From the NCBI RefSeq assembly GCF_020711255.1, contig NZ_JAJFAW010000012.1, positions 62,001 to 126,000 of the forward strand: a DNA stretch of 64,000 nt, read 5' to 3'. The DNA is from Hymenobacter plasmatis. GTDB lineage: Bacteria; Bacteroidota; Bacteroidia; Cytophagales; Hymenobacteraceae. Positions within the stretch are counted from its first letter, which is position 1, and every line of letters begins with the position of its first letter. The position numbers and the translations under genes were made by a program. Below are positions 1-64,000 of this stretch, in pieces. Below the pieces are notes generated by a model. It did not search any database and was not told where the DNA came from. It worked only from the letters and a program-made list of their open reading frames with translations.

Positions 1-731
1 GCCAGCAGGTGCACCATTTCTTCGTATTTGGCTTCGCCGTAGGTGGTCACTACCTGCTGCTTGCGCTCATCAGTGAGCATATAGCGGAGCATGCCCTCGC
101 CGTCGGCTTCGGGGTGAAATTGCGAGCCGAACACCTCCGGCGTGAAGCGAATGGCCATGATGGCGCGGGCCAGGGGTACGTGGGGCCGCTCTTTTTCCAG
201 GCACACCACTTCGGCGCCCAGCTCTTCGAGGCGGTTCATGTCGAGGTTGGTGAGCTGATAATCGCGCGAATCGACAATGTAGAACGGCTCGGGCAGGCCC
301 TGCAGCACAGGCTCGGCCAGGCCGGCCGAGGTGAGGTGCACGGGCAGCACGCCAAAGGAGGTGGACTTGCGCCGGCTCACTTCGCCCAAGCCGAGGTGCC
401 GGCTCACGAGCTGAAACGAGTGGCAAATGAGCAACAGGTGCTTTTTGTGGTCCTGGGTCTTGTTGTAGGCCAGCAGCGAATCGATGAATTCGAAGTAGCG
501 CGGCTCCCAGGCCTCGCCAGATTCCAGGGGGCTGCCGGGGCCGCCCGAGGAAATATAAATGTCGTAATCCAGCCCGGGCAAGGCATTTTCGGCGCGCACG
601 TTATAGGTGTCGACGGCAAACGGAACGCCGTTTTCTTCTGCGCCGCGGGCCAGCAACTGCCTGATGCAGCGCATGCCTTCGTTCGGCGCGTTGTTGTACA
701 TATCCAGAATCGCAATGCGAATAGCCTCCAT
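1..731 (-). CDS. Class I glutamine amidotransferase-like protein (3' end outside window)
   Basis: The frame is open from an ATG at 731 to the window edge (243 codons, no stop seen), so the C-terminus is missing. The protein has the class I glutamine amidotransferase layout: an SSGGPGSP oxyanion-type loop at about residues 61-68, a nucleophile-elbow-like ICHSFQ with Cys103, and a QFHPE motif carrying His206 and Glu208. All three catalytic residues are therefore present. By family it should release ammonia from glutamine or act on a related amide. It follows an esterase, an ATP-grasp ligase and a carboxylate-amine ligase on the same strand, which suggests it feeds nitrogen to that pathway, but a strong terminator at 798-834 separates it from them. 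Substrate unknown. Confidence 0.85.
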   Translation of the reverse strand, partial: MEAIRIAILDMYNNAPNEGMRCIRQLLARGAEENGVPFAVDTYNVRAENALPGLDYDIYISSGGPGSPLESGEAWEPRYFEFIDSLLAYNKTQDHKKHLLLICHSFQLVSRHLGLGEVSRRKSTSFGVLPVHLTSAGLAEPVLQGLPEPFYIVDSRDYQLTNLDMNRLEELGAEVVCLEKERPHVPLARAIMAIRFTPEVFGSQFHPEADGEGMLRYMLTDERKQQVVTTYGEAKYEEMVHLL

Positions 732-797
732 AGGGTAATCAAAATAAAAACTGCCAGCACCGCCAGCCGATAAACAAAGCTAAACCGTAGTTAAGGC

Positions 798-834
798 AAA
801 AAAAAGCAACGCCTGCCGTGACGGCGGGCGTTGC
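798..834 (-). terminator. Rho-independent terminator after the carboxylate-amine ligase gene
   Basis: Positions 806-834 form a stem of GCAACGCC with GGCGTTGC plus an inner GCCG/CGGC stem. On the minus strand it is followed by eight U residues (plus-strand A run 798-805). It lies 25 bases after the stop of the ligase gene and should end most transcription before the amidotransferase at 731. Confidence 0.85.
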
Positions 835-858
835 GTTAGCAAAGGTCGTTTACTTAAC

Positions 859-1962
859 TTATAGCCCGTGAGCGGTTTCGGCGAGGATATAGTCGACTAC
901 CTTGCTCAAATCGCCGGTTTCCCGGAAGACTTTGAGCTGGCGGTCGGCGCCGGTGCCCATCTCCATCATCGTCAATACGTATTCTACCTCGTGGCGGCTA
1001 CCTAAATCGTCGACAACGTCGTCAATAAAATCGAGGAGCTCCAAAATCAGCTTGCGGGTGGGCACCTCTTCCTGCTTGCCAAAGTCAATCATGTTGCCGT
1101 CGAGGCCGTAGCGGGCGGCGCGCCACTTGTTCTCCTTAATCAGAGCACTACGGTAAATGCGGAAGTTGAGGTTCTGCATTTTAAGCTTGTAAATCTTGGC
1201 CACCAGCGCCTGCATGATGGCCGCGATGCAGATGGTTTCGTCGGCGCGCATCATCATGTCGCAGATGCGGTACTCAATGGTGTCGAAAAAAGGGTGGAGC
1301 CGCAGGTCCCACCAGATTTTTTTGCCGTTGTCGATGCAGCCGGTCTTAATCAGCAGCTGCAAAAACTCGTCGTAGTCGCTGGCGCTGTGAAAGAAGCCTG
1401 GGATGCCCGTGCGCGGAAACCGCTCGAATATCTTGGTGCGAAACGACTTGTAGCCGGTTTCGCGCCCTTCCCAAAACGGCGAATTGGTGCTGAGCGCAAA
1501 TAAGTGCGGCAGGAAATACCGCAGCGCGTTCATCATGTACACGCCAATGTCGCGGTTTTCGATGCCCACGTGCACGTGCATGCCAAAAACAAGGTTGGAG
1601 CGAGCGGCTTCTTGCAGCTCCTCCACAATCTTGTCGTAGCGGACATCGGGCGTGATGGGCTGGTCTTGCCACCGCGAAAACGGGTGCGTGCCAGCCGCCC
1701 CGATTTTCAGGTTCTGCTTGTCGGCCAGCTCCATTACCTGACGGCGCAGGTGAAACACTTCGGTGCGCGCCTCGCCTATGTTGTGGCAAATATTAGTACC
1801 GACTTCCACCACGGCCTGGTGCATTTCGGCCTTCACCTGCTCCTGCAGGGTCACCCGGCCGCCTTCCACTATCTGAGATAGATGCGAGCGCAGTTCCCGG
1901 GTATCGGGGTCAATCGTCTGAAATTCTTCCTCGATGCCGAGGGTAAACGCGGGCATGGCCAT
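859..1962 (-). CDS. Carboxylate-amine ligase, GCS2/YbdK family
   Basis: This 367-residue protein belongs to the GCS2 (YbdK, glutamate-cysteine ligase family 2) group. It shows the N-terminal GIEEEF metal/ATP-site motif, a central MHVHVGI segment and a conserved WWDLRLHP stretch. Family members join a carboxylate to an amine using ATP; the EgtA/YbdK branch shows weak glutamate-cysteine ligase activity. The frame opens at a GTG at 1998, but the ATG at 1962 (MAMPAFTLGIEEEF) puts the motif at the usual distance from the start. It is third in a minus-strand series after an esterase and an ATP-grasp ligase, with an 89-base gap that contains a perfect hairpin. Two different amide-forming enzymes side by side suggest a small peptide-like product; substrates cannot be read from the sequence. 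Confidence 0.93.
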   Translation of the reverse strand: MAMPAFTLGIEEEFQTIDPDTRELRSHLSQIVEGGRVTLQEQVKAEMHQAVVEVGTNICHNIGEARTEVFHLRRQVMELADKQNLKIGAAGTHPFSRWQDQPITPDVRYDKIVEELQEAARSNLVFGMHVHVGIENRDIGVYMMNALRYFLPHLFALSTNSPFWEGRETGYKSFRTKIFERFPRTGIPGFFHSASDYDEFLQLLIKTGCIDNGKKIWWDLRLHPFFDTIEYRICDMMMRADETICIAAIMQALVAKIYKLKMQNLNFRIYRSALIKENKWRAARYGLDGNMIDFGKQEEVPTRKLILELLDFIDDVVDDLGSRHEVEYVLTMMEMGTGADRQLKVFRETGDLSKVVDYILAETAHGL

Positions 1963-2003
1963 AGACGGTGCGAATGGAAAGGGGAAAGGATGTTGCACTC
2001 AAA

Positions 2004-2029
2004 CCCGGCGCGCACAACGGCGCGCCGGG
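2004..2029 (-). promoter_or_regulatory. Perfect GC-rich hairpin between ATP-grasp and YbdK genes
   Basis: A 10-bp perfect inverted repeat (CCCGGCGCGC / GCGCGCCGGG) with a six-base loop lies between the ATP-grasp stop and the next start. On the minus strand it is followed only by TTTG, so it is more likely a partial terminator or RNA-stability hairpin than a full stop. Confidence 0.6.
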
Positions 2030-2051
2030 CTTAGCCAGACAGATAAGTAGC

Positions 2052-3176
2052 TTACTCGGCCTTCTTTGCCGCCGGCTTTTTCGCCGCAGCCTTAGGAGCA
2101 GCCGCTTTGGGAGCTGCGGCCTTTTGGGCCGCGGGCTTTGCCGCAGCAGGTTTGGCAGCAGCTTTAGGAGCTGCGGGCTTTTTGGGAGCAGGAGGGGTGT
2201 CGCCGACCGTGAAGTGGGTTACGCCGGCTTTGGCCCGGTGCGGGTGCACAAACGTGCCCCAGGTCAGGTTGTCCTCGCCGGGCTTCTGGGCAATGGCCCG
2301 GGCAATGGCCATGTTGGCGGCGGCTTCTACCACCCACTCGAAGTTCTTCTCGCCCACGGAGTTAATGTCGGCGTCGGGAGCGGGGTTGCCGAAGTCAATA
2401 GCAATCGGAATGCCGTCGCGTACCGCAAATTCTACCGTATTGAAGTCGTAGCCCAAGCCGGCGTTCAGCTTCAGCACGTAGTCCTTCATGGTGGCCAGTA
2501 GCTTCTCGCCCGCTTCGCCGGTGGTTTTCATCTCGGTGGCATAGCGCAGGTGCGGCTCGTTGCGGGGCTCGTAGGGCATGATGAGCACCTCGGTGCCGCC
2601 AATGCAGTAGCAACGGAAATAGTCGGTGAAGTCCACGGCTTCCTGGAAAAGCATCACCAGCTGGCCGGTTTCGTTGTAGGCCCGGAAAAATTCATCGGGC
2701 GAATTAACCTTGTACACGCTTTTCCAACCGCCGCCGGAGTGGGGCTTCATGTAGGCGGGGAAGCCAATGTGGGCAAAGGCCGCGTCCCAATCCATCATGT
2801 TGAGGTTGCGGAAGCTGCGCTCGCTGGTATCGGTGGGCCGCTCCTTGCTGGGCAGGAGCAGGGTTTTGGGCACGGGCACGCCGAGGCGCACGGCCAGCGC
2901 ATTGTTAAAGAATTTTTCGTCGGCCGACCACCAAAAAGGGTTGTTGATAACGGCCGTGCCCATTAGGGCCGCATTCTTGAGGTAAGCCCGGTAAAAGGGC
3001 ACGTCCTGCGAAATCCGGTCAATGATTACGGCGTAGTCGGGCGCTACGTGCTGCTCAACCTGGTCGATGCGCACGAACTCGGCGCGGATGTCGGCCGGTG
3101 CTTTCTCATTCACGCGGTCGATGAAAGCTTGGGGGAATGTGTTTTCCTGTCCGAAAAGGATGCCGATTTTTTTCAT
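2052..3176 (-). CDS. ATP-grasp ligase with Lys/Ala/Pro-rich C-terminal tail
   Basis: This 374-residue protein starts at MKKIGILFGQE; the longer open frame to 3278 has no family-like sequence before that ATG. Residues 1-310 resemble RimK/D-Ala-D-Ala ligase-type ATP-grasp enzymes: a Rossmann-like start, a YMKPHSGGGWKSVYKV nucleotide-binding region, and late metal/ATP residues in the FNTVEFAVRDG and IDFGNPAPDAD segments. The reaction expected is ATP-dependent amide formation through an acyl phosphate. The last 55 or so residues are a repeat of Lys, Ala and Pro (PKAAAKPAAAKPAAQKAA type) like histone H1 or AlgP tails, and are not part of the ATP-grasp fold. It sits between an esterase (59-base gap) and a GCS2-type ligase. 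Confidence 0.9.
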   Translation of the reverse strand: MKKIGILFGQENTFPQAFIDRVNEKAPADIRAEFVRIDQVEQHVAPDYAVIIDRISQDVPFYRAYLKNAALMGTAVINNPFWWSADEKFFNNALAVRLGVPVPKTLLLPSKERPTDTSERSFRNLNMMDWDAAFAHIGFPAYMKPHSGGGWKSVYKVNSPDEFFRAYNETGQLVMLFQEAVDFTDYFRCYCIGGTEVLIMPYEPRNEPHLRYATEMKTTGEAGEKLLATMKDYVLKLNAGLGYDFNTVEFAVRDGIPIAIDFGNPAPDADINSVGEKNFEWVVEAAANMAIARAIAQKPGEDNLTWGTFVHPHRAKAGVTHFTVGDTPPAPKKPAAPKAAAKPAAAKPAAQKAAAPKAAAPKAAAKKPAAKKAE

Positions 3177-3235
3177 GTTCTGGGGTGTGTTGGTAGCGGT
3201 GAAGCTAGGTGTGAAAGGATGAAGTAACGGGCGGC

Positions 3236-3943
3236 TTAGCCGATGGTGTTCAAGTACTGCGGAAACATTTCGCGCCACACGGGCCAGTCGTGGTCGCCGA
3301 AGGGCTTAACGTCCAGGGTGTAACGAATGCCCTTTTCGCTGAGGATGCGGGCGATTTCAAAGGTGGAATCTTTGCAGAAGTCGTGCTCGGCCGTGCCCAG
3401 GATGATGTTCATCCACTGGAAATGCTCGCTCTGCGCGCCCGGCAGGTACTCGGGCGGGTTGTTGTAATACACGTTGTCGTCGTGGTAGCCGTCCACAAAC
3501 TGGCGGATATCGAAGGCCGCGCCCATCGTAAATAGGTGGGCTACCTGGTTGGGATGGCGAAAGGCAAAATTCAGGGCATGATAGCCACCAAAGCTGCAGC
3601 CCGCCACGCCAATCTTATCCACGTTGCACTCCTGCTGGAGCATGGGCACCAGCTCCTCGCTCAAAAACTGGTCGTAGAACACGTGGTTTTGCACCCGGAT
3701 GGACGGGTGCAGGTGCTTGGCGTACCACGAAAACCGGTCGATGCTGTCGATGCAGTAGAGCTTGACGCGGCCGGCTTCAATCAACGGGCGCGCCGATTCA
3801 ATAAGTTGGAAGTCGCGGGCCTCGTTGATGCCGCCGCCAGAAGTAGGGAAAATGACAACCGGGTAGCCCCACTGGCCGAATACCAGCATGTCGATGTCTT
3901 GGCCAAGGTGGTGCGAGTAAAAGCGGCGGTGTTGTTCCTGCAC
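3236..3943 (-). CDS. Alpha/beta-hydrolase, putative esterase family
   Basis: A 235-residue protein of the putative esterase family (esterase D/PHB depolymerase-like). It has a nucleophile elbow GCSFGG with Ser117 and a late GDHDWPVW motif carrying the likely catalytic His; no signal peptide is seen, so it is probably cytoplasmic. The start is a GTG at 3943, giving MQEQHRRFYSHHLGQDIDM, which matches the usual start of this family, and no in-frame ATG lies upstream. It is the first gene of the minus-strand ligase series and is divergent from another esterase gene (4115-5647) over a short shared promoter region. It may trim or transfer the product of the two ligases; that is inference from position. 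Confidence 0.9.
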   Translation of the reverse strand: MQEQHRRFYSHHLGQDIDMLVFGQWGYPVVIFPTSGGGINEARDFQLIESARPLIEAGRVKLYCIDSIDRFSWYAKHLHPSIRVQNHVFYDQFLSEELVPMLQQECNVDKIGVAGCSFGGYHALNFAFRHPNQVAHLFTMGAAFDIRQFVDGYHDDNVYYNNPPEYLPGAQSEHFQWMNIILGTAEHDFCKDSTFEIARILSEKGIRYTLDVKPFGDHDWPVWREMFPQYLNTIG

Positions 3944-4114
3944 GGGAAGGGGGAAGTAAGGGTGAGGCGAAGAGCAGTTTTCAAGCTGTACGGCAAACTA
4001 GCAAAAAATAACGGTCCGGCCATATCCAGGTTGTCTGATTCAGCTTTTTAAGCTCAACTCATCCGCGAATCGTTACTTTGTTTAATGCTTACCGATACTC
4101 CCACTGTACTTACC

Positions 4115-5647
4115 ATGTCCACCGCCGTCCGGCTAGTTCGGGAAGTGCTGCCTTCCAGCTTCTTGGGGCGCGATGTGGAGCTGAGCATCCTGTTGCCACC
4201 AGCTTACGAGGAGGCTTCGGGCCCGTACCCAGTCCTGTACCTGAACGATGGGCAGGACCTGGAGCGGCTAAATTTCCAAGCCACGCTCGATGAGCTGTAT
4301 GCCCGCCACGCGGTTCAGCCTTTCCTGGTAGTGGCCATGCACGCCAACGAGCAGCGCAAGCACGAATACGGTACGGCCACTCACGCCGACTACGACGGGC
4401 GCGGCGACTTGGCTGGGGCATATTCCCAGTTTGTACTTGAAGAGGTATTGCCTTTTGCTCAAGCTACTTACCAGGCCTCACCCAACCCCGCCCACGCCGT
4501 GATGGCGGGTTTTTCGCTCGGCGGCTTGTCGGCGTTCGATTTGGTGTGGCATCACCCCGATGCTTTTACACGGGCTGGCGTGTTCTCGGGCTCCTTCTGG
4601 TGGCGGCAGCGGGCCGTAGGAGCGGGCTATACGCCTTCCGACCGCATCATGCACGGCCTGGTGCGGGCCCGGCACCCGCATCCGAGCCACCGTTTCTGGC
4701 TGCAAAGCGGCACCCTCGACGAGCACAACGACCGCAACCAAAACGGCGTCATCGACTCAGTAGAAGACTGCCTGGATTTGATTGAGGAGCTGATTAAAGT
4801 TGGGCTGGACGTGCGCCAGGCCCTGCGCTACGTGCAAGTAGAAGGCGGGCATCACCACCCCGATACCTGGGGCCGCGTAATGCCCGACTTCCTGATTTGG
4901 GCATTTGGGCAGGAGGGAAGCGCTGCCGCGCTGCCGGCTCCTTTGCCCGTGGTGCGCCTACAGTTTGACCCCGATTTGGCACCTTCCATTCTGCCGCCCA
5001 CGGCAGAGGTAGTTGAGCCAGTTGCTCCGGCGCCGCTGGTGCTGCCAGAAACTTTCGCGCCGTCCGTGCAAACGCTTCACCTCAGTTCCCCCCTTACCGC
5101 CATTTCATCGCATTCCACCATGCCTATTGCCCGTCCTGCCGAAGGGGATTTCTTGCCCTACGCTTCCACCTACATCAATCAGGTGCCCGAAGGCGCCGAC
5201 CCGCGAGAGGCTCTGCGGGCCATTGCACCGGAATTGCACGCCATCTTCGAAAACCTGAGCGAAGCACAGGCCGAAAAAGGCTACGCCGACGGCAAGTGGA
5301 CGCTCAAGGAAATGCTGCAGCACCAGATTGACACGGAGCGCATTTTTGCCTACCGCGCCATGCGCTTTGCCCGTGGCGACAGCCAAGACCTGCCCGGTTT
5401 CGACCAGGACAACTACGTAGCTCAGAGTGGGGCCAACGCCCGTACCGTAGCCAGCCTCTTGGCCGAGTACGACGCCACCCGCGCCTCCACTCAGGCCCTT
5501 TTCGACAGCTTCACCGACGAGCAGCTCGACCGCCGTGGCACGGCCAATGGCGGCCCGGCCACCGTGCGGGCGCTGCTCTACATTGTGCCCGGCCACGAGC
5601 TGCACCACCTCAACATCATCCGCGAGCGGTACCTGCCCGTGCTGTAG
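4115..5647 (+). CDS. Fusion of Fes-like esterase and DinB-family domain
   Basis: About 510 residues with two unrelated domains. Residues 1-280 are an enterochelin-esterase-like alpha/beta hydrolase with GFSLGG (Ser about 134) and a late GGHHHPDTW His motif. Residues 335-510 are a DinB/YfiT-type four-helix domain beginning MPIARPAEGDFLPY, with metal-type His residues in MLQHQIDTER and PGHELHHLN. The linker is Pro/Val/Ala-rich. An in-frame ATG at 5120 marks where a separate DinB gene would start, so this is a real gene fusion or a sequencing join; no stop lies between the halves. An alternative start is the ATG at 4085, but TTACTTTG just before it looks like a -7 box, which favours 4115. It diverges from the ligase cluster. 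Confidence 0.88.
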   Translation: MSTAVRLVREVLPSSFLGRDVELSILLPPAYEEASGPYPVLYLNDGQDLERLNFQATLDELYARHAVQPFLVVAMHANEQRKHEYGTATHADYDGRGDLAGAYSQFVLEEVLPFAQATYQASPNPAHAVMAGFSLGGLSAFDLVWHHPDAFTRAGVFSGSFWWRQRAVGAGYTPSDRIMHGLVRARHPHPSHRFWLQSGTLDEHNDRNQNGVIDSVEDCLDLIEELIKVGLDVRQALRYVQVEGGHHHPDTWGRVMPDFLIWAFGQEGSAAALPAPLPVVRLQFDPDLAPSILPPTAEVVEPVAPAPLVLPETFAPSVQTLHLSSPLTAISSHSTMPIARPAEGDFLPYASTYINQVPEGADPREALRAIAPELHAIFENLSEAQAEKGYADGKWTLKEMLQHQIDTERIFAYRAMRFARGDSQDLPGFDQDNYVAQSGANARTVASLLAEYDATRASTQALFDSFTDEQLDRRGTANGGPATVRALLYIVPGHELHHLNIIRERYLPVL

Positions 5648-5752
5648 ATTTTCGGCAAAACTTCTACCTTCGCCCGGCACAACACATCGGCGGGGCCGTG
5701 CGTTGAAATCATCCACACCTCAGACCCTACATCCCTAACCTTCTTTTCAATC

Positions 5753-5869
5753 ATGGCCAAAGCACAAGACGCCCGCAAAGAGAAAAAGAAAGAGCCCGTT
5801 AAAACGACCAAAGAGAAAAAAGCCGAAAAAGAAGAGAAGAAAATCGCGCGCGCCCGCAAGCAAGACTAA
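5753..5869 (+). CDS. Very small Lys/Glu-rich protein (38 aa)
   Basis: A complete 38-codon frame from ATG 5753 to TAA 5867-5869, starting MAKAQDARKEKKKEPV and ending ARARKQD. It is almost entirely Lys, Glu, Ala and Arg and should form one charged helix without signal or membrane segment. A TACCTTCG sequence at 5665-5672, close to the TAnnTTTG -7 box, lies 80 bases upstream and a strong terminator follows 16 bases after the stop, so it looks like its own transcription unit. Function unknown; such short basic/acidic proteins often bind RNA or ribosomes, but nothing here proves it. Confidence 0.65.
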   Translation: MAKAQDARKEKKKEPVKTTKEKKAEKEEKKIARARKQD

Positions 5870-5884
5870 AGCGCAGTCGTTTTT

Positions 5885-5932
5885 AAAAAGCGGATGTTTC
5901 CCAGCTCAGGCTCGGGAAGCATCCGCTTTTTC
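5885..5932 (+). terminator. Rho-independent terminator after the 38-aa gene
   Basis: A long stem pairs AAAAAGCGGATG (5885-5896) with CATCCGCTTTTT (5920-5931), with a second inner TTCCC/GGGAA stem. It ends in a U run, 16 bases after the stop codon. Confidence 0.88.
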
Positions 5933-5974
5933 TATTGCAGTTGTTTTTTGAGAACTCTTGAAAAGCGCTGGAAC

Positions 5975-6107
5975 GTCATGCAGAGCGCAGCGAAGCATCT
6001 TTACCGCTTCGTTGCAAACCATCTGTCATGCTGACGAAGGAAGCATCTTCTCAGGTCAGCACGACTCGTTCAGCGGGGATAAGATGCTTCGCTGCGCTCT
6101 GCATGAC
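5975..6107. repeat. R1 palindromic repeat element, copy 1
   Basis: Perfect 27-bp inverted arms at 5975-6001 and 6081-6107 share the core GTCATGCAGAGCGCAGCG and AAGCATCTT. A third, degenerate copy lies inside at about 6024-6050. A related element sits at 57506-57602, so this is a dispersed intergenic repeat of REP or MITE type. No gene is seen in 5870-6151. Confidence 0.85.
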
Positions 6108-6151
6108 AAGAGGCGCGGTGAAGTAGACGCAGCAGCCCAACAGGACCAGTG

Positions 6152-6778
6152 CTACAGCGTGTAGTAGGGTTCCTTTTCCTTGTCGTGATGGCGGATATAG
6201 CCGTGCAGCACCAGCTTTATCAAGGTTTGATAAGCCCGACGCTTGCCGAAATTCACGAGCTTCATAAACTGCCCCAGCGTGATACGCGGATGGCTTTTCA
6301 AGTAGTCAATCACCGCCAGCTCCTGTTTGTTGAGCGGGATTTTTTCGAAGCGTGATTCGGGCTGTTGGCGTTCCATTACCTTTTCGGTGAGGCCACTGGT
6401 TTGGACACTAGCATCACGCACGCGGACGTAGCCGCGCCAGTCGCCGGGCGCCACCTGGGCGCGGTGGGGTTTGTTCAGGCTTTCGGGCACGGTGACCACC
6501 AGCACGGTGCGGCCGTCTTCTTCTATTTCGAGAAAGTGCAGGGTAGTGAGGGGCGGCTGGATGTAATGTTGGGCTGCTTCGCGCAGTACAAAAAGTTCTT
6601 CTTCGGTGTCGCGAACACCCACCACGCGGCCCAGGTCGTCGACGCCCACGAGGACTTGCCCGCCGCGGGTGTTGGCCAACGAAACCAGCGTGCGCGAAAT
6701 TCGGTGCGGGTGCGTGGTTTTCTGCTTGAATTCCAACTCTTCGCCCTCGCCGCGTGCAATTAGCTCGAATAAATCCAT
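6152..6778 (-). CDS. AlbA_2/Schlafen-type DNA-binding protein
   Basis: A 208-residue protein. Residues 1-120 match the AlbA_2 (Schlafen-like) domain: GEGEELEFKQKT near the start, LANTRGGQVLVGVDDLGRVVGV in the middle, and a later GYVRVRDAS strand. Residues 140-208 form a small winged-helix-like tail (LNKQELAVIDYLKSHPRITLGQFMKLVNFGKRRAYQTLIKLV). Proteins of this type usually act as DNA-binding regulators. It stands alone with a shared terminator upstream. Target genes are unknown. Confidence 0.85.
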   Translation of the reverse strand: MDLFELIARGEGEELEFKQKTTHPHRISRTLVSLANTRGGQVLVGVDDLGRVVGVRDTEEELFVLREAAQHYIQPPLTTLHFLEIEEDGRTVLVVTVPESLNKPHRAQVAPGDWRGYVRVRDASVQTSGLTEKVMERQQPESRFEKIPLNKQELAVIDYLKSHPRITLGQFMKLVNFGKRRAYQTLIKLVLHGYIRHHDKEKEPYYTL

Positions 6779-6803
6779 GCCTTTCTATACGTGAGATGGA
6801 CAT

Positions 6804-6840
6804 AAAAATGCCGCCTCCGATAACCAGAGGCGGCATTTTT
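6804..6840. terminator. Bidirectional hairpin terminator
   Basis: AAAAATGCCGCCTC (6804-6817) pairs perfectly with GAGGCGGCATTTTT (6827-6840) around a nine-base loop. It lies 45 bases downstream of the DUF3127 gene (minus strand) and just upstream of the AlbA_2 gene, so it chiefly ends DUF3127 transcription. Confidence 0.85.
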
Positions 6841-6885
6841 AAGAATTGCGTTCAGCCGCGGGGCGGCCGCAACGATGGAGCTACC

Positions 6886-7308
6886 TTAGAAGGGCAGGTC
6901 GTTGTCGTCGTCGCTGGCGATGGGTGCTGCCGAAGGCTGGGCACGCAACGTTGGATTCTGGTTCTGAGCTGCGGGACGGGGAACGGCTTGCTGCTGGCCA
7001 CCGCCGAAGCTGCCACCGCCGTTGCCACCCGAAGCCGGCTCAATCTTCCAGGCTTCCAAGTTGGTGAAGTACAGCATCTGGCCGTTTTTGTTGAAGCCAC
7101 GGCCACGCAGGTTAAAGGTCACTTTCACCTCGTCGCCCATTTTGAAGGGGTCGATGAGGCTGGTTTTGTCCTGGACCATCTGAAACTTGATATGCTCGGG
7201 ATACTGGCCGTCCTGGACTTCGAGCACGAACTCACGCTTGCGGAATTTCTCGCTTACCTGCTGTTCGTCAAATATTTCGTGCAGCCGGCCGGTTACGTCG
7301 TATGCCAT
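6886..7308 (-). CDS. DUF3127 protein with SSB-like acidic C-terminal tip
   Basis: A 140-residue protein of the Bacteroidota DUF3127 family. The N-terminal 95 residues (MAYDVTGRLHEIFDEQQVSEKF ... VTFNLRGRGF ... FTNLEAWKIE) read as an OB-fold-like beta domain. A Gly/Gln/Pro-rich linker follows, then the tail SDDDNDLPF. That ending is nearly the same as the DDDIPF tip with which SSB recruits DNA repair and replication partners. This suggests a single-stranded nucleic acid binding protein that shares SSB partners; family function is not established. A consensus -7 box (7346-7353) lies 38 bases upstream and a terminator follows. Confidence 0.88.
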   Translation of the reverse strand: MAYDVTGRLHEIFDEQQVSEKFRKREFVLEVQDGQYPEHIKFQMVQDKTSLIDPFKMGDEVKVTFNLRGRGFNKNGQMLYFTNLEAWKIEPASGGNGGGSFGGGQQQAVPRPAAQNQNPTLRAQPSAAPIASDDDNDLPF

Positions 7309-7345
7309 AAAAGTAAGGTGTTTGGGGATTAAAAAACTTAAGGGT

Positions 7346-7353
7346 CAAACCTA
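7346..7353 (-). promoter_or_regulatory. Bacteroidota -7 promoter box for the DUF3127 gene
   Basis: Reads TAGGTTTG on the minus strand, an exact TAnnTTTG match, 38 bases upstream of the start, with a T-rich stretch further upstream but no clear -33 TTG. The identical octamer occurs upstream of the genes at 20915-21547 and 36908-37111. Confidence 0.6.
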
Positions 7354-7394
7354 CGAAAAAAAACACTAGCCGCCCGCTACCCGTTCCCTACGGC

Positions 7395-7402
7395 TACCTT
7401 TG
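7395..7402 (+). promoter_or_regulatory. -7 promoter box for isoaspartyl peptidase
   Basis: Exact TACCTTTG, ending 31 bases before the ATG at 7434. It is divergent from the DUF3127 box at 7346-7353. No convincing -33 element is visible. Confidence 0.55.
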
Positions 7403-7433
7403 GGGCCATAATTCTCAACATTTTTATTCCTCA

Positions 7434-8429
7434 ATGTTCGCTCTCGCCCTCCACGGCGGTGCCGGCACCATTGCCCGCGCCACGCTGCTACCCGCCGACG
7501 AAAAGCTTTACCGCACGGCTCTGGAGCTGGCCCTGAACACCGGCTACGACCTGCTGCGCGACGGCGCTTCGGCCCTCGACTGTGTGGAAGCCGTGGTGCG
7601 CAGCCTCGAAGACTGCCCCTTGTTTAATGCCGGGCGTGGCGCCGTGTTCACCCACGAAGGCCACCACGAAATGGATGCTGCCCTCATGGCCGGGCACACG
7701 CGCCTGGCCGGCGCCGTGGCCGGCGTGCGCCAGGTGCAAAACCCTATCCGGGCCGCCCGGCTGGTGATGGAAAAGACCGAGCACGTGCTGCTGGCCTACC
7801 CCGGTGCCGACGAGCTGGCCCGCGAGTACGGCCTACCGCTGCAGCCGCCCGAATATTTCTTCACACAGCACCGCTACGACCAGTTGCAGGAGGCCCTGCG
7901 CGAAGGCCGCATGCGCCTCGACCACAGCCAGGCTCAGCCCGTCGAAGCACCAACGTCGCCCATTACGGCGCCGCTGGAGGAGCCCGGCAAGGTGGTGGAA
8001 ACGGCCGACCCCAACTGGAAAAAAGGAACCGTGGGCGCTGTGGCGCGCGACGTGCACGGCCACCTGGCCGCCGCCACCAGCACCGGCGGCATGACCAACA
8101 AGCGCTACGCCCGCATCGGCGACACACCACTCATCGGCGCCGGCACTTGGGCTGATGCGCGCTGTGCCATCAGCTGCACCGGCCACGGTGAATATTTTAT
8201 CCGGGCCGTAGCGGCTTACGACATCGCCTGCCTGATGGAGTACAAAGGCCTGAGCCTGGAAGAAGCCTGCCGCGTGGTGGTGCACGACAAGCTCGCCCCG
8301 GCCGGCGGCGAAGGCGGCCTGATTGCCGTGGACGCAGCCGGCAACGTGACGCTGCCCTTCAATTCCGAAGGCATGTACCGCGCCAGCCGAACCGAAGGAG
8401 GAGAGGCCCTGGTGGCCATCTACAAGTAG
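7434..8429 (+). CDS. iaaA: Isoaspartyl peptidase / plant-type L-asparaginase (Ntn hydrolase)
   Basis: A 331-residue Ntn hydrolase of the plant-type asparaginase family. The precursor would be cleaved before Thr199 in KKGTVGAVARD, which becomes the catalytic nucleophile; the TSTGGMTNKRYARIGDTPLIGAGTWAD segment carries the substrate-binding residues. These enzymes split beta-aspartyl dipeptides and asparagine. Cyanophycinase lies 1.3 kb away on the other strand, so the likely job is the second step of cyanophycin-type breakdown, splitting beta-Asp-Arg into Asp and Arg. No signal peptide is seen. The asparaginase role alone is an alternative. Confidence 0.93.
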   Translation: MFALALHGGAGTIARATLLPADEKLYRTALELALNTGYDLLRDGASALDCVEAVVRSLEDCPLFNAGRGAVFTHEGHHEMDAALMAGHTRLAGAVAGVRQVQNPIRAARLVMEKTEHVLLAYPGADELAREYGLPLQPPEYFFTQHRYDQLQEALREGRMRLDHSQAQPVEAPTSPITAPLEEPGKVVETADPNWKKGTVGAVARDVHGHLAAATSTGGMTNKRYARIGDTPLIGAGTWADARCAISCTGHGEYFIRAVAAYDIACLMEYKGLSLEEACRVVVHDKLAPAGGEGGLIAVDAAGNVTLPFNSEGMYRASRTEGGEALVAIYK

Positions 8430-8451
8430 GCGCCCGCTCCGGCGCAGGCGC

Positions 8452-8498
8452 AAAAAAGAGCGGCTCCTATACCTTATATATAGGAGCCGCTCTTTTTT
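8452..8498. terminator. Bidirectional terminator between convergent genes
   Basis: A perfect 20-bp inverted repeat (8452-8471 with 8479-8498) starts with six A and ends with six T, so it works for both the peptidase on the plus strand and the aldo/keto reductase on the minus strand. Confidence 0.92.
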
Positions 8499-8508
8499 GT
8501 GAATTCCC

Positions 8509-9495
8509 TTACCAAGTGAAGTGGACGAGGGGCTTAATTTTTCGGTCGTACACATCGCGCACGGCCTGCAGCTGCTCGGCCGAAAGGGCTGGCAATTCAG
8601 CGGCCTTCAGGTTGGAGAGAATCTGTTCGGGCCGGGAGGCGCCGGGGATAACGCAGCTGACCTCGTCGAACATCAGAATCCAGCGCAGGGCAAAAGCAGC
8701 CAGCTGGGTTTCGTCGGGGAACACCCGTTTCAATTCCTCCACAGCGGCCAGGCCGGTGGCATAATCCACGCCCGAAAACGTTTCGCCTTTGTCGAAGGCC
8801 TCGCCGTTGCGGTTGAAGTTTCGGTGGTCTTCGGCCGAAAAGCTGGTTTGTGGCGAGAATTTGCCGGTGAGCAAGCCGCTGGCCAGGGGCACGCGCACTA
8901 TCAGCCCAACGTCGCGGCGCGCTGCTTCTTTAAACAGCAGCTCCGGCGGGCGCTGCCGAAACATGTTAAAGATAAGCTGCACCGTCTCTACGTTCGGAAA
9001 TTCGATGGCCTTCAGGCCTTCTTCCACTTTCTCGATGCTCACGCCCAGGTGCTGGACTTTGCCTTCGTCCCGCAGCCGGTCAAACAGCTCAAATATCTCG
9101 GGGCGGTAGTACACCTCCGTGGGCGGGCAGTGCAGCTGCACCAAGTCCAGGGTTTCGAGCTGCATGTTGCGCAGGCTGTCTTCCACAAACTGACGCAGCA
9201 CGGCGGGTTGGTAGGCGTCGGCGACGTGGGGCTGCAGGCGCCGCCCGCATTTGGTGGCCACAAAAATCTGCTCGGAGCGGGAGCGCACTAGTCGGCCCAC
9301 GGCCTTTTCGCTTTCGCCCTCGCCGTACACATCGGCCGTGTCGATGAAGTTGATGCCCGCATCAACGGCGGCGTTCAGGATTTTGTCGGCATTGTCGTGG
9401 CTGAACGGGTCGCCCCATTTGCCGCCGACCTGCCAGGTGCCCAGGCTGATTTCAGAAACGGAAAATCCGGTTTTGCCAAGCTTGCGATAATTCAT
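8509..9495 (-). CDS. Aldo/keto reductase
   Basis: A 328-residue NAD(P)H-dependent aldo/keto reductase with the full catalytic tetrad: Asp52 and Tyr57 in FIDTADVYGEG, Lys82 in ATKCG, and His122 in QLHCP. The C-terminal half has the cofactor-binding strand pattern, including VIPGASRPEQI. It is a cytosolic reductase of carbonyl compounds; the substrate is not evident. It lies between the two cyanophycin-breakdown genes but no link is shown. Confidence 0.93.
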   Translation of the reverse strand: MNYRKLGKTGFSVSEISLGTWQVGGKWGDPFSHDNADKILNAAVDAGINFIDTADVYGEGESEKAVGRLVRSRSEQIFVATKCGRRLQPHVADAYQPAVLRQFVEDSLRNMQLETLDLVQLHCPPTEVYYRPEIFELFDRLRDEGKVQHLGVSIEKVEEGLKAIEFPNVETVQLIFNMFRQRPPELLFKEAARRDVGLIVRVPLASGLLTGKFSPQTSFSAEDHRNFNRNGEAFDKGETFSGVDYATGLAAVEELKRVFPDETQLAAFALRWILMFDEVSCVIPGASRPEQILSNLKAAELPALSAEQLQAVRDVYDRKIKPLVHFTW

Positions 9496-9603
9496 TGAGA
9501 GGAATATGAGAAAGGTGAGGTAGTTAAGGCTGCTTCACGGCGGCCCGCTAGCCGAGAAAAGTGGGCGTGAAGTTAACGTACGTGCTGAGGCGGCTACGGT
9601 AGC

Positions 9604-9642
9604 AAAAAAGCCCGCTCATCCTGAAGAAGAGCGGGCTTTTTT
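9604..9642 (-). terminator. Hairpin terminator after cyanophycinase
   Basis: AAAAAAGCCCGCTC (9604-9617) pairs with GAGCGGGCTTTTTT (9629-9642). It lies 58 bases past the cyanophycinase stop on the minus strand and could work in both directions. Confidence 0.88.
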
Positions 9643-9699
9643 GTAGTTGATAGAAAGTTGAGCTAAAAGAGCCGAGGCGGCAAGTGCCCGGCCAGCCGG

Positions 9700-10629
9700 T
9701 TAGGCTTGCTCTACCGTCGAATCCGCATCCACGGTGTCCGGCTTGGGATGGCGGGCGGCTTGGGCTTCCTTGCTCACGTAGAATTTCCGCTCGTGCATGT
9801 CGTACACATTGCCTTTGGCCAGCACGTGCATGGTCACGTTTTCTATCGAAAGCACGGTTCCTTTCTTGGCGGCTGCGGCGTTGTTGTGCTGAATATGATG
9901 GCCGTCGAGGATGATAACCAGGTTAGAGCCAATGGTTTCAACCAAGTTGCCATCGGTGATGAGCACGCCGGTGTCTTCGCCCAGCCCAATGCCGATGAGC
10001 TTGGGGTGCAGCGCTACCGATTCGATGAGCCGGCCAAAGCGGCCTCGCTTTACAAAGTGCGAATCGATGATGGCGGCCGGCAGCAGGCTCAGCCCAACGC
10101 CCATTTTCACGGCGCCTTTCAGCAACGCATCGGGCACAGAGCCACCCCGAATCATATGCTCGGACATGGCCATGGCCCCCGCGCTGGTGCCGGCAACCAC
10201 AAAATGAGGCTCGGCGTAGTAGCGCTGCGTCATGCACCTGAGGAATTCGGTATCGCCGAACATTTCGCGCAGGCGCGACTGGTTTCCACCCGAAAACATC
10301 ACGACGTCGGCGACCATCAGGCGCTCCAGATACTCCGGCTGCCGGGCATCTTCGGGCGTGCGAATGTCCATGACACCCACATTGAGGCAGTTGAGCATGG
10401 CAAACGACCCTGTGTAAACCGGCCCAACTTCCTCCGGAATCATGGAGGCCGTGGTGATTACCTCGATGCGCGGGTCGAGTTTGCCGGTTTCCAGCACAAT
10501 GCGCTTGAGGATGCCCAGCTTGAAAAAGTTGAGGTAATACTTGCGGCGGGTGCGAGGATTGGGGTACGTGCCCTTGTCTTCATTGCCGCCAACGGCGATG
10601 AGCTTGCCAAGTGGAATGATGTTTTTCAA
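9700..10629 (-). CDS. cphB: Cyanophycinase
   Basis: A 309-residue serine peptidase of the S51/peptidase E family. The nucleophile elbow is GTSAGAMAM with Ser149, preceded by the conserved FSGGNQSRL loop and followed by GLGEDTGVLI. Cyanophycinase cuts the Asp-Arg polymer cyanophycin into beta-Asp-Arg dipeptides in the cytoplasm; the isoaspartyl peptidase at 7434-8429 could finish the job. The start is a TTG (MKNIIPLGKLIAVGGNEDKG fits the family); no in-frame ATG lies upstream, and a TAGTTTCG box is 27 bases upstream. The C-terminus has a short hydrophilic extension. No cyanophycin synthetase is visible in the window. Confidence 0.92.
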   Translation of the reverse strand: MKNIIPLGKLIAVGGNEDKGTYPNPRTRRKYYLNFFKLGILKRIVLETGKLDPRIEVITTASMIPEEVGPVYTGSFAMLNCLNVGVMDIRTPEDARQPEYLERLMVADVVMFSGGNQSRLREMFGDTEFLRCMTQRYYAEPHFVVAGTSAGAMAMSEHMIRGGSVPDALLKGAVKMGVGLSLLPAAIIDSHFVKRGRFGRLIESVALHPKLIGIGLGEDTGVLITDGNLVETIGSNLVIILDGHHIQHNNAAAAKKGTVLSIENVTMHVLAKGNVYDMHERKFYVSKEAQAARHPKPDTVDADSTVEQA

Positions 10630-10725
10630 CTTATAAATAGCGTAACTGAGAAATGCGAAACTAAGCAGGCGTGCGAGGACGCCTAGTGGGAGCTAGGCTC
10701 CGAACAAAGTTCGGGCCGGATGGAC

Positions 10726-12567
10726 TTATGTGCGTTCGGCCAGCAAGGTGTCGAGCGTACCCGTTGCCACGGAGTGATAATTGGGCCGGGCTTCGGCATA
10801 GATGGCCCGGGCGCGCTGCTGCCCGTCGGGGGTGGCGAGTAAGGCCCGGTACAGCGGCACCAGAAATTTGCGCCGCCCCACGTGCCGCAGAAAATTTTCC
10901 AGCGCCGGGGTAGCGGCCGCATAGCCGGCCCGCAAGGTATGCGGAAACCAGGCCGTGAGAATTTCGGCGTTGCCGGAGGTGGTAAAATGAAAAGCGTCGT
11001 CGAGGGACTTTAGTTGTTCCGCCGATAAGGAAGGCGGGAGGCCGTGTAAGAAATGCACCCATTCGTGGCTGCTCCATTCGGCCGTCTCAGTTGCGAGAGA
11101 CGCCGGCGCGGTGCCAGCCGCCAGCCGGGCCAGCGCCTGGTCCACGGCTTCGAACCTGTGGGAGGTCACGGCCGGGGCATTGGCGGGCAGGCCGGGACCG
11201 TCTACCCAATCGCTCAGCTGCAACCGGGCTTCCAGGCCGGGCTCCTTGTCCAGGAGTTCGGTGCGGAGGTAGGCGAGAAAGGTGGCCGTGTCCATGGCCT
11301 GAAAACTGAAGCGCGCGAAGTACTCCTTAATAAAGGCATCGAGCCGGGGTCGGCCAATCAGCCCTTCCAGGGTGAGTAGGAGGGAGCAGCCTTTTTCGTA
11401 GGCAATTTCGGTGAGGCCTTCGTCGGGGTCGCGGCCGGCCAGGTTCAGGCGCAGGTGGGTGTCGGAGCTGGTCGCGCCAATCTCCTCGATGGTGTGGTGC
11501 AAGGCATCGCGCCCCAGCACCTGCAGCATGTCGGCATATTCGCGGCCATACAAATGTTCCATGATGCGCCGCTCGAAATACACCGTAAATCCCTCGTTGA
11601 GCCAGAAATCATTCCACGTTCCATTTGTAACCAAGTTGCCGGACCAAGAGTGCGCCAGCTCGTGCGCCACCAAACTTGTCAAACTGCGGTCACCGGCCAG
11701 AATGGTGGGTGTTACAAATGTTAACCTAGGGTTTTCCATCCCGCCAAAGGGAAAGCTGGGGGGTAGCACCAGCAAATCGTACCGCTCCCAGCGGTAGGGG
11801 CCGTAGAGTTGCTCGGCTGCGGCCACCATGTGTTCGAGGTCGGCAAACTCGTGGGTGGCCAGGGGCAGGGTGGCCGGCTCGGCGTAGATGCCGGTGCGGC
11901 CGCTCAACGGCGCAAACTCCAGGTCGCCCACGGCCAGGGCCATGAGGTAGGCCGGAATGGGCTGGTCCATCCGGAACTGGTACTCGCCGCTTGCGCTTCG
12001 CTGCTGGGGGTTCTCAGCGCTCATCAGGGCCAGCAGGTGGGCCGGCACGCGCACGCGGGCCTCGTAGGTGAAGCGGATGCCGGGGGAGTCTTGGCAGGGC
12101 AGCCAGGTACGCGCCAGGATGGCCTGCGATTGGGTGAAGAGGAAGGGCTGGGTGCCGGAGGTCTGGGCAGGGTCCAGCCATTGCAGCGCGGCCGCGGCAG
12201 GAGCGGTGCGGTAATGGATGCGTACGCTCGTAGTGTCATTCGTCAGGGTGACTCGCAGGGGCTGGCCAAGCACGGGGTCGGCGGCGCCCAGCGTGAACTC
12301 AGACGGGGCGGCAATGCCCGAGCCGTCGAGTCGTTCGACGGACTCGATGGTCAACTCACGGGTATCGAATACGACTTGGCTGGCCTCGCCGGCATTGGCC
12401 AGGTGCCAGGTAGCGCTGCCCGCCAGGGTGCGGCTGTCGAAGTCAACGGCCAGCTCAAGCAACAGGTGCTGGACCCGCACCGGGCTTGAGCCTGCGTAGC
12501 TGTGCGGGTCGGTGGGCAAGGCGACCGGCGAAGTATTAGGAGAGGCCGAAGTAGTAGGAGAAACCAT
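10726..12567 (-). CDS. M1 family metallo-aminopeptidase, leukotriene A4 hydrolase type
   Basis: A 613-residue zinc aminopeptidase. Order of features: N-terminal beta domain, GGMEN substrate loop at about 275-279, HELAH zinc site at about 302-306, second zinc-ligand Glu in NEGFTVYFERR near 325, and a helical C-terminal domain of the leuk-A4-hydro_C type. It removes N-terminal residues from peptides. No signal peptide is evident (the start is Ser/Pro/Thr-rich), so it is probably cytoplasmic. The ATG at 12567 is preferred to the TTG at 12582. It precedes cyanophycinase on the same strand with a 96-base gap. Confidence 0.93.
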   Translation of the reverse strand: MVSPTTSASPNTSPVALPTDPHSYAGSSPVRVQHLLLELAVDFDSRTLAGSATWHLANAGEASQVVFDTRELTIESVERLDGSGIAAPSEFTLGAADPVLGQPLRVTLTNDTTSVRIHYRTAPAAAALQWLDPAQTSGTQPFLFTQSQAILARTWLPCQDSPGIRFTYEARVRVPAHLLALMSAENPQQRSASGEYQFRMDQPIPAYLMALAVGDLEFAPLSGRTGIYAEPATLPLATHEFADLEHMVAAAEQLYGPYRWERYDLLVLPPSFPFGGMENPRLTFVTPTILAGDRSLTSLVAHELAHSWSGNLVTNGTWNDFWLNEGFTVYFERRIMEHLYGREYADMLQVLGRDALHHTIEEIGATSSDTHLRLNLAGRDPDEGLTEIAYEKGCSLLLTLEGLIGRPRLDAFIKEYFARFSFQAMDTATFLAYLRTELLDKEPGLEARLQLSDWVDGPGLPANAPAVTSHRFEAVDQALARLAAGTAPASLATETAEWSSHEWVHFLHGLPPSLSAEQLKSLDDAFHFTTSGNAEILTAWFPHTLRAGYAAATPALENFLRHVGRRKFLVPLYRALLATPDGQQRARAIYAEARPNYHSVATGTLDTLLAERT

Positions 12568-12582
12568 AAGGGAGGGAATCAA

Positions 12583-12967
12583 AAAGCAGAGATTGAAGAA
12601 ACAGAAAAAATTACCTGAAGTGTGGCGTGCGGGGTTCCAACTGAGGAACTAAGTATTAGCTCAATGCCCGGCGCGCCTCGCAACTCCCTCGTTATTTGTG
12701 CTTCAGCTTCTGAACGCCGGAGCAAGAGCGCAGCCGAAAATCCTTTTCGCGGTGTCCGGCCGGGTGGCAACTTCTATTTTGGGGTGCTTGGAGTACGAAC
12801 TTGGCATGATAACGGCCGTTATAAGGCCAAGCTATGCCTTACGGTTGCGTACTTTGCGTTAGGACTGCCTGCGGGCGGCCCGGTTCAGGTTCGCCCCGCT
12901 TGGCAATTCACCGCCCGGCCCCTTGCGACTGCCCGAGGCCTTTGTTCTCTCCGTTTTAATTCTCTCA
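12583..12967. other. Divergent intergenic region
   Basis: 385 bases between the M1 aminopeptidase and the L,D-transpeptidase. A perfect ATAACGGCCGTTAT palindrome lies at 12808-12821 and a TACTTTG sequence at 12850-12856, 112 bases before the transpeptidase start, may be its -7 box. The overlapping open frame has no protein-like composition. Confidence 0.5.
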
Positions 12968-14743
12968 ATGTCCCTTCTGTTTCGTTTTACTTCCCTGCTG
13001 TGGGCGCTGCTACTAGTGGCGCTTGGCAGCGCCACGCTGCAGTCCTGCGGGTCCGATAAGGGCCAGTCTGCAGATGGCTCCGCGGGCGAGTCGGCCGCTT
13101 CCGTGGCCGCCGGTCCGCAGCCCCTGGTCGACAGCACGTATGTCATCAACACTATCCGGTCCGAACCGGCCTTCAAGGCACAGCTGCTTGCGGCCCGGCG
13201 TTTTTACCGAGAGCGAAAATTCAAGTTGGGCTGGTTCAAGGACCATCAGTTGGTGCCCCAGGCCCAGACGTTACAGAACATCATTGCTAAAGCTAAGGAA
13301 GAAGGTCTTGACCCTAAAGACTACCAGGTTAAGGACTTTAAGAAGCTATTCGCCGAGCTGGAACAGGTTCGGGCTGATTCGGCGCGCCGCAATGCGTTGG
13401 AGCGAAAGATTGACGTTGCCCTTACCGGCACCTACCTAAAGTGGGCTTCTGATTACTACCGGGGCGCTGCCAATCCGCGCGATTCGAAGAACACGGCGTG
13501 GCAGGTAAAGCCCAACAAAATCAAGCTGCATAAGGCCCTGCTTACCTTTTTGGGAGAGCGAAAAAGCCGCTACAACTACTACGAATTTGCGCCCCTGCAC
13601 CCCGAGTACGACCAGTTGCGCAAGGCCCTGGCGGCCTACCGGGCGCAGGAGCGGGCCGGCGGCTGGCCCGTATTACCGGCCACGTTGAAGCTCAAACCGG
13701 GGCAGTCGTCGCCGGCCGTGCCTGCGTTGCGGCAGCGCCTGTTGGGTGGTGCCGGCAGCCCTGGTGGCACCCAGCCGGCGACCACTCCAGCCGCGATGCC
13801 AGTGTCGCTCAGAGATAGCGCCAAGACTGGAAAAGCCGCCGTGGCTCCCGTCGAGCAGGTGTACGGCCCCGATTTGGTGAGCGCCGTGAAGACCTTCCAG
13901 GAGGATGCCGGGCTGCGGCCCGATGGCATTGTAAGCGGCGAAACGTTGCGCCAGCTCAACGTGCCCATCGGCTCCCGTATCGACCAAATCATCCTGAACA
14001 TGGAGCGGTGGCGCTGGCTCCCCAAGCGCTTCGAGCCGAGCTACCTGCTGGTTAACATTCCGGAGTATACCCTGCACGTAATTGAGAACGGCAAAGAGGC
14101 CTTCAACATGCGTGTCATCGTGGGCAAAAGCCTCCACGAGACCCCCATTTTTAGCGATAAAATGGAGTACGTGGTGCTGGCTCCCTACTGGAATGTGCCC
14201 TTTAGCATCATCGAAAATGAGCTCAAGGATAAGCTGATTGCCGACCCCCACTACATTGACCACCTCGACATGGAGGTGGTGAAAGGCTACGGCAAAAAGG
14301 CCGTGGCGGTGGACCCCTCCTCTATCGATTGGGCTGGGGTGACGGAGGAAAACTTCAAATACACGTTGCGCCGTCGGCCCGGGCCGGAGAATGATTTGGG
14401 CAATATGAAGTTCATCTTCCCCAACTCCAACGACGTGTACTTGCACGATACGCCGCACCGCGAGTTGTTTTCCCAGAGCCTGCGCAGCTTCAGCCACGGC
14501 TGTGTGCGGGTGCAGGACCCCCTGCGGCTGGCCACCTACTTGCTGCGCGATAAGCCGGGCTGGGACCAGCAAACCATCCTCGATACGGTGGCCCGGCGCC
14601 GGGAAAAGTACGTCCCTCTCAAGACCAAATTACCCGTGTACCTGGTATACTTCACGGCGTGGGCCGATGCCGATGGCCACCCCCACTTCCGCGATGACAT
14701 CTATGGCCATGATAAGGCGCTAGCCCGCGAGTACTTCGATTAG
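12968..14743 (+). CDS. L,D-transpeptidase lipoprotein, YcbB type
   Basis: A 591-residue cell-wall enzyme. It begins MSLLFRFTSLLWALLLVALGS and has a lipobox ending in Cys (LQSC, about residue 27 of this start), so it is likely anchored to a membrane. A long N-terminal region is followed by a peptidoglycan-binding-like segment (VYGPDLVSAVKTFQEDAGLRPDGIVSGETLRQLN) and the YkuD catalytic domain with SFSHGCVRV, Cys512. It forms 3-3 cross-links in peptidoglycan or attaches proteins to it. The frame opens at 12923, but the ATG at 12968 gives the proper signal. Apparently monocistronic. Confidence 0.94.
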   Translation: MSLLFRFTSLLWALLLVALGSATLQSCGSDKGQSADGSAGESAASVAAGPQPLVDSTYVINTIRSEPAFKAQLLAARRFYRERKFKLGWFKDHQLVPQAQTLQNIIAKAKEEGLDPKDYQVKDFKKLFAELEQVRADSARRNALERKIDVALTGTYLKWASDYYRGAANPRDSKNTAWQVKPNKIKLHKALLTFLGERKSRYNYYEFAPLHPEYDQLRKALAAYRAQERAGGWPVLPATLKLKPGQSSPAVPALRQRLLGGAGSPGGTQPATTPAAMPVSLRDSAKTGKAAVAPVEQVYGPDLVSAVKTFQEDAGLRPDGIVSGETLRQLNVPIGSRIDQIILNMERWRWLPKRFEPSYLLVNIPEYTLHVIENGKEAFNMRVIVGKSLHETPIFSDKMEYVVLAPYWNVPFSIIENELKDKLIADPHYIDHLDMEVVKGYGKKAVAVDPSSIDWAGVTEENFKYTLRRRPGPENDLGNMKFIFPNSNDVYLHDTPHRELFSQSLRSFSHGCVRVQDPLRLATYLLRDKPGWDQQTILDTVARRREKYVPLKTKLPVYLVYFTAWADADGHPHFRDDIYGHDKALAREYFD

Positions 14744-14801
14744 CCGGCTGCGTGCCGACTGAATCTTTCTGGCTTCGTTATCCAAGCGGTGCCAGGATAT
14801 A

Positions 14802-14837
14802 TAAGAGCCCGACAACTTCGCAGTTGCCGGGCTCTTA
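14802..14837. terminator. Hairpin after L,D-transpeptidase gene
   Basis: A 16-bp stem with one mismatch (TAAGAGCCCG..., loop TCGC) lies 60 bases after the stop. There is no long U run, so termination is probable but weaker than elsewhere in the window. Confidence 0.6.
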
Positions 14838-14887
14838 CGCGTTACCATATATATAACTCCACAAGCAATACACACACTGGCCAAATT

Positions 14888-15047
14888 GATTACAATTATA
14901 ACGGCCGGATAAAAGGTTGTATCCATGTTCTTTTGAGATGATATAGAAATGTAATGCAAACATATGAAAGAATTGTAATCAAAGTCAAGAGTTGTAAAAA
15001 AATATTTTTCTTCATGTCAGAAATTATGTGGTAGATTTGTAATCAAA
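14888..15047. repeat. Three operator-like copies of TTGTAATCAA
   Basis: TTGTAATCAAA occurs exactly at 14973-14983 and 15037-15047; an inverted copy, containing GATTACAA at 14888-14895, lies further up. The last copy overlaps the -7 box of the HTH gene that starts at 15057. This looks like a binding site for that regulator or another one. Confidence 0.55.
15032..15039 (+). promoter_or_regulatory. -7 promoter box for the HTH gene
   Basis: Exact TAGATTTG, 18 bases before the ATG, in a strongly AT-rich region. It overlaps a TTGTAATCAAA repeat (15037-15047), so a bound protein would block RNA polymerase. Confidence 0.6.
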
Positions 15048-15056
15048 CAAACTGCC

Positions 15057-15770
15057 ATGGTCGAGCGTATCCGGACGCTGTTGGAAACCCGTCAGCTTAC
15101 TCCTACTCAATTTGCCGATGCCATTGGCATTGCTCGGCCGATTGTGAGTCATATTCTGTCCGGTCGCAACAAGCCTAGTTTGGAGGTGGTGCAGCGCATT
15201 CTGGCGGCCATGCCTGACTTATCCATGCCATGGCTGCTCAATGGCACCGGGCCCATGTTAGCGGCGGCTGTTGCTCCGGTTACTACTGTTGCTGCCCCCG
15301 CGGCAGCCATACAGGCAGTGGCGCCGCCTAAACAAGCTCCTCAAGTACCCGAAAAGGAGCCGGCCCCGGCGCCAGATGCAATTCCGGTCGTTGCCGAGGC
15401 ACCAGCTACCCCGGCTCCTCGTAGCCCACGAACTGCTGTCGCTGCCCCTACTGGGCCCATTTCCCGCCCGGTCAATACAGGTGCCAAGTACCCAGTACCT
15501 AAGCGGTTTACCACTTCGCGGCCTAATGCTGCCCCTGCGCCATCTGCTGCTCCGCTGGTGGCCCAGCCACAGCCGGCCGTTGAAACGCCCCCTGCGCCTG
15601 CTACCAGCCCTACGGCAACGGTAGTGCCACCGGTAGCTGTAGAAGCTGCTCCGGCTCAACCAGCTGTCGACCCCACGGCTGCCGCATTAATCGAAAGGAC
15701 TGAAAAGCCGATTCGGCGAATCGTGATTTTCTATCGCGACGGGTCCTTTGCGGATTATCAGCCCGAGTAA
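15057..15770 (+). CDS. XRE-type HTH protein with long Pro/Ala-rich linker
   Basis: A 237-residue protein with three parts. Residues 1-65 form an XRE helix-turn-helix (LTPTQFADAIGIARPIVSHILSGRNKPSLEVVQRIL). Residues 70-215 are low-complexity Pro/Ala/Val sequence. The last 18 residues (RRIVIFYRDGSFADYQPE) form a conserved-looking beta segment seen at the end of other Bacteroidota HTH proteins of this type. It should bind DNA near its own promoter, where three TTGTAATCAA sites occur. Target and signal are unknown. A strong hairpin follows the gene. Confidence 0.88.
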   Translation: MVERIRTLLETRQLTPTQFADAIGIARPIVSHILSGRNKPSLEVVQRILAAMPDLSMPWLLNGTGPMLAAAVAPVTTVAAPAAAIQAVAPPKQAPQVPEKEPAPAPDAIPVVAEAPATPAPRSPRTAVAAPTGPISRPVNTGAKYPVPKRFTTSRPNAAPAPSAAPLVAQPQPAVETPPAPATSPTATVVPPVAVEAAPAQPAVDPTAAALIERTEKPIRRIVIFYRDGSFADYQPE

Positions 15771-15815
15771 ACAAAATCCCTCTTCCGGGCTGCCGACTAT
15801 AGGTCTGCTGAGGCA

Positions 15816-15851
15816 CCGTCTCCATTTCCAAATGTTTGGGAATGGAGACGG
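15816..15851 (+). terminator. Long hairpin terminator after HTH gene
   Basis: CCGTCTCCATTTCC pairs with GGGAATGGAGACGG around a short loop, with an essentially unbroken stem followed by TTTG. It lies 46 bases past the stop codon. Confidence 0.75.
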
Positions 15852-16798
15852 TTTGCTATTCTGGGATTGGAGTAGACCCGGGTCACCTTGCTTATAACAA
15901 AGCGGGTCAGTAGCTGCATCATTTGGCTGCCTTTCTGCCTGCCTACAGCGTGCCTACAGCGTGCCTACCGTAGGCTTCAGCGACTTTGCTAGCGCTTCAT
16001 TATGGCTGGCGTAGGCCAGGTTTAAAGAAGGAGTAGGTTGCTGCATTGGTTTGGATAGCGACACTAGCTAATTATAAGGTCAGCTTGTAATAGCACAATT
16101 TGTCAGCCTGACAATACGAGCTATTTTGCTTTCCAGGAATTGACTTGGTAATGAGTTAATGCGTTAGTATTATTTATATATTCAGCTTATAAGGATACTA
16201 ATTTCCGTGGCTAGTTAACGGATAAGGCTTTTGGAACTCATTTATGTATCATAAACACCTCTATTTCAATTAATTTGATTTAGCTAATGAAACCAATGGA
16301 TTAGGTGATATTGAATGCATTTATACTTGGTTTGCTGTTCAGGTCAGTAACCCCATACCTAAGTTAGATGGCACCTGTTCTTAATGGCGTAGCTTAGTTA
16401 TACGGGGAGTGGTGCTAAGAATATGGGCACCTGCCAGGCTCATATAAACACAATGAGTGAGGAGCCCTGCTTATTTTTAATACTAACCGATTGAGCGCTT
16501 GTGAATCGATGTTGAGCTGGATTCTAACAGCTCAACAGCCGGATGTAGCTAAGTTGTGCTTGGCTAATTTGGATAGGATAGTCGATGCGTGGGTGAAGCC
16601 TTAACGGCATTAGTTTAGGTAAACCAAAGTTGGTTGGTTGTCATTTGTAAATGCTGGTTTTCCCTTTGTTGGTGCCTAATGATTCTGCCGAAATGGCTCC
16701 GGTGTTGCGGTTGAATTGGAACAGGAGAGTTGAGCTTGGGCTCAGTAAGCGCTGCTGGTTCGGTTGTGCGTTTGGCGCGGAGCGGTTACCTTCGCAGC
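15852..16798. other. AT-rich gene-free region of about 0.95 kb
   Basis: No frame here resembles a protein and the base composition is clearly richer in A+T than the surrounding genes. Visible structure: a tandem 11-base repeat (TGCCTACAGCG twice plus a partial copy, 15940-15970) and a perfect inverted repeat GTTGAGCTG / CAGCTCAAC at 16511-16519 and 16528-16536. It may hold an unrecognised small RNA or be the remnant of a lost gene. Confidence 0.55.
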
Positions 16799-16972
16799 AT
16801 GAAACTGACCCGCACAAATCTTTGGTTGGCCGCTGCCGCGGCAATGTTCCTGACGGCCTCTTGCTCGCAGGCCCCCGACGCTGAGAAAGATCCCAATGCC
16901 GACGCTACCTACAAACGCGCGCACCGTGCCGAAGGCTACCGCGAAGCTCAGCGCTCCAACGTCACCCGTTAA
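16799..16972 (+). CDS. Small lipoprotein (57 aa)
   Basis: Starts MKLTRTNLWLAAAAAMFLTASC, a short lipoprotein signal with lipobox LTASC (Cys22), followed by only 35 mature residues rich in Asp, Ala, Arg and Glu. The open frame extends to 16730, but the ATG at 16799 gives the signal peptide. TACCTTCG lies at 16787-16794, near-consensus for a -7 box, though too close to the ATG for an ordinary leader. A strong terminator follows. Function unknown. Confidence 0.78.
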   Translation: MKLTRTNLWLAAAAAMFLTASCSQAPDAEKDPNADATYKRAHRAEGYREAQRSNVTR

Positions 16973-17030
16973 TCTAGGAGTTTAGCGGCCAGCCAACTCA
17001 ACTGCCCCTGGCTTGCATCCGATAAAAATG

Positions 17031-17065
17031 AAAAGCCCCTGCCAAAATTTGGCAGGGGCTTTTTG
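17031..17065. terminator. Bidirectional terminator
   Basis: AAAAGCCCCTGCCA pairs perfectly with TGGCAGGGGCTTTT (17031-17064) and is followed by another T. It separates the convergent lipoprotein gene (plus) and the gene ending at 17132 (minus). Confidence 0.9.
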
Positions 17066-17131
17066 CGGGTTTGCATATTTAAGTCGGCTTGGCCCCGAAG
17101 AAGGGGCACGGCTTACCTGGCGACTGCGGTC

Positions 17132-17629
17132 TTATACATCCGAAGCTACACTTTCCAGGGCTGGGCTCGGCGTGGGGGTTGGCCTGAAGTTGGGCAGGGT
17201 AATGCCGGCCAGTAGGTTTTGCTCCAGTAGGTCGGCCCAGGTGCGGAGGTAGAGCACCACGTCGTCGCGCTGGTTGTGGCGCAGGGCGTCGCGGCGCTCA
17301 AAGGGAATGGCAGCGCGAATGGTAGGGTCAGAAATTTTCTCTAAGTGGGTGAGGTCGGCGCGCGTGAAGCCCAGGGCCAGCATCTCATCGATGGTCTGGT
17401 CGATGGGCAGGCCGCTGGTGGGGCAGTAGTCGATGAGCTGCCGCTCCCAGTCGCCGTAGCGCTGCATGGCCCGGGCATGGATTTCGGCCTTGGTGAGGCG
17501 CGTCACCGTTTGGGCCAGGTGACCGCAATTGCAGCTGCCCATGTGGCCCCACTGGTAGGGCGCTTGGGTGGCGAGGCGGTGCGCCGTGTCGCGCAGGGCC
17601 TGGATAACGGGAAGCGTGGACTGAGCCAT
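17132..17629 (-). CDS. Conserved-looking hypothetical protein with Cys/His motif
   Basis: 165 residues starting MAQSTLPVIQALRDTA (ATG at 17629; the open frame to 17635 uses a TTG). It carries a CNCGHLAQ motif near residues 33-40 and a YCPTSG motif near 70, so a metal site is possible. No signal peptide or membrane segment is seen and the family is not recognised. It follows the helicase gene on the same strand but a terminator (17676-17722) separates them. Confidence 0.75.
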   Translation of the reverse strand: MAQSTLPVIQALRDTAHRLATQAPYQWGHMGSCNCGHLAQTVTRLTKAEIHARAMQRYGDWERQLIDYCPTSGLPIDQTIDEMLALGFTRADLTHLEKISDPTIRAAIPFERRDALRHNQRDDVVLYLRTWADLLEQNLLAGITLPNFRPTPTPSPALESVASDV

Positions 17630-17675
17630 GAGCAAACAGAATAATGTATTCGTGGGTAAGCACGTAATCTGCCTT

Positions 17676-17722
17676 AAAAAGCAAAACAGCCCGGAAAAAG
17701 TTTTCCGAGCTGTTTTGCTTTT
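17676..17722 (-). terminator. Terminator after the helicase gene
   Basis: AAAAAGCAAAACAGC pairs with GCTGTTTTGCTTTT in a long stem whose inner part is CCGGAAAA / TTTTCCG. It lies 16 bases past the helicase stop. Confidence 0.88.
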
Positions 17723-17737
17723 ACTTGAGGACGTTGC

Positions 17738-19225
17738 CTAGAACGAGCCGCGGCGCGTGCCGCCGGCATCGCCCCGACGACGGCCGCCCTGGTCGCCACC
17801 TTCGCGGTTGCCACCCACGTTCACGCGGGCCCCGCCGCTGCCGAAGCGGCGAGCCGTATCCGAATGACCGCCGCCGGCCGGAGCCGCCGGACGGCTACGC
17901 TCGCCGCTGGGGCGGCCGCCGCCTTGGTTGCTGCTGGGGCGCCCACCGCCCTGGCCACCGCCGGAACGGCCGCCACCACCATTGCCGCCATCGCGGGGGC
18001 CGGAACGGGCCGGACGACCAGCCGGGCCCTTGGGCCGGATGATGCGCTCGTTGCCGTGCAGCATAACGGGCTTGATGCGGCCCGAAGTAAATGGATGCTC
18101 GGCTTCCACGTCAATCTGACGGCTGATGAGCTTCTGGATATCCTGGAGGTAGGCGCGCTCCTCGTCTTCCACGAAGGAAAACGCGGTGCCGAATGCCCCA
18201 GCCCGGCCGGTGCGGCCAATGCGGTGCACGTAGGTCTCGGGCTCGTTCGGGATTTCGTAGTTGATAACGTGGGTCAGCTCGTCCACGTCGATGCCGCGGG
18301 CGGCGATATCGGTGGCCACCAACACGCGGGTGCTGCCGGCCTTGAAGTTGGACAAGGCGCGCTGGCGGTGGTTCTGGCTTTTGTTGCCGTGGATGGCTTC
18401 GGCCTGAATCTGGTTGGCGGCTAGAGCCTTCACCACTTTGTCGGCGCCGTGCTTGGTGCGGGTGAAAACCAGGACGCGCTTGATGCCTTTGTCCTCCAGA
18501 ATGTGGCGGAGCAGGGCGGGCTTGTCGTTGGTTTCAACCAGGTAAACCGACTGCGTAACGGTATCGGCGGTGCTGCTGACGGGCGTTACGGCCACGCGCA
18601 CGGGGTTGGGGCGCAGGATGGTGCTGGCCAGCTCCTGAATCTGGCCGGGCATGGTGGCCGAGAAAAACAGCGTCTGGCGCTTGGTGGGCAGCTTGGGCAG
18701 GATGCGCTTGATGTCGTTGATGAAGCCCATGTCCAGCATGCGGTCGGCTTCGTCGAGCACGAATACTTCCACCTGGCGCAGGTCCACGAAGCCCTGGTTC
18801 ATGAGGTCGAGTAGGCGGCCGGGAGTAGCGATAAGTACTTCCACGCCGCGCTTGAGCTGCGCTACCTGCGGGTTTTGACCCACGCCGCCGAAAATAACGG
18901 TGTGGCGAATCTGGCTCAGGTGGCGGCCGTAGGCGCCGAAGCTTTCGTTGATTTGGATGGCCAGCTCGCGGGTTGGCGTGAGCACGAGGCAGCGAATGGC
19001 GCGCGGGGCATGGTTGGAAACCTGGGCCGTGCGGTGCAGCACCTGCAGGATGGGCACGGTGAAGGCCGCCGTTTTGCCGGTGCCGGTTTGGGCCACGCCG
19101 AGGAGGTCTTTGCCTTCGAGCACGTGCGGAATGGCTTGCTCCTGGATGGGGGTGGGGGTGGTGTATCCTTCCTCTTTGAGGGCTTTGAGGATGGGGTCAA
19201 TCAGATTTAAATCGTCAAACGTCAT
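17738..19225 (-). CDS. DEAD-box RNA helicase, RhlE type
   Basis: A 495-residue helicase with the full motif set: Q motif ([10 protein letters not shown]), motif [13 protein letters not shown] as [16 protein letters not shown] (FFSATMP), and motifs V-VI ([21 protein letters not shown]). The last 110 residues are Gly/Arg/Ser-rich (RGG-like), an RNA-binding tail. It unwinds RNA in ribosome assembly or decay, often in the cold. The nearest consensus -7 box (19500-19507, minus strand) would give a leader of about 270 bases, typical of cold-induced helicase genes. Confidence 0.95.
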
Positions 19226-19499
19226 GTGTAGTGTTTGGTACTGGGTACTTAAGTTAGGAGTCTGGCAGACACGGGCCTGCCGAACAGTAGGGTGCGCCTA
19301 ACGCGTTGGCATAGGCGGGCATGGCCACGCCGGACTGCGCCAGGCGTGGGCGGGGTTGGCGGCTCGTCGGAGGCCGTCATGTTCCCTGAATGAAGAGAAG
19401 TTGGGGTGAGGTGCGCTTACTTGCGGAGGCAGCCGAGGCGCGGGGCTTTGCCCGGCACAGCCGGGCGGCGGGCTGCTCCGACGGCGGCCCTGGTTTCTA

Positions 19500-19507
19500 C
19501 AAAGGTA
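19500..19507 (-). promoter_or_regulatory. Candidate distal -7 box for the helicase gene
   Basis: Reads TACCTTTG on the minus strand, 275 bases upstream of the helicase start; no -33 partner is clear. The gap 19226-19525 holds no gene and would be mostly helicase leader. It may be chance. Confidence 0.4.
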
Positions 19508-19525
19508 CAACATTGCTTCCCCACC

Positions 19526-20041
19526 ATGCAGATTATTGAGCGGAGCCGCGTATTCAACGGCCATTACAAAGTCAATCAACTTATCGTTCAAGACGGCGAC
19601 ACCCAGCTCAAGCGCGAGCAGTTTGCGCCCGGCAAGGCCGTGGCCGCGCTGGTCTACGACACCGACCGGCAGGTGTACGTGCTCACCCGCCAGTTCCGCA
19701 TCGGCCCCGAAGCCGAAATCCTGGAGATAGCCGCTGGCATGATAGACGGCGACGAAACCCCTGATACGGCCGTGCGCCGCGAGATTCACGAGGAATTGGG
19801 CTACGAAATCGACAAGCTGGAAAAAATCGTGGACATGTGGCCCTCGCCCGGCACCAGCTCCGAACTAATCACCGTGTACTACGCCGAGGTGAGCCACCGC
19901 AGCGGCGATGGCGGCGGGCTGGTTGAGGAAAACGAGAATATTGAAATGGTGGACTTCACTTGGGACCAACTGGTGGCTGAGCCGCTGCAGGATGCCAAGA
20001 CGGTGATTGCCGTGCAGTGGGTGCGGCTGCGGAAGTCGTAG
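19526..20041 (+). CDS. NUDIX hydrolase, probable ADP-ribose pyrophosphatase
   Basis: A 171-residue protein with an intact NUDIX box GMIDGDETPDTAVRREIHEELGY (G-x5-E-x7-REUxEExGU). The N-terminal strands and the dimer-like arrangement (VLTRQFRIGPEAEILEIAAG) fit ADP-ribose/nucleotide-sugar pyrophosphatases. The start at MQIIERSRVFNGHY is chosen; the frame upstream to 19406 is Arg-rich without family sequence. It is divergent from the helicase. A repeat (R2) begins two bases after the stop. Confidence 0.93.
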   Translation: MQIIERSRVFNGHYKVNQLIVQDGDTQLKREQFAPGKAVAALVYDTDRQVYVLTRQFRIGPEAEILEIAAGMIDGDETPDTAVRREIHEELGYEIDKLEKIVDMWPSPGTSSELITVYYAEVSHRSGDGGGLVEENENIEMVDFTWDQLVAEPLQDAKTVIAVQWVRLRKS

Positions 20042-20042
20042 G

Positions 20043-20207
20043 GGAACCTCACCCCCGGCCCCTCTCCAAAAGAGAGGGGAGCCCCGGCACCAAGTTTCAG
20101 CTCAATCTCAATTTAAATAAAAAGGCCCGGCTCAATTGAGCCGGGCCTTTTATTGGCTTACCGTTCGGCTCTCCTCTCTTTTGGAGAGGGGCCGGGGGTG
20201 AGGTTCC
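20043..20207. repeat. R2 inverted-repeat unit, copy 1
   Basis: Two 41-base arms, 20043-20083 and 20167-20207, are inverted copies differing at about one or two bases, with the core AACCTCACCCCCGGCCCC and an inner CCTCTCCAAAAGAGAGG hairpin. They enclose a terminator. A third arm lies at 53441-53480 with a partial partner at 53309. Confidence 0.85.
20117..20154. terminator. Bidirectional terminator inside R2 unit
   Basis: AAAGGCCCGGCTCAA / TTGAGCCGGGCCTTT (20121-20150) is a perfect palindrome flanked by A and T runs, between the convergent NUDIX gene and the secreted-protein gene. Confidence 0.9.
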
Positions 20208-20798
20208 CTACTGCGCCGCTGGCAAGTTTAGGATATAATCGAACGTCTGATAAAGCTTGGCGTCGCGGATGCTCACGGCCAACTCCTGGGCATCCATTTT
20301 AGGGAAAGGGATAGCGCGTTGAGCCATGTAGAGGTCGCGGCCGAAGAAACGGCCGTTGCCGGGCTCCAAGGTTTGGGCGAAGACTTCCTTTCCGTCTTTG
20401 GAAGTAACGGTAAGCGTGAGGTTGGCTAAATCAGCGTTTTTGGGGCCTTGGCGGTGGATGGTGACCAGCAAGGCACCGCCAGCGGGAATGGCGGCCACGC
20501 GGCGCTGGTAGGTCGTATCAGCCCAATCCTTCAGTTTTCGTAGCGCGTTGATTTCGGTCAGCAAATCATTGTAGGAGCGGTAGCCCAGGCGGGTAAAAGA
20601 ACCGTCGACGTCCTGCTCCTCGTCGGTGTTTTTGGTCACGTTCTGCACGTAGGGCGACACGGCATCTTTCTGGGCAAACGTATAGCGCTTGCGGCCTTTG
20701 GCGGCCTTGCCGGTGGGCTGAGCCATTGCGGTGCCGGCCAGCAAGCTCAAGAGGCAAATGGTGAGTAGACGGCGCACTAAAAGAGGAAAAGTGGGCAT
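20208..20798 (-). CDS. Secreted hypothetical protein
   Basis: 196 residues with a signal peptide (MPTFPLLVRRLLTICLLSLLAGTAMAQ, cleavage after AMA). The mature part is soluble and beta-strand-rich in its second half (TLTVTSKDGKEVFAQTLEPGNGRFF). No family recognised. A consensus box at 20861-20868 lies 62 bases upstream. Its last bases abut the R2 repeat arm. Confidence 0.78.
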   Translation of the reverse strand: MPTFPLLVRRLLTICLLSLLAGTAMAQPTGKAAKGRKRYTFAQKDAVSPYVQNVTKNTDEEQDVDGSFTRLGYRSYNDLLTEINALRKLKDWADTTYQRRVAAIPAGGALLVTIHRQGPKNADLANLTLTVTSKDGKEVFAQTLEPGNGRFFGRDLYMAQRAIPFPKMDAQELAVSIRDAKLYQTFDYILNLPAAQ

Positions 20799-20860
20799 AG
20801 GTGGGATTTAAATAAATGAGTACAGGAAGATTGCGGGCAACCTACAATGAATTGAGCCCA

Positions 20861-20868
20861 CAAAAGTA
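20861..20868 (-). promoter_or_regulatory. -7 promoter box for the secreted-protein gene
   Basis: TACTTTTG on the minus strand, an exact TAnnTTTG match 62 bases upstream of the start at 20798. No exact -33 TTG is seen. Confidence 0.5.
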
Positions 20869-20914
20869 ACTGACTGCCACGATAAACCCGGCCGTGCTGT
20901 CCCGCAGCATTCAC

Positions 20915-21547
20915 CTATTTCAGCATTTCGCGGTAACTCATAAACCGCTCAATCAGTCCCTCTGGGTGCTGCTCGTCAAATTCCCCAAAACCCAGTACGA
21001 TGGCGGGGGCGGGCTGCACGAATTGGATGGCCTGCTTGACGTCTTCCAGATACCAGCCGATGCGTTCCCGGTCGCCATCGGCGGCCGCAAATTCGGCGTC
21101 CCAGCGCAGCGCGTCCGGGCTTTTGCGCACCAGAAACGGCAGCACGAAGGGGATATAGCGGCTGAAAACCGGGTTTTCGGTGCTGGTCAGGCGAGTGTCG
21201 GGCCATACGTTAAACTCGGCAAACGAGGCCGGCGGTGCCACCAGAAATTGGGCTTTCTCCAGGGTCATCTCCCCGAACATTTCGATGCGGTTGGGCTGGG
21301 CGTAGAACTGCGCGAAAGCCGTGTACCACACCGACACACCCGCGGGATTCAGCAGCTGGTAGGGGTGAAAGGAACTGCCGATGCTCAAGCCGCCATGGGC
21401 ACCGATGACGAGGTTGTACAGCTCGCCAAACTTCGCAATGTCAGCGGATTGCTGGTAGGGGCTGTTGGTGAGGCCGTAGAGGTAGAAGCTGGCAAAATCA
21501 TTCAGGGTGGGGCCGGTAGGGCCAGCGGCAGGAGTGGTATCAGGCAC
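20915..21547 (-). CDS. Hypothetical protein (210 aa)
   Basis: A soluble 210-residue protein without signal peptide, membrane segment or motif that I recognise. It begins with a GTG at 21547 (MPDTTPAAGPTGPTLNDFASFYL); no in-frame ATG is upstream. Aromatic-rich segments (ASFYLYGLTNSPYQQ, GWYLEDVKQAIQF) suggest a compact fold. A consensus -7 box lies 56 bases upstream, which supports the start. Confidence 0.75.
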   Translation of the reverse strand: MPDTTPAAGPTGPTLNDFASFYLYGLTNSPYQQSADIAKFGELYNLVIGAHGGLSIGSSFHPYQLLNPAGVSVWYTAFAQFYAQPNRIEMFGEMTLEKAQFLVAPPASFAEFNVWPDTRLTSTENPVFSRYIPFVLPFLVRKSPDALRWDAEFAAADGDRERIGWYLEDVKQAIQFVQPAPAIVLGFGEFDEQHPEGLIERFMSYREMLK

Positions 21548-21602
21548 GTGGAGCAGCGGTAAAAACGGGAGGGAGGCGAGTGAGAAGTGGCTTAGCTGTA
21601 CA

Positions 21603-21610
21603 CAAACCTA
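21603..21610 (-). promoter_or_regulatory. -7 promoter box for the 210-aa gene
   Basis: TAGGTTTG on the minus strand, exact TAnnTTTG, 56 bases upstream of the GTG start at 21547. Confidence 0.55.
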
Positions 21611-21737
21611 CTTCCCATTGGGCTGAACTTACTAGGCTCTGGTTCGCCCTCAGCGTAGTAGCACCCTTTGTATCAAGACAGTCTTTGGGGGTATTGGTGC
21701 GCGTTCGCGCTAGAGAGCTAGCCGCGTTATAGAACGA

Positions 21738-21848
21738 ATGTAGAGACGCGACACTTCGCGTCTCGGCGTTGTACGATTGCGACAGAACTAACTTTGGCTT
21801 CGCTAATCATCGTTCAACGCCGAGACGCGAAGTGTCGCGTCTCTACAT
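21738..21848. repeat. REP pair upstream of the RAYT gene
   Basis: Two perfect inverted 33-base copies (21738-21770 and 21816-21848) of a palindromic REP with core TAGAGACGCGACACTTCGCG. Each copy can itself fold through CGCGA / TCGCG arms. The pair flanks a consensus -7 box and ends seven bases before the transposase start. Confidence 0.92.
21789..21796 (+). promoter_or_regulatory. Candidate -7 box between the REP arms
   Basis: TAACTTTG, exact TAnnTTTG, 60 bases before the RAYT start. A TTG 17 bases upstream (21769-21771) lies at the edge of the first REP, so the repeat may supply the -33 element. Confidence 0.5.
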
Positions 21849-21855
21849 TTTTACA

Positions 21856-22443
21856 ATGCAGGAGCCGCCGCTTTTTCAGGACAAATACCGCATTCCTTCT
21901 GCGCGCCTGCCTGGTTATGATTACGGTCAAAGCGGTATGTATTTCATTACCGTTTGCACCAAAAATCGACAGCCTTATTTTGGAAATATTGAGGTGCCGG
22001 ATAATGATTGGAACGCTGCATTTCTGCAAGCGACTGCGTTAGGAAAGAAGGCTGCTGAATGTTGGTCCGCTATTCCGCATCATACGTCGTTTGTACAGTT
22101 GGATGCTTTTATTCTGATGCCAGACCATTTGCATGGGATTTTGCTATTTGATAAGGATATTGTTAACGGCGCGGACGAGGAGACGCGAAGTGTCGCGTCT
22201 CTACACGCCTACGAAAACCAGTTTGGGCCTCAGTCTCGGAATTTGGCCTCGGTAATTCGAGGATTTAAATCGGCTGTAACAAACTATGCCCGTTACCATG
22301 AAATTGAATTTCAATGGCAGGCTAGGTTTCACGAAAGGGTAGTCCGCAATCAAAACGAGCTGGAGCGTATACAACATTATATTCTAACCAATCCGAGCCG
22401 CTGGGAAGCAGACCAAGACAATGGCGAAGGCCTTTATAGATAA
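21856..22443 (+). CDS. REP-associated tyrosine transposase (RAYT, Y1/IS200-like)
   Basis: A 195-residue single-strand-specific HUH-type transposase. The metal pair is His91/His93 in MPDHLHGIL and the nucleophile is Tyr175 in IQHYILTNP. The start MQEPPLFQDKYRIPSARLPG is the usual RAYT opening; the longer open frame runs through a REP repeat. RAYTs bind and cut REP palindromes, and identical REPs sit on both sides (21738-21848 and 22445-22477). Unusually, a 26-base REP copy lies inside the gene in frame and encodes residues ETRSVASLH (109-117) without destroying the catalytic motifs. Confidence 0.93.
   Translation: MQEPPLFQDKYRIPSARLPGYDYGQSGMYFITVCTKNRQPYFGNIEVPDNDWNAAFLQATALGKKAAECWSAIPHHTSFVQLDAFILMPDHLHGILLFDKDIVNGADEETRSVASLHAYENQFGPQSRNLASVIRGFKSAVTNYARYHEIEFQWQARFHERVVRNQNELERIQHYILTNPSRWEADQDNGEGLYR
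22180..22205. repeat. REP copy inside the RAYT coding sequence
   Basis: 26 bases identical to the right upstream REP arm, in the same orientation, located between the HUH motif and the catalytic Tyr of the transposase. It is read in frame. Confidence 0.9.
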
Positions 22444-22444
22444 A

Positions 22445-22477
22445 ATGTAGAGACGCGACACTTCGCGTCTCAGCATT
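22445..22477. repeat. REP copy downstream of RAYT
   Basis: Begins two bases after the stop codon region of the transposase. It matches the left upstream REP arm except at its far end (CAGCATT instead of CGGCGTT). Confidence 0.9.
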
Positions 22478-22489
22478 CGGGCCGACCTG

Positions 22490-24205
22490 CTACTTCCCCA
22501 CCATCTTATCCCGCACGCCCTTAAACTCTGAGCCTTCGCGCCACTTCGGAAACGTGGTTTCGCTGGCCAGGCGCTGGCCGACGCGGAAGTAGAGCTGCGC
22601 ATCTTCGGCCACGCCGGTGAGGTCCCAGCTGGGGTCCATTTGGTCGGCGGGTTTGTGGTACATGTTGGTGGTGTAGTTCTGGCGCTTTTCGGCGATGTAT
22701 TCCTTGCCGTGGGCGCGGCTTTCGTAGCCGCCGCTGGCGTAGAGCGAGGGCACGCCCACGTGGGCAAAATTGAAGTGGTCGGAGCGGTAGAACATGCCGG
22801 TTTCAGGCGTTTGGTCCGGCAGCACGTACCGGCCCTGCTCCTTGGCGGCGGCGCGGGCGTAGTCTTCCAGCTCCGACTGCCCGTAGCCGATAACGGTGAG
22901 GTCCTTCATGCGGCCGTAGGGCCAGAGCATGTCCATGTTGAGGTCGGCCACGGTTTTGGCCAGCGGAAACGGCGGGTGCTGGGCGTAGTAGCCCGAGCCC
23001 AGCAAGCCCTGCTCTTCGCCGGTCACGGCCAGGAACACGATGCTGCGGGCGGGCTTCACTTTGGCCGTCTGGAAGGCTTTGGCGATGCTGAGCAGGGCGG
23101 CCAGGCCGGTGCCGTCGTCCACGGCGCCGTTGTAGATGGAGTCGCCGGCAATGGCTTTGCCCACGCCGAAATGGTCCCAGTGGGCCGAATAGATGATGTA
23201 TTCACCGGCGCGGGTGGTACCAGGGAGCACGGCCAACACGTTTTTGGAGGTCTGGCGGCGCAGCTTGTTTTGCAGGCTGGTGCTCATGCTGAGGCCCAGG
23301 GCCCGGGGCCGGAAACCGCGCTGGTTGGCAGCGGCATAGAGCGCTTCGTAGTTCTGGCCGGCAGCCGTGAAGACGCGTTTGGCAGCGTCGAGCGTCAGCC
23401 AGCCTTCCATGGCGCACTTGCTGGCGCCGCGGTCGGGCGTTTGGGGGCGCAGCTTGGGGCCCACGGCGCCGCTCAGCACCACGCTCCAGGGGTAGGCGGC
23501 GGGCTTGGTGTCGTGCACGATGAGGATGCCTGCGGCCCCGTGGCGGGCGGCTTCGTCGTATTTGTAGGTCCAGCGGCCGTAGTAGGTCATGGCCTTGCCC
23601 TTGAAGAGCGTGCTGTCGTTGCCGGCATTGCCCGGGTCATTCACCAGCACCACTACGGTTTTGCCCTTCACGTCGAGGCCGGCGTAGTCGTCCCAGCCGT
23701 ATTCGGGCGCCACCACGCCGTAGCCAGCAAAGACCAGCGGCGAGTTGGTGACGGCCACGGTGGGCTGCTCGCGCTGCGTAAACACCACGTAATCGGTCTT
23801 GTACTGCAAGGTCAGCTGTTGGCCCTTGCCCGCAATCTGCATGGTTGGGGCCGGCGTGACGCTGATTTCCACCATCGGAACCGACTGGAAGTAGCTGCCA
23901 TTAGGCCCGGGCTGTAAGCCCAACTGCTTGAACTGCGCCGCCAGGTAGTTGGTAATGCGCTCTTCGCCCAGTGTAAACGGCTTGCGCCCCTGCATCTCCT
24001 CCGAGGACACAGCTTTGAGGTAGCTGCCCACTTCCGCCGCTGTAATTGCGGCGGAGTCGCCGGCCGTGGCCTCGACGGGCGGGGTGGCCGTGGTGGTAGC
24101 AGTTTCATTGGTAGACTTGGATTGGCAGCTGGCCAGGGCCAGGACCAGCAGCCCAACCGGCAGCAGCCGTGGCGTAATCGAGTGCAAAGGGGAAAGCTTA
24201 TTCAT
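22490..24205 (-). CDS. M28 family zinc metallopeptidase lipoprotein
   Basis: 571 residues, starting MNKLSPLHSITPRLLPVGLLVLALASC, a lipoprotein signal with lipobox ending at Cys27. A PA-like inserted region (about 100-300) precedes the M28 catalytic domain: AHWDHFG, NGAVDDGTGLAALL, TGEEQGLLGSGYY (catalytic Glu and a metal Glu), LNMDML and RSDHFNF supply the two-zinc site. It is an exported aminopeptidase acting in the periplasm or at the surface. The ATG at 24205 is preferred to a TTG at 24211. It faces the RAYT/REP element. Confidence 0.94.
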   Translation of the reverse strand: MNKLSPLHSITPRLLPVGLLVLALASCQSKSTNETATTTATPPVEATAGDSAAITAAEVGSYLKAVSSEEMQGRKPFTLGEERITNYLAAQFKQLGLQPGPNGSYFQSVPMVEISVTPAPTMQIAGKGQQLTLQYKTDYVVFTQREQPTVAVTNSPLVFAGYGVVAPEYGWDDYAGLDVKGKTVVVLVNDPGNAGNDSTLFKGKAMTYYGRWTYKYDEAARHGAAGILIVHDTKPAAYPWSVVLSGAVGPKLRPQTPDRGASKCAMEGWLTLDAAKRVFTAAGQNYEALYAAANQRGFRPRALGLSMSTSLQNKLRRQTSKNVLAVLPGTTRAGEYIIYSAHWDHFGVGKAIAGDSIYNGAVDDGTGLAALLSIAKAFQTAKVKPARSIVFLAVTGEEQGLLGSGYYAQHPPFPLAKTVADLNMDMLWPYGRMKDLTVIGYGQSELEDYARAAAKEQGRYVLPDQTPETGMFYRSDHFNFAHVGVPSLYASGGYESRAHGKEYIAEKRQNYTTNMYHKPADQMDPSWDLTGVAEDAQLYFRVGQRLASETTFPKWREGSEFKGVRDKMVGK

Positions 24206-24443
24206 AAGCAATTGAGCTGGACGCCAAAGCGGCTGGGTTTACCGGTTCAAGGTACTCGACATTCGTTCTTGCACGCGCTTGGTGCTACCGTAAGGTCAAT
24301 TTTCTGGTTGACTGGAAGCTATTGAATCACGCCGTTTGAAGAGGCAGTAAGCATTGACAATCCAGGAAATGGCCTAGCACCATTCAGCCACTGCGGTGCT
24401 GTAGCAGCTGTAGCAGACTGGGATTGGGGCCGTGGAGTAGTGG

Positions 24444-25046
24444 CTATTTTACTTTTTTTAGCTCCGCTTCGCTTGCCGCCAGCGTGCGCTCTATCCGCCG
24501 GTCCGGAATCAGCCACATCAGCGCTACGCCAATGTAGATGCCGCCCGCCACCCACGGGTTCCAGAAGCTGGCAGCTATGCCCGCTGCGTAGAGCGGGCCC
24601 GAGGATTTGCCCTTCAGGTCGCGCCCAATGGCATGGGCCAGCACCGAATTGGGTCCTTCGATGGCAATGATGCAGTTCTGCATTATTAAGTAAGCCAGCC
24701 CGGCCATTAGCAGCACCACGCCATACACCACCAGCGTGGCCCGGGCGAAGTGGTTTTCGCCCATCCAGCCGGTTGCGAAAGGCACCAGCGACAGCCAGAA
24801 CAGCAGGTGCAGGTTGGCCCAAAGTATGCCACCCGAAATCCGGTTGGTGCCCGCCAGCATCATGTGGTGGTTGCTCCAATAAATACCGATGTAAATGAAG
24901 CTCAGTACATAACTGAGCACCGTGGGCAACAGCGGTTTCAGGGCCGCAAAATCGGCCCCGTGCGGCACCTTGATTTCCAGCACCATAATGGTGAGGATAA
25001 TGGCCAGCACGCCATCGCTGAAAGCTTCGAGTCGTCCTTTGTGCAT
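24444..25046 (-). CDS. TMEM175-type membrane protein (DUF1211), putative potassium channel
   Basis: 200 residues with six predicted membrane segments and the family signature RLEAFSDGVLAI at residues 5-16 (R-x3-FSDG). Bacterial TMEM175 proteins are potassium channels built from one six-helix repeat per subunit. The SNHHMML and WANLHLLFWLSLVPF segments also fit the family. Its neighbour at 25093-25557 is a lipoprotein gene 46 bases upstream on the same strand, so they may be co-transcribed. Confidence 0.92.
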   Translation of the reverse strand: MHKGRLEAFSDGVLAIILTIMVLEIKVPHGADFAALKPLLPTVLSYVLSFIYIGIYWSNHHMMLAGTNRISGGILWANLHLLFWLSLVPFATGWMGENHFARATLVVYGVVLLMAGLAYLIMQNCIIAIEGPNSVLAHAIGRDLKGKSSGPLYAAGIAASFWNPWVAGGIYIGVALMWLIPDRRIERTLAASEAELKKVK

Positions 25047-25092
25047 GGGCGCAACTTACACAGGAAGCGCAACGGGTAGGCCCCTGGGCGGG

Positions 25093-25557
25093 CTACTGCA
25101 GCGGCACCAGCTTCACGCCCGTGTAGAGCTTTGGGTTGGCTACCGAGGCAATGGGCTCGATGGTCAGGCGCTTATCAAACTTGCTGACATTGGCCAGTTT
25201 CAGCAGCGCGTTGTAGTCCGATGCGTGGCCGGATTTGGTCTTGATAAAGTAGCTGTTGACGTGCAGCGTTTCGGGGTTGTAGCTGACCTTCAGGGCCGTG
25301 GTATCGCGCCAGTAGGTGTACAGCGCTTCCGTCCCGCCCGTGGCCGACTCGCGGGGCGTGCGGTCATGGTCGGGCCGAATGGATTGGCCGGTTAGCGGTT
25401 GGGCAATCTGGTTGGCGTTCATGCCCAGCAGGGCGGGCACGTCGAAGGCGCGGTCCACTTTCAGGGCGCGGGTTACGGCAGGCGTTTCAGCAGTTGGTTT
25501 TTCGGTAGCGGCGCAGCCCATCACAAGGGCAAGCGGAAGGAGGTAGGCGTAACGCAT
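25093..25557 (-). CDS. Hypothetical lipoprotein (154 aa)
   Basis: Starts MRYAYLLPLALVMGCAA, with a lipobox (VMGC, Cys15). The mature part is soluble, with a beta-strand pattern in the middle (TALKVSYNPETLHVNSYFIKT). No family recognised. It likely shares a transcript with the TMEM175-type gene downstream. Confidence 0.78.
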   Translation of the reverse strand: MRYAYLLPLALVMGCAATEKPTAETPAVTRALKVDRAFDVPALLGMNANQIAQPLTGQSIRPDHDRTPRESATGGTEALYTYWRDTTALKVSYNPETLHVNSYFIKTKSGHASDYNALLKLANVSKFDKRLTIEPIASVANPKLYTGVKLVPLQ

Positions 25558-25835
25558 GTTGGAAGTAGTTGAGGTGAGTAAGGCTGCTACGAAATAGGCC
25601 GAAAAATAGCTCAGGTTTCAATGTTGGTGCTCAAAATTAGCTATATATTTCTAATTTTTTGCAATAAGTTCATATAGTGACACTAAAACCCACCTATGGG
25701 TGAGGTTTGCTTGAAGCGCGCATGATAATTTGCAGATTTAATATTATTCTATAATGATTAATTGAAAGTATTTCAGTAACTTAAGCGCAGCATTGAAACC
25801 CGCTTACAAACCTGGCCTCATAACCCCCACGAAAA
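25558..25835. other. AT-rich intergenic region
   Basis: 278 bases, strongly AT-rich compared with neighbours, between divergent genes. No exact TAnnTTTG box was found upstream of the plus-strand gene. Confidence 0.45.
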
Positions 25836-26243
25836 ATGGATACCACACTTCATGCTCCCGAAACACTGTTACCTGACTTGATTGACGTTATAAACCAAGG
25901 GCTTGGCGAAAAGGGAGTTAATCCCTCTAAAGGGGAATGGGGAGTGCCTGGCAATGCGCTTAAAGTTGAAGTAGGAGAGGGAAAAGGGGCTCACACTTTT
26001 ATTCACTGCGATAAGAAGGAGGATTTCGATAGCATTTACGATAAATTAAAAGGCCTAGGGCTAGCTATTAAAGAAGACAAACGCACTTTGCCTGAATTTG
26101 GTAAAAATGCGAAGGGTGTAATTCCAGGAGATACTAAATTCTATAGTTTCTACTTGCACGACCACAAAGGGGCAGACTCCTCAACCGATATGTTGACCGA
26201 TTCTGACTCAATCGGCTTAGTGATTCACAATCCGAATTACTGA
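25836..26243 (+). CDS. Orphan hypothetical protein, lower GC
   Basis: 135 residues, MDTTLHAPETLLPDLIDVINQGLGEKGVNPSK, soluble, no signal or membrane segment. It has many Lys, Asp and Gly and a likely alpha/beta fold. Codons are visibly more AT-rich than in the neighbouring genes and the upstream region is AT-rich, which suggests recent acquisition. I do not recognise a family. Confidence 0.7.
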   Translation: MDTTLHAPETLLPDLIDVINQGLGEKGVNPSKGEWGVPGNALKVEVGEGKGAHTFIHCDKKEDFDSIYDKLKGLGLAIKEDKRTLPEFGKNAKGVIPGDTKFYSFYLHDHKGADSSTDMLTDSDSIGLVIHNPNY

Positions 26244-26424
26244 TTCTCAGTATTCAACAACGCAGCAATGCTGCGGCGCGATTGGGGCAAGTAAGCAGCT
26301 GGCTTAAGAATGAACTAAGTGGCTGTGGCTTAAGATGAACGAGCATCCTGGACTTTCCCTACGCAAGGTGAAAGCGAACAAGTGCATGTAGACCCTGGGC
26401 TGACTCGATTATTAATGCCTCAGC

Positions 26425-28602
26425 ATGAAAGCATACATTGTTCTGTTTTTCTTGGGTTTAGCTCAACCGACGCTTCCGGCACCAGCTTCAGCCCAAACAG
26501 CCCGGCGCCAGCAACGGCCGCAACCCTCCCGGCTGGATACCGCTGGTGTGCGCCGGCTATTGGCCCTGGCCCAGGAGCTGCGGGCCACGGATGCCGCCCA
26601 GGCCACAAAATTGAGCTATCAGGCGCTTGAGCTGGCACGGCAGCTGCACGACTCCCGGGCGGAGGGCGAAGCCCGACTGGCCATAAGCATCGGGCTGCGC
26701 CGGCAGAGCCAGTTCGAGCAGGCGCGAACGTATGCCCTGCAAGCCCTGCGCCTTTTCCAGAGCCGTGCCGACCCCCGAGGGCAGGGAAAAGCATGGCTGC
26801 AGCTGAGCCTGATTCACATGCTGCAGGGCAACCCGGCGCCCGCCTTGGCGGCTGCTCTCAAAGGCCTGCCGCTGGCCGAAAAAGCCGGCGATGCCCAAAC
26901 GGTTACGCGCCTCGAGGCCAATTTGGGCGACATCTACTATTCCATGGGCAATTATGCGGAAGCGCTGGCGGTGCTGCGGGTTGTCTTGAAAAGGGGGGAG
27001 CGCACCGGCGACAAGCAAGTGGTGCTCACGGCCCTCAACGGCTTGGGCAACTCGTACGAGCAGCTCCGCAAATGGCCCCAGGCCCTGGCGTACTACCAGC
27101 GGGCTCTCGCCCTGAGCCGGGAACTGGGCGATACGTCGGGGGAGATAGGCAACGAAACCAATCTGGCCCAAGTGCACGGCATGCTGGGCCACCAGGCCGA
27201 GGCGCTGGCGCACGGGCTGCGGGCCCGGCAGCTGGTGCAAGCCACCCACGACGACTACAATCTGCCCCTGGTGGAGCTGATGCTGGCCCAGGCCTACCTG
27301 CTGGCCCAGCAGCCCGACAGCGCCCTGGCCCTGGCGCACCAGAGCCTGACGCTCAGCGAGCAAGCCCGCAGCAAGGACAACATTCGCAAAGCGGCCGACA
27401 TTCTGGCCCGGGCCTATGCCTTACGCCGCAACTTTGAGCAGGCCTACCGCTACCGCACCCTGCACATGGCCTACAACGATTCGCTGTCGGGCGAAGACAC
27501 CCAGCGCCGTACCAGTGCCCTGCGCTTCGGGTACGAGCTGGACCGGAAGCAGGCTCAGATAAACTTGCTCACCAAAACCCGGGAGCTGCAGGCCCAAACG
27601 GCCGCCCGGCAGCGCATGCAGCTCTACGGCCTGCTAGCCGGGCTGGTGGGCGTGGTGCTGGTGGTGGCGCTGCTGCTGCGCAACATCTTCCTGAAGCTGC
27701 GCACCAACCGCCGCCTGCAGGAAAAGAACGTGGAGATAGCCGCCCACCGCGACACCCTGGACCGCACCCTCACCGAGCTGAAAACCACCCAGGCCCAACT
27801 GGTGCAGCGCGAGAAGATGGCCAGCCTGGGCGAGCTAACGGCGGGCGTGGCCCACGAAATTCAAAACCCGCTCAACTTCGTCACCAACTTCTCGGACCTG
27901 AGCGTGGAGCTGGCGGCCGAGCTGGAAATGGAGCTGGCCAAGGAGCCCCTCACGGTGGGCGGCAAGCACACCATCGACCAGCTCCTGCAGGAGCTGACCC
28001 AGAATCAAAGCAAGATTCATGAGCACGGCCACCGCGCCGACCTCATTGTGAAGCGCATGCTGGAGCACTCCCGCTCGAGCAACGGCGAGCCCCAGGTAAC
28101 GGACCTGAACGCACTGGTCGAAGACAGCTTGCGGCTGGCCTACCACGGCTGGCGGGCCAAGGAAAAGAACTTTACCGCCGTGCTTATCTCCGACCTCGAC
28201 CCGGGCATGCTGCCGCTGCGGGTGGTGCCCCAGGACCTGAGCCGCGTGCTGCTCAACCTGCTCACCAACGCCTTCTACGCCGTGGCCGAAAAAAGCCGGC
28301 AAATCGGCGAAAGCTACCGCCCCGAAGTGTGCGTGCAAACCCGGCGCACCGCGAGCGCCGTGCAGATTCTGGTGCGCGACAATGGCAATGGCATTCCGGC
28401 GGGCGTGCAAGCCAAGGTGTTCCAGCCCTTCTTCACCACCAAGCCCACCGGCGAGGGCACGGGGCTGGGCCTCTCGTTGAGCTACGACATTGTGACCAAA
28501 GAGCACGGCGGCTCCATGGAGGTAGAGAGCGAGGAAGGGAAGTACTCGCAGTTTCGGATTTCACTGCCGGTAAGGGTAAGCGAAATGGTTAATTCAATCT
28601 GA
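26425..28602 (+). CDS. TPR-containing sensor histidine kinase
   Basis: 725 residues: a signal-like hydrophobic start (MKAYIVLFFLGLAQPTLPAPASA), about six tetratricopeptide repeats (residues 30-370, e.g. AQTVTRLEANLGDIYYSMGNYAEAL), one membrane helix near 395-415 (LYGLLAGLVGVVLVVALLL), a coiled coil, and a kinase core. The core has the phospho-acceptor His in GVAHEIQNPLNF, N box NLLTNAFYAV, DNGNGIP and GEGTGLGLSLSYDI. It would sense a periplasmic signal through the TPRs and phosphorylate a regulator not found next to it. No receiver domain is fused. Confidence 0.94.
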   Translation: MKAYIVLFFLGLAQPTLPAPASAQTARRQQRPQPSRLDTAGVRRLLALAQELRATDAAQATKLSYQALELARQLHDSRAEGEARLAISIGLRRQSQFEQARTYALQALRLFQSRADPRGQGKAWLQLSLIHMLQGNPAPALAAALKGLPLAEKAGDAQTVTRLEANLGDIYYSMGNYAEALAVLRVVLKRGERTGDKQVVLTALNGLGNSYEQLRKWPQALAYYQRALALSRELGDTSGEIGNETNLAQVHGMLGHQAEALAHGLRARQLVQATHDDYNLPLVELMLAQAYLLAQQPDSALALAHQSLTLSEQARSKDNIRKAADILARAYALRRNFEQAYRYRTLHMAYNDSLSGEDTQRRTSALRFGYELDRKQAQINLLTKTRELQAQTAARQRMQLYGLLAGLVGVVLVVALLLRNIFLKLRTNRRLQEKNVEIAAHRDTLDRTLTELKTTQAQLVQREKMASLGELTAGVAHEIQNPLNFVTNFSDLSVELAAELEMELAKEPLTVGGKHTIDQLLQELTQNQSKIHEHGHRADLIVKRMLEHSRSSNGEPQVTDLNALVEDSLRLAYHGWRAKEKNFTAVLISDLDPGMLPLRVVPQDLSRVLLNLLTNAFYAVAEKSRQIGESYRPEVCVQTRRTASAVQILVRDNGNGIPAGVQAKVFQPFFTTKPTGEGTGLGLSLSYDIVTKEHGGSMEVESEEGKYSQFRISLPVRVSEMVNSI

Positions 28603-28932
28603 ACTATTCTGCCTTTTTTTTAAATTAATTTTATATCTTTAGCAAGTCTCCTGCTACAATTATTACCATGGGACCGGGCGGGCCCGTGGTGGTTGGGGCA
28701 GGAGGCCCGGACCATGCTCATCACATGGCTTCCTCGATAGGAGGAAGCAGAACAGGCGCCAGCTTCAAGCCTATGCCAGATAACGGCTTGGCTTGCGCTT
28801 TGAACTCTACGGTGCCAGCAAAATTTACTGGCAATAGGCTGTTTTTCTATGGTTTATCCGGCACCGATGGTCGCGGTACGCCAGTAGCTCAGGCAGCTTT
28901 TCGTTGTAATTACCGGGCTTTTGCTGGTTGTG
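28603..28932. other. Structured 5' region upstream of the YitT-like gene
   Basis: 330 bases without a recognisable gene. An AT-rich start containing TATATCTTTAG (about 28630-28640) may be a promoter. The rest is GC-rich with a perfect hairpin GCTTCCTC / GAGGAAGC (28728-28735 and 28741-28748) and an AAGCC / GGCTT pairing further on. It may be an RNA leader; no known riboswitch class was recognised. Confidence 0.4.
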
Positions 28933-29925
28933 ATGTTACTCGAACAATTCCTTCCTCCGCGCTTTCGCACCAGAAAGCTGGCCCGGCAGGCCACGCCGGC
29001 GGCCGGTGGGGGAGTAGTGGCAGAGCCAGCCGCCGTCGCCACGGGCCCGCTGCCTGGCATTTCGCTGCAGGCCGTGGGGCAGTGGGTGTTGCAGGGGTTT
29101 TTCCTGGCGGCAGGGATGTTTTCGGCGGCGTTGGGCCTGAAAGGTTTTTTGCTGCCCAACGGCTTCATCGACGGCGGCGTGACGGGCGTCTCGCTGCTGG
29201 TGAGCCAGCTCACGGGCGTGCCCTTGTCGCTGCTGATTGTCTTAATCAACATCCCGTTTATTGGGCTGGGCTATTACCACCTCGGCAAGAAGTTCGCCAT
29301 CAAGACCTTGCTCACCATTCTGGCGCTGGCCGGGACCCTGCTGGTGGTTTCCTTTCCGGCCCTTACGCAGGACAAGCTCCTGATTGCAGTCTTCGGTGGC
29401 TTCTTTCTGGGGGCCGGCATTGGGCTGGCCATGCGCGGCGGCGGCGTGCTCGACGGCACCGAAATCCTGGCCCTCTACCTCAGCCGCAAGCTGCCCATCT
29501 CTATTGGCGATATTGTGCTGGTAATCAATATTGTCATCTTCGGGGTGGCGGCCTGGCTGCTGTCGATAGAAACGGCCCTGTATTCCATCCTGGCGTATCT
29601 ATCGGCGGCCCGCACGGTGGATTTTGTGCTCGTGGGCATCGAGGAATACACGGGCCTGACCATCATCTCGTTTCACAGCAACGAAATCAGGCGGATGATA
29701 ACCGACAAGCTCCGCCGCGGCGCCACGGTCTACGAGTGCACCCAGGGCTACGGCACCCACGGGCACCAGCACCTCAAAGTGGAGGCGATTTTCACGGTGG
29801 TAACGCGCCTGGAAGTGGTTAGCCTGGTGGACGAAATCTATAAAATTGACTCGCATGCCTTCATCGTCATGCAAAGCGTGAGCGACATGAAAGGGGGGCT
29901 CATCAAGAAGCACCCCTTGCGCTAG
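28933..29925 (+). CDS. YitT family membrane protein with DUF2179 domain
   Basis: 330 residues from the ATG at 28933 (a TTG four codons earlier is possible). About five membrane segments (QGFFLAAGMFSAALGLKGFLLP, LSLLIVLINIPFIGLGYY, LLTILALAGTLLVVSF and two more) precede a cytosolic DUF2179 domain (YTGLTIISFHSNEIRRMITDKLRRGATVYECTQGYG ... HAFIVMQSVSDMKGG). The family is widespread; function is not settled and it may transport or sense small molecules. It ends 81 bases before a transporter-like gene on the same strand. Confidence 0.93.
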   Translation: MLLEQFLPPRFRTRKLARQATPAAGGGVVAEPAAVATGPLPGISLQAVGQWVLQGFFLAAGMFSAALGLKGFLLPNGFIDGGVTGVSLLVSQLTGVPLSLLIVLINIPFIGLGYYHLGKKFAIKTLLTILALAGTLLVVSFPALTQDKLLIAVFGGFFLGAGIGLAMRGGGVLDGTEILALYLSRKLPISIGDIVLVINIVIFGVAAWLLSIETALYSILAYLSAARTVDFVLVGIEEYTGLTIISFHSNEIRRMITDKLRRGATVYECTQGYGTHGHQHLKVEAIFTVVTRLEVVSLVDEIYKIDSHAFIVMQSVSDMKGGLIKKHPLR

Positions 29926-30006
29926 CGCCGCAGCCCCGGCCCCAAAGCAGCGTCTTTGCTGCTGAAGCAGTACTGCCGGAGCCTTGCTTTAATCAGAAAA
30001 AATATC

Positions 30007-33000
30007 ATGGAAAAGTGGTACCGTTTTCTGGGAGTTCGGCCAAGCGAGACCAAGACCGTCTGGCTGTTTTTCGTGCACAATTTTCTGCTCGGCATCGGCA
30101 CCATTCTGGTGTACGTGGCAGCCAACGTGCTGCTGCTGGCCGAGCACCCGGAGCGCAACCTGCCGCTGGCCTACTGCGCCGGCGCCGTGGCCATGATGGT
30201 GGTGGGCCGGCTATACGCCTACTATGAGCGCAAGCTGCAGCTCAGCTCGCTGGCCGTGCGCACGCTCATGGTGACGGTGGTGCTCACGCTGGTGCTGGGG
30301 CTGGTGCTCCTGCGCGGGCCTTCGGTGGTAGCGGCCGTGGCCATCATGACGGGCTACCGCCTCATTTACCTGCTCACCAACCTGGAGTTCTGGGGCATGT
30401 CGTCGGTGGTGTTCAACGTGCGGCAGGGGCGGCGGCTGTTTAGCGTGATTAGCTCCGGCGACATGCCGGCCAAGGCCCTCGGCGCGGTGCTCACCATCTT
30501 CGTGCATGCCCACAATGCACTCTACGCGCTGCTGCTCACGGCGTCGGCCTTCTACTTGCTGGCGCTGTTCATCCAGCGGGCCACATTCCGGGCCCAGACG
30601 GTGGTGGCCCGGCCGGGGCCGGTGCGCGAATCGGGCCGGGAGCTGACCCCGCTGTTCCGGCAGTTTTTTGGGGCCAGCCCGCTGGTGCGGGCCATGGGCT
30701 TGAGCCTCACGGCCATTGCGGCCGTGGCCGTGGGGGTAGAGTACCTGTTCTTCGTGAACGTGAAGTACAAGCTGCAGGACCAGACCACCATCCTGCAGTA
30801 CGTGGGCGGCGTGCTGGCCCTCACCTACATGCTGGCCATGCTGTTTAAGCTGGGCTTTTCGCGCCACAGCCTCGACCGGCTGGGCGTACGCTGGACCCTG
30901 GCGCTGCTGCCGCTGCTGGCTTTTGCCGGGGTGCTGCTGTTTGGGGTGCTGCAATCGGCCCACATGGGGCCCTCCGCCCTGATGGCCTATTTTGGCGGCC
31001 TCTACCTAGTGCTGGAAGTGCTGAGGCGGGCCGTGTTCGAGCCCGTGTTTCTGGTGCTGCTGCAGCCCCTGGCTGCGCCCGAGCGGCTGGAAGGTCACTC
31101 CCTCGTGAAAGGGTTTTACGAGCCGCTGGGCCTCGGACTGGGTGGCCTGCTGCTGCTGGGGCTGCCGCAGCTACCGGAGCTCAACCTGTGGGTGCCGTTT
31201 GTGTGGATGGGGCTGCTGCTGCTGGGGTCCGTCTTCCTGCTGCAGCGCACCTACTGGACGTATATCGACGAGCTAAAGCGCACCCTGGGCCTGCGCTTTA
31301 CCACAGATGCGGCCTCGGACTCGGCCCTGCACTTCCAGCCGGAAACGGAGTACAACGGCTCGCGCATTAGCCCCACGGATGCTATCCAGGCCATTGATTA
31401 CCTGCACAAAGCCGAGGCGGCCGCGGTAGTGAAACATGCCGAGCACCTGCTCAAGCACACGGACAGCCGGGTGCGGTACCGGGTGCTGAGCGTGGTGGGC
31501 CAGTCGGCCGATGTTGCCCTGCTGCGCCGTTTGGCCATGGCCGACCCCGACCCGGCCCTGCGCGAAACGGCCAGCGAGCTAGCCAGCCGCCACCCCGAAT
31601 CCACCGATTTGCTGGAGCACCCCGACCTGGCCGTGCGCAAAGGCGCCATTCGGGGCCGGCTCGAAACCACGCCCACCGATGCGCCGGCCCGGGCCAGCCT
31701 CGCGGCCATCGTGGCATCCGACGAAACCAGCTCCCGCCTCGCTGCCCTGGCCCTGGTCGACCTGCTCACGCCGGAGCAGCAGGTAGAGCTGGTTACCACC
31801 AGCCTCTGTAACCCCGACCCGATGGTGGTTTCGGCGGCGGTGCAGGCCGCGGCCGAAACTTCCAACCAGGCCCTGATGGAGCAGCTCATTGCCTTGCTGC
31901 GCATCAAGGCCGTGCAGAAATATGCCACCACCGGATTGGTGAAGATTGGTGCGGCCAGTCTGCCGCTGCTGAAGCAGGCGCTGGCCCGCGAAACGGACTC
32001 GCGCGGCTTCCAAAGCCTGGCCCAGGTGTGCGCGCACCTGGCCACGCCGGCGGCCCGGCAGCTGCTGGTGGAGCTGGCCCAGGGCCCCAACCTCGTGGGC
32101 CGCGCCGCCGCGCTGCGCGCCCTGAGCTCCTTTGCCACGGAAGCAGCCGATACGCCGCTGTTTCAGCGCCTGGTGGAGGAGGAGATGCGGCTGGCCCAGC
32201 AGCTGCTGCACGGCATGGTGAACGCCAACGCCGAGCTCCGGGCGGCCCTCCGCTACGAGCTGCGCAAAGGCCAGCAGCGCATTTTTGGGCTACTCGCGCA
32301 AGTATATGAGCGGCAGCCCATCCTGGACGCCCAGCGCGGCGTGGCCCACACTGCCGGCGAGCGGCAGGCCAACGCCCTCGAAATGCTCGATAACCTGATT
32401 CCGCGCCCGCTGTACCACGGCCTGCAGGCCATGCTCGACGTGGGCCGGCTCCGCGACAAGGTGCGGAAGTTTGATGATTTGCTGGGCCCCACCAAAGCGT
32501 CGGAAAGCATCCAGACCGTCATCGTGCGCGGCGGCACGGCCGCCTTCTCCATCTGGACCATCAGCCTGGCGCTGCAGCAGTGGCACCCGCAGCCCGATAC
32601 CGTTGCCTACCTCTACCCGCACTTGGAAAGTACCAATTTGCTGATTCAGGAAAATGCCACTGCGGTGCTGCGGCAGTTGCCCATTCAGCGGCCTGCCGCC
32701 TACGACCAATTAATCAGCCTGTTCCCCTCTGTTGCCTCCCTGCTCATGTCACCTCAAGGCCCCACATCCAGCGTTTCGGCGCGTGAGCGTGTGCTGATGC
32801 TCAAAGGCACCACGCTGTTTGCCGAAACCCCCGAAAACGTTCTTAGTACCATCATGCCGATAATGAAAGAAGTTGCTTTCCAGCCCGAGCAGCAGATTTT
32901 TGCGAAAGGGCATCTCGGCACCTCGCTGTTCATCATCAGCGAAGGAGAGGTAGGGATTTTCGATGGCTCCCACCACCTGACCACCTTCCGCAAAGGCGAG

Positions 33001-33213
33001 TTCTTCGGGGAACTGGCTCTGCTCGACGCCGAAGCCCGCTCGGCCACCGCCCAAGCCATGTGTAAGGTAGTGGCCTTCCGCATCGACCAGGAAGACTTCT
33101 ACGACGTGATGGAGGAGTGCCCCGAAGTAGTCCGCAATGTGATGCGGGTGCTGTGCCAGCGCCTGCGTCGGCAAAACGAAAAGATGCAAACCATCATGCC
33201 AGCTGAAACCTGA
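30007..33213 (+). CDS. Npt1/MFS-like transporter fused to HEAT repeats and cNMP-binding domain
   Basis: 1068 residues from MEKWYRFLGVRPSETKTVW. Residues 1-425 hold about twelve membrane segments, the layout of Npt1 nucleotide transporters or MFS proteins. Residues 465-730 are HEAT-like helical repeats (RYRVLSVVGQSADVALLRRLAMADPDPALRETASEL). The last 160 residues form a cyclic nucleotide-binding domain with FAKGHLGTSLFIISEGEVGIF and the phosphate-binding cassette GEFFGELALLDAEARSATAQA. Transport would thus be gated by a nucleotide, and a cyclase gene lies 2.2 kb downstream. Substrate unknown; the membrane part may only be a sensor. Confidence 0.85.
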   Translation: MEKWYRFLGVRPSETKTVWLFFVHNFLLGIGTILVYVAANVLLLAEHPERNLPLAYCAGAVAMMVVGRLYAYYERKLQLSSLAVRTLMVTVVLTLVLGLVLLRGPSVVAAVAIMTGYRLIYLLTNLEFWGMSSVVFNVRQGRRLFSVISSGDMPAKALGAVLTIFVHAHNALYALLLTASAFYLLALFIQRATFRAQTVVARPGPVRESGRELTPLFRQFFGASPLVRAMGLSLTAIAAVAVGVEYLFFVNVKYKLQDQTTILQYVGGVLALTYMLAMLFKLGFSRHSLDRLGVRWTLALLPLLAFAGVLLFGVLQSAHMGPSALMAYFGGLYLVLEVLRRAVFEPVFLVLLQPLAAPERLEGHSLVKGFYEPLGLGLGGLLLLGLPQLPELNLWVPFVWMGLLLLGSVFLLQRTYWTYIDELKRTLGLRFTTDAASDSALHFQPETEYNGSRISPTDAIQAIDYLHKAEAAAVVKHAEHLLKHTDSRVRYRVLSVVGQSADVALLRRLAMADPDPALRETASELASRHPESTDLLEHPDLAVRKGAIRGRLETTPTDAPARASLAAIVASDETSSRLAALALVDLLTPEQQVELVTTSLCNPDPMVVSAAVQAAAETSNQALMEQLIALLRIKAVQKYATTGLVKIGAASLPLLKQALARETDSRGFQSLAQVCAHLATPAARQLLVELAQGPNLVGRAAALRALSSFATEAADTPLFQRLVEEEMRLAQQLLHGMVNANAELRAALRYELRKGQQRIFGLLAQVYERQPILDAQRGVAHTAGERQANALEMLDNLIPRPLYHGLQAMLDVGRLRDKVRKFDDLLGPTKASESIQTVIVRGGTAAFSIWTISLALQQWHPQPDTVAYLYPHLESTNLLIQENATAVLRQLPIQRPAAYDQLISLFPSVASLLMSPQGPTSSVSARERVLMLKGTTLFAETPENVLSTIMPIMKEVAFQPEQQIFAKGHLGTSLFIISEGEVGIFDGSHHLTTFRKGEFFGELALLDAEARSATAQAMCKVVAFRIDQEDFYDVMEECPEVVRNVMRVLCQRLRRQNEKMQTIMPAET

Positions 33214-33271
33214 TGGGCCGAAATGGCAAACGCCCCGTTTTCCGGTGCGATAGGTAAGCATCATTGCAAAA

Positions 33272-33313
33272 CACTACGGCCTTTCCGATTAGGGGATGGC
33301 CGTAGTGGTTTTT
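33272..33313 (+). terminator. Terminator after the transporter-cNMP gene
   Basis: CACTACGGCC (33272-33281) pairs with GGCCGTAGTG (33298-33307), followed by GTTTTT. It lies 58 bases after the stop. Confidence 0.8.
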
Positions 33314-33419
33314 AGGGAAGAAGTTGGCGGGCCGAGGAACATTTCGCGCCTCAGCGGTTATCAACCCCCTCCAGCGCCCCAAAGCATTGCCTCGGCGCAG
33401 TCCTTCTTTCCAGTCCTTT

Positions 33420-34433
33420 ATGAAAACTCAAACCATCGTTTTGGCCAGCCGGCCAAAAGGGGAGCCTACCGCAGCTCAATTTCGCTTCGAAACCCAGGAA
33501 TTGCCACCCCTGCAGGCTGGTCAGGTGCTGCTCAAGACCTTGTATGTGTCCGTAGACCCCTACATGCGGGGACGCATGAACGCGGGCAAGTCGTATGTGC
33601 CGCCGTTTGAAGTGGGCGCGCCCATCACCGGCGGCGTAGTAGCTCAAGTAGTGGAGAGCCAGCTCAATTCGCTGCCAGTGGGCAGCGTGGTGGTGGGCAA
33701 TCTGCCCTGGCAGGAATACAGCGTTTCCAATGGCCAGGGCCTAAACCGTATTCCCACCGACCAGGCGCCCATCAGCTATTTCCTGGGCTTGCTGGGTATG
33801 CCGGGCCTCACGGCCTACTTCGGGCTGCTGGATATCTGCCAGCCGAAAGCCGGCGAAACCGTGGTGGTATCCGGGGCGGCCGGGGCCGTGGGCATGGTGG
33901 TGGGCCAGCTGGCCAAGATTCAGGGCGCCCGCGTCATCGGCACGGCGGGCTCCGATGAAAAGGTGGCCTACCTGAAAAAGCTGGGTTTCGACGAAGCCAT
34001 TAACTACAAAACCACGCCCGACATCAACCAGGCCCTGGCCGCCGCGGCCCCCAACGGCGTGGACTGCTACTTCGATAACGTGGGCGGCGCCATCTCCGAC
34101 GCCGTGTACAACAACCTGAACAAACAAGCCCGCATTGCCATCTGCGGGCAGATTTCCATGTACAATGTCACCGACGTGCCCGTGGGGCCGCGCCCGGAAT
34201 CCAAGCTGCTCACCACCAGCTCCCTGATGAAAGGCTTTATCGTGAGCGACTATTTCAGCCAGTGGCCCGCAGGCGTACAAAAGCTCAGCGAATGGTACCG
34301 CGATGGCAAGCTGCAATTTGAAGAAACCATTACCGAAGGCTTCGACCAGATTCCGGCGGCGTTCCTGGGCTTGTTCAAAGGCGAAAACACCGGCAAGGCC
34401 GTGGTAAAAGTGGCCGAGCCCACCGCCCAATAA
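33420..34433 (+). CDS. NADP-dependent oxidoreductase, zinc-free MDR type
   Basis: 337 residues starting MKTQTIVLASRPKGEPT; the open frame to 33324 upstream lacks family sequence. It has the medium-chain reductase fold with VDPYMRGRMN near the N-terminus and the cofactor loop VSGAAGAVGMVVGQLAK near 145-160, without the zinc-binding Cys/His set. This fits the prostaglandin reductase/CurA/alkenal reductase branch, which reduces alpha,beta-unsaturated carbonyls. A PfpI-like gene follows 52 bases downstream; both may deal with reactive carbonyls. Confidence 0.94.
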   Translation: MKTQTIVLASRPKGEPTAAQFRFETQELPPLQAGQVLLKTLYVSVDPYMRGRMNAGKSYVPPFEVGAPITGGVVAQVVESQLNSLPVGSVVVGNLPWQEYSVSNGQGLNRIPTDQAPISYFLGLLGMPGLTAYFGLLDICQPKAGETVVVSGAAGAVGMVVGQLAKIQGARVIGTAGSDEKVAYLKKLGFDEAINYKTTPDINQALAAAAPNGVDCYFDNVGGAISDAVYNNLNKQARIAICGQISMYNVTDVPVGPRPESKLLTTSSLMKGFIVSDYFSQWPAGVQKLSEWYRDGKLQFEETITEGFDQIPAAFLGLFKGENTGKAVVKVAEPTAQ

Positions 34434-34485
34434 TCATCCGAGCTACCTCACATTTCCAACAATTCCACCTTTTACACTGACGATT

Positions 34486-35166
34486 ATGAATATCCTGATG
34501 GTGCTGACCTCGCACGACCAACTGGGCAACACGGGCAAGAAAACTGGCTTCTGGCTGGAAGAATTTGCTGCGCCGTACTACGTGTTCAAAGATGCCGGCG
34601 CCACACTGACCCTGGCCTCGCCCAAGGGCGGCCAGCCGCCCCTCGACCCCAAAAGCGACGACCCCAGCGCCCAGACCGAAGCCACCGAACGCTTCAAAAA
34701 AGACCCCGAAGCCCAACGGGCCCTAGCCAACACGGTGCCGCTGGCCAGTGTATCGGCCCAACAGTTTGACGCTGTGTTTTACCCCGGCGGCCACGGCCCG
34801 CTGTGGGACCTGGCCGAAGACAAGAAGTCGATTGAGCTGATTGAAACCATGCACGCCGCCGGCAAGCCCGTGGCCCTGGTGTGCCACGCGCCCGGCGCGC
34901 TGCGCCACACCAAAGCCGCCGACGGCACGCCGCTGGTGCGCGGCAAAAAGGTGGCCGGCTTCACCAATACCGAAGAAGAGGCGGTGCAACTGACCAACGT
35001 GGTGCCCTTCCTGGTGGAAGACATGCTCAAGCAAAACGGCGGCGACTACTCCAAAGTGGCCGACTGGCAGCCCTACGTCCTGCGCGACGGCCACCTCATC
35101 ACCGGCCAGAACCCGGCCTCGTCCGAGCCCGCCGCCAAGGAGCTGCTAAAGCTGCTGGCCGACTAG
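34486..35166 (+). CDS. DJ-1/PfpI family protein, Hsp31-type
   Basis: 226 residues of the type 1 glutamine amidotransferase-like DJ-1/PfpI group. The nucleophile Cys lies in VALVCHAPGALRH, with a GGHGPLWDL loop and the Hsp31-like N-terminal segment TGFWLEEFAAPYYVFKDAG. Such proteins act as glyoxalase III (methylglyoxal removal) or chaperones. It follows an alkenal-reductase-like gene at a short distance, which supports a shared carbonyl-stress role. Confidence 0.94.
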   Translation: MNILMVLTSHDQLGNTGKKTGFWLEEFAAPYYVFKDAGATLTLASPKGGQPPLDPKSDDPSAQTEATERFKKDPEAQRALANTVPLASVSAQQFDAVFYPGGHGPLWDLAEDKKSIELIETMHAAGKPVALVCHAPGALRHTKAADGTPLVRGKKVAGFTNTEEEAVQLTNVVPFLVEDMLKQNGGDYSKVADWQPYVLRDGHLITGQNPASSEPAAKELLKLLAD

Positions 35167-35404
35167 GTTCAGCCCAATTCCATGCCTTGCCTCAGCTGCT
35201 CCGCGTCCGGGAGTGGCTGAGGCATTTTGGGTTATGGGAGCTTGGGGTGCTGGCGGGTTCTTGGGCATCGGAGGGGGCGCCAGCTGGTTTCCCTTCGCCA
35301 AAGTGGTTTCCGGTGTCGTTCTTCACCATTCTTGCTCCGTAGCTACCTTGCTGCTGTGGGCTGCACGTTGCCGCTGCCGGTTGTCCTCCTATTTCATTCC
35401 CCGT

Positions 35405-36325
35405 ATGCCATCCCTGCAGGTATTGCCCGACCATCAGACCGTTCCCATCGAGCCCGGGCAATCGATACTACAGGCCACCTTGGCCGCTGGCATACCGCAC
35501 GTACACGCCTGCGGCGGCCGGGCCAGGTGCTCTACTTGCCGGGTGGTGGTCCTGCAAGGGCTGGAGAGTTGCCTGCCGCGAAACGCCGCCGAACAAGAAC
35601 TGGCCGATAAGCTCCATCTGCCCGCTGAAGTTCGCCTGGCCTGCCAGACCTGCGTGCAGGGAGATGTGGAAATACGCCGGCCCGTGGTCGACGCCCTGGA
35701 CCTGGCCATGGCGCGCCAGGAGCTGGAAGCGCCCGGACAGCGCCTGGGAGAGGAAAAGCAGCTGGCCATCCTCTTCACCGACATCGAGAACTACACGCCC
35801 TTCGCCGAGGCGCTGCCGCCCTACGACATCATCCACGTACTGAACCGCTACTTCCGGCTCATGAACGAGGCCATCGCCGCGCACCACGGCTACCTCGTCG
35901 ATTACGTGGGCGACGGCTTGCTGGTGGTGTTCGGCCTGGAGCGCCCCGCCGAGGCCGTGGCCGACGCCCTGGCCGCCGTGCAGGCGATGTACCAGGCCCT
36001 GGACCGGCTCAACCCTTACCTTAAACAGATGTACGACCGCACCTTCCGGGTGCGCGCCGGGCTGCACTACGGGCCTGTGGTGGTGGGCCATGTAGGGGAG
36101 GGTACCTCGCGCAAGCTGGCCGCCATCGGCGACAACGTGAACATGGCCAGCCGCATCGAAAGCACCAACAAGGAGTTGGGTACCCAGTTTTTGGTGTCGG
36201 AAGCCGTGGTACAAGCCGCCGGCTCCGAATTGTTCATCCATCGCAGCTGCTCGCGCGCCCTAAAGGGCAAGTCCGGCAAGTACCAGCTCTACGAAGTGCT
36301 ATTGCCCCAGGCGGCTGGAGCTTAG
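35405..36325 (+). CDS. Ferredoxin-like [2Fe-2S] domain fused to class III nucleotide cyclase
   Basis: 306 residues from MPSLQVLPDHQTVPIEPG. Residues 1-95 are a plant-type ferredoxin domain with Cys36, Cys42, Cys45 and Cys80 (C-x5-C-x2-C ... C), able to hold a [2Fe-2S] cluster. Residues 118-290 are a class III adenylyl/guanylyl cyclase domain with metal Asp126 (AILFTDIENYTPF) and Asp170 (VDYVGDGLLVVF), then GLHYGPVVVGHVG and the NVNMASRIE motif. The cluster could make cyclase output respond to redox state or iron. ATP versus GTP cannot be decided. A cNMP-binding transporter-like gene lies 2.2 kb upstream. Frame upstream of 35405 is not protein-like. Confidence 0.93.
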   Translation: MPSLQVLPDHQTVPIEPGQSILQATLAAGIPHVHACGGRARCSTCRVVVLQGLESCLPRNAAEQELADKLHLPAEVRLACQTCVQGDVEIRRPVVDALDLAMARQELEAPGQRLGEEKQLAILFTDIENYTPFAEALPPYDIIHVLNRYFRLMNEAIAAHHGYLVDYVGDGLLVVFGLERPAEAVADALAAVQAMYQALDRLNPYLKQMYDRTFRVRAGLHYGPVVVGHVGEGTSRKLAAIGDNVNMASRIESTNKELGTQFLVSEAVVQAAGSELFIHRSCSRALKGKSGKYQLYEVLLPQAAGA

Positions 36326-36750
36326 CGTTGGGCTAAAAGGCGCAGCGTGTTGGGGTCCTGGTGGCCCTGAAAAAACTTGTCCAGCACCTGTTGAAAGACG
36401 GGGTTGGCGTTGGGCAAGGACGCAAACAAGGTCATGGACGAGCGAAGCTTGACGTCGTCCGGGCTGCCCAGAATGCGCGTCGCATCGCTACCAGGCAGCC
36501 CGAGCAAAGCCTCGCTGATGCGCACCAGCCGCGGCCCCAGCACGGGGTGCTGCAGAAAGGCCCCAGCCTCGCTGGCCCCCGTTAAGCCATAATACTGAGC
36601 TGTTGAGCTAAAGCCCAGCCCCTGCAGCTGCGGGAAGATGTACCACATCCAGTGGCTTACTTTTTTGCCCCGCTGGATTTCCGCCAGGGCCGTGGGATAG
36701 GCAGCTTCCTGGGCGTCCAGGAAGCGTTGGAGGGAAGTGTCGTCGCTCAT
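36322..36750 (-). CDS. DUF1810 family protein
   Basis: 142 residues with the DUF1810 signature: SLQRFLDAQE, KVSHWMWYIFPQLQGLGFSSTAQYYG, then HPVLGPRLVRISEALL and FQQVLDKFFQGHQDPNTLRLL. It is a small helical cytosolic family of unknown function. Its last four bases overlap the end of the convergent cyclase gene. Confidence 0.92.
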   Translation of the reverse strand: MSDDTSLQRFLDAQEAAYPTALAEIQRGKKVSHWMWYIFPQLQGLGFSSTAQYYGLTGASEAGAFLQHPVLGPRLVRISEALLGLPGSDATRILGSPDDVKLRSSMTLFASLPNANPVFQQVLDKFFQGHQDPNTLRLLAQR

Positions 36751-36873
36751 GAGACATCATACGAAACTTCCTGCTCAGGTGACCTGCTTCGGGTCGTTCT
36801 ATCTTGCGGCAGGGCAGAAGTGCCTGTTAATCAGTTTCTGGCTGGTCTTCTAAAAAAAGCAACTTCGATTCTG

Positions 36874-36881
36874 TAGGTTTG
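36874..36881 (+). promoter_or_regulatory. -7 promoter box for the small membrane protein
   Basis: TAGGTTTG, exact TAnnTTTG, 26 bases before the ATG at 36908. Confidence 0.55.
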
Positions 36882-36907
36882 CGCCTGTATTTCCCCTCTC
36901 TTTTTTT

Positions 36908-37111
36908 ATGTTGCTTGCGATATTGTTACCCGGCATCTCGATGATTCTCAACGGCCATGTGTTGAAGGGAATTCTCTGCGGGGTGCTCCACCTCACCCTC
37001 ATTGGGTGGATTCCGGCTGCCATATGGGCCGTGGCTTCGCGTGCCCAGGATTTGGCCGAGCGGCGCCATCGGGAAACGCTGGCTGTGCTGGCCGCTCAAG
37101 GCCGGCGCTAG
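36908..37111 (+). CDS. Small YqaE/Pmp3-like membrane protein
   Basis: 67 residues: two membrane segments (LLAILLPGISMIL and GVLHLTLIGWIPAAIWAV) followed by a charged tail (SRAQDLAERRHRETLAVLAAQGRR). The layout and the LTLIGWIPAAIWA segment resemble Pmp3/YqaE stress membrane peptides. Consensus -7 box upstream supports expression. Confidence 0.7.
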   Translation: MLLAILLPGISMILNGHVLKGILCGVLHLTLIGWIPAAIWAVASRAQDLAERRHRETLAVLAAQGRR

Positions 37112-37643
37112 TGCGCGGCGGCTCCTAGGTGGGGTTGGGGCTTTCAAGGGTTTGCCAATATTTTGGCAGGCGCGGCGTTCGAAAGGGCTGCGCGGCTGTG
37201 GCATGCCTGAAGTACTCCTGCACGAGAGAGGGCTTGCTCAATTAAACTGGAAGGCTATTGGAGTTAGCTGTTTGAATTAACGAAAGCAGCAAGGTAAACC
37301 CATGGGAAGCTCCTATGAATTTTGTTTTACTGATAAATAATATTATATTTATCAGAAGGCCTTGCGGTCGAGCAGAGCGGGTTCCTCACCATAGCCCCAT
37401 CCCGAAGTGGCAGCTGGTCATAACATAAAATGACGTTAAGGAATTGAGCCAATAAACGGTAACCAACTGCCCCTTTATGGAAGTAGGAAAAGCAATTAAG
37501 TTGAGCTAAAACAATTATTCATTAGGGTATTGTGCTGATATTTTCCTCCAAATTTGCTTGTTAACCAGTTGTTTATAGGCCTCCGCCAATTTGAGAAGGC
37601 TGGCAATTTGGTATAGGGCTTTCTACTTAATCCGTCGAGCGCC
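37112..37643. other. AT-rich gene-free region with 10-bp inverted repeat
   Basis: 532 bases without a plausible gene. It becomes AT-rich after about 37230. A perfect inverted repeat CTGATAAATA / TATTTATCAG (37330-37339 and 37346-37355) looks like an operator for a dimeric protein. TTGAGCTAAAA occurs at 37501-37511. Confidence 0.5.
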
Positions 37644-38633
37644 ATGGCTTTCCTTGCACCCCTCGGGCGGCGGAGCCGCTACCATGCTTCTGGCCCCGTT
37701 GGGCCTGGGCTTGGGCTCTGGCTCTTTTGCTGGCTGCTGCTCCTGCTCGTGGGCTTTGCGCCCCCCAAAAAGCGCATTCGCACCAAAAACGTCATCATTG
37801 TGGTCATCGACGGGCCCCGGTATTCCGAAACCTGGGGCAACACGCCGGGCTTGATTCCCAATATGTCCACCAAGCTGAAGCCCCGGGGCGTGTTCTTTTC
37901 CAGCTTTTACAACAACGCCTTCACGTATACCAACTCCGGGCACACGGCCATCACCACGGGCGTCAACCAGCCCATCGACAATTTCGACCAGGAGCTACCC
38001 GCCAATCCTTCCATTTTCCAGCTGTGGCGCAAAGCCACCGGCAAGCCCGCCACCGCCGCCTGGCTCATCACGAGCAAAGACAAGCTGCACATCCTGGCCA
38101 ATACCCTGAACCCGGAGTGGAAGGACCAATACCCGCCCTCCATCGATTGCGGAGTGAGCGGCCCCGGCACCGGCTACCGCGCCGATTCCCTGACCCTGGT
38201 GGCGGCTAAACGGATTCTGACCCAATACCAGCCCAACCTGGTGCTCATCAGTTTTATGGAGCCCGATGGCTTTGCCCATGCCGGCAACTGGCCCAACTAC
38301 CTGCGGGGCATATCGCGCGACGACCGGTACATCATGCAGCTGTATGATTTCCTGCGCAAGAACAAAGCCTACCGAAACAACACGACGCTGCTCATCACCA
38401 ATGACCACGGCCGGCACCTCGACGGCGTGGCCACCGGCTGGATAGACCACGGCGACGCCTGCGAAGGGTGCCGGCACATTAGCCTATTGGCGCTGGGGCC
38501 GGATTTCAAAAAAGGCCGCACCATCACCGAGCCCTTTAACCTGGTCGATGTACCTTCCACGGTGGCGTATTTGCTTGGACTTCCCTTTCCCCAAGGCCAG
38601 GGAAAGGTGATTGAGAGCTTGCTGAAACGTTGA
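37644..38633 (+). CDS. Alkaline phosphatase/phosphodiesterase superfamily protein
   Basis: 329 residues. A long basic start and hydrophobic stretch (PGLGLWLFCWLLLLLVGFA) look like a signal or anchor. The catalytic fold is of the nucleotide pyrophosphatase/sulfatase kind: VIIVVIDGPRYSETWG with a metal Asp, a Ser/Thr nucleophile candidate in TNSGHTAITTGV, FMEPDGFAHA, LLITNDHGRHLDG and IDHGDACEGC as metal ligands. It probably hydrolyses a phosphate or sulfate ester outside the cytoplasm. It is followed 111 bases later by a gene of unclear function. Confidence 0.85.
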   Translation: MAFLAPLGRRSRYHASGPVGPGLGLWLFCWLLLLLVGFAPPKKRIRTKNVIIVVIDGPRYSETWGNTPGLIPNMSTKLKPRGVFFSSFYNNAFTYTNSGHTAITTGVNQPIDNFDQELPANPSIFQLWRKATGKPATAAWLITSKDKLHILANTLNPEWKDQYPPSIDCGVSGPGTGYRADSLTLVAAKRILTQYQPNLVLISFMEPDGFAHAGNWPNYLRGISRDDRYIMQLYDFLRKNKAYRNNTTLLITNDHGRHLDGVATGWIDHGDACEGCRHISLLALGPDFKKGRTITEPFNLVDVPSTVAYLLGLPFPQGQGKVIESLLKR

Positions 38634-38744
38634 TAATCGGTTATGTTTTAAATGCTTTAGCTCAACGGGCTAGGCCGTTCCTACCCGTTCATCGGTTCAC
38701 GAAGCACGCTGCTCTTCGCGGCTGCTTTTAGTGGTGATGTTGCT

Positions 38745-39833
38745 GTGATACCCCAGCTTCTATCGGTTCTGGCAAGCCTGAGCCTGCTGCTTTACCAGCC
38801 GCCCGCGGCACCGGCCGGCTGTCGGGAGCTGGTGTGCGCCTACTCGCCCGACAACCCTTTTTTTGCCCGGGACGAGGTCGTTGAGCTAACGCTCGACCTG
38901 CCGCTGGACGCAGTGCTTAATGACCGGGGTGCTACTACGGGGCTCCACTCGGCCGTCCTTTCCTACCGGGATGCTACGGCGGGCCCCAAAACCCTGTCCG
39001 TGCAGGTAAAGGTGCGGGGAAACCGGCGCAAAGACCCCACGGTGTGCGGATTTCCGCCGCTGCTGGTAAAATTCCCACCGGAGGCCACGACGAGCCACAT
39101 TTTCGGACCGGTAGGGGAGCTGAAGCTCATCACGCATTGCCTCTCCGATACGTACACGCTGCGGGAATACCTGGTGTACAAGCTCTACAACACCCTCACG
39201 GACATCAGCTTTCGCACTCGGCTGTGCCTCATCACCTATCGGGATAGCCGGGGCCGGCGCAGCGCCATGGTGCACTACGCCTTCTTTCTGGAGAATGCCG
39301 ACGCCCTGGCCCGGCGCAACCAGGCCACGGAAGTGCCGAAACGGCTTTTTATCGGCATGGAAAACATGAACCAGACGGCCATGGCCACGATGGCCGTGTT
39401 CCAATACATGATAGGCAACACGGATTGGTCGGTGCCTTACCGGCACAACATCCGGCTGCTGACGCAGAACGTGCAGAATCCGCCCGTGCCGGTGCCCTAC
39501 GACTTCGATTACAGTGGCCTGGTGATGGCCCCATACGCCGTCCCGCCCGAGCAACTCGGCATCACGTCGGTCCGGCAGCGGCTTTTCCGGGGCTACGACT
39601 TCCCGCCGCAGACCTACGCTCTGGTTCGGGACCTGTTCAATTCCCGGCGCGCGGCCATGTACAACGTCTACTTGGCGTGTCCTTACCTCAGCCTGGAGGA
39701 GAAAGAGTTTGCCACTCGCTACCTGGACGGTTTTTTTAAAACGCTGAATGACCCCAAGGACTTCGAGCGCCACATCGTGCGCGCCGGTCTCCTAAATCAA
39801 CGGAAGTACACCAACGTCCGAGGGTTTGACTAA
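38745..39833 (+). CDS. Secreted hypothetical protein, possibly CotH-like
   Basis: 362 residues, starting at a GTG (MIPQLLSVLASLSLLLYQPPAAPAGC): the nearby ATG at 38736 reads into a stop. A short signal peptide is likely. The middle has QVKVRGNRRKD, TLREYLVYKLYNTLTDISFRTRL and MAVFQYMIGNTDWSVPYRHNI followed by PVPVPYDFDYSGLV. The N-x-DW-xxHN and YDFD pattern recalls the catalytic loop and metal Asp of CotH-type kinases, but the match is weak. It may act with the preceding phosphodiesterase-like gene. Confidence 0.75.
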   Translation: MIPQLLSVLASLSLLLYQPPAAPAGCRELVCAYSPDNPFFARDEVVELTLDLPLDAVLNDRGATTGLHSAVLSYRDATAGPKTLSVQVKVRGNRRKDPTVCGFPPLLVKFPPEATTSHIFGPVGELKLITHCLSDTYTLREYLVYKLYNTLTDISFRTRLCLITYRDSRGRRSAMVHYAFFLENADALARRNQATEVPKRLFIGMENMNQTAMATMAVFQYMIGNTDWSVPYRHNIRLLTQNVQNPPVPVPYDFDYSGLVMAPYAVPPEQLGITSVRQRLFRGYDFPPQTYALVRDLFNSRRAAMYNVYLACPYLSLEEKEFATRYLDGFFKTLNDPKDFERHIVRAGLLNQRKYTNVRGFD

Positions 39834-40120
39834 GTACAGATGCTTCGTCCTTGGGGCGCTGAATAGTTGGGCTAATTCCAGAAAATTGAGCTGGAGCCAG
39901 TGCTTGTCCGCGAGAAGACCAGGGCCGGTAAACCGACAATGATTCGCTCAAACATTAACCGGAAATCAGCAAAAATTCGGTAAATTAAAGAAGCGGTACA
40001 CATAGCTGAACGCTAGCCGTTTATGCCGATATGGCCGCTGAAAATATCTGTTGCCGATGGGGTTGCGGGAATAGATGGCGAGCGTGTGACAACCCTTCAC
40101 CAATTCTCATTTCTACGGCC

Positions 40121-40543
40121 ATGAACGAGCAGCAAAACATCCAGAGAGTTCAGGAAGGATATGACCTTTTTAGGAAAGGCGATATCCAGAATTTGATGAA
40201 GCTGTATACCGAGGACATTGAATTTATTATTCCTGGCCCGGCGCAGGACGTGCCGTATGCCGGCATCTACCGCGGGCAGGAACAGGTGCAGTCTTTTTTT
40301 GCCAAGCTGCACGAGGCCATAGACTTCGAACGTTTCGAAACCGTGGAATGCATCGCCCAAGGCGAAGCCGTAGTGGCCCTGGGCTACGCCAAAGGGAAGG
40401 CCCGGACCACCGGGCAAACCAGCGAGGAGGAATGGGCCCACGTGTTTCGGATGCGCGACGGCAAAGTAGAGCGCTTCCAGGTGTACACCGATACGGCCGC
40501 GGTGGCGCAGGCCTTCCAGCGCCGCAGCCAAATGGCGATGTAA
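40121..40543 (+). CDS. SnoaL/NTF2-like protein
   Basis: 140 residues starting MNEQQNIQRVQEGYDLFRKGDIQNLMKLYTEDIEFIIPGP, the standard SnoaL-like fold opening, followed by YRGQEQVQSFFAKLHEAIDFERFE and EEWAHVFRMRDGKVERFQVYTDT. Such proteins are small enzymes or ligand-binding proteins. The frame upstream to 40031 is not part of the family. The 287-base gap before it has no gene. Confidence 0.9.
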   Translation: MNEQQNIQRVQEGYDLFRKGDIQNLMKLYTEDIEFIIPGPAQDVPYAGIYRGQEQVQSFFAKLHEAIDFERFETVECIAQGEAVVALGYAKGKARTTGQTSEEEWAHVFRMRDGKVERFQVYTDTAAVAQAFQRRSQMAM

Positions 40544-40663
40544 GCCTAGGCGCCCGCTGCTGCCACGCCGGCAAAATGCTATATTCAGGGCCTCGGCAGC
40601 CGCCCGCCTTCCCAAAGTCGTCGGGAAGGCGGGCCGGCTCGTTCCTTAACGCCCTCTTACGGC

Positions 40664-41995
40664 ATGAAACTCCGACTCCTCCAGCAGTGGCAGCTGCTCC
40701 GCGAATCGCTCTGGTTTGTGCCCGGCCTGATGGTGCTCGCGGCCATTGCCGCCGCCTTCGGGCTGGTGCGCTACGATGCGCAAACCACTGTGCAGGGCAC
40801 CAAGCACTTCCCGCTGCTATTCGGCATCGGCGCCGATGCCTCGCGGGGGATGCTCACGGCCATTGCGGGGTCGATGCTGACGGTGGCCACGCTGGCGTTT
40901 TCCGTGACGCTGGCCGCGTTCTCGCAAATCAGTACCCAGTACTCCCCGCGGGTGTTGCGCAACTTCATGCGCGACCAGGTCAACCAGGTCATCATGGGGT
41001 ACTTCGTGGGCGTATTTGCCTACTGCCTCGCGGTGCTCGGCACCATCCGCGGGCCCGAAGAGGGCAAGTTTGTGCCGTCGTCGGCGGTGCTGGCCGGGTT
41101 GCTGCTGGCCATGGGCGGGGTGGCCGCGCTGGTGTTTTTCATTCACCACATTGCGGAATCTCTGCAGACGGGCACGCTGGTGCGCAACATTGCCCTGGAA
41201 ACGCTCGAGGCCGTGGAGGACTTGTTTCCCAGCCACTTTGGCGAGGCCGTGGCCGATGAGCGCCAGGTGGCCACGGCCAAGCAGCTGCTGCGCGAGCAGG
41301 CGGGCTGGCACCCGTTGCCTGCCACCGCCTGCGGGTATCTGCAGCGCATCGATACCGTTGGGCTGCTGCATTGGGCCATTCGGCACCGCGCGGTGCTGCG
41401 CATCAACTTCCCCATGGGCGCGTTTGTGGGCGAGGGCCAGCCGCTGTTCAGCGTGCGGCAAGGGCAGGACGCGCCCGGCGAGCCCCGCGCCGAATGGCCC
41501 GCCCACCTGATGGATTACGTGAGCATCGGCCGCCACCGCAACATCGAGCAGGACATCGGCTTTGGCATTCAGCAGCTCGTCGACATCGCCCTCAAAGCCC
41601 TCTCCATCGGTATTAATGACACGACCACGGCCATCATGGCCGTCGATTACCTAGGCGAAATCTGCGGCCGCCTGGCGCGGCGGGAGTTCCCGGCGCCCTG
41701 GCGGGGAGCAGGCCAGCACCTGCGCGTGTTGGTGAATATTCCCACGTTTGAGGACTATATCCGCCTGTCGTTTAACTTGGTGCGGCTCAATGCCCAGAAC
41801 AACCCGGCCGTATTACGGCGCATGCTGCGAGCCCTGGCCCTGGCCGGCGAGCAAGTGCTGCTGCCCGAACGCAAAGCCGTGCTGCGCGAACAGGCAGCCC
41901 TGGTGCTGGCCAGCGCGGAGGCCAACATTCCCAACGACTATGAGAAGCATCAGGTGGAGGCGCTTTACGAAGAACTGCACAGTGTGTGGCAGTAG
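40664..41995 (+). CDS. DUF2254 family membrane protein
   Basis: 443 residues. Four membrane segments occupy the first 150 residues (LVPGLMVLAAIAAAFGLVRYDA, MLTAIAGSMLTVATLAFSVTLAAF, GYFVGVFAYCLAVLG, LAGLLLAMGGVAALVFFIHHIA), and a large cytosolic domain follows with the family motif GRHRNIEQDIGFGIQQLVDIALKALSIGINDTTTA. Function of DUF2254 is unknown. Confidence 0.92.
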   Translation: MKLRLLQQWQLLRESLWFVPGLMVLAAIAAAFGLVRYDAQTTVQGTKHFPLLFGIGADASRGMLTAIAGSMLTVATLAFSVTLAAFSQISTQYSPRVLRNFMRDQVNQVIMGYFVGVFAYCLAVLGTIRGPEEGKFVPSSAVLAGLLLAMGGVAALVFFIHHIAESLQTGTLVRNIALETLEAVEDLFPSHFGEAVADERQVATAKQLLREQAGWHPLPATACGYLQRIDTVGLLHWAIRHRAVLRINFPMGAFVGEGQPLFSVRQGQDAPGEPRAEWPAHLMDYVSIGRHRNIEQDIGFGIQQLVDIALKALSIGINDTTTAIMAVDYLGEICGRLARREFPAPWRGAGQHLRVLVNIPTFEDYIRLSFNLVRLNAQNNPAVLRRMLRALALAGEQVLLPERKAVLREQAALVLASAEANIPNDYEKHQVEALYEELHSVWQ

Positions 41996-42315
41996 GGTTT
42001 AATGCTGCTCTTTAGCTCAATTCCGCGGGCTCGTGCATTCTTGGCTACAAGTGGTCAGCACCTCGTGTAGCTGAAGGACCATCCGCAGGGCATCGGCTAG
42101 TACCATCAGCTCATACAAGTGAGAAGTAGGGGTGGAGAGTTGACAAAGCTATTGTCACACCAAGTCGCTCCTGGGCGCTTTCCATGACTTAAATCGGCAT
42201 TGGCTCTGATTTTTATCATTCTTCAGCCCAAGGCTCGCTGCTATTTTTAAGTAGTGCGCTTTGGCGTAGCGAAGGCTGCCCATTGCACGGTCCATTTATC
42301 ACACCTAATGACTCC
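41996..42315. other. Gene-poor interval
   Basis: 320 bases. TTTAGCTCAATT lies at 42011-42022. On the minus strand a roughly 40-codon frame without family match is open; it may be a gene remnant. Confidence 0.35.
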
Positions 42316-42582
42316 ATGGCTTTGAAAAAATCTGAGCGTCGATTACAGGCCAGGCTTTTCAAGAGCCTGCCTGCGGACCTGAGCGAACTAGACAAAAAGT
42401 ACGCGAGGGAAATCAGCAAGCCGATGGTCCGCCTGGCCGGGGAGCTGACCAAACGGTTGTATCGGCTTCTGGAAAAGGACCGCAAAAAGCAAACCCGGAA
42501 ATCCTCGAAAGCCGCCATTGGTCTCCTGGCTAGACGATTTCGACAATTGGTAAATGTATGTGATTTTAAGATGGTTGGATAA
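42316..42582 (+). CDS. Small basic hypothetical protein
   Basis: 88 residues from MALKKSERRLQARLFKSLPADLSELDKKYAREISKP; an earlier ATG at 42283 gives 99. It is rich in Lys, Arg and Leu with a helical, amphipathic look. The opposite strand has a longer open frame (42216-42680) whose Ser/Arg-rich composition looks like a shadow. It lies just upstream of the efflux operon. Function unknown. Confidence 0.5.
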   Translation: MALKKSERRLQARLFKSLPADLSELDKKYAREISKPMVRLAGELTKRLYRLLEKDRKKQTRKSSKAAIGLLARRFRQLVNVCDFKMVG

Positions 42583-42659
42583 GTCAGCAAGCCAATCAAA
42601 GACTGCATCGTGGACGCTCCGTCGTCGGCGTCATTGGTGTACCGAAGTTCTGAACGCCC

Positions 42660-43976
42660 ATGTCCGCACCTGCCTTTCATTCGCAGCTGGTAAAGACTCC
42701 GCCTGCTGCGGCGCCCGATACGCCCACGCCCCTTGTGGCGCCTAATGAAGGCACTTCCACAGTAGAAGAGCAGCCTAAGCAGCCGGGCCGCACCAGGCTA
42801 TGGCTGTGGCTGGCACTGATTGTCGCCGTGGGGGCGGGAGTGTATTTCTGGCTGCGCCCGCGGCCAACCACCTGGAAGTGGTACACCACGCCGGTGGCTG
42901 TAGCGCCCCTGGAAAAAACCGTAACTGCCACCGGACCGGTTACGGCGGTGCGCACGGTAGCAGTAGGCACGCAGGTATCGGGGGTGATTTCGGCGATTTA
43001 TGTGGATTACAATTCGCCCGTGCGCAAGGGCCAGGTGATAGCCGAGCTGGACAAAACCAGCCTGCGCGCGGCGCTGAACGATGCCACTGCCAATCTGCAA
43101 AAAGCCACAGTGCAGGCCCGCCAGAGCCAGCGCGATTTTGCCCGGTCCCGGGCGCTGTATGCCAAGAGCTATATCGCCCGCTCCGAATTCGAAACGGCCC
43201 GAAACACCTACCTGACTGCCCTTGCCAATCAGCGTTCGGCGCAGACGCAGCGGGACCGGGCGCGCATCAACCTGGGCTATGCTACCATCACGGCCCCCAT
43301 CTCGGGGGTGGTGGTCAACCGGCAGGTAGACGTGGGCCAGACGGTGGCCGCCAGCTTCAACACCCCGACGCTGTTCACCATTGCCAACGACCTGACCCGA
43401 ATGCAAGTGGAAGCCGCCGTGGACGAGGCCGATATCGGGCAAGTTAAAATTGGGCAGCCGGTGCGTTTCACCGTTGATGCCTATCCCGGGCGCACGTTCC
43501 GGGGCGTGGTGCGGCAGGTGCGGCTGCAGCCCAGCATCATTCAAAGCGTGGTCACCTACACCGTCATCATCGGCGTGGCCAACCCGGACCGGGCCCTGCT
43601 GCCGGGCATGACCGCCAACCTCACCATTGCCACCGCGCGGCACCCGGCGGCGCCCACCGTGCCAGCCGGCGCTCTCAGCTTCACCCCGCCCACCGAATAC
43701 CTGAGCAAGACAGCCCAACCCGCGCCCGCCGGCAAAGCCAGGCAAAGGGGCGAGGCCACGGTGTGGGTGCAGGAAGGCACAGCGTTGCGGCCCGTGCATG
43801 TGCGCGTGGGCGCATCCGACGGGCTGCGAACGCAGGTGGAAGGCCCGCTGCGGGCCGGCCAGCTGGTAGCCACCGGCCAGGACCTGGGCACGCCCAAGCC
43901 CCGCTCGGGTAGTCTGGTGCCGGCATTTCCGGGCGGGCCGGGTGGCCCCGGTGGTCGCCGCGGCCCGGGTATGTAA
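42660..43976 (+). CDS. Efflux periplasmic adaptor, MacA/HlyD type
   Basis: 438 residues: a Pro-rich cytosolic start, one membrane helix near 47-65 (LWLWLALIVAVGAGVYFWL), then the membrane fusion layout: lipoyl-like halves (VGTQVSGVISAIYVDYNSPVRKGQVIAELD and TITAPISGVVVNRQVDVGQTV), a helical hairpin, a beta-barrel and a Gly/Pro-rich tail (AFPGGPGGPGGRRGPGM). It links an inner-membrane MacB-type transporter to an outer-membrane channel. The next gene, an ABC ATPase, starts 26 bases later. No TolC-like gene is in the window. Confidence 0.94.
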   Translation: MSAPAFHSQLVKTPPAAAPDTPTPLVAPNEGTSTVEEQPKQPGRTRLWLWLALIVAVGAGVYFWLRPRPTTWKWYTTPVAVAPLEKTVTATGPVTAVRTVAVGTQVSGVISAIYVDYNSPVRKGQVIAELDKTSLRAALNDATANLQKATVQARQSQRDFARSRALYAKSYIARSEFETARNTYLTALANQRSAQTQRDRARINLGYATITAPISGVVVNRQVDVGQTVAASFNTPTLFTIANDLTRMQVEAAVDEADIGQVKIGQPVRFTVDAYPGRTFRGVVRQVRLQPSIIQSVVTYTVIIGVANPDRALLPGMTANLTIATARHPAAPTVPAGALSFTPPTEYLSKTAQPAPAGKARQRGEATVWVQEGTALRPVHVRVGASDGLRTQVEGPLRAGQLVATGQDLGTPKPRSGSLVPAFPGGPGGPGGRRGPGM

Positions 43977-44002
43977 GCGCGCCCAATTTTCAGCCCAGCA
44001 CC

Positions 44003-44836
<834 letters not shown>

Positions 44837-44854
44837 CGTATTCGCCGCCCCGCC

Positions 44855-46072
44855 ATGCGCCTGCTCGACCTACTGAAAATCACCGCCCGCTCGCTGCGCA
44901 AGAACAAGCTGCGCTCCTTTCTCACCACGCTGGGCGTCATTATTGGCGTGGGCGCGGTCATCGCCATGCTGGCCATTGGCAATGGCACGCGCCAGAGCAT
45001 TCAGGAGCAGATTTCCAGCCTGGGCACTAACGTTATCACCGTCACGCCCGATGCTTTTGCCCAGGGTGGGGTGCGGCAGGAGGCGGGCTCCATCGCCACC
45101 CTCACCCAGGCCGATGCCGACGCGCTGGCTGGGGCCAGCCCGGCCGTGCGGTACGTGTCGCCGGCCGTGCGCGCCACCGTGCAGGCGCTGGCCGCCGGCC
45201 GCAACTGGCGCACCAATGTCTTTGGCGCCTACCCGGCGTATTTCAACATCCGCGTCTTGGCTCTGCAGGCCGGCACCCGCTACACCGAGCGCGACGAGCG
45301 AGTGGCCGCCAAAGTGTGCGTGGTGGGGGCCACGGTGGCTCGGGCGCTGTTTGGTACTACCGACGTGGTGGGCCAGCACCTGCGCCTGGGCCGTATTCCC
45401 TTTCTGATAATCGGGGTGCTGGCCGAGCGGGGCCAGAGCAGCACCGGGCAAGACCAGGACGACCTGATTCTGGCCCCGTTTGCCACGGTGCAAAAGCGCA
45501 TCCTGGCCGGCACCTTCATCCGGCAGATTTTCCTTTCGGCCCAGAGCGAGGCCCGCATTCCCGAAGCCGCGGCCAGCGTCAGTGCCATGCTGCGCGAGCG
45601 CCACCGCCTGGCGCCGGGCGTCGCCAACGACTTCACGGTGCGCACCCAGGCCGATATTGGCGCCACGGCCACCACCACCAGCCGCTCCCTCACCGTGCTG
45701 CTGGCCAGCGTGGCCAGCATTTCGCTGCTGGTGGGCGGCATTGGCATCATGAACATCATGCTCGTGTCGGTCACGGAGCGGACCCGCGAAATCGGCATCC
45801 GGCTGGCCATTGGGGCCCGCAGCCGCGACGTGCTGCGGCAGTTTCTGTTCGAGGCCGTGGTGCTGAGCATCGCCGGCGGCTTGCTGGGCATTGGTCTGGG
45901 GCTGGGCCTGGCCCAGTTGGCCGGCCGCGCGCTGAATTTGACTACTACGGTATCCTTCCCTTCGGTGGCACTGGCCTTTTTGTTCAGCTCAGTGGTTGGC
46001 GTGTTTTTCGGCTGGTACCCGGCGCGCAAGGCCGCCCGGCTCAACCCAATAGATGCCTTGCACTATGAATAG
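44855..46072 (+). CDS. MacB/FtsX-type ABC permease
   Basis: 405 residues: an N-terminal membrane helix (LTTLGVIIGVGAVIAMLAIGNG), a large periplasmic MacB_PCD domain (about 60-270), then three membrane helices of FtsX type (LLASVASISLLVGGIGIMNIMLVSV, LLGIGLGLGLAQLAG, VALAFLFSSVVGVFFG). The conserved IGIRLAIGARSRDVLRQFLFEAVVLS segment is present. With the two preceding genes it makes a complete tripartite export system lacking only the outer-membrane channel. Confidence 0.96.
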   Translation: MRLLDLLKITARSLRKNKLRSFLTTLGVIIGVGAVIAMLAIGNGTRQSIQEQISSLGTNVITVTPDAFAQGGVRQEAGSIATLTQADADALAGASPAVRYVSPAVRATVQALAAGRNWRTNVFGAYPAYFNIRVLALQAGTRYTERDERVAAKVCVVGATVARALFGTTDVVGQHLRLGRIPFLIIGVLAERGQSSTGQDQDDLILAPFATVQKRILAGTFIRQIFLSAQSEARIPEAAASVSAMLRERHRLAPGVANDFTVRTQADIGATATTTSRSLTVLLASVASISLLVGGIGIMNIMLVSVTERTREIGIRLAIGARSRDVLRQFLFEAVVLSIAGGLLGIGLGLGLAQLAGRALNLTTTVSFPSVALAFLFSSVVGVFFGWYPARKAARLNPIDALHYE

Positions 46073-46100
46073 CCAGGGGTGAACAGGGTAATTAAAATCT

Positions 46101-46133
46101 AGCCCAATGCCGGCTCAAGCTGGAAATTGGGCT
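46101..46133 (-). terminator. Hairpin between convergent efflux and siroheme/TauE genes
   Basis: AGCCCAAT (46101-46108) pairs with ATTGGGCT (46126-46133). Read on the minus strand it is followed by AGATTTTAATT, a weak U tract, so it may end the sulfur operon. Confidence 0.5.
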
Positions 46134-46145
46134 GATTAAGAACGC

Positions 46146-47675
46146 CTAAAAAAGCTTGCGCAAGGCCCAGAGGCTCCAGCAGATAACCATCAGGCCCACG
46201 CCCAGGAACATCCAGCGGGTGGGGATTCGCCCGGCTAGTTTGGCGGCCAAGGGCGCGGCGGCTACGCCGCCGACAATCAGGCCGGCCACAATCTGCCAGT
46301 GCGAGATGCCGATGAGGGTGAAGAAGGTAAAGGCACTGGCGAAGGTGACAAAGAACTCGACCAAACTCACCGTGCCGATGACGTACTGCGGCGTGCGGCC
46401 GTTGGCAATAAGCGTGCTCGTGACCAGCGGCCCCCAGCCGCCCCCTCCAAACGAATCGAGAAATCCGCCGGCCCCGGCCAGCCAGCCGGCGTGCTTCACT
46501 TTGCGCCGCTTCTGCTGATGCGTGCGCAGCGCCTTGCTCAGAATCCGAATGCCCAGTATCAGAAGGTACGCGGCTAGCAGGGGCTTAATCCAGGCGGCGT
46601 ACTGCTCGCCAAAGTGGGCCAGCAGCAAAGCCCCGCCGATGGAGCCGGCCACGCCGGGCAGCAGCAAGACCCGAAACAGACGCTTGTTGACGTTGCCAAA
46701 CCGGTAGTGCTGGTAGCCCGAAGCGCCGGAGGCGAACATCTCGGCCGTGTGGATGCTGGCACTCACCGCCACCGGGCTCAGCCCCAAAGATATTAGGCTG
46801 ATGGCCGACACCACGCCGTAGCCCATGCCCAAAAGCCCATCGATGAGCTGGGCCACAAAGCCCACGGCTACAAAGGCGTAGAACGTACCCGAACCCTTGA
46901 GCAGCGCCACCGCCTGCCCCAGGGTGAAATAGTAGGAGAGGATGTTGAGCAGAATAAAGAGCGCAAACGTGACCAGTGCCCCCGTGGCAATGCGCCGCCA
47001 GTAGGCCGTGGCCGGCGACTCATAGCGCGGCCCATAAGCCAGCTCGGCCGTAACGGCGTTCAGGGACTTGATTTTTTGGCCAAAGTCGCCCGTGAGCCGG
47101 GTCCGGATGACGGTCATGTTCTGTAACAGGGAGTGGAGCTCACCGGGCAGGGCTTCTTCCAGCACGGCCCGCAGGCGCTTGGCCACGGTGGGCGACTTGC
47201 CATTGGTAGAAATGGCTACTTTCAAATCCCCCTTTTGCACCACCGACGAGAGGTAGAAGTCGCATTCCTCCGGCGTGTCGGCCACGTTGGTGAGAATGCG
47301 GCGGGCGGCGGTGGCGGCTTTGATGTGGCGATTGAGGGCTGGGTTGTCGGTAGCCACAAACACGAAGTCCTGGTCGTCGAGGTCGTCCTCGTCGTAGGGC
47401 CGGGCGTGGAGCTGCACCCGCGGGTGCCGGTCGGCCAGCTCCCGCAGCGCGGGCAGGATGCGCGGGGCCACCACCGTCACGGCCGTGGCCGGGCTGTTGC
47501 GCAGAATAGCCGAGAGCTTCTCCAGGCCCACGTTGCCGCCGCCCACCAGCAGCACCCGGAACTGCTCCAGCTTCAGGAACACCGGAAACAGGGCGTTGGA
47601 TGTGGGAGGCGCCGCGGGGGCGGACTTTAACTCGGGGAGGACGGCAGCAGAAGCGGCGATGGGGTCAACGGCCAT
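46146..47675 (-). CDS. Precorrin-2 dehydrogenase domain fused to TauE/SafE permease
   Basis: 509 residues in two parts. Residues 20-215 match the N-terminal half of siroheme synthase (CysG/Met8/SirC): NALFPVFLKLEQFRVLLVGGGNVGLEKLSAIL, VFVATDNPALNRHI and NVADTPEECDFYLSSVVQKGDLKVAISTNGKSPTVAKRLR. Residues 245-509 are a TauE/SafE transporter with about eight membrane segments. The first part oxidises precorrin-2 and probably inserts iron to make siroheme; the second may export sulfite or move another sulfur anion. It follows sulfite reductase by 15 bases. The methyltransferase half of CysG is a separate gene (55360-56175). Confidence 0.93.
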   Translation of the reverse strand: MAVDPIAASAAVLPELKSAPAAPPTSNALFPVFLKLEQFRVLLVGGGNVGLEKLSAILRNSPATAVTVVAPRILPALRELADRHPRVQLHARPYDEDDLDDQDFVFVATDNPALNRHIKAATAARRILTNVADTPEECDFYLSSVVQKGDLKVAISTNGKSPTVAKRLRAVLEEALPGELHSLLQNMTVIRTRLTGDFGQKIKSLNAVTAELAYGPRYESPATAYWRRIATGALVTFALFILLNILSYYFTLGQAVALLKGSGTFYAFVAVGFVAQLIDGLLGMGYGVVSAISLISLGLSPVAVSASIHTAEMFASGASGYQHYRFGNVNKRLFRVLLLPGVAGSIGGALLLAHFGEQYAAWIKPLLAAYLLILGIRILSKALRTHQQKRRKVKHAGWLAGAGGFLDSFGGGGWGPLVTSTLIANGRTPQYVIGTVSLVEFFVTFASAFTFFTLIGISHWQIVAGLIVGGVAAAPLAAKLAGRIPTRWMFLGVGLMVICWSLWALRKLF

Positions 47676-47690
47676 AGAATTTTAGGAAAA

Positions 47691-49385
47691 TCAGGCGTGA
47701 AAGTTCTGGCCGTGGGTGGTGGCGGCCACGTAGCCCTGGCGCACCACAAAGTCGCCAAAGGCCTCCTGCGGCTCGCGCTGGGCGGCGTAGGCGGCCAGCA
47801 GGGGCGTGAGCTCGCGCAGGATGCCGTCCTCGTCCAGCATTTCGCGGTAGAGCTTGTTGAGCCGTTCGCCGGTGTGGTTGGCACCGAGGTACAGGTTGTA
47901 GCGGCCGATGGCGCGGCCCACCAGCCCAATTTCGCCCAGGTAAGGCCGGGCACAGCCGTTGGGGCAGCCCGTCATCCGGACCAGAATCCCTGCATCGGCC
48001 AGGCCGTGGGCCCGGATGACGACGTCGAGCTTGTCGAGTAGCTGCGGCAGGTACCGCTCGGCCTCGGCGAAGGCCTGCGAGCAGGTGTTCAGGGCCACGC
48101 AGGCCAGCGCGTTCTGGCGTAGCGCGGTTTGGCGCACGGTGCCGGGCCAGATGCCATGCGCTTCCAGCACTGCCTGGATGCGGGGGCGGTGCGCCGGCTC
48201 AATATTGGCCAAAATCACGTTCTGGTTGCCGGTGAGGCGGAACTCGCCGGTGTGGAAGCCGGCTATTTCGCGCAGCGCGGTTTTGAGGGTGTAGCCCGGG
48301 CGGTCCAGCACCCGCCCGCCTTCGACGAACAGGGTGAGGTGCGAAAGCCCAGTAGCATCGCCCGACCAGCCAAAGGCATCGGCCGAGGTCTGGAAGCGGT
48401 AGGGCCGCGCCGGGGCCAGGGCGTAGCCCAGGCGCTGGTGCAGCTCGGCCTGGAACGCGGGCAGCCCCACCCGGTCGATGGTGTACTTGAGGCGCGAGAG
48501 CTTGCGGTTTTCGCGGTTGCCCCAGTCGCGCTGGATGGTCACCACTTTCTCGCACAGGTCCACCACGTCGGCGGCGGGCACAAAGCCGATGAGGTCGGCC
48601 AGGCGCGGGTAGGTTTCGGGCAGGCCGAAGGTCATCCCCAGACCGCCGCCCACGGCCACGTTGTAGCCCAGGAGGCGGCCGTTTTCCTCGATGGCAATCA
48701 GCCCAATGTCGTTGGAAAAGATGTCGGCGTCGTTGTAGGGCGGCACCGCCAGCGCGATTTTGAACTTGCGCGGCAGGTAGGTTTTGCCGTAAATGGGTTC
48801 GTCGTCCACCACCTCGGCCGTGGGCTGCTGCTCGCCGTTCAGCCACAACTCCCAGTAGGCCGTGGTGCGCGGTGTAAGGTGCGCGCTGATGGCCACGGCG
48901 GCCGCGTACACCTCGGCGTGCACCGCCGACTCGTGCGGGTTGGTGTTGCACATCACGTTGCGGTTCACGTCGCCGCAGCCCGCAATGCTGTCCATCAGCA
49001 CCTCATTAAAGCCCTGAAAGGTGGGCCGCAGGTGGCGCTTGAGCACGCCGTGGAGCTGAAACGTCTGGCGGGTGGTGAGCTTGAGCGTGCCGTTGGCGTA
49101 GGCATCGGCCAGGGCATCCAGCCGCTGCCACTGCGCGGGCGAGGCCACACCGCCCGGCACCCGCACCCGAATCATGAAGGAGTAGAGCGGCTCCAGCTTC
49201 TGCAGCTTGCGCTCGGAGTCCAGGTCGCGGTCAGTTTGCTGGTAGGAGCCGTGGAACTTGATGAGGTGGGTGTCGTCGTGGTTCAGCGCGCCGGTGACGC
49301 GGTTGCCCAGGCTCTCGACGATGCTGCCGCGCAGGTAATTGCTGGCATCTTTTACGATTTCGACTTCGGATAATTTGGAAGACAT
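47691..49385 (-). CDS. cysI: Sulfite reductase hemoprotein (siroheme, [4Fe-4S])
   Basis: 564 residues. The siroheme-cluster ligands are Cys429-x5-Cys435 and Cys474-x3-Cys478 (CVALNTC ... GCPNGC). Substrate-binding Arg/Lys residues occur in VRVPGG, RLTTRQTFQLHGV and NVMCNTNPHE. It takes six electrons from the flavoprotein at 53505-55316 to turn sulfite into sulfide. The NADPH-dependent alpha8beta4 form is likely because that flavoprotein is nearby; a nitrite reductase role is less likely in this context. Confidence 0.96.
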   Translation of the reverse strand: MSSKLSEVEIVKDASNYLRGSIVESLGNRVTGALNHDDTHLIKFHGSYQQTDRDLDSERKLQKLEPLYSFMIRVRVPGGVASPAQWQRLDALADAYANGTLKLTTRQTFQLHGVLKRHLRPTFQGFNEVLMDSIAGCGDVNRNVMCNTNPHESAVHAEVYAAAVAISAHLTPRTTAYWELWLNGEQQPTAEVVDDEPIYGKTYLPRKFKIALAVPPYNDADIFSNDIGLIAIEENGRLLGYNVAVGGGLGMTFGLPETYPRLADLIGFVPAADVVDLCEKVVTIQRDWGNRENRKLSRLKYTIDRVGLPAFQAELHQRLGYALAPARPYRFQTSADAFGWSGDATGLSHLTLFVEGGRVLDRPGYTLKTALREIAGFHTGEFRLTGNQNVILANIEPAHRPRIQAVLEAHGIWPGTVRQTALRQNALACVALNTCSQAFAEAERYLPQLLDKLDVVIRAHGLADAGILVRMTGCPNGCARPYLGEIGLVGRAIGRYNLYLGANHTGERLNKLYREMLDEDGILRELTPLLAAYAAQREPQEAFGDFVVRQGYVAATTHGQNFHA

Positions 49386-49431
49386 AGGGTTAGGCTCTAA
49401 GCTTAGTTAAATGGCCGGGACGCAGCGCGGG

Positions 49432-50196
49432 CTATTGCGGGGTGGGAACGGGGGCAGCGCTGGGCCGCAAATCGAAATTGTGGAAATAGAAAAGCCGGAG
49501 GCTGTGCTGGTTGCGGTAGACGTTGCCGGCCGGCAATTGCTGGAACAGGTGCATGTAGCCCCCTTGCAATTGGCCGTGCTTGCTCACTTGGTACACCAGC
49601 CCGGCAAAGAGCCGGTTCTGGTCGAAGGTGTTGTAGCGGATTTCCTCGCCGAAGTTGACCATCAGCTCGTCGTTGAGCAGAAACTGCAGTCCTCCGGGCT
49701 CGAAGGCATCCTTCGTGATGGGCAGAAAAAGCGCGGCGTTGTAGCGGGTGCGGTAGTTGAAATTGAAATCGGAGCCCAGGTCCTCGTTGTTCACCACCTG
49801 CTGCCGGAACCGCTCTTCCAGCCGCACCCACTGCATCAGCCTGGCCTTGGGGAAGCGCGTAAACCACTGCACCTGCTGCCAGGGCCGGTGCTCGGGCTGG
49901 CCAATGGTGCGCGCGCCTTCCGGGAAGTGGTGCACGTAGGCGTAGCCGGCCGTCAGGCGCACCTCATCGGTGAGGTAGTAGGTGAGGCCCACCCGCGCCA
50001 CGCCCTGAAACAGGCGGTTCACGAAATGCTCGTGCAGGCGCAGGTGCAAATCCGTCCAGGTGCCCCAGCGCGGCGAAAAGCGGGTTTGGTTGAACACACC
50101 CAGCCACAGCTGCTGCTCCTGCACGTACTGCTTCTGGGCCCGCGCCGGCAGCGCCGCGAGCCCCAATAAGCCCAGTAAAAGAATCGGCCGTGTCAT
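49432..50196 (-). CDS. DUF2490 outer-membrane beta-barrel protein
   Basis: 254 residues with a signal peptide (MTRPILLLGLLGLAALPARAQ) and the alternating pattern of a small beta-barrel (QLWLGVFNQTRFSPRWGTWTDLHLRL, RVGLTYYLTDEVRLTAGYAYVHH ... HSLRLFYFHNFDLR). This is the DUF2490 family. It starts seven bases after the TonB receptor stop, so the two are probably co-transcribed within the sulfur cluster and may form one outer-membrane uptake unit. Confidence 0.92.
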   Translation of the reverse strand: MTRPILLLGLLGLAALPARAQKQYVQEQQLWLGVFNQTRFSPRWGTWTDLHLRLHEHFVNRLFQGVARVGLTYYLTDEVRLTAGYAYVHHFPEGARTIGQPEHRPWQQVQWFTRFPKARLMQWVRLEERFRQQVVNNEDLGSDFNFNYRTRYNAALFLPITKDAFEPGGLQFLLNDELMVNFGEEIRYNTFDQNRLFAGLVYQVSKHGQLQGGYMHLFQQLPAGNVYRNQHSLRLFYFHNFDLRPSAAPVPTPQ

Positions 50197-50203
50197 AAGT
50201 CGC

Positions 50204-53101
50204 TCAGCGGATTACGGTGTTGTCAAACGTCAGGGCCACGTAATACAGCCCGCCGATGGTGGGCCCGGCCGCGTACTGGATGTAGCGGTTGTTGAGCAGG
50301 TTGGCGCCCCCAAGCTTGATGGTGCTTTTGAGGGCGGGCACGCGCAGATTCACCTGGGCATCCACGGTATGGTAGGCGGGCACCTGGCCGTTGGCCAGCG
50401 GGCTTTCCCAGTAGAAGGTGCTCTGGTGGCGCCACACCACGTTGAAGCCCAGGTTGCGCACGATTTCGCGGTTGCCGAAGCTCACGTTGGTGGCCCATTT
50501 TGGGGTGTTGAAGCCAGTGACGAAAATGTCGGACTGGCTATTGGCCGAGATGTTGTTGTAGCCCACGTTGCCGCCGAGGGTGAATTTCTGGTAGAAATTG
50601 TAGGTCAGGCCCAGCGTGGAGCCGTAGCTTTTGTACTTGTTCAGGGCGTTGGTATACACGCGGTAGCGGTCCTGGCGGGCGGCGCGGTTGCTGTTCAGGG
50701 CGGCCAGCACGGCATCATCGGAGCCCACGGCTACTTGCTGGCCGGCGGCGTTTTTCGGCACGCTCACTTCCACCTGGCCCAGGAAGCCGGAGTACACGTT
50801 GTAGTAGGCGTCGGCGTCGAGGGAGAGGCGGTTGTCGAAGAGCACGCTGCGGTAGCCCACTTCGTAAGCGTTGATTTGCTCGGGCTGCTCGGTGGGCAGG
50901 TTGCCCACGGTGAGCAGGCTGCGGATTTCGGGGCGCACGGCGGCCTGGGCGGCTGTGGCGCCGGAAGTGGCGGCCACGTAGGCATTCACGGCCGCGTTGA
51001 ATTTCGTGATGGAAGCCAGCGTGTAGGAGTTGTCGAGGTAGTTTAGGCCCTCGTTCACGCGGGCCAGGCCGCCCACGCGGCGCACGTTGCCGTTGTTCAC
51101 GAAGGAGAGGGCCTCAAACAGGGAGGGAAAGCGCCAGCCGTTCTGGTAAGAAGCGCGGAAATTGTGCTTCTCGGCCACGGTGTACACGGCCGCCACCCGC
51201 GGGTTGATTTTGGGCGAGAACTCGGGGTTGTAGTCGGCCCGCAGAGAGGCGGTCAGCTTCAGCCGGTCCTGCAGCAAAAGCTTGGTGGCCTGGGCAAACA
51301 CGCCGGCTTTTTTGTAGTACTGGTTGGTGCCACCGGGCTGAATCCGCTCGGCCAGCGGCCGGCTGAAATCCACGAAGTTGTTGCCGTCCGGAATCACCTC
51401 GTAGAGGCGGGCATCGGCCCCAAGCAGCACATCGGCAAATTTGATGCGGTTGCCCAGGCTCCACGTCCCCTCGGTGTGGTAGGTGTGGCTGCGCTGGGTG
51501 AGGGCCGCGCCGCCGGGCACGGGCGCGCCCGGCACGTTCACGCCGCTGTCCCAGTTATTGGTGTGGGTAATCTGGTTTTTGAGGTCGTTGAAGGCGGCGG
51601 TGCCGGGCAGGGCCCGGCCCTGGTCGGCCACCACGCGGGCCTGCTGCATGGCGGCGGCCAGGGGCTGGCCGGCGGTGAGCTGACTTTGCAGCTCGGTGCG
51701 GAATTTGTTGCCCCACATGGCGTTGGAGCCGTTTTGCAGGTCCAGGTTTAGCGCCAGGGGGTTGAGGTTGTAGGAGTTGCCGGTGTCCTCAATCAGCATG
51801 TAGGCGCGGGCCGTGAAGTCCTTGCCTTTCAGCTCAACTTTGTGGTTTTGCACGGTCACACCGTCCAGCTGAATCTTGTTGCCGCGCTGAAACACCCCGT
51901 CCATCAGCCCGAAGCGGTAGCCGTAGCTCAACTCCAGGTTGTCGCGCAGCTTGTAGTGCAGGCTTGCGTCGGCCTTGAGGTTGCGCACGATGGGGTTGGT
52001 GAGGTCCCGCTCGTAGTAGCCGGTGCGGCGCACGTTGAAGGTTTCGTTGCGGCCGTTGTAGGGGATGGTGATGCTCACGTTGCCGGCATTGTCGTCGCCG
52101 TAGCGGTTCCAGAGGTCGGCGGCGGGGTTGGCGCTACCGCTCAGCTCGGGAAAGCGGGGGTTGGCCGAAGCCAGGTTTTGGGGGTTCTGGTCGGTTTGGG
52201 TGTTGGCCAGCCAGTCGGTGCCGCGCAGAAAGCTGCCGTTCACCTTGAAGGCGAAGCGGTTGTTGAAGGCCTGAGCGTAGCGGATGGCCGTTTCGGTGAG
52301 CCCGCTCGGGTTGCGGTCGGTGCCGTCCACGTGGTTTACGCCCACTTTCTGGTACACGCTCAGGCCCTGGTAGGTGAAGGGGCTTTTGGTGGTGAGGTTG
52401 GCCATGCCGTTGATGGCGTTCATGCCGTAGAGGGCTGAGGCCGCGCCGGGCGTAATTTCCACGCTGGCAATGTCCAGCTCCGTCGGCCCAATGGCGTTGC
52501 CCAGTGGCACGCCCAGCGTGGCGGCCTGCATGTCCACGCCGTCCACGAGCTGCATAAAGCGGAAGTTGTTGGGGATGTTGAAGCCCCGCGTGTTCGGCAC
52601 TTTGAAAGTGAGGCTGCTGGTGGTCATCTGCACGCCCTTCACGTTTTCCAGGGCGTCGTAGAAGCTCGGCGCGGGCGTCTCCTTGATGGCCCGGATGTCG
52701 AGCTTCTCAATGGCCACCGGCGACTTGAGCCGGCTTTCCTCAACCCGCGACGCCGATACCACGACTTCGTTGGTGATGATTTCGCGGGAGTCCAGCGACA
52801 CGGCAATGCGGCGGCTGCCGCGGGCAATTTCAATCTCGCGGGCCGCGTGCCCGATGGTGTTGAACACGAGCACAAATGGGTACTGCAGCTTGGCTTGCAG
52901 CTCAAATTTGCCCTCTGCGTCGGTTTGGGTGCCCATGCTGGCGCCTTTCACGCTCACACTCACGCCGGGCAGGGGTTCGTTGGTGCCTTTTTCGCGCACT
53001 TCGCCACTGATGGCAATGAGCTCAACCTGGGCAAAAGCCGCCGTGGTACTGACCAGCAGCAGGAGTAAAAACAGCCAAAGCGCGGAGTAATAGAATTTCA
53101 T
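50204..53101 (-). CDS. TonB-dependent receptor in sulfur cluster
   Basis: 965 residues from MKFYYSALWLFLLLLLVSTTAAFAQ (signal peptide); the open frame to 53224 has no family sequence. A carboxypeptidase-like regulatory domain (GEVREKGTNEPLPGVSVSVKG, about 30-110) precedes the plug (LDIRAIKETPAPSFYDALENVKGVQMTTSS) and a 22-strand-type barrel ending in VALTFDNTVIR. It imports a ligand across the outer membrane with TonB energy. Position between cysJ and cysI suggests a sulfur compound; the ligand is not known. No SusD partner is present, so it is not a glycan system. Confidence 0.93.
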   Translation of the reverse strand: MKFYYSALWLFLLLLLVSTTAAFAQVELIAISGEVREKGTNEPLPGVSVSVKGASMGTQTDAEGKFELQAKLQYPFVLVFNTIGHAAREIEIARGSRRIAVSLDSREIITNEVVVSASRVEESRLKSPVAIEKLDIRAIKETPAPSFYDALENVKGVQMTTSSLTFKVPNTRGFNIPNNFRFMQLVDGVDMQAATLGVPLGNAIGPTELDIASVEITPGAASALYGMNAINGMANLTTKSPFTYQGLSVYQKVGVNHVDGTDRNPSGLTETAIRYAQAFNNRFAFKVNGSFLRGTDWLANTQTDQNPQNLASANPRFPELSGSANPAADLWNRYGDDNAGNVSITIPYNGRNETFNVRRTGYYERDLTNPIVRNLKADASLHYKLRDNLELSYGYRFGLMDGVFQRGNKIQLDGVTVQNHKVELKGKDFTARAYMLIEDTGNSYNLNPLALNLDLQNGSNAMWGNKFRTELQSQLTAGQPLAAAMQQARVVADQGRALPGTAAFNDLKNQITHTNNWDSGVNVPGAPVPGGAALTQRSHTYHTEGTWSLGNRIKFADVLLGADARLYEVIPDGNNFVDFSRPLAERIQPGGTNQYYKKAGVFAQATKLLLQDRLKLTASLRADYNPEFSPKINPRVAAVYTVAEKHNFRASYQNGWRFPSLFEALSFVNNGNVRRVGGLARVNEGLNYLDNSYTLASITKFNAAVNAYVAATSGATAAQAAVRPEIRSLLTVGNLPTEQPEQINAYEVGYRSVLFDNRLSLDADAYYNVYSGFLGQVEVSVPKNAAGQQVAVGSDDAVLAALNSNRAARQDRYRVYTNALNKYKSYGSTLGLTYNFYQKFTLGGNVGYNNISANSQSDIFVTGFNTPKWATNVSFGNREIVRNLGFNVVWRHQSTFYWESPLANGQVPAYHTVDAQVNLRVPALKSTIKLGGANLLNNRYIQYAAGPTIGGLYYVALTFDNTVIR

Positions 53102-53308
53102 CTCAAGGTGATTTGGGGAAAGTTGTTGAGGGCTTTTGGTGAGGATGCGCACCGGGCCAAGACCCCGCGCTCGGGCGAAAGCAGGTTCAACAACAGCAGC
53201 TTGCAACAGTGGCGGGCAACACAATTCGGTTTGAGATGATAGTCGTTTTCATTGCTCAGAAAGAAGGTTTTTTGACAGGTATTATTTAGTCTTCATGTGG
53301 CGCTGGCT

Positions 53309-53480
53309 GAACCTCACCCCCTGACTCCTACACGGCCCCAGTTTGCCGCGGGAAGTAGCGCGGACTCTGTAGTCCGCGTCCCCGGCGGACACCCGAACGG
53401 CGCGTGGACGCGGACTACAGAGTCCGCGCTACAATCGTCAGGCTCCCCTCTCTTTTGGAGAGGGGCTGGGGTGAGGTTCC
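53309..53480. repeat. R2 unit, copy 2, with nested palindrome
   Basis: The right arm 53441-53480 matches the R2 arms at 20043-20083 and 20167-20207; a 13-base piece of the left arm survives at 53309-53321. Between them lies a perfect 27-bp inverted repeat, 53355-53381 with 53406-53432, core GCGCGGACTCTGTAGTCCGC. The whole gap between the receptor and cysJ (53102-53504) contains only these repeats. Confidence 0.85.
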
Positions 53481-53504
53481 ACTGCTCCGCGCTGCCTGCA
53501 GGTT

Positions 53505-55316
53505 TTAGTACACGTCCTCCAGGTAGCGGCGCTGCTTCTTCAGGTCGCGCACGTAGCTGGTGGCTTCTTCGGCCGAGAGGCCAGCTTCGCGCCGCACCAC
53601 TTCGGTGAGGGCCGTTTGCACGGCTCCGCCTAAGCGCTTTTTATCGCCGCAGACGTAGAATTGGGCGCCGCCTTCGAGCCATGCAAACACCTCGCGGCTG
53701 TGCTCCAGCAGGCGGTCCTGCACGTAGATTTTTTCGGCCTGGTCGCGGGAGAAGGCCACGTCGAGCTTCGCCAAGCCGCCTTTCTGCAGGTGCCGCAGCC
53801 ACTCGGCCTGGTACAGGAAGTCGGTGGTAAAGTGAGGGTTGCCAAACAGCAGCCAGTTGCGGCCGGTGGCGCCCAGCTCCACCCGCTCCTCCACAAAGGC
53901 CCGGAACGGGGCCACGCCAGTGCCCGCGCCCACCATGATAATGTCTGCAGCTGGGTTGGCGGGTAGTTTGAAGTACTCGTTGGTTTCCACGAACACCCGG
54001 GCCGTGTCGCCCACCGAAATCTGGTCGGCGAGGTACGACGAGCACACGCCGTGCTTGCGGCGGCCGTGGGCATCGTAGCGCAGCGCGCCCACCGTGAGGT
54101 GCACCTCATCGGGGTGCACCAGCAGGCTGCTGGCGATGGAGTAGGCGCGGCTGGGCAGTGGACGCAGGGTTTCGGCAAGCACCTGGGCCGTGAGCTGGTC
54201 GGTGGGGAAATCGGTGAGCAGGTCGGCCACATCGCGGCCGTATAGGTAGGGCTGCAGGCGGGAGGTATCGGCCAGCAGTGCGTGGAGCTCGGCGTGGGGC
54301 GTGAGGGCGGCGTAGCGCTCCACCACATCGCGGGTGAGGACCGTGAGCTCACGCCGGCTGGCCAGTACCGCAGCCAGCGGCCGGCTTTCGTTGCCCAGCG
54401 TCACCGAGGCCGTGTCGCTGAGGCGGGCGGCGCGCAGCACTTCTTCTACCAGGCTGTCCTCGTTCACGGGCAGCACGGCCAGGGCATCGCCGGGGGCGTA
54501 GTGCAGGCCCGAGCCGGCCAGGTTTAGCTCAATATGGTAGGTTTCTTTGGAAGAGCCACGCCCGTTGAGCTGAATGGTTTCCAGTACCCGCGCCGACCAA
54601 GGGTTGGTCCGCGTAATGGCTGGGGTAGTGAGCGCCGCTGGGCTGGCCGCCACAGTAGCATTCGCACTGACGGCAGCCGCCGGCGTGCTGGCCGTTATTT
54701 TATCCAGCGCCGCCGCAATCCAGGACGTAGCGGCATCGTGGTAATCCACGTCGCAGTCGACCCGGGCCACCAAGCGCTGCCCACCCAATTCCGCCAGTCG
54801 CTGGTCAAACTCTTTGCCCGTCTGGCAGAAGTGCAGGTAGCTTTTATCGCCCAGGGCCAGCACCGCGAATTGCAGCTTCGGCAGCTGAGGCGCGCGCGGC
54901 CCCAGCACGAAACGGTGCAGTTCCTCGGCCGCCACGGGCGGGTCACCCTCGCCGTGCGTGCTCACGATGAGCAGCAGGTTTTGCTCCTGAGCCAACTGCC
55001 GGGTGGCGTAATCGTTCAGGTCGCGCACTTCTGCCGTGAGGCCCCGGCTGCGGGCGGCCTCAGCTGCTTGCTGGGCCACCTTTTTGCCGTTGCCGGTATG
55101 CGAGCCGTACAGGATGGTGAGCTTTTCTGCCGACGGTACTAGGCCCCGGGCTGTGGCAGAGGGCGCGCCATTGGCGACGGTCGCCCCGGCGGCTTGGCCA
55201 TAGAAATACCCGCTCAGCCACACCAACTGCTGGGCGTTGAGGCCGGTCGAGAGCTGGCGGAGCGCCGCTTCGTCGAAACCGGCAGGCAGGGGCAGGGTAA
55301 GAGGTAGCTGATTCAT
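53505..55316 (-). CDS. cysJ: Sulfite reductase flavoprotein subunit
   Basis: 603 residues from MNQLPLTLPLPAGFDEAALRQLS. Flavodoxin domain at 60-210 (LTILYGSHTGNGKKVAQQ ... VSTHGEGDPP ... LALGDKSY), FAD-binding connection domain with PRAYSIASS-like SRAYSIASS near 390, NADP domain (GTGVAPFRAFVEERVELG) and C-terminal YVCGDKKRLGG and SYVRDLKKQRRYLEDVY. It passes electrons from NADPH to the hemoprotein. It precedes the receptor, from which repeats separate it. The frame to 55487 upstream is not protein-like. Confidence 0.96.
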   Translation of the reverse strand: MNQLPLTLPLPAGFDEAALRQLSTGLNAQQLVWLSGYFYGQAAGATVANGAPSATARGLVPSAEKLTILYGSHTGNGKKVAQQAAEAARSRGLTAEVRDLNDYATRQLAQEQNLLLIVSTHGEGDPPVAAEELHRFVLGPRAPQLPKLQFAVLALGDKSYLHFCQTGKEFDQRLAELGGQRLVARVDCDVDYHDAATSWIAAALDKITASTPAAAVSANATVAASPAALTTPAITRTNPWSARVLETIQLNGRGSSKETYHIELNLAGSGLHYAPGDALAVLPVNEDSLVEEVLRAARLSDTASVTLGNESRPLAAVLASRRELTVLTRDVVERYAALTPHAELHALLADTSRLQPYLYGRDVADLLTDFPTDQLTAQVLAETLRPLPSRAYSIASSLLVHPDEVHLTVGALRYDAHGRRKHGVCSSYLADQISVGDTARVFVETNEYFKLPANPAADIIMVGAGTGVAPFRAFVEERVELGATGRNWLLFGNPHFTTDFLYQAEWLRHLQKGGLAKLDVAFSRDQAEKIYVQDRLLEHSREVFAWLEGGAQFYVCGDKKRLGGAVQTALTEVVRREAGLSAEEATSYVRDLKKQRRYLEDVY

Positions 55317-55359
55317 AACTATAGAGAATGCTTCGTAGAAAAAAGGCGATTGGGCTGCG

Positions 55360-56175
55360 TCAGGCCACTTTGGCGTAGGGCAGGAGCAAGGCCTGCAGCG
55401 CAGCCTGCCAGGCCGGCGCGACAGCCGCCGCGGCCGGGGCGGTGGCCAGCCGCACCACCTCGCCCACCACGATGATGGCCGGAGCACCCAGGCCGGCGCG
55501 CGCCGTGCGGACAGCCAGGTCGGCCACGGTACCGGTCACGAGGCGGGCGGTGGGCAGGGTACCGTTTTGAATGACGGCGGCTGGCACGTCGGCGCCGCCG
55601 TGCTGGCCGAACAGGGCCATGATGTCGGCCAGGCGGTTCAGGCCCATGAGAATGATGGTGGTGGTGCGCGGCGATTGGGCCGCTTCGGCCACGGCGCCGG
55701 ATAGTTGGCCATCGGCCGTGGTGGCTGTTATTACCCGGAAGCCTTCGCTAAGCCCGCGGTGCGTGGCCGGAATGCCCAGGCAGCCCGCCGCCGCTACCGC
55801 GCTGCTGATGCCTGGAACATACTCGGTGCTGAGGCCGTGCTGCTCCGCGTAAAGCATTTCTTCTCGGCCCCTGCCAAACACAAACGGGTCCCCGCCTTTC
55901 AGCCGCACTACGTGGCCGTGGCGGTAGGCCTGCTCCACAATCAGGGCGTTGATTTCGTCCTGCGTATAGCCCGCGAACCCACGGCGCTTGCCCACAAATA
56001 GGGTGGGAGTGCCGGGCCGGGTGTGGACCAACAGGGCGTCATTGGCCAGCGCGTCGTAGAGCACCACGTCGGCCGCCGCCAGCACGTGCGCGCCCTTGAG
56101 CGTCAGCAGCTCCGGGTCGCCAGGGCCGGCGCCTACTACGGTCAGGCGCGGAATAAATAAGCTAGTAGCACGCAT
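55360..56175 (-). CDS. cobA: Uroporphyrinogen-III C-methyltransferase
   Basis: 271 residues of the SUMT family: TVVGAGPGDPELLTLKGAHVL near the start, VLYDALANDALL, VRLKGGDPFVFGRGREE and PGISSAVAAAGCLGIPATHRGLSEGF. It methylates uroporphyrinogen III at C2 and C7 with SAM to make precorrin-2, the first step to siroheme for sulfite reductase. It follows cysN by 19 bases. The rest of the siroheme route is the fused gene at 46146-47675. Confidence 0.96.
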   Translation of the reverse strand: MRATSLFIPRLTVVGAGPGDPELLTLKGAHVLAAADVVLYDALANDALLVHTRPGTPTLFVGKRRGFAGYTQDEINALIVEQAYRHGHVVRLKGGDPFVFGRGREEMLYAEQHGLSTEYVPGISSAVAAAGCLGIPATHRGLSEGFRVITATTADGQLSGAVAEAAQSPRTTTIILMGLNRLADIMALFGQHGGADVPAAVIQNGTLPTARLVTGTVADLAVRTARAGLGAPAIIVVGEVVRLATAPAAAAVAPAWQAALQALLLPYAKVA

Positions 56176-56194
56176 GGCTTGGGCTGCTTAAATG

Positions 56195-57484
56195 TTAGAT
56201 GGAGAAGCTCGCCTCAGCCAGCACGGGCGGGGTGAAGTAGTCCCGTTCGGTGCCTTCGATGAGGCCGGCGGCCAGGGTTGCTCCGGTCTGCTCGTCGACC
56301 AGGATGAAAGCGCCGGTGGCGCGGTTCTGGCGGTAGTCGTCCACTACCAGCGGGCCCGCGGTTTTCAGCTGCACCCGCACGATGTCGTTGAGCTGGGCGG
56401 CGTCGGTGCCCACGCTTTCGAAGGTGGCCACGTTGGTTTTGTACACAATGGCTGTTACCGAGGCCTTCACCACGGCGGTGTGGTGCTGCACCAGCAGCTT
56501 GCGCCCGGCTTTGAGGGGCCGCTCGTCCATCCAGCACAAGGTGGCTTCCACTTCGCGGGTCACGGCGGGGTGGGCGTTCACCGGCACTATGGTGTCTCCG
56601 CGGCTCACGTCCACGTCGTCGCGCAGGCGCAGCACCACCGCCTGGGGGGCCGTGGCCGCGGCCACTTCGCGTTCATTTATTTCAATGGCCTCAATCTCCG
56701 TTTCCAGCCCCGACGGCCAGACGCGTACCCGGTCGCCGGGCCGGTAGGTGCCGCTCTGAATGCGGCCCGCGTAGCCGCGGTAGTCGTGCAGCTCCTCGGT
56801 CTGGGGCCGAATCACATACTGCACCTGGAAGCGCGGCTCGTTGGGGTTGGCATCGGCCGGCACGGGCACTTGCTCGAGGTGTTCGAGCAGGCTTGGGCCT
56901 TCGTACCAGCCCAACTGCCGCGAGCGCCGCACCACGTTGTCGCCATTGAGCGCGCTGAGCGGAATGGCCACCACGCTGGCGAGCTTGAGTTGCTCGGCCA
57001 CAGCGTGGTAGTCTTCCACAATCTGGTTGAACACCGCTTCTTCGTGGCTCACCAAATCCATCTTGTTCACCGCGAGCACAAAGTGCTGAATGCCCAGCAA
57101 GGAGGCGATGAGCGTGTGCCGACGGGTTTGCTCAATAATGCCCTGGCGGGCATCAACCAGCACAATGGCCAGGTCGGCATTCGAGGCGCCAGTCACCATG
57201 TTGCGGGTGTACTGCACGTGGCCCGGGGCGTCGGTGATGATGAATTTGCGGCGCGGCGTGGTGAAGTACTTGTGCGCGACATCAATGGTGATGCCCTGCT
57301 CGCGCTCGGCTTTCAGGCCGTCGGTGAGGAGCGCCAAATCCACGGCTCCGCCGGCGTGGCGGCGCTTTTCCAGCGTGGCCAGCACGTCGAGCGAGACGGA
57401 GTCGCTGTCGTATAGCAGGCGGCCGATGAGCGTGCTTTTGCCGTCGTCCACGCTGCCGCAGGTGATAAATCGAAGAAGGTCCAT
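56195..57484 (-). CDS. cysN: Sulfate adenylyltransferase subunit 1 (GTPase)
   Basis: 429 residues with translational-GTPase motifs: G1 GSVDDGKSTLIGRLLYDS, G3 DAPGHVQY, G4 NKMD. Two beta domains follow. The length and lack of a C-terminal kinase domain mean it is CysN and not a CysN-CysC fusion. GTP hydrolysis drives CysD to make APS from sulfate and ATP. An R1 repeat separates it from cysD (135-base gap). Confidence 0.96.
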   Translation of the reverse strand: MDLLRFITCGSVDDGKSTLIGRLLYDSDSVSLDVLATLEKRRHAGGAVDLALLTDGLKAEREQGITIDVAHKYFTTPRRKFIITDAPGHVQYTRNMVTGASNADLAIVLVDARQGIIEQTRRHTLIASLLGIQHFVLAVNKMDLVSHEEAVFNQIVEDYHAVAEQLKLASVVAIPLSALNGDNVVRRSRQLGWYEGPSLLEHLEQVPVPADANPNEPRFQVQYVIRPQTEELHDYRGYAGRIQSGTYRPGDRVRVWPSGLETEIEAIEINEREVAAATAPQAVVLRLRDDVDVSRGDTIVPVNAHPAVTREVEATLCWMDERPLKAGRKLLVQHHTAVVKASVTAIVYKTNVATFESVGTDAAQLNDIVRVQLKTAGPLVVDDYRQNRATGAFILVDEQTGATLAAGLIEGTERDYFTPPVLAEASFSI

Positions 57485-57505
57485 GTATTTTGAGTTTTAT
57501 CAGTT

Positions 57506-57602
57506 CGTCATGCTGAGCGCAGTCAAAGCATCTCTACCGCTTCGTTGAGCTAGCATTGATTACTGCTGCAGTAGAGATGCTTCGACTCCGCTCAGCATGA
57601 CG
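57506..57602. repeat. R1 palindromic repeat element, copy 2
   Basis: Arms 57506-57537 and 57571-57602 are inverted copies with two mismatches (core GTCATGCTGAGCGCAGTC with AAGCATCTCTAC). It occupies most of the cysD-cysN gap and has TTGAGCT in the loop. The same family lies at 5975-6107. Confidence 0.88.
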
Positions 57603-57619
57603 TTTTTGTAATTGGTCGG

Positions 57620-58531
57620 CTAGAAATACCCGTTGCGCTTGCGGTCCTCCATGCCGGTTTCGGAGAGGTTGTCGTCGAGGCGGGTGGCGCCGCGCTCGCT
57701 CACTTTGGCCAACAGCAGGTCCTGGATGATGTCGTCTACCGACTCGGCGTCGCTTTCCACGGCGGCGGTGCAAGTGGAGTCGCCCACGGTTCGGAAGCGC
57801 ACGCGGCGGCTCACGATTTCGTCGGTGTCGTCGAGGTTAAGGTGTTCGCTTAGGCCCAGGAGCTGGCCACTGGGCAGCACCACGCAACGGCGCTCGTGGG
57901 CGAAGTAGATGTCGGGCAGCTGGATGTTTTCGCGCTGGATGTAGTTCCACACGTCTAGCTCCGTCCAGTTGGAAATGGGGAAGACGCGCACGTTTTCGCC
58001 CTTCTGGATGCGGCCGTTGTAGATGTTCCACAGCTCCGGGCGCTGGCGGCGCGGGTCCCACTGCCCAAACTCGTCGCGCACCGAGAATATCCGCTCCTTG
58101 GCGCGGGCCTTCTCCTCGTCGCGGCGCGCCCCGCCGATGCAGGCGTCAAAGCCAAATTCCTCAATCACGTCGAGCAGCGTGTACGTCTGCAGCGGGTTGC
58201 GACTGGGGTATTTGCCGCCCGGCTCGTGCAGGCCCCGCTCCCGGATGGTGTCGGCCACCTGGCGCACAATCAGCTGCTCGCCCAGCGAGGCCGCGAGGGA
58301 ATCCCGGAAGTCGATGATTTCCTCAAAATTGTGGCCCGTGTCGATGTGCACCAGCGGGAAGGGGAACCGGCCCGGGCGGAAGGCCTTTTCGGCCAGGCGG
58401 GTGAGGGCAATGGAGTCTTTGCCGCCCGAAAAGAGCAGCGCGGGGCGTTCAAACTGGCCGGCCACTTCGCGCAGAATGTGGATGGCTTCGGCCTCCAGCC
58501 GGTCCAGGTAGTCAAGCGTAATCGTATTCAT
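57620..58531 (-). CDS. cysD: Sulfate adenylyltransferase subunit 2
   Basis: 303 residues from MNTITLDYLDRLEAEAIHILREV; a frame upstream to 58564 lacks family sequence. It has the PP-loop ALLFSGGKDSIALTRLAEKAF and the APS-forming signature IDTGHNFEEIIDFRD, GGARRDEEKARAKERIFSVRDEFGQWDPRRQRPELWNIYN. It pairs with CysN. It starts 63 bases after cysH. Confidence 0.96.
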   Translation of the reverse strand: MNTITLDYLDRLEAEAIHILREVAGQFERPALLFSGGKDSIALTRLAEKAFRPGRFPFPLVHIDTGHNFEEIIDFRDSLAASLGEQLIVRQVADTIRERGLHEPGGKYPSRNPLQTYTLLDVIEEFGFDACIGGARRDEEKARAKERIFSVRDEFGQWDPRRQRPELWNIYNGRIQKGENVRVFPISNWTELDVWNYIQRENIQLPDIYFAHERRCVVLPSGQLLGLSEHLNLDDTDEIVSRRVRFRTVGDSTCTAAVESDAESVDDIIQDLLLAKVSERGATRLDDNLSETGMEDRKRNGYF

Positions 58532-58594
58532 GGGGCGTAAAAAGGAGGGCTCAAGCTGAGCCATTCACTGATAAATCTTGAATAGGGGAGAGTC

Positions 58595-59353
58595 TTAGGC
58601 CGGCAGCGGCTCCACCACGGGGTCGAGGCCCTGGTGGGGGGCGGTGGCGTGCAGGCCGCACTCTTTGGCCGCCTGGTCTTCCCACCACCAGCGCCCGGCC
58701 CGGAAGTCCTCGCCAGGCTGAATGGCACGGGTGCAGGGCGCGCAGCCGATGCTCACAAAGCCCTGCTGGTGCAGTGGGCTCACCGGAATGCTGTGTTCCT
58801 GCGCAAAGGCGCGGGCCTGCTCCCAGGTCCAGTCAAAGAGGGGGTGCACTTTGATAAGCTGGTGGGTGTCGTCCCACTCCGCCGGGTGCATCTGCTGGCG
58901 GTTGGCCGACTGCTCGGCGCGGATGCCCGTCACCCACACTTTTTGCCCCGCCAGGGCCCGCTGCAGCGGCTCCATCTTGCGGATGTAGCAGCACTCCTTG
59001 CGGTTATCTATGCTCTCGTAAAAGCTGTTGGGCCCTTTTTGGAGCACCAGGGCTTCCACGCTGCTTTGCTGCGGGGCGAAGGCCTCGATGGGCTTCTGGT
59101 ACCGCAGCAGCGTCTTGTTCCAGGTCGAATACGTCTCCTGAAAATTGCGGCCCGTGTCGAGTGTAAACACGCGAATGGGCAGGTCGTGGGTGAAAATGAA
59201 GTGGGTGAGGATTTGGTCTTCGAGGCCAAATGAGGTCGAGAAGGAGGCTTGGCCGGGGAAGTGGTCGGCAATCAGCGCCAGGGTGTCCGGCACGGATTGG
59301 CCCACCAAATAGCGGCGCAGGTCGTCGACCAGCCCTGCCAGGGGGTATTCCAT
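58595..59353 (-). CDS. cysH: Adenylylsulfate (APS) reductase, [4Fe-4S] type
   Basis: 252 residues of the CysH family. Four cluster Cys are present, Cys121 and Cys122 (KECCYIRK) and Cys204 and Cys207 (GCAPC), with the catalytic Cys232 in KECGLH. These four Cys mark the APS-reducing type, unlike E. coli PAPS reductase, and fit the absence of an APS kinase (cysC) gene. It makes sulfite from APS using thioredoxin. It is first in the cluster, and a foldable leader with a mini-ORF precedes it. Confidence 0.95.
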   Translation of the reverse strand: MEYPLAGLVDDLRRYLVGQSVPDTLALIADHFPGQASFSTSFGLEDQILTHFIFTHDLPIRVFTLDTGRNFQETYSTWNKTLLRYQKPIEAFAPQQSSVEALVLQKGPNSFYESIDNRKECCYIRKMEPLQRALAGQKVWVTGIRAEQSANRQQMHPAEWDDTHQLIKVHPLFDWTWEQARAFAQEHSIPVSPLHQQGFVSIGCAPCTRAIQPGEDFRAGRWWWEDQAAKECGLHATAPHQGLDPVVEPLPA

Positions 59354-59377
59354 GATGTTTGAAGGGAGTGGCGCTTT

Positions 59378-59434
59378 TCAGTGAAAGCTCCGGGTGGCTA
59401 AAGAGCCGGCCTGGCAGGCGTAGCCGCAGGACAT
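59378..59434 (-). CDS. Possible leader peptide with two Cys upstream of cysH
   Basis: An 18-codon frame from ATG 59434 to TGA, reading MSCGYACQAGSLATRSFH. It ends 24 bases before the cysH start. Its ATG lies in the loop of a predicted hairpin (CCGCAcGG / CCTGCGG). Two Cys codons in 18 would fit translation-coupled control by cysteine supply. Chance occurrence is possible. Confidence 0.35.
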   Translation of the reverse strand: MSCGYACQAGSLATRSFH

Positions 59435-59520
59435 GCCCGTGCGGTTAGTCGCCAAAGCGCTTTGCAGCGGCCGGCTTCAATGAGTTGCCTCAATGGCAGC
59501 TATAGCAGGAAAGGGAGCTT
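59384..59520 (-). promoter_or_regulatory. Structured leader RNA candidate upstream of cysH
   Basis: On the minus strand, four pairings nest: AAGCTCC/GGAGCTT (59520-59514 with 59392-59386), a TGCC/GGCA hairpin, an 8-bp AGCCGGCC/GGCCGGCT stem (59476-59469 with 59411-59404), and CCGCA/TGCGG (59444-59440 with 59428-59424). The fold closes about 30 bases before the cysH ATG. It does not match SAM-I or SAM-II consensus motifs. Fold made by eye. Confidence 0.45.
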
Positions 59521-60099
59521 CAACAACCCGCGCTGGTCCCCGCCATACACATGCCCATGCCTGGCATGCAACAACACATCGGTTGCATGGCAGCAAAAGG
59601 GAGGGGCATTAGGCGGAGGTGGTTGGAAACGCGCACGGCTACTTGTTTTTATATGGTCAGGAATTGGCACCGTTCTGCGTTAGCAGGGGGTTGCCGGCGT
59701 TTCGTCGAGCCTGTCTCTCCGCGCCTCTGTATAAAAACAATCCTTCATAAGTGAGGAATTGATGCTGACAATAAGGGGACTATTTTTTGTAAAACCAAAA
59801 AAACTTGTTTTTGAGATTGGCCACTTAGTCTAATTCTGCTCGAATGGCGCATCAGTAACGGCCCGGGACATCTCCGGATTTCACCATTCTGAGTTTAAGC
59901 GAAAAGGGCGGAGGTAACAGGTAAAAGGGCTATTAAGCGTTCTGAAAGACGTTTTTGCTAATATTCGTGTGTCTTTTGCTATGTCCTTAATGCACTGCTT
60001 GATTACGGGCTGGCCTTGCTCAATTACCTAAATTGGGCTGACTGAAAAATACCGGAATTGTTTTTAGGCCCCGGCCCGCTGAATAAGCAGAGCTCGCTT

Positions 60100-60522
60100 T
60101 TAGGGCAGCCGTGACCACACCACCGTGCGCCCAAATAGGGGAATCCCTACATATCCCCGGACTACCAGCGTATTAGCATCTCGCAGCCTTAGGGTGGCAG
60201 CATAGGTCTTGCCGTTGGTAGGGTCGTAAATGGTGCCACCCTGCCAGGTTCCCTTGCCGTCGAAGCGGAAGCCTTGCAGGATGACCGTGCCCAGCAAGGC
60301 GCGCTGCCTCAGCTTCGGGTTGGGATTCTCCGTGTCGAGGCGTGGGGGAGTCGTGGGGCCCACCACTTTGCCATAAAAATGGCCCTGAGCCGCATAAATC
60401 TCCAGCACGCCCCGCTTATCCGCGGGCTGCCAGCGGCCGGTAATGGCAGTGGGTGCCGGCTCCTGTGCCCCACCAGTCAGCCCAAGGAGCAGCGGTAGCA
60501 GGAATAAGAACAGCCAGTTCAT
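60100..60522 (-). CDS. DUF2147 secreted protein
   Basis: 140 residues with a signal peptide (MNWLFLFLLPLLLGLTGGAQ) and the DUF2147 pattern: ITGRWQPADKRGVLEIYAAQGHFYGKVVG, LLGTVILQGFRFDGKGTWQGGTIYDPTNGKTYAATLRLRDANTLVVRGYVGIPLFGRTVVWSR. It is a beta-rich periplasmic family of unknown function. No obvious link to the sulfur genes upstream of it. Confidence 0.93.
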   Translation of the reverse strand: MNWLFLFLLPLLLGLTGGAQEPAPTAITGRWQPADKRGVLEIYAAQGHFYGKVVGPTTPPRLDTENPNPKLRQRALLGTVILQGFRFDGKGTWQGGTIYDPTNGKTYAATLRLRDANTLVVRGYVGIPLFGRTVVWSRLP

Positions 60523-61087
60523 GCACTCTCGACAAGGATAAAAAAGCAGAGGTTCCAGGGCCGTGGCGCGCTGCTTGTCTGATTTTGCCTGGTGCGGAGC
60601 AGGAGGGAGGTGTTACGGGCTGCATAGCTGCGGCCTAGTCCCGGCTGCACAATGAAAGCTCACACGGTAAAACCTCTAAAGGGCAAGAATTGAGCTGGTT
60701 TGCTAACCTAATGGTATCGCCACGTCCATTTAGGGGCGCAGTTGCTCGGTTAGGGATAGGTGCCGCAATCTGATAAGGCACACCCATGGGGTGTATTCCT
60801 GACTTGGGATGGAGCTGGGCAATCTGTATTTCCGCTCTCCAGGGCTTCAAGCCAAGGGCCGACTAGCTGCAAAAAGGAGGAAAGGCGCCGGCCAGCCCAG
60901 AAGGCTTGAAAATTTTCTCGCTGATTATCAGTCAATAATTCAAAGCAACAGCGGGAAAAAATAAATTTTTACACCCACTACCTTGCTTTGCAAAGTACCT
61001 AGCATACATTTGTATTGTTCGTCACCCAGTACTATACGTAACCGTAAGGCCTGGTTTTTTCACTCCACCCTACTTTTTTCTGTAATC
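60523..61087. other. Intergenic region
   Basis: 565 bases between divergent genes; only the -7 box at 61005-61012 and TTGAGCT at 60690-60696 stand out. No gene recognised. Confidence 0.45.
61005..61012 (+). promoter_or_regulatory. Promoter for the exported 159-aa protein
   Basis: TACATTTG, exact TAnnTTTG, with a TTG at 60983-60985 at 19-base spacing, so both Bacteroidota boxes are present. The ATG follows 75 bases later. Confidence 0.65.
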
Positions 61088-61567
61088 ATGAAACGTCCCA
61101 ACACCTCCCGCAGCGAGCAGCCTCTGGCCGCCGCACAATCTTCCACTCGTGCCCGTTCTTTTATGGCAGCACCGCATTTCCGCGCCGCTCTGCTCGGTGG
61201 GCTGGCTTTGTTGGGCAGCGCCGGCACGGCCCTGGCCCAAGACGCTCCCAGCGTGAAAGCCAAGCAGCCCGATGCAGCCAGCCTGTGGGTAACGATTGAG
61301 AACCCCGCTAAAAAAGCGATGCAGATGCAGGTTATCAATCTGGATAGCTACAACAGCTTGATAAACGAGGTCAATCACCGCCCTTCGAATGGCTACCACT
61401 TGAGCTTCCGCAAAGTGCCGGCTGGCCGCTACGCCGTGCTGCTGCGCGTGGGCCGCGAGCGGTACCGCTACACCGTGCAGGTGAAAGCCCAGCCGCAAAC
61501 CATTATCTCAGTGAATGAATTAGCTCCCGCTACGGCAGCGCCGTCGATAGCCGCCATTTCCCGGTAA
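61088..61567 (+). CDS. Exported hypothetical protein (159 aa)
   Basis: Starts MKRPNTSRSEQPLAAAQSSTRARSFMAAPHFRAALLGGLALLGSAGTALAQ, a long n-region then a signal-type hydrophobic stretch with AxA cleavage; an internal Met at residue 26 could be the true start. The mature part (SLWVTIENPAKKAMQMQVINLDSYNSLINEV ... GYHLSFRKVPAGRYAVLLRVGRERYRYTVQV) is a small beta-sandwich-like domain. Family not recognised. The promoter at 61005 supports expression. Confidence 0.78.
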   Translation: MKRPNTSRSEQPLAAAQSSTRARSFMAAPHFRAALLGGLALLGSAGTALAQDAPSVKAKQPDAASLWVTIENPAKKAMQMQVINLDSYNSLINEVNHRPSNGYHLSFRKVPAGRYAVLLRVGRERYRYTVQVKAQPQTIISVNELAPATAAPSIAAISR

Positions 61568-61712
61568 ACACCAATGGGGTCTGGTGGGGCTGACTGGTCA
61601 GCCTTTGCTTCTACTGCCGGCCCTGGGCGAAGGCTGCTTTGCCGAGGGCCGGTAGACCGGAGGGGTGGGTTTTGCGTACGCTTAGAAACACAAGGGCATT
61701 TTTAAGCACGCC

Positions 61713-62777
61713 ATGACAGCTCCACTTGCCGGCAAGAACGGAAAACACCACCGCGACATTGTGGTAATTGGAGCCTCCTCGGGCGGTGTCTCGGCGCTGC
61801 TGGAGCTGGTCAAAACCCTGCCGGCCGACTTCCCGGCGCCCATTTTTGTGGTACAGCACGTGGCGCCCGACTCTCCCAGCATCCTGCCGCAGCTGCTCAG
61901 CTCGGTATCGGCCCTGCCGGCGCGACACCCGCAGAACGGCGAAACCGTGGAGCCCGGCGTGATTTACGTGGCCCGGCCCGACCACCACCTGCTGCTGGAA
62001 GGCAATAAGGTGCTCGTGACGCGGGGCCCGAAGGAAAACCGGTTCCGGCCGTCTATCGATGCGCTGTTTCGTTCGGCCGCGTACACCTACGGCCCGCGCG
62101 TGATTGGCGTGGTGCTCACGGGCTACCTCGACGACGGCACTTCCGGCCTCTGGAGCGTGCAGCGCATGGGTGGGCTGGCCATCGTGCAGGACCCGGCCGA
62201 TGCGCAGTCGCCGGCCATGCCCACCAACGCGCTAGAGTTTGTCAAAGCCGACTACGTCGTGCCGCTCGCGGAGCTGGGCTCGCTGCTGGTGCGCCTCACC
62301 CTGCAGGCCGCTCCTGCCAAAACCCACCTCCCGGCCGCTGAGCTGGACCTGCTCCAGGTGGAGCTGACCATTGCCAAGCAGGGCGGCGGGTTCGAGCTGG
62401 GCATCATCGAGAAGGGCAAGCTCACGCCCTTCACCTGCCCCGACTGCCACGGCGCGCTCACCCAGCTTATCGAAGGCAAGCTGATTCGCTACCGCTGCCA
62501 CACCGGCCACGCCTACTCTTTGAGTGCGTTGCTAGGCGAGGTCACGGCCTCGGTAGAAAGCATGCTTTACCAGTCCATGCGCGGGCTGGAGGAAACCAAA
62601 ATGCTCCTGCAAAGCCTCGGCCAGCACTTTTTGCAAGACAAACAGGATGACGTAGCCCAGCTGTTTTTCCATAAAGCCGACGAAACCGGCCGGCAAGCCC
62701 GGGTGGTGTACGAGTCCATCCTGCATCACGAATCCCTCAGCGGGGACCTGCAGTTTCAGAAAAAGAAGTTGGGCTAA
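61713..62777 (+). CDS. CheB-type methylesterase without receiver, with zinc-ribbon-like tail
   Basis: 354 residues. Residues 14-190 are a CheB methylesterase domain with catalytic Ser22 (GASSGGVSAL), His49 (VVQHVAP) and Asp141 (LTGYLDDGTSGL). No receiver domain precedes it. The C-terminal part has CPDCHGAL and RYRCHTGHAYS, which could bind zinc, then a helical stretch. Such proteins demethylate receptors or act in sensory signalling; no chemotaxis genes are in view. It ends four bases before the convergent DUF4112 gene. Confidence 0.92.
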   Translation: MTAPLAGKNGKHHRDIVVIGASSGGVSALLELVKTLPADFPAPIFVVQHVAPDSPSILPQLLSSVSALPARHPQNGETVEPGVIYVARPDHHLLLEGNKVLVTRGPKENRFRPSIDALFRSAAYTYGPRVIGVVLTGYLDDGTSGLWSVQRMGGLAIVQDPADAQSPAMPTNALEFVKADYVVPLAELGSLLVRLTLQAAPAKTHLPAAELDLLQVELTIAKQGGGFELGIIEKGKLTPFTCPDCHGALTQLIEGKLIRYRCHTGHAYSLSALLGEVTASVESMLYQSMRGLEETKMLLQSLGQHFLQDKQDDVAQLFFHKADETGRQARVVYESILHHESLSGDLQFQKKKLG

Positions 62778-62780
62778 AAA

Positions 62781-63296
62781 CTACGTGCCCAGCACCGGAT
62801 GCGCCGCAAAGTAGTGCCATATCCAGCTCAACAAAGCAACACTGCCCCAGGCCACTAGGCCCAACACCACCAGAAAGGCCAGCACCAGCACCGCCACCAG
62901 ACCTTTGCCGCTGCCGCGGTGCCGGCCTTCGGCGTAGTGGCTACGCAGCAGGGCTACGTTGCGCTCGTTGCTTTTATAAGCGAAGTCGAACAGGTTGCCC
63001 AAAACCGGGACGGCGCCCACTACGGTGTCGAGCAAGATGTTGAGCGTCATGCGCACCACCACCGCGCCGCTGGCACCGTGGCGCAGCATGGTGAGCAGCA
63101 AGGCCACCGACACGGCCGTCGACGAAAGGTCGCCCAGAATGGGCACCAAGCCCAGCAGCGGGTCGAGGCCAAAGCGGAACCGGGTGCCGGGCAGCCGAAA
63201 CTGGCTATCCATCAAATGAGCAATGCGCTCCACCCAACGCAGCCGCTCATCGGCGTCGAAGGGGCTGGAGACGGGCAGGCGAGAAGGCTGTGGCAT
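62781..63296 (-). CDS. DUF4112 membrane protein
   Basis: 171 residues with the DUF4112 signature: RVERIAHLMDSQFRLPGTRFRFGLDPLLGLVPILGD near residues 20-55, a membrane segment (TAVSVALLLTML), then VVGAVPVLGNLFDFAYKSNERNVALLRSHY and a C-terminal membrane helix. Function unknown. Confidence 0.93.
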   Translation of the reverse strand: MPQPSRLPVSSPFDADERLRWVERIAHLMDSQFRLPGTRFRFGLDPLLGLVPILGDLSSTAVSVALLLTMLRHGASGAVVVRMTLNILLDTVVGAVPVLGNLFDFAYKSNERNVALLRSHYAEGRHRGSGKGLVAVLVLAFLVVLGLVAWGSVALLSWIWHYFAAHPVLGT

Positions 63297-63400
63297 GGGC
63301 TAGAGGAGGTGGTAAGGCCCTATACGCCCCACCACGCAGAAAGGACACCTAACCCAGCAAGGCGTACCTGGCGGGGTAGTGCGAGTGCTGACTGTCAGGC

Positions 63401-64000
63401 TTAAGGATGGGCCAGTTTGATTCTGGTGCGGGTGCCGAGGCCAGGCGCCGAATGCTGCTCCAGTTCCGCGCCCAGCATCTCGACCCGCACGCCGATGCTG
63501 CGCAGGCCCATTCCCCTAGCGGCAGTGCCGTCCGGCGGGGGGCTAGTGGCAAACCCGCAGCCGTCGTCCTCCACCGAGAGCACCAGGTTCCCATCCTGCT
63601 GGCGTAGCTGGATGCGCAGGTGGGCGGCGCCGCTGGCGTGTTTGAGGGTGTTGTGCACCAGCTCCTGGCAGATGCGGTACAGGGCCAGCTCCTTAACCAG
63701 GGGCAGCGGATGGGGGTAATGCGCGTCGAAGTCGACGGCCAGGGCGTCGGTTCGGCGGCAGAGTTCGGCCAGATGGGAGAGGGCCGGGACCAGGCCCACG
63801 CGGGCCAGCTGGTCCGGGTAGAGGTTGTGCGACACGGTGCGCACGTCCTCCACGGCACTGCCCAGCACTTCGCGGGCCAGGGCCAGCATTTCGGGCGCGT
63901 CGGCGGCGTTGGGAGCGGTGCTGAGTTGGTCGACCAGCATCTTGGCCATGGCAATAGACGAAGCCACGTCGTCGTGCAAGTCGCGGCCGATGCGTTCGCG
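63401..64000 (-). CDS. Sensor histidine kinase, HisKA_3/NarX type (5' end outside window)
   Basis: The open frame runs to the window edge, so the N-terminus is missing. Visible residues include RERIGRDLHDDVASSIAMA with the phospho-acceptor His, then NarL-type dimerisation helices and the ATPase part: ELVHNTLKHASGAAH (N box), VEDDGCGF, and GMGLRSIGVRVEMLGAELEQHS (G box). Such kinases phosphorylate LuxR-type regulators; the partner is probably outside the window. The protein ends RTRIKLAHP. Confidence 0.93.
   Translation of the reverse strand, partial: RERIGRDLHDDVASSIAMAKMLVDQLSTAPNAADAPEMLALAREVLGSAVEDVRTVSHNLYPDQLARVGLVPALSHLAELCRRTDALAVDFDAHYPHPLPLVKELALYRICQELVHNTLKHASGAAHLRIQLRQQDGNLVLSVEDDGCGFATSPPPDGTAARGMGLRSIGVRVEMLGAELEQHSAPGLGTRTRIKLAHP

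Follow-up and report, generated by a model that had tools for sequence, protein, structure and literature searches.

GCS2 proteins are a family of gamma-glutamyl ligases, RimK-type ATP-grasp enzymes modify proteins, and the esterase family PF00756 contains S-formylglutathione hydrolase. A survey of amidoligase clusters by Iyer and colleagues in 2009 reportedly described operons that bring ATP-grasp and GCS2 ligases together, a general idea that the gene row analysed here shares. The row also resembles glutathione biosynthesis in that a GCS2-family ligase lies near a ligase with the (eukaryotic-type) glutathione synthetase fold. In contrast to glutathione biosynthesis, it adds a third ligase, a protein with the glutamine-amidotransferase (GATase) fold and two esterases, and its synthetase-like ligase is short (396 aa) and 7–16% identical to the 23 superfamily structures with which it was compared. 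A literature search at the level of titles returned no publication that we recognised as describing this gene row. Graspetides were considered and set aside; the accessible part of PMC8939145 does not contain the words GCS2, GATase, Hymenobacter or Spirosoma.

The window, a stretch of 64,000 nucleotides from Hymenobacter plasmatis, includes all but the end of the row. Open reading frame and family searches confirmed, on the minus strand, the alpha/beta hydrolase EST2, which is the first gene of the row (3236–3943; PF00756, 43 bits), the RimK-like ATP-grasp ligase ATPgA (374 aa; 2052–3176), a GCS2/YbdK carboxylate-amine ligase of the PRK13515 family (859–1998) and GAT, a protein of 274 aa with the class I glutamine-amidotransferase fold (1–731), whose 3′ end lies beyond the window (full gene at L002:9907-10731). 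A divergent esterase gene, EST1, lies alongside on the plus strand (4085–5647). A sequence-only reading of this DNA had counted two ligases. Both are real but the count is three, since ATPgB (396 aa, minus strand, L002:8682-9872) starts 34 bases downstream of GAT, hidden past the window edge. Similarly, the two esterases of that reading both match PF00756 but the divergent one carries an overlooked DinB_2 domain.

The same reading had placed a terminator before the amidotransferase gene, and as a structure this is real. An intrinsic-terminator-like hairpin with a U8 tail lies between GCS2 and GAT (798–834, minus strand): the hairpin itself (806–834) is followed by eight U, and the folded stretch (792–850) has an energy of −22.3 kcal/mol (z −3.79), with none of 200 shuffles as stable. 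It was not among the hits of a general terminator scan of the region, which gave 11 hits against 11.3 expected. Among loci in which the GCS2-GAT gap is at least 30 bases, 9 of the 14 from Hymenobacter had a terminator-like structure there, against 1 of the 47 others, so that the terminator is mostly confined to Hymenobacter; promoter-like matches were at chance level. The separate control of GAT that had been proposed would therefore be local at most.

GCS2 matches PF04107 (214 bits) and the NCBIfam carboxylate-amine ligase PRK13515 (544.5 bits, above the cut-off of 371). It aligns with E. coli YbdK over nearly its whole length (2e-66), but falls below the cut-off of the YbdK equivalog PRK13516 and sits in a multi-ligase operon; plant glutamate-cysteine ligase is a weak match. 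From these matches it is predicted to be a gamma-glutamyl-X ligase. ATPgA matches the RimK family TIGR00768 (E 5e-8) with 32.5 bits, far under the cut-off of 143.4, and has no Pfam match at E ≤ 0.001; to judge from its sequence, it is an ATP-grasp relative that is not classed as RimK. Its residues K144, E249, D261 and N264, whose roles we take to be those of ATP-grasp residues, are invariant in 34 sequences; in EST2, S117, D188 and H218 are invariant in 22 sequences. Across the proteins of the row, conserved residues sit at the expected catalytic positions. An assignment of ATPgA to the R2K clade was rejected (E 0.013); the accessible part of the R2K paper (PMC4431377) lacks the words GCS2, hydrolase and Bacteroidetes. 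PMC11036162 mentions an induced RimK-type ligase of Maribacter.

ATPgB was characterized through an AlphaFold2 model (pLDDT 92.7). Compared with 23 superfamily entries, the model gave VIA Z scores of 19.5–25.1 over 326–368 residues, with the next scores at 13.0 and 8.6, and Foldseek agreed with VIA on the fold. The model thus has the whole-length fold of the glutathione synthetase/GspS/YgiC superfamily. Its nearest scores were with YgiC (25.1), glutathionylspermidine synthetase (24.4), human glutathione synthetase (24.1) and trypanothione synthetase (21.9); the modelled likeness to E. coli YgiC/YjfC and GspS extends over 330–346 aligned residues (Z 24–25). In contrast to E. coli GspS, ATPgB is without the amidase domain, and it is not classed as GspS because its match to Pfam GSP_synth (E 0.05, 13.2 bits) is under the cut-off of 29.3.

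The row is a conserved, co-inherited amidoligase-type unit. Among 60 loci of at least 12 kb, the order EST1 (divergent), EST2, ATPgA, GCS2, GAT, ATPgB was found in 43 and a five-gene core in 53, counts biased to near relatives because these loci come from the best 80 of at least 578 matches. In a sample of 198 Bacteroidota genomes, ATPgA was present in 72, GCS2 in 62, ATPgB in 60 and all three in 54, the ligase genes being scattered in some of these 54. The five-gene row itself was found in 16 of the 72 ATPgA genomes of this sample, 19 had none of the other searched genes near ATPgA, and three had only a divergent copy of ATPgA (34–42% identity). Co-inheritance was assessed by permutation within all 15 families with variable presence (86 genomes). 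The three ligases were all present or all absent in 74 of the 86, compared to a mean of 34.5 and a maximum of 50 in 20,000 shuffles, leaving a partial set in 12; with GAT included the count was 63 (shuffles: mean 18.6, maximum 30). This replaces an earlier permutation with six hand-picked families, in which the four genes were all-or-none in 52 of 54 genomes (shuffles: mean 13.9, maximum 25), since these families omit most partial genomes; the result from 15 families is weaker and still far outside the shuffled range. Both gene order and within-family co-inheritance bear out the sequence-only reading of an amidoligase-type cluster, and the refuting condition that it had set, genes rarely found together in related genomes, did not apply. 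It had also proposed to check whether the two ligases and the amidotransferase always co-occur: the ligases are mostly all-or-none, and 20 of the 54 three-ligase genomes lack GAT.

Before counting, weak rows were dropped for GAT (5 of 55 genomes) and for a circularly permuted ATP-grasp (28 of 40 genomes), together with second weak matches of ATPgA (two) and GCS2 (three); in genome G066, where a contig end interrupts ATPgB, the count used just the smaller of the pieces, the adjacent one. EST2 was entered for 43 of 95 genomes, as the top 40 rows and three lower ones chosen for adjacency, and because of this selection its co-occurrence is not used as evidence. Fisher tests of co-occurrence in the 198 genomes take no account of kinship and were likewise set aside. 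The unit also varies in composition. Four genomes of one family (f8) have retained ATPgA, ATPgB and GAT and lack GCS2. In 11 genomes, all of them without ATPgB, the permuted ATP-grasp lies between ATPgA and GAT; four of these have a GCS2 homologue elsewhere and seven have none, so the gamma-glutamyl ligase may not be essential. A search of 72,556 plasmids for ATPgA gave no match at E 1e-5. In three of the 73 plasmid records with a GCS2 match (one from Spirosoma and two from Paracoccus), the gene tables, which are incomplete, list neither an ATP-grasp nor a GATase gene within 5 kb.

The esterase part of EST1 covers residues 24–268 (PF00756, 103 bits) and its DinB_2 domain residues 380–512 (84 bits), with H413, H504 and H508. 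DinB is joined to the unit in 18 of 101 loci, at two places: 13 Hymenobacter loci have it as a fusion with EST1, and five Larkinella/Spirosoma loci have a stand-alone gene that lies between EST2 and ATPgA; the other 83 have none. Two of these five stand-alone proteins were compared and share 21 and 24% identity with the domain in the window. DinB genes are common (13 in the Hymenobacter plasmatis genome), and the superfamily, to judge from the family names of the matches, includes thiol S-transferases. PADLOC returned a single weak match, to the DinB part of the EST1 fusion (E 0.0018).

The explanation we prefer, to which we give an even chance, is a cytosolic operon for the synthesis and turnover of a glutathione-like gamma-glutamyl oligopeptide. 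GCS2 would couple glutamate, through its gamma-carboxylate, to an amine, the kind of reaction with which glutathione synthesis begins. ATPgB would extend or cap the resulting dipeptide and ATPgA would form a further amide bond. GAT may strip the gamma-glutamyl group in turnover or maturation, the esterases may split adducts held by ester or thioester bonds, and in loci that have a DinB domain this might act on the conjugate. The substrates and the order of steps are inferred, and the product would probably be a small molecule rather than a protein tag. The location is likewise presumed to be cytosolic; no signal peptide was seen by eye in the operon proteins. Counted in favour were gene order, co-inheritance, the ATPgB fold, the GCS2-YbdK match, the top Foldseek match of GAT, its replacement by an M29 aminopeptidase and the DinB link; counted against were the VIA tie of GAT, the short GAT-ATPgB gap, the ubiquity of BshC, the GCS2-less genomes, the partial sets in 12 of 86 genomes and the rarity of DinB in the loci.

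GAT matches PF00117 (42 bits against a cut-off of 22.8) and has the Cys-His-Glu triad; C103, H206 and E208 are invariant in 36 sequences and Q107 nearly so. It shares a single-domain GATase fold with Arabidopsis gamma-glutamyl peptidase 1, its top Foldseek match (E 1.3e-13), but identity is 14–17% and by VIA Z the GATase 1o1y (22.1) and homoserine succinyltransferase (22.0) are tied with gamma-glutamyl peptidase (21.3). The fold of the model does not give the substrate. GAT is a candidate gamma-glutamyl peptidase or glutaminase. As a glutaminase it would feed ammonia to ATPgB, and the pair would amidate a carboxylate of a peptide built by GCS2 and ATPgA, an alternative that we regard as possible but rather doubtful. 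The retained triad and near-invariant Q107 would fit such a role, as would the true GATases among the top structural matches, and the gap between GAT and ATPgB is the smallest in the row (median 11 bases, 69 loci). The two genes are adjacent in 27 of the 39 genomes that share them and still together in some broken clusters (for example G190, G091 and G150), and in rows with the permuted ligase GAT likewise comes after the ATP-grasp gene. They are apart, however, in the other 12 of the 39, and the constant pairing of a glutamine-dependent amidating complex was not found: GAT is present in 39 of 60 ATPgB genomes, and 11 of 50 GAT genomes have the permuted ATP-grasp instead of ATPgB. This imperfect pairing lowers membership in the class of amidating complexes, not the working of the pair where both are present. 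Of the 20 three-ligase genomes without GAT, in which free ammonia could serve, two (G055 and G093) have an M29 aminopeptidase in its slot. Together with the top Foldseek match, tied with GATases by VIA, these absences and replacements speak against the sequence-only view of GAT as the ammonia-supplying step.

A second alternative, which we consider improbable, is that ATPgB joins the gamma-glutamyl peptide to a polyamine, as in glutathionylspermidine and trypanothione, and that the hydrolases release it. The synthetases of both compounds are among the structural neighbours of ATPgB, but YgiC, YjfC and glutathione synthetase reach similar scores, and ATPgB lacks an additional amidase domain. 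In 13 of the loci drawn from the best 80 of at least 578 matches, a class III aminotransferase gene lies on the same strand no more than 200 bases past ATPgB; a relative of this enzyme matches acetylornithine models best, below cut-off, and also matches putrescine aminotransferase. The gene is missing from most loci. It is very improbable that ATPgA, being RimK-like, extends a protein or peptide by further residues and that GAT and the esterases reverse the addition: a lysine-rich ATPgA tail in several genomes (lysine/alanine-rich in Hymenobacter plasmatis) would suit such tagging, but it is missing from several orthologues, and among ORFs of at least 90 aa, the loci of the best 80 of at least 578 matches have no recurrent small gene within the operon other than the DinB gene present in five.

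Within the preferred gamma-glutamyl peptide pathway, a more specific version, unlikely in our estimate, is that the operon makes and recycles a hitherto undescribed glutathione-like thiol peptide. Its user enzymes would be DinB S-transferases, thioesterases and a gamma-glutamyl peptidase, and Bacteroidota with a bacillithiol gene would thereby have a second thiol system. This version would rest mainly on the recurrent DinB link. BshC is present in 196 of the 198 genomes, so bacillithiol is probably already made in these cells, which may have no need of another thiol. As a discriminating marker, near-universal BshC allows no contrast. Canonical GshB was also tried and rejected as a marker: PF02955 matches, which we split at a gap between 173 and 97 bits, were above this cut of our own in 12 of 198 genomes, three of the 12 have all three ligases, and no exclusion was seen.

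About a quarter of this broad sample of Bacteroidota (54/198) carries a co-inherited set of three amide ligases whose product has no name. The folds point to gamma-glutamyl peptide chemistry, so that a loosely defined amidoligase cluster becomes a pathway that can be tested and whose possible substrates can be named: glutamate together with cysteine, a different amino acid or a polyamine. Should the product be a thiol or a cofactor for conjugation, it would bear on redox and detoxification biology in bacteria that also carry bshC.

Four genes lie in a row on the minus strand. Read in the direction of transcription they are EST2, an esterase (3236–3943), ATPgA, an ATP-grasp ligase (2052–3176), GCS2, a GCS2/YbdK ligase (859–1998), and GAT, a class I GATase-fold protein running from 731 to beyond base 1 of the window (full protein 274 aa). 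EST1, a second esterase (4085–5647, plus strand), is divergent from this row and was found by domain search to carry a fused DinB_2 domain. ORF and family searches of the window bore out the five genes of the sequence-only reading. The two ligases which it recognised, ATPgA and GCS2, are present but are joined by a third, ATPgB (ATP-grasp, 396 aa), which begins 34 bases after GAT, outside the window, and is followed there by a DUF1232 gene. Among the matches listed, the closest named ATPgA relative is from Hymenobacter terricola (93% identity). Downstream of the EST1-DinB gene is a perfect 24-base inverted repeat (5977–6105; CATGCAGAGCGCAGCGAAGCATCT and its complement, 81 bases between the arms) which resembles a palindromic element of the REP or MITE type; even with as many as 3 mismatches allowed, the window holds no further copy (chance expectation 0). 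A Schlafen/AlbA_2 domain gene (6152–6778) adjoins the cluster and is also present in 9 of the 13 Hymenobacter loci of the best-80 ATPgA relatives, two of the remaining four loci being short.

The sequence-only reading had proposed looking for this gene order in other Bacteroidota, and it was found there. Among the best 80 of at least 578 ATPgA relatives, a sample weighted to near relatives, 60 have at least 12 kb of DNA; 43 of these 60 loci have all six genes in this arrangement, and in 53 the five-gene core is kept. The sample spans Cytophagales, Mucilaginibacter and Pedobacter, Flavobacteriaceae, Saprospiraceae and one Ignavibacteriales bin. Each cluster protein was also used as a query against 198 Bacteroidota genomes: ATPgA is present in 72, GCS2 in 62, ATPgB in 60 and GAT, after removal of five weak matches, in 50, while 54 have all three ligases. 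ATPgA and GCS2 lie at most 2.5 kb apart on the same strand in 38 of the 58 genomes having both, as do GAT and ATPgB in 27 of 39. Since kinship is an obvious confounder, the presence of each gene was shuffled within families (20,000 trials; the 15 families, 86 genomes, where presence varies). All three ligases occur in 36 of these genomes, none in 38 and part of the set in 12, an all-or-none pattern in 74 of 86 compared to a shuffled mean of 34.5 and maximum of 50; with GAT included, the figure is 63 of 86 (mean 18.6, maximum 30). The sequence-only reading had asked whether ligases and amidotransferase always occur together: they are co-inherited beyond the shuffles, but GAT is missing from 20 of the 54 genomes that hold all three ligases.

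GCS2 aligns with E. coli YbdK over nearly its full length and, weakly, with plant glutamate-cysteine ligase. ATPgA, an ATP-grasp enzyme related to RimK, scores well under the RimK family cut-off; the expected lysine and metal-site residues are invariant in 34 aligned sequences. ATPgB has an almost nil sequence signal (GSP_synth, E 0.05; YgiC, E 0.009). Its model is confident (pLDDT 92.7) and, by Foldseek and VIA, matches YgiC, YjfC and the glutathionylspermidine, glutathione, homoglutathione and trypanothione synthetases (Z 19.5–25.1), after which there is a clear drop. The Cys-His-Glu triad of GAT is kept in 36/36 aligned sequences, and the serine, aspartate and histidine of EST2 are invariant in 22. 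The C-terminal tail of ATPgA here (2052–2200) is lysine/alanine/proline-rich and histone-like; a lysine-rich tail occurs in some relatives and is missing in others.

Eleven genomes carry a circularly permuted ATP-grasp in the space between ATPgA and GAT (of three proteins scanned, two score above the Pfam CP_ATPgrasp_2 cut-off and one below). All 11 are without ATPgB; GCS2 is absent in seven and has a homologue elsewhere in four. These genomes show that other ligases can do the chemistry and weaken the claim of glutamate as a constant first building block. Four genomes, all of family f8, have ATPgA, GAT and ATPgB without GCS2. A distant permuted ATP-grasp in G137 (37% identical; L152:3681–5243) stands beside a semialdehyde dehydrogenase, on a contig other than that of its ATPgA. 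A class III aminotransferase, as assigned by Pfam and NCBIfam from one member (L072), follows ATPgB on the same strand within 200 bases in 13 loci (L074, L075, L078, L081, L082, L083, L086, L087, L089, L092, L093, L094, L097) and 1–1.4 kb further on in four more. The ligases are scattered in some GAT-less genomes, with serine carboxypeptidase S10 as recurring neighbour of GCS2 (L134–L137), amidohydrolase of ATPgB (L138–L140, L150) and an aromatic amino-acid lyase alongside ATPgA (L142); one protein per kind was named by Pfam and the others by clustering.

A terminator before GAT had been taken to suggest separate control of an ammonia-supplying step. The hairpin is indeed strong, but such structures occupy the GCS2-GAT gap mostly in Hymenobacter (9/14 loci vs 1/47 others, gaps of at least 30 bases), and both minus-strand promoter-like matches fall within GAT, their number equalling chance expectation.

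The enzyme families of the row are already known, and the general idea of amidoligase operons was reportedly set out by Iyer in 2009. No published description of the row was recognised in the literature searched, whose coverage mostly excludes subscription journals. The analysis shows the folds, the gene order and the co-inheritance, and the substrates and sequence of steps that follow are inferred. A gamma-glutamyl peptide pathway is the most economical reading, with an even chance of being correct. GCS2 would start the pathway and ATPgB and ATPgA would extend the peptide; GAT would take off the gamma-glutamyl group, with adducts as the substrates of the esterases and DinB. The first Foldseek match of the GAT model (pLDDT 95.2) is Arabidopsis gamma-glutamyl peptidase 1, which VIA placed level with glutamine amidotransferases and homoserine succinyltransferase. 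It is possible, if rather doubtful, that GAT instead supplies ammonia, paired with ATPgB, as their close pairing would favour; in two genomes only, G055 and G093, both GAT-less, an M29 aminopeptidase between GCS2 and ATPgB occupies the GAT slot and favours hydrolysis over ammonia supply. This aminopeptidase matched 6 of 40 chosen genomes, at 62% identity or more only in these two; the remaining matches and a second G093 copy reach 27–32%.

For the gamma-glutamyl peptide pathway, the nature of the product may be indicated by DinB. The domain is attached in 18 of 101 loci in two arrangements: 13 Hymenobacter loci, the window's included, have it fused to EST1, and five Larkinella/Spirosoma loci have a separate DinB gene lying between EST2 and ATPgA. 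In a comparison, two of the five separate proteins share 21 and 24% identity with the window's domain. All 18 keep H413, H504 and H508 (window numbering) unchanged. This genome holds 13 DinB genes, so a chance placement of one at this spot is improbable, though it could happen. Going by the family names in the domain-family search, some DinB proteins are thiol S-transferases, and the attachment of DinB gives the chief indication that the product may be a thiol.
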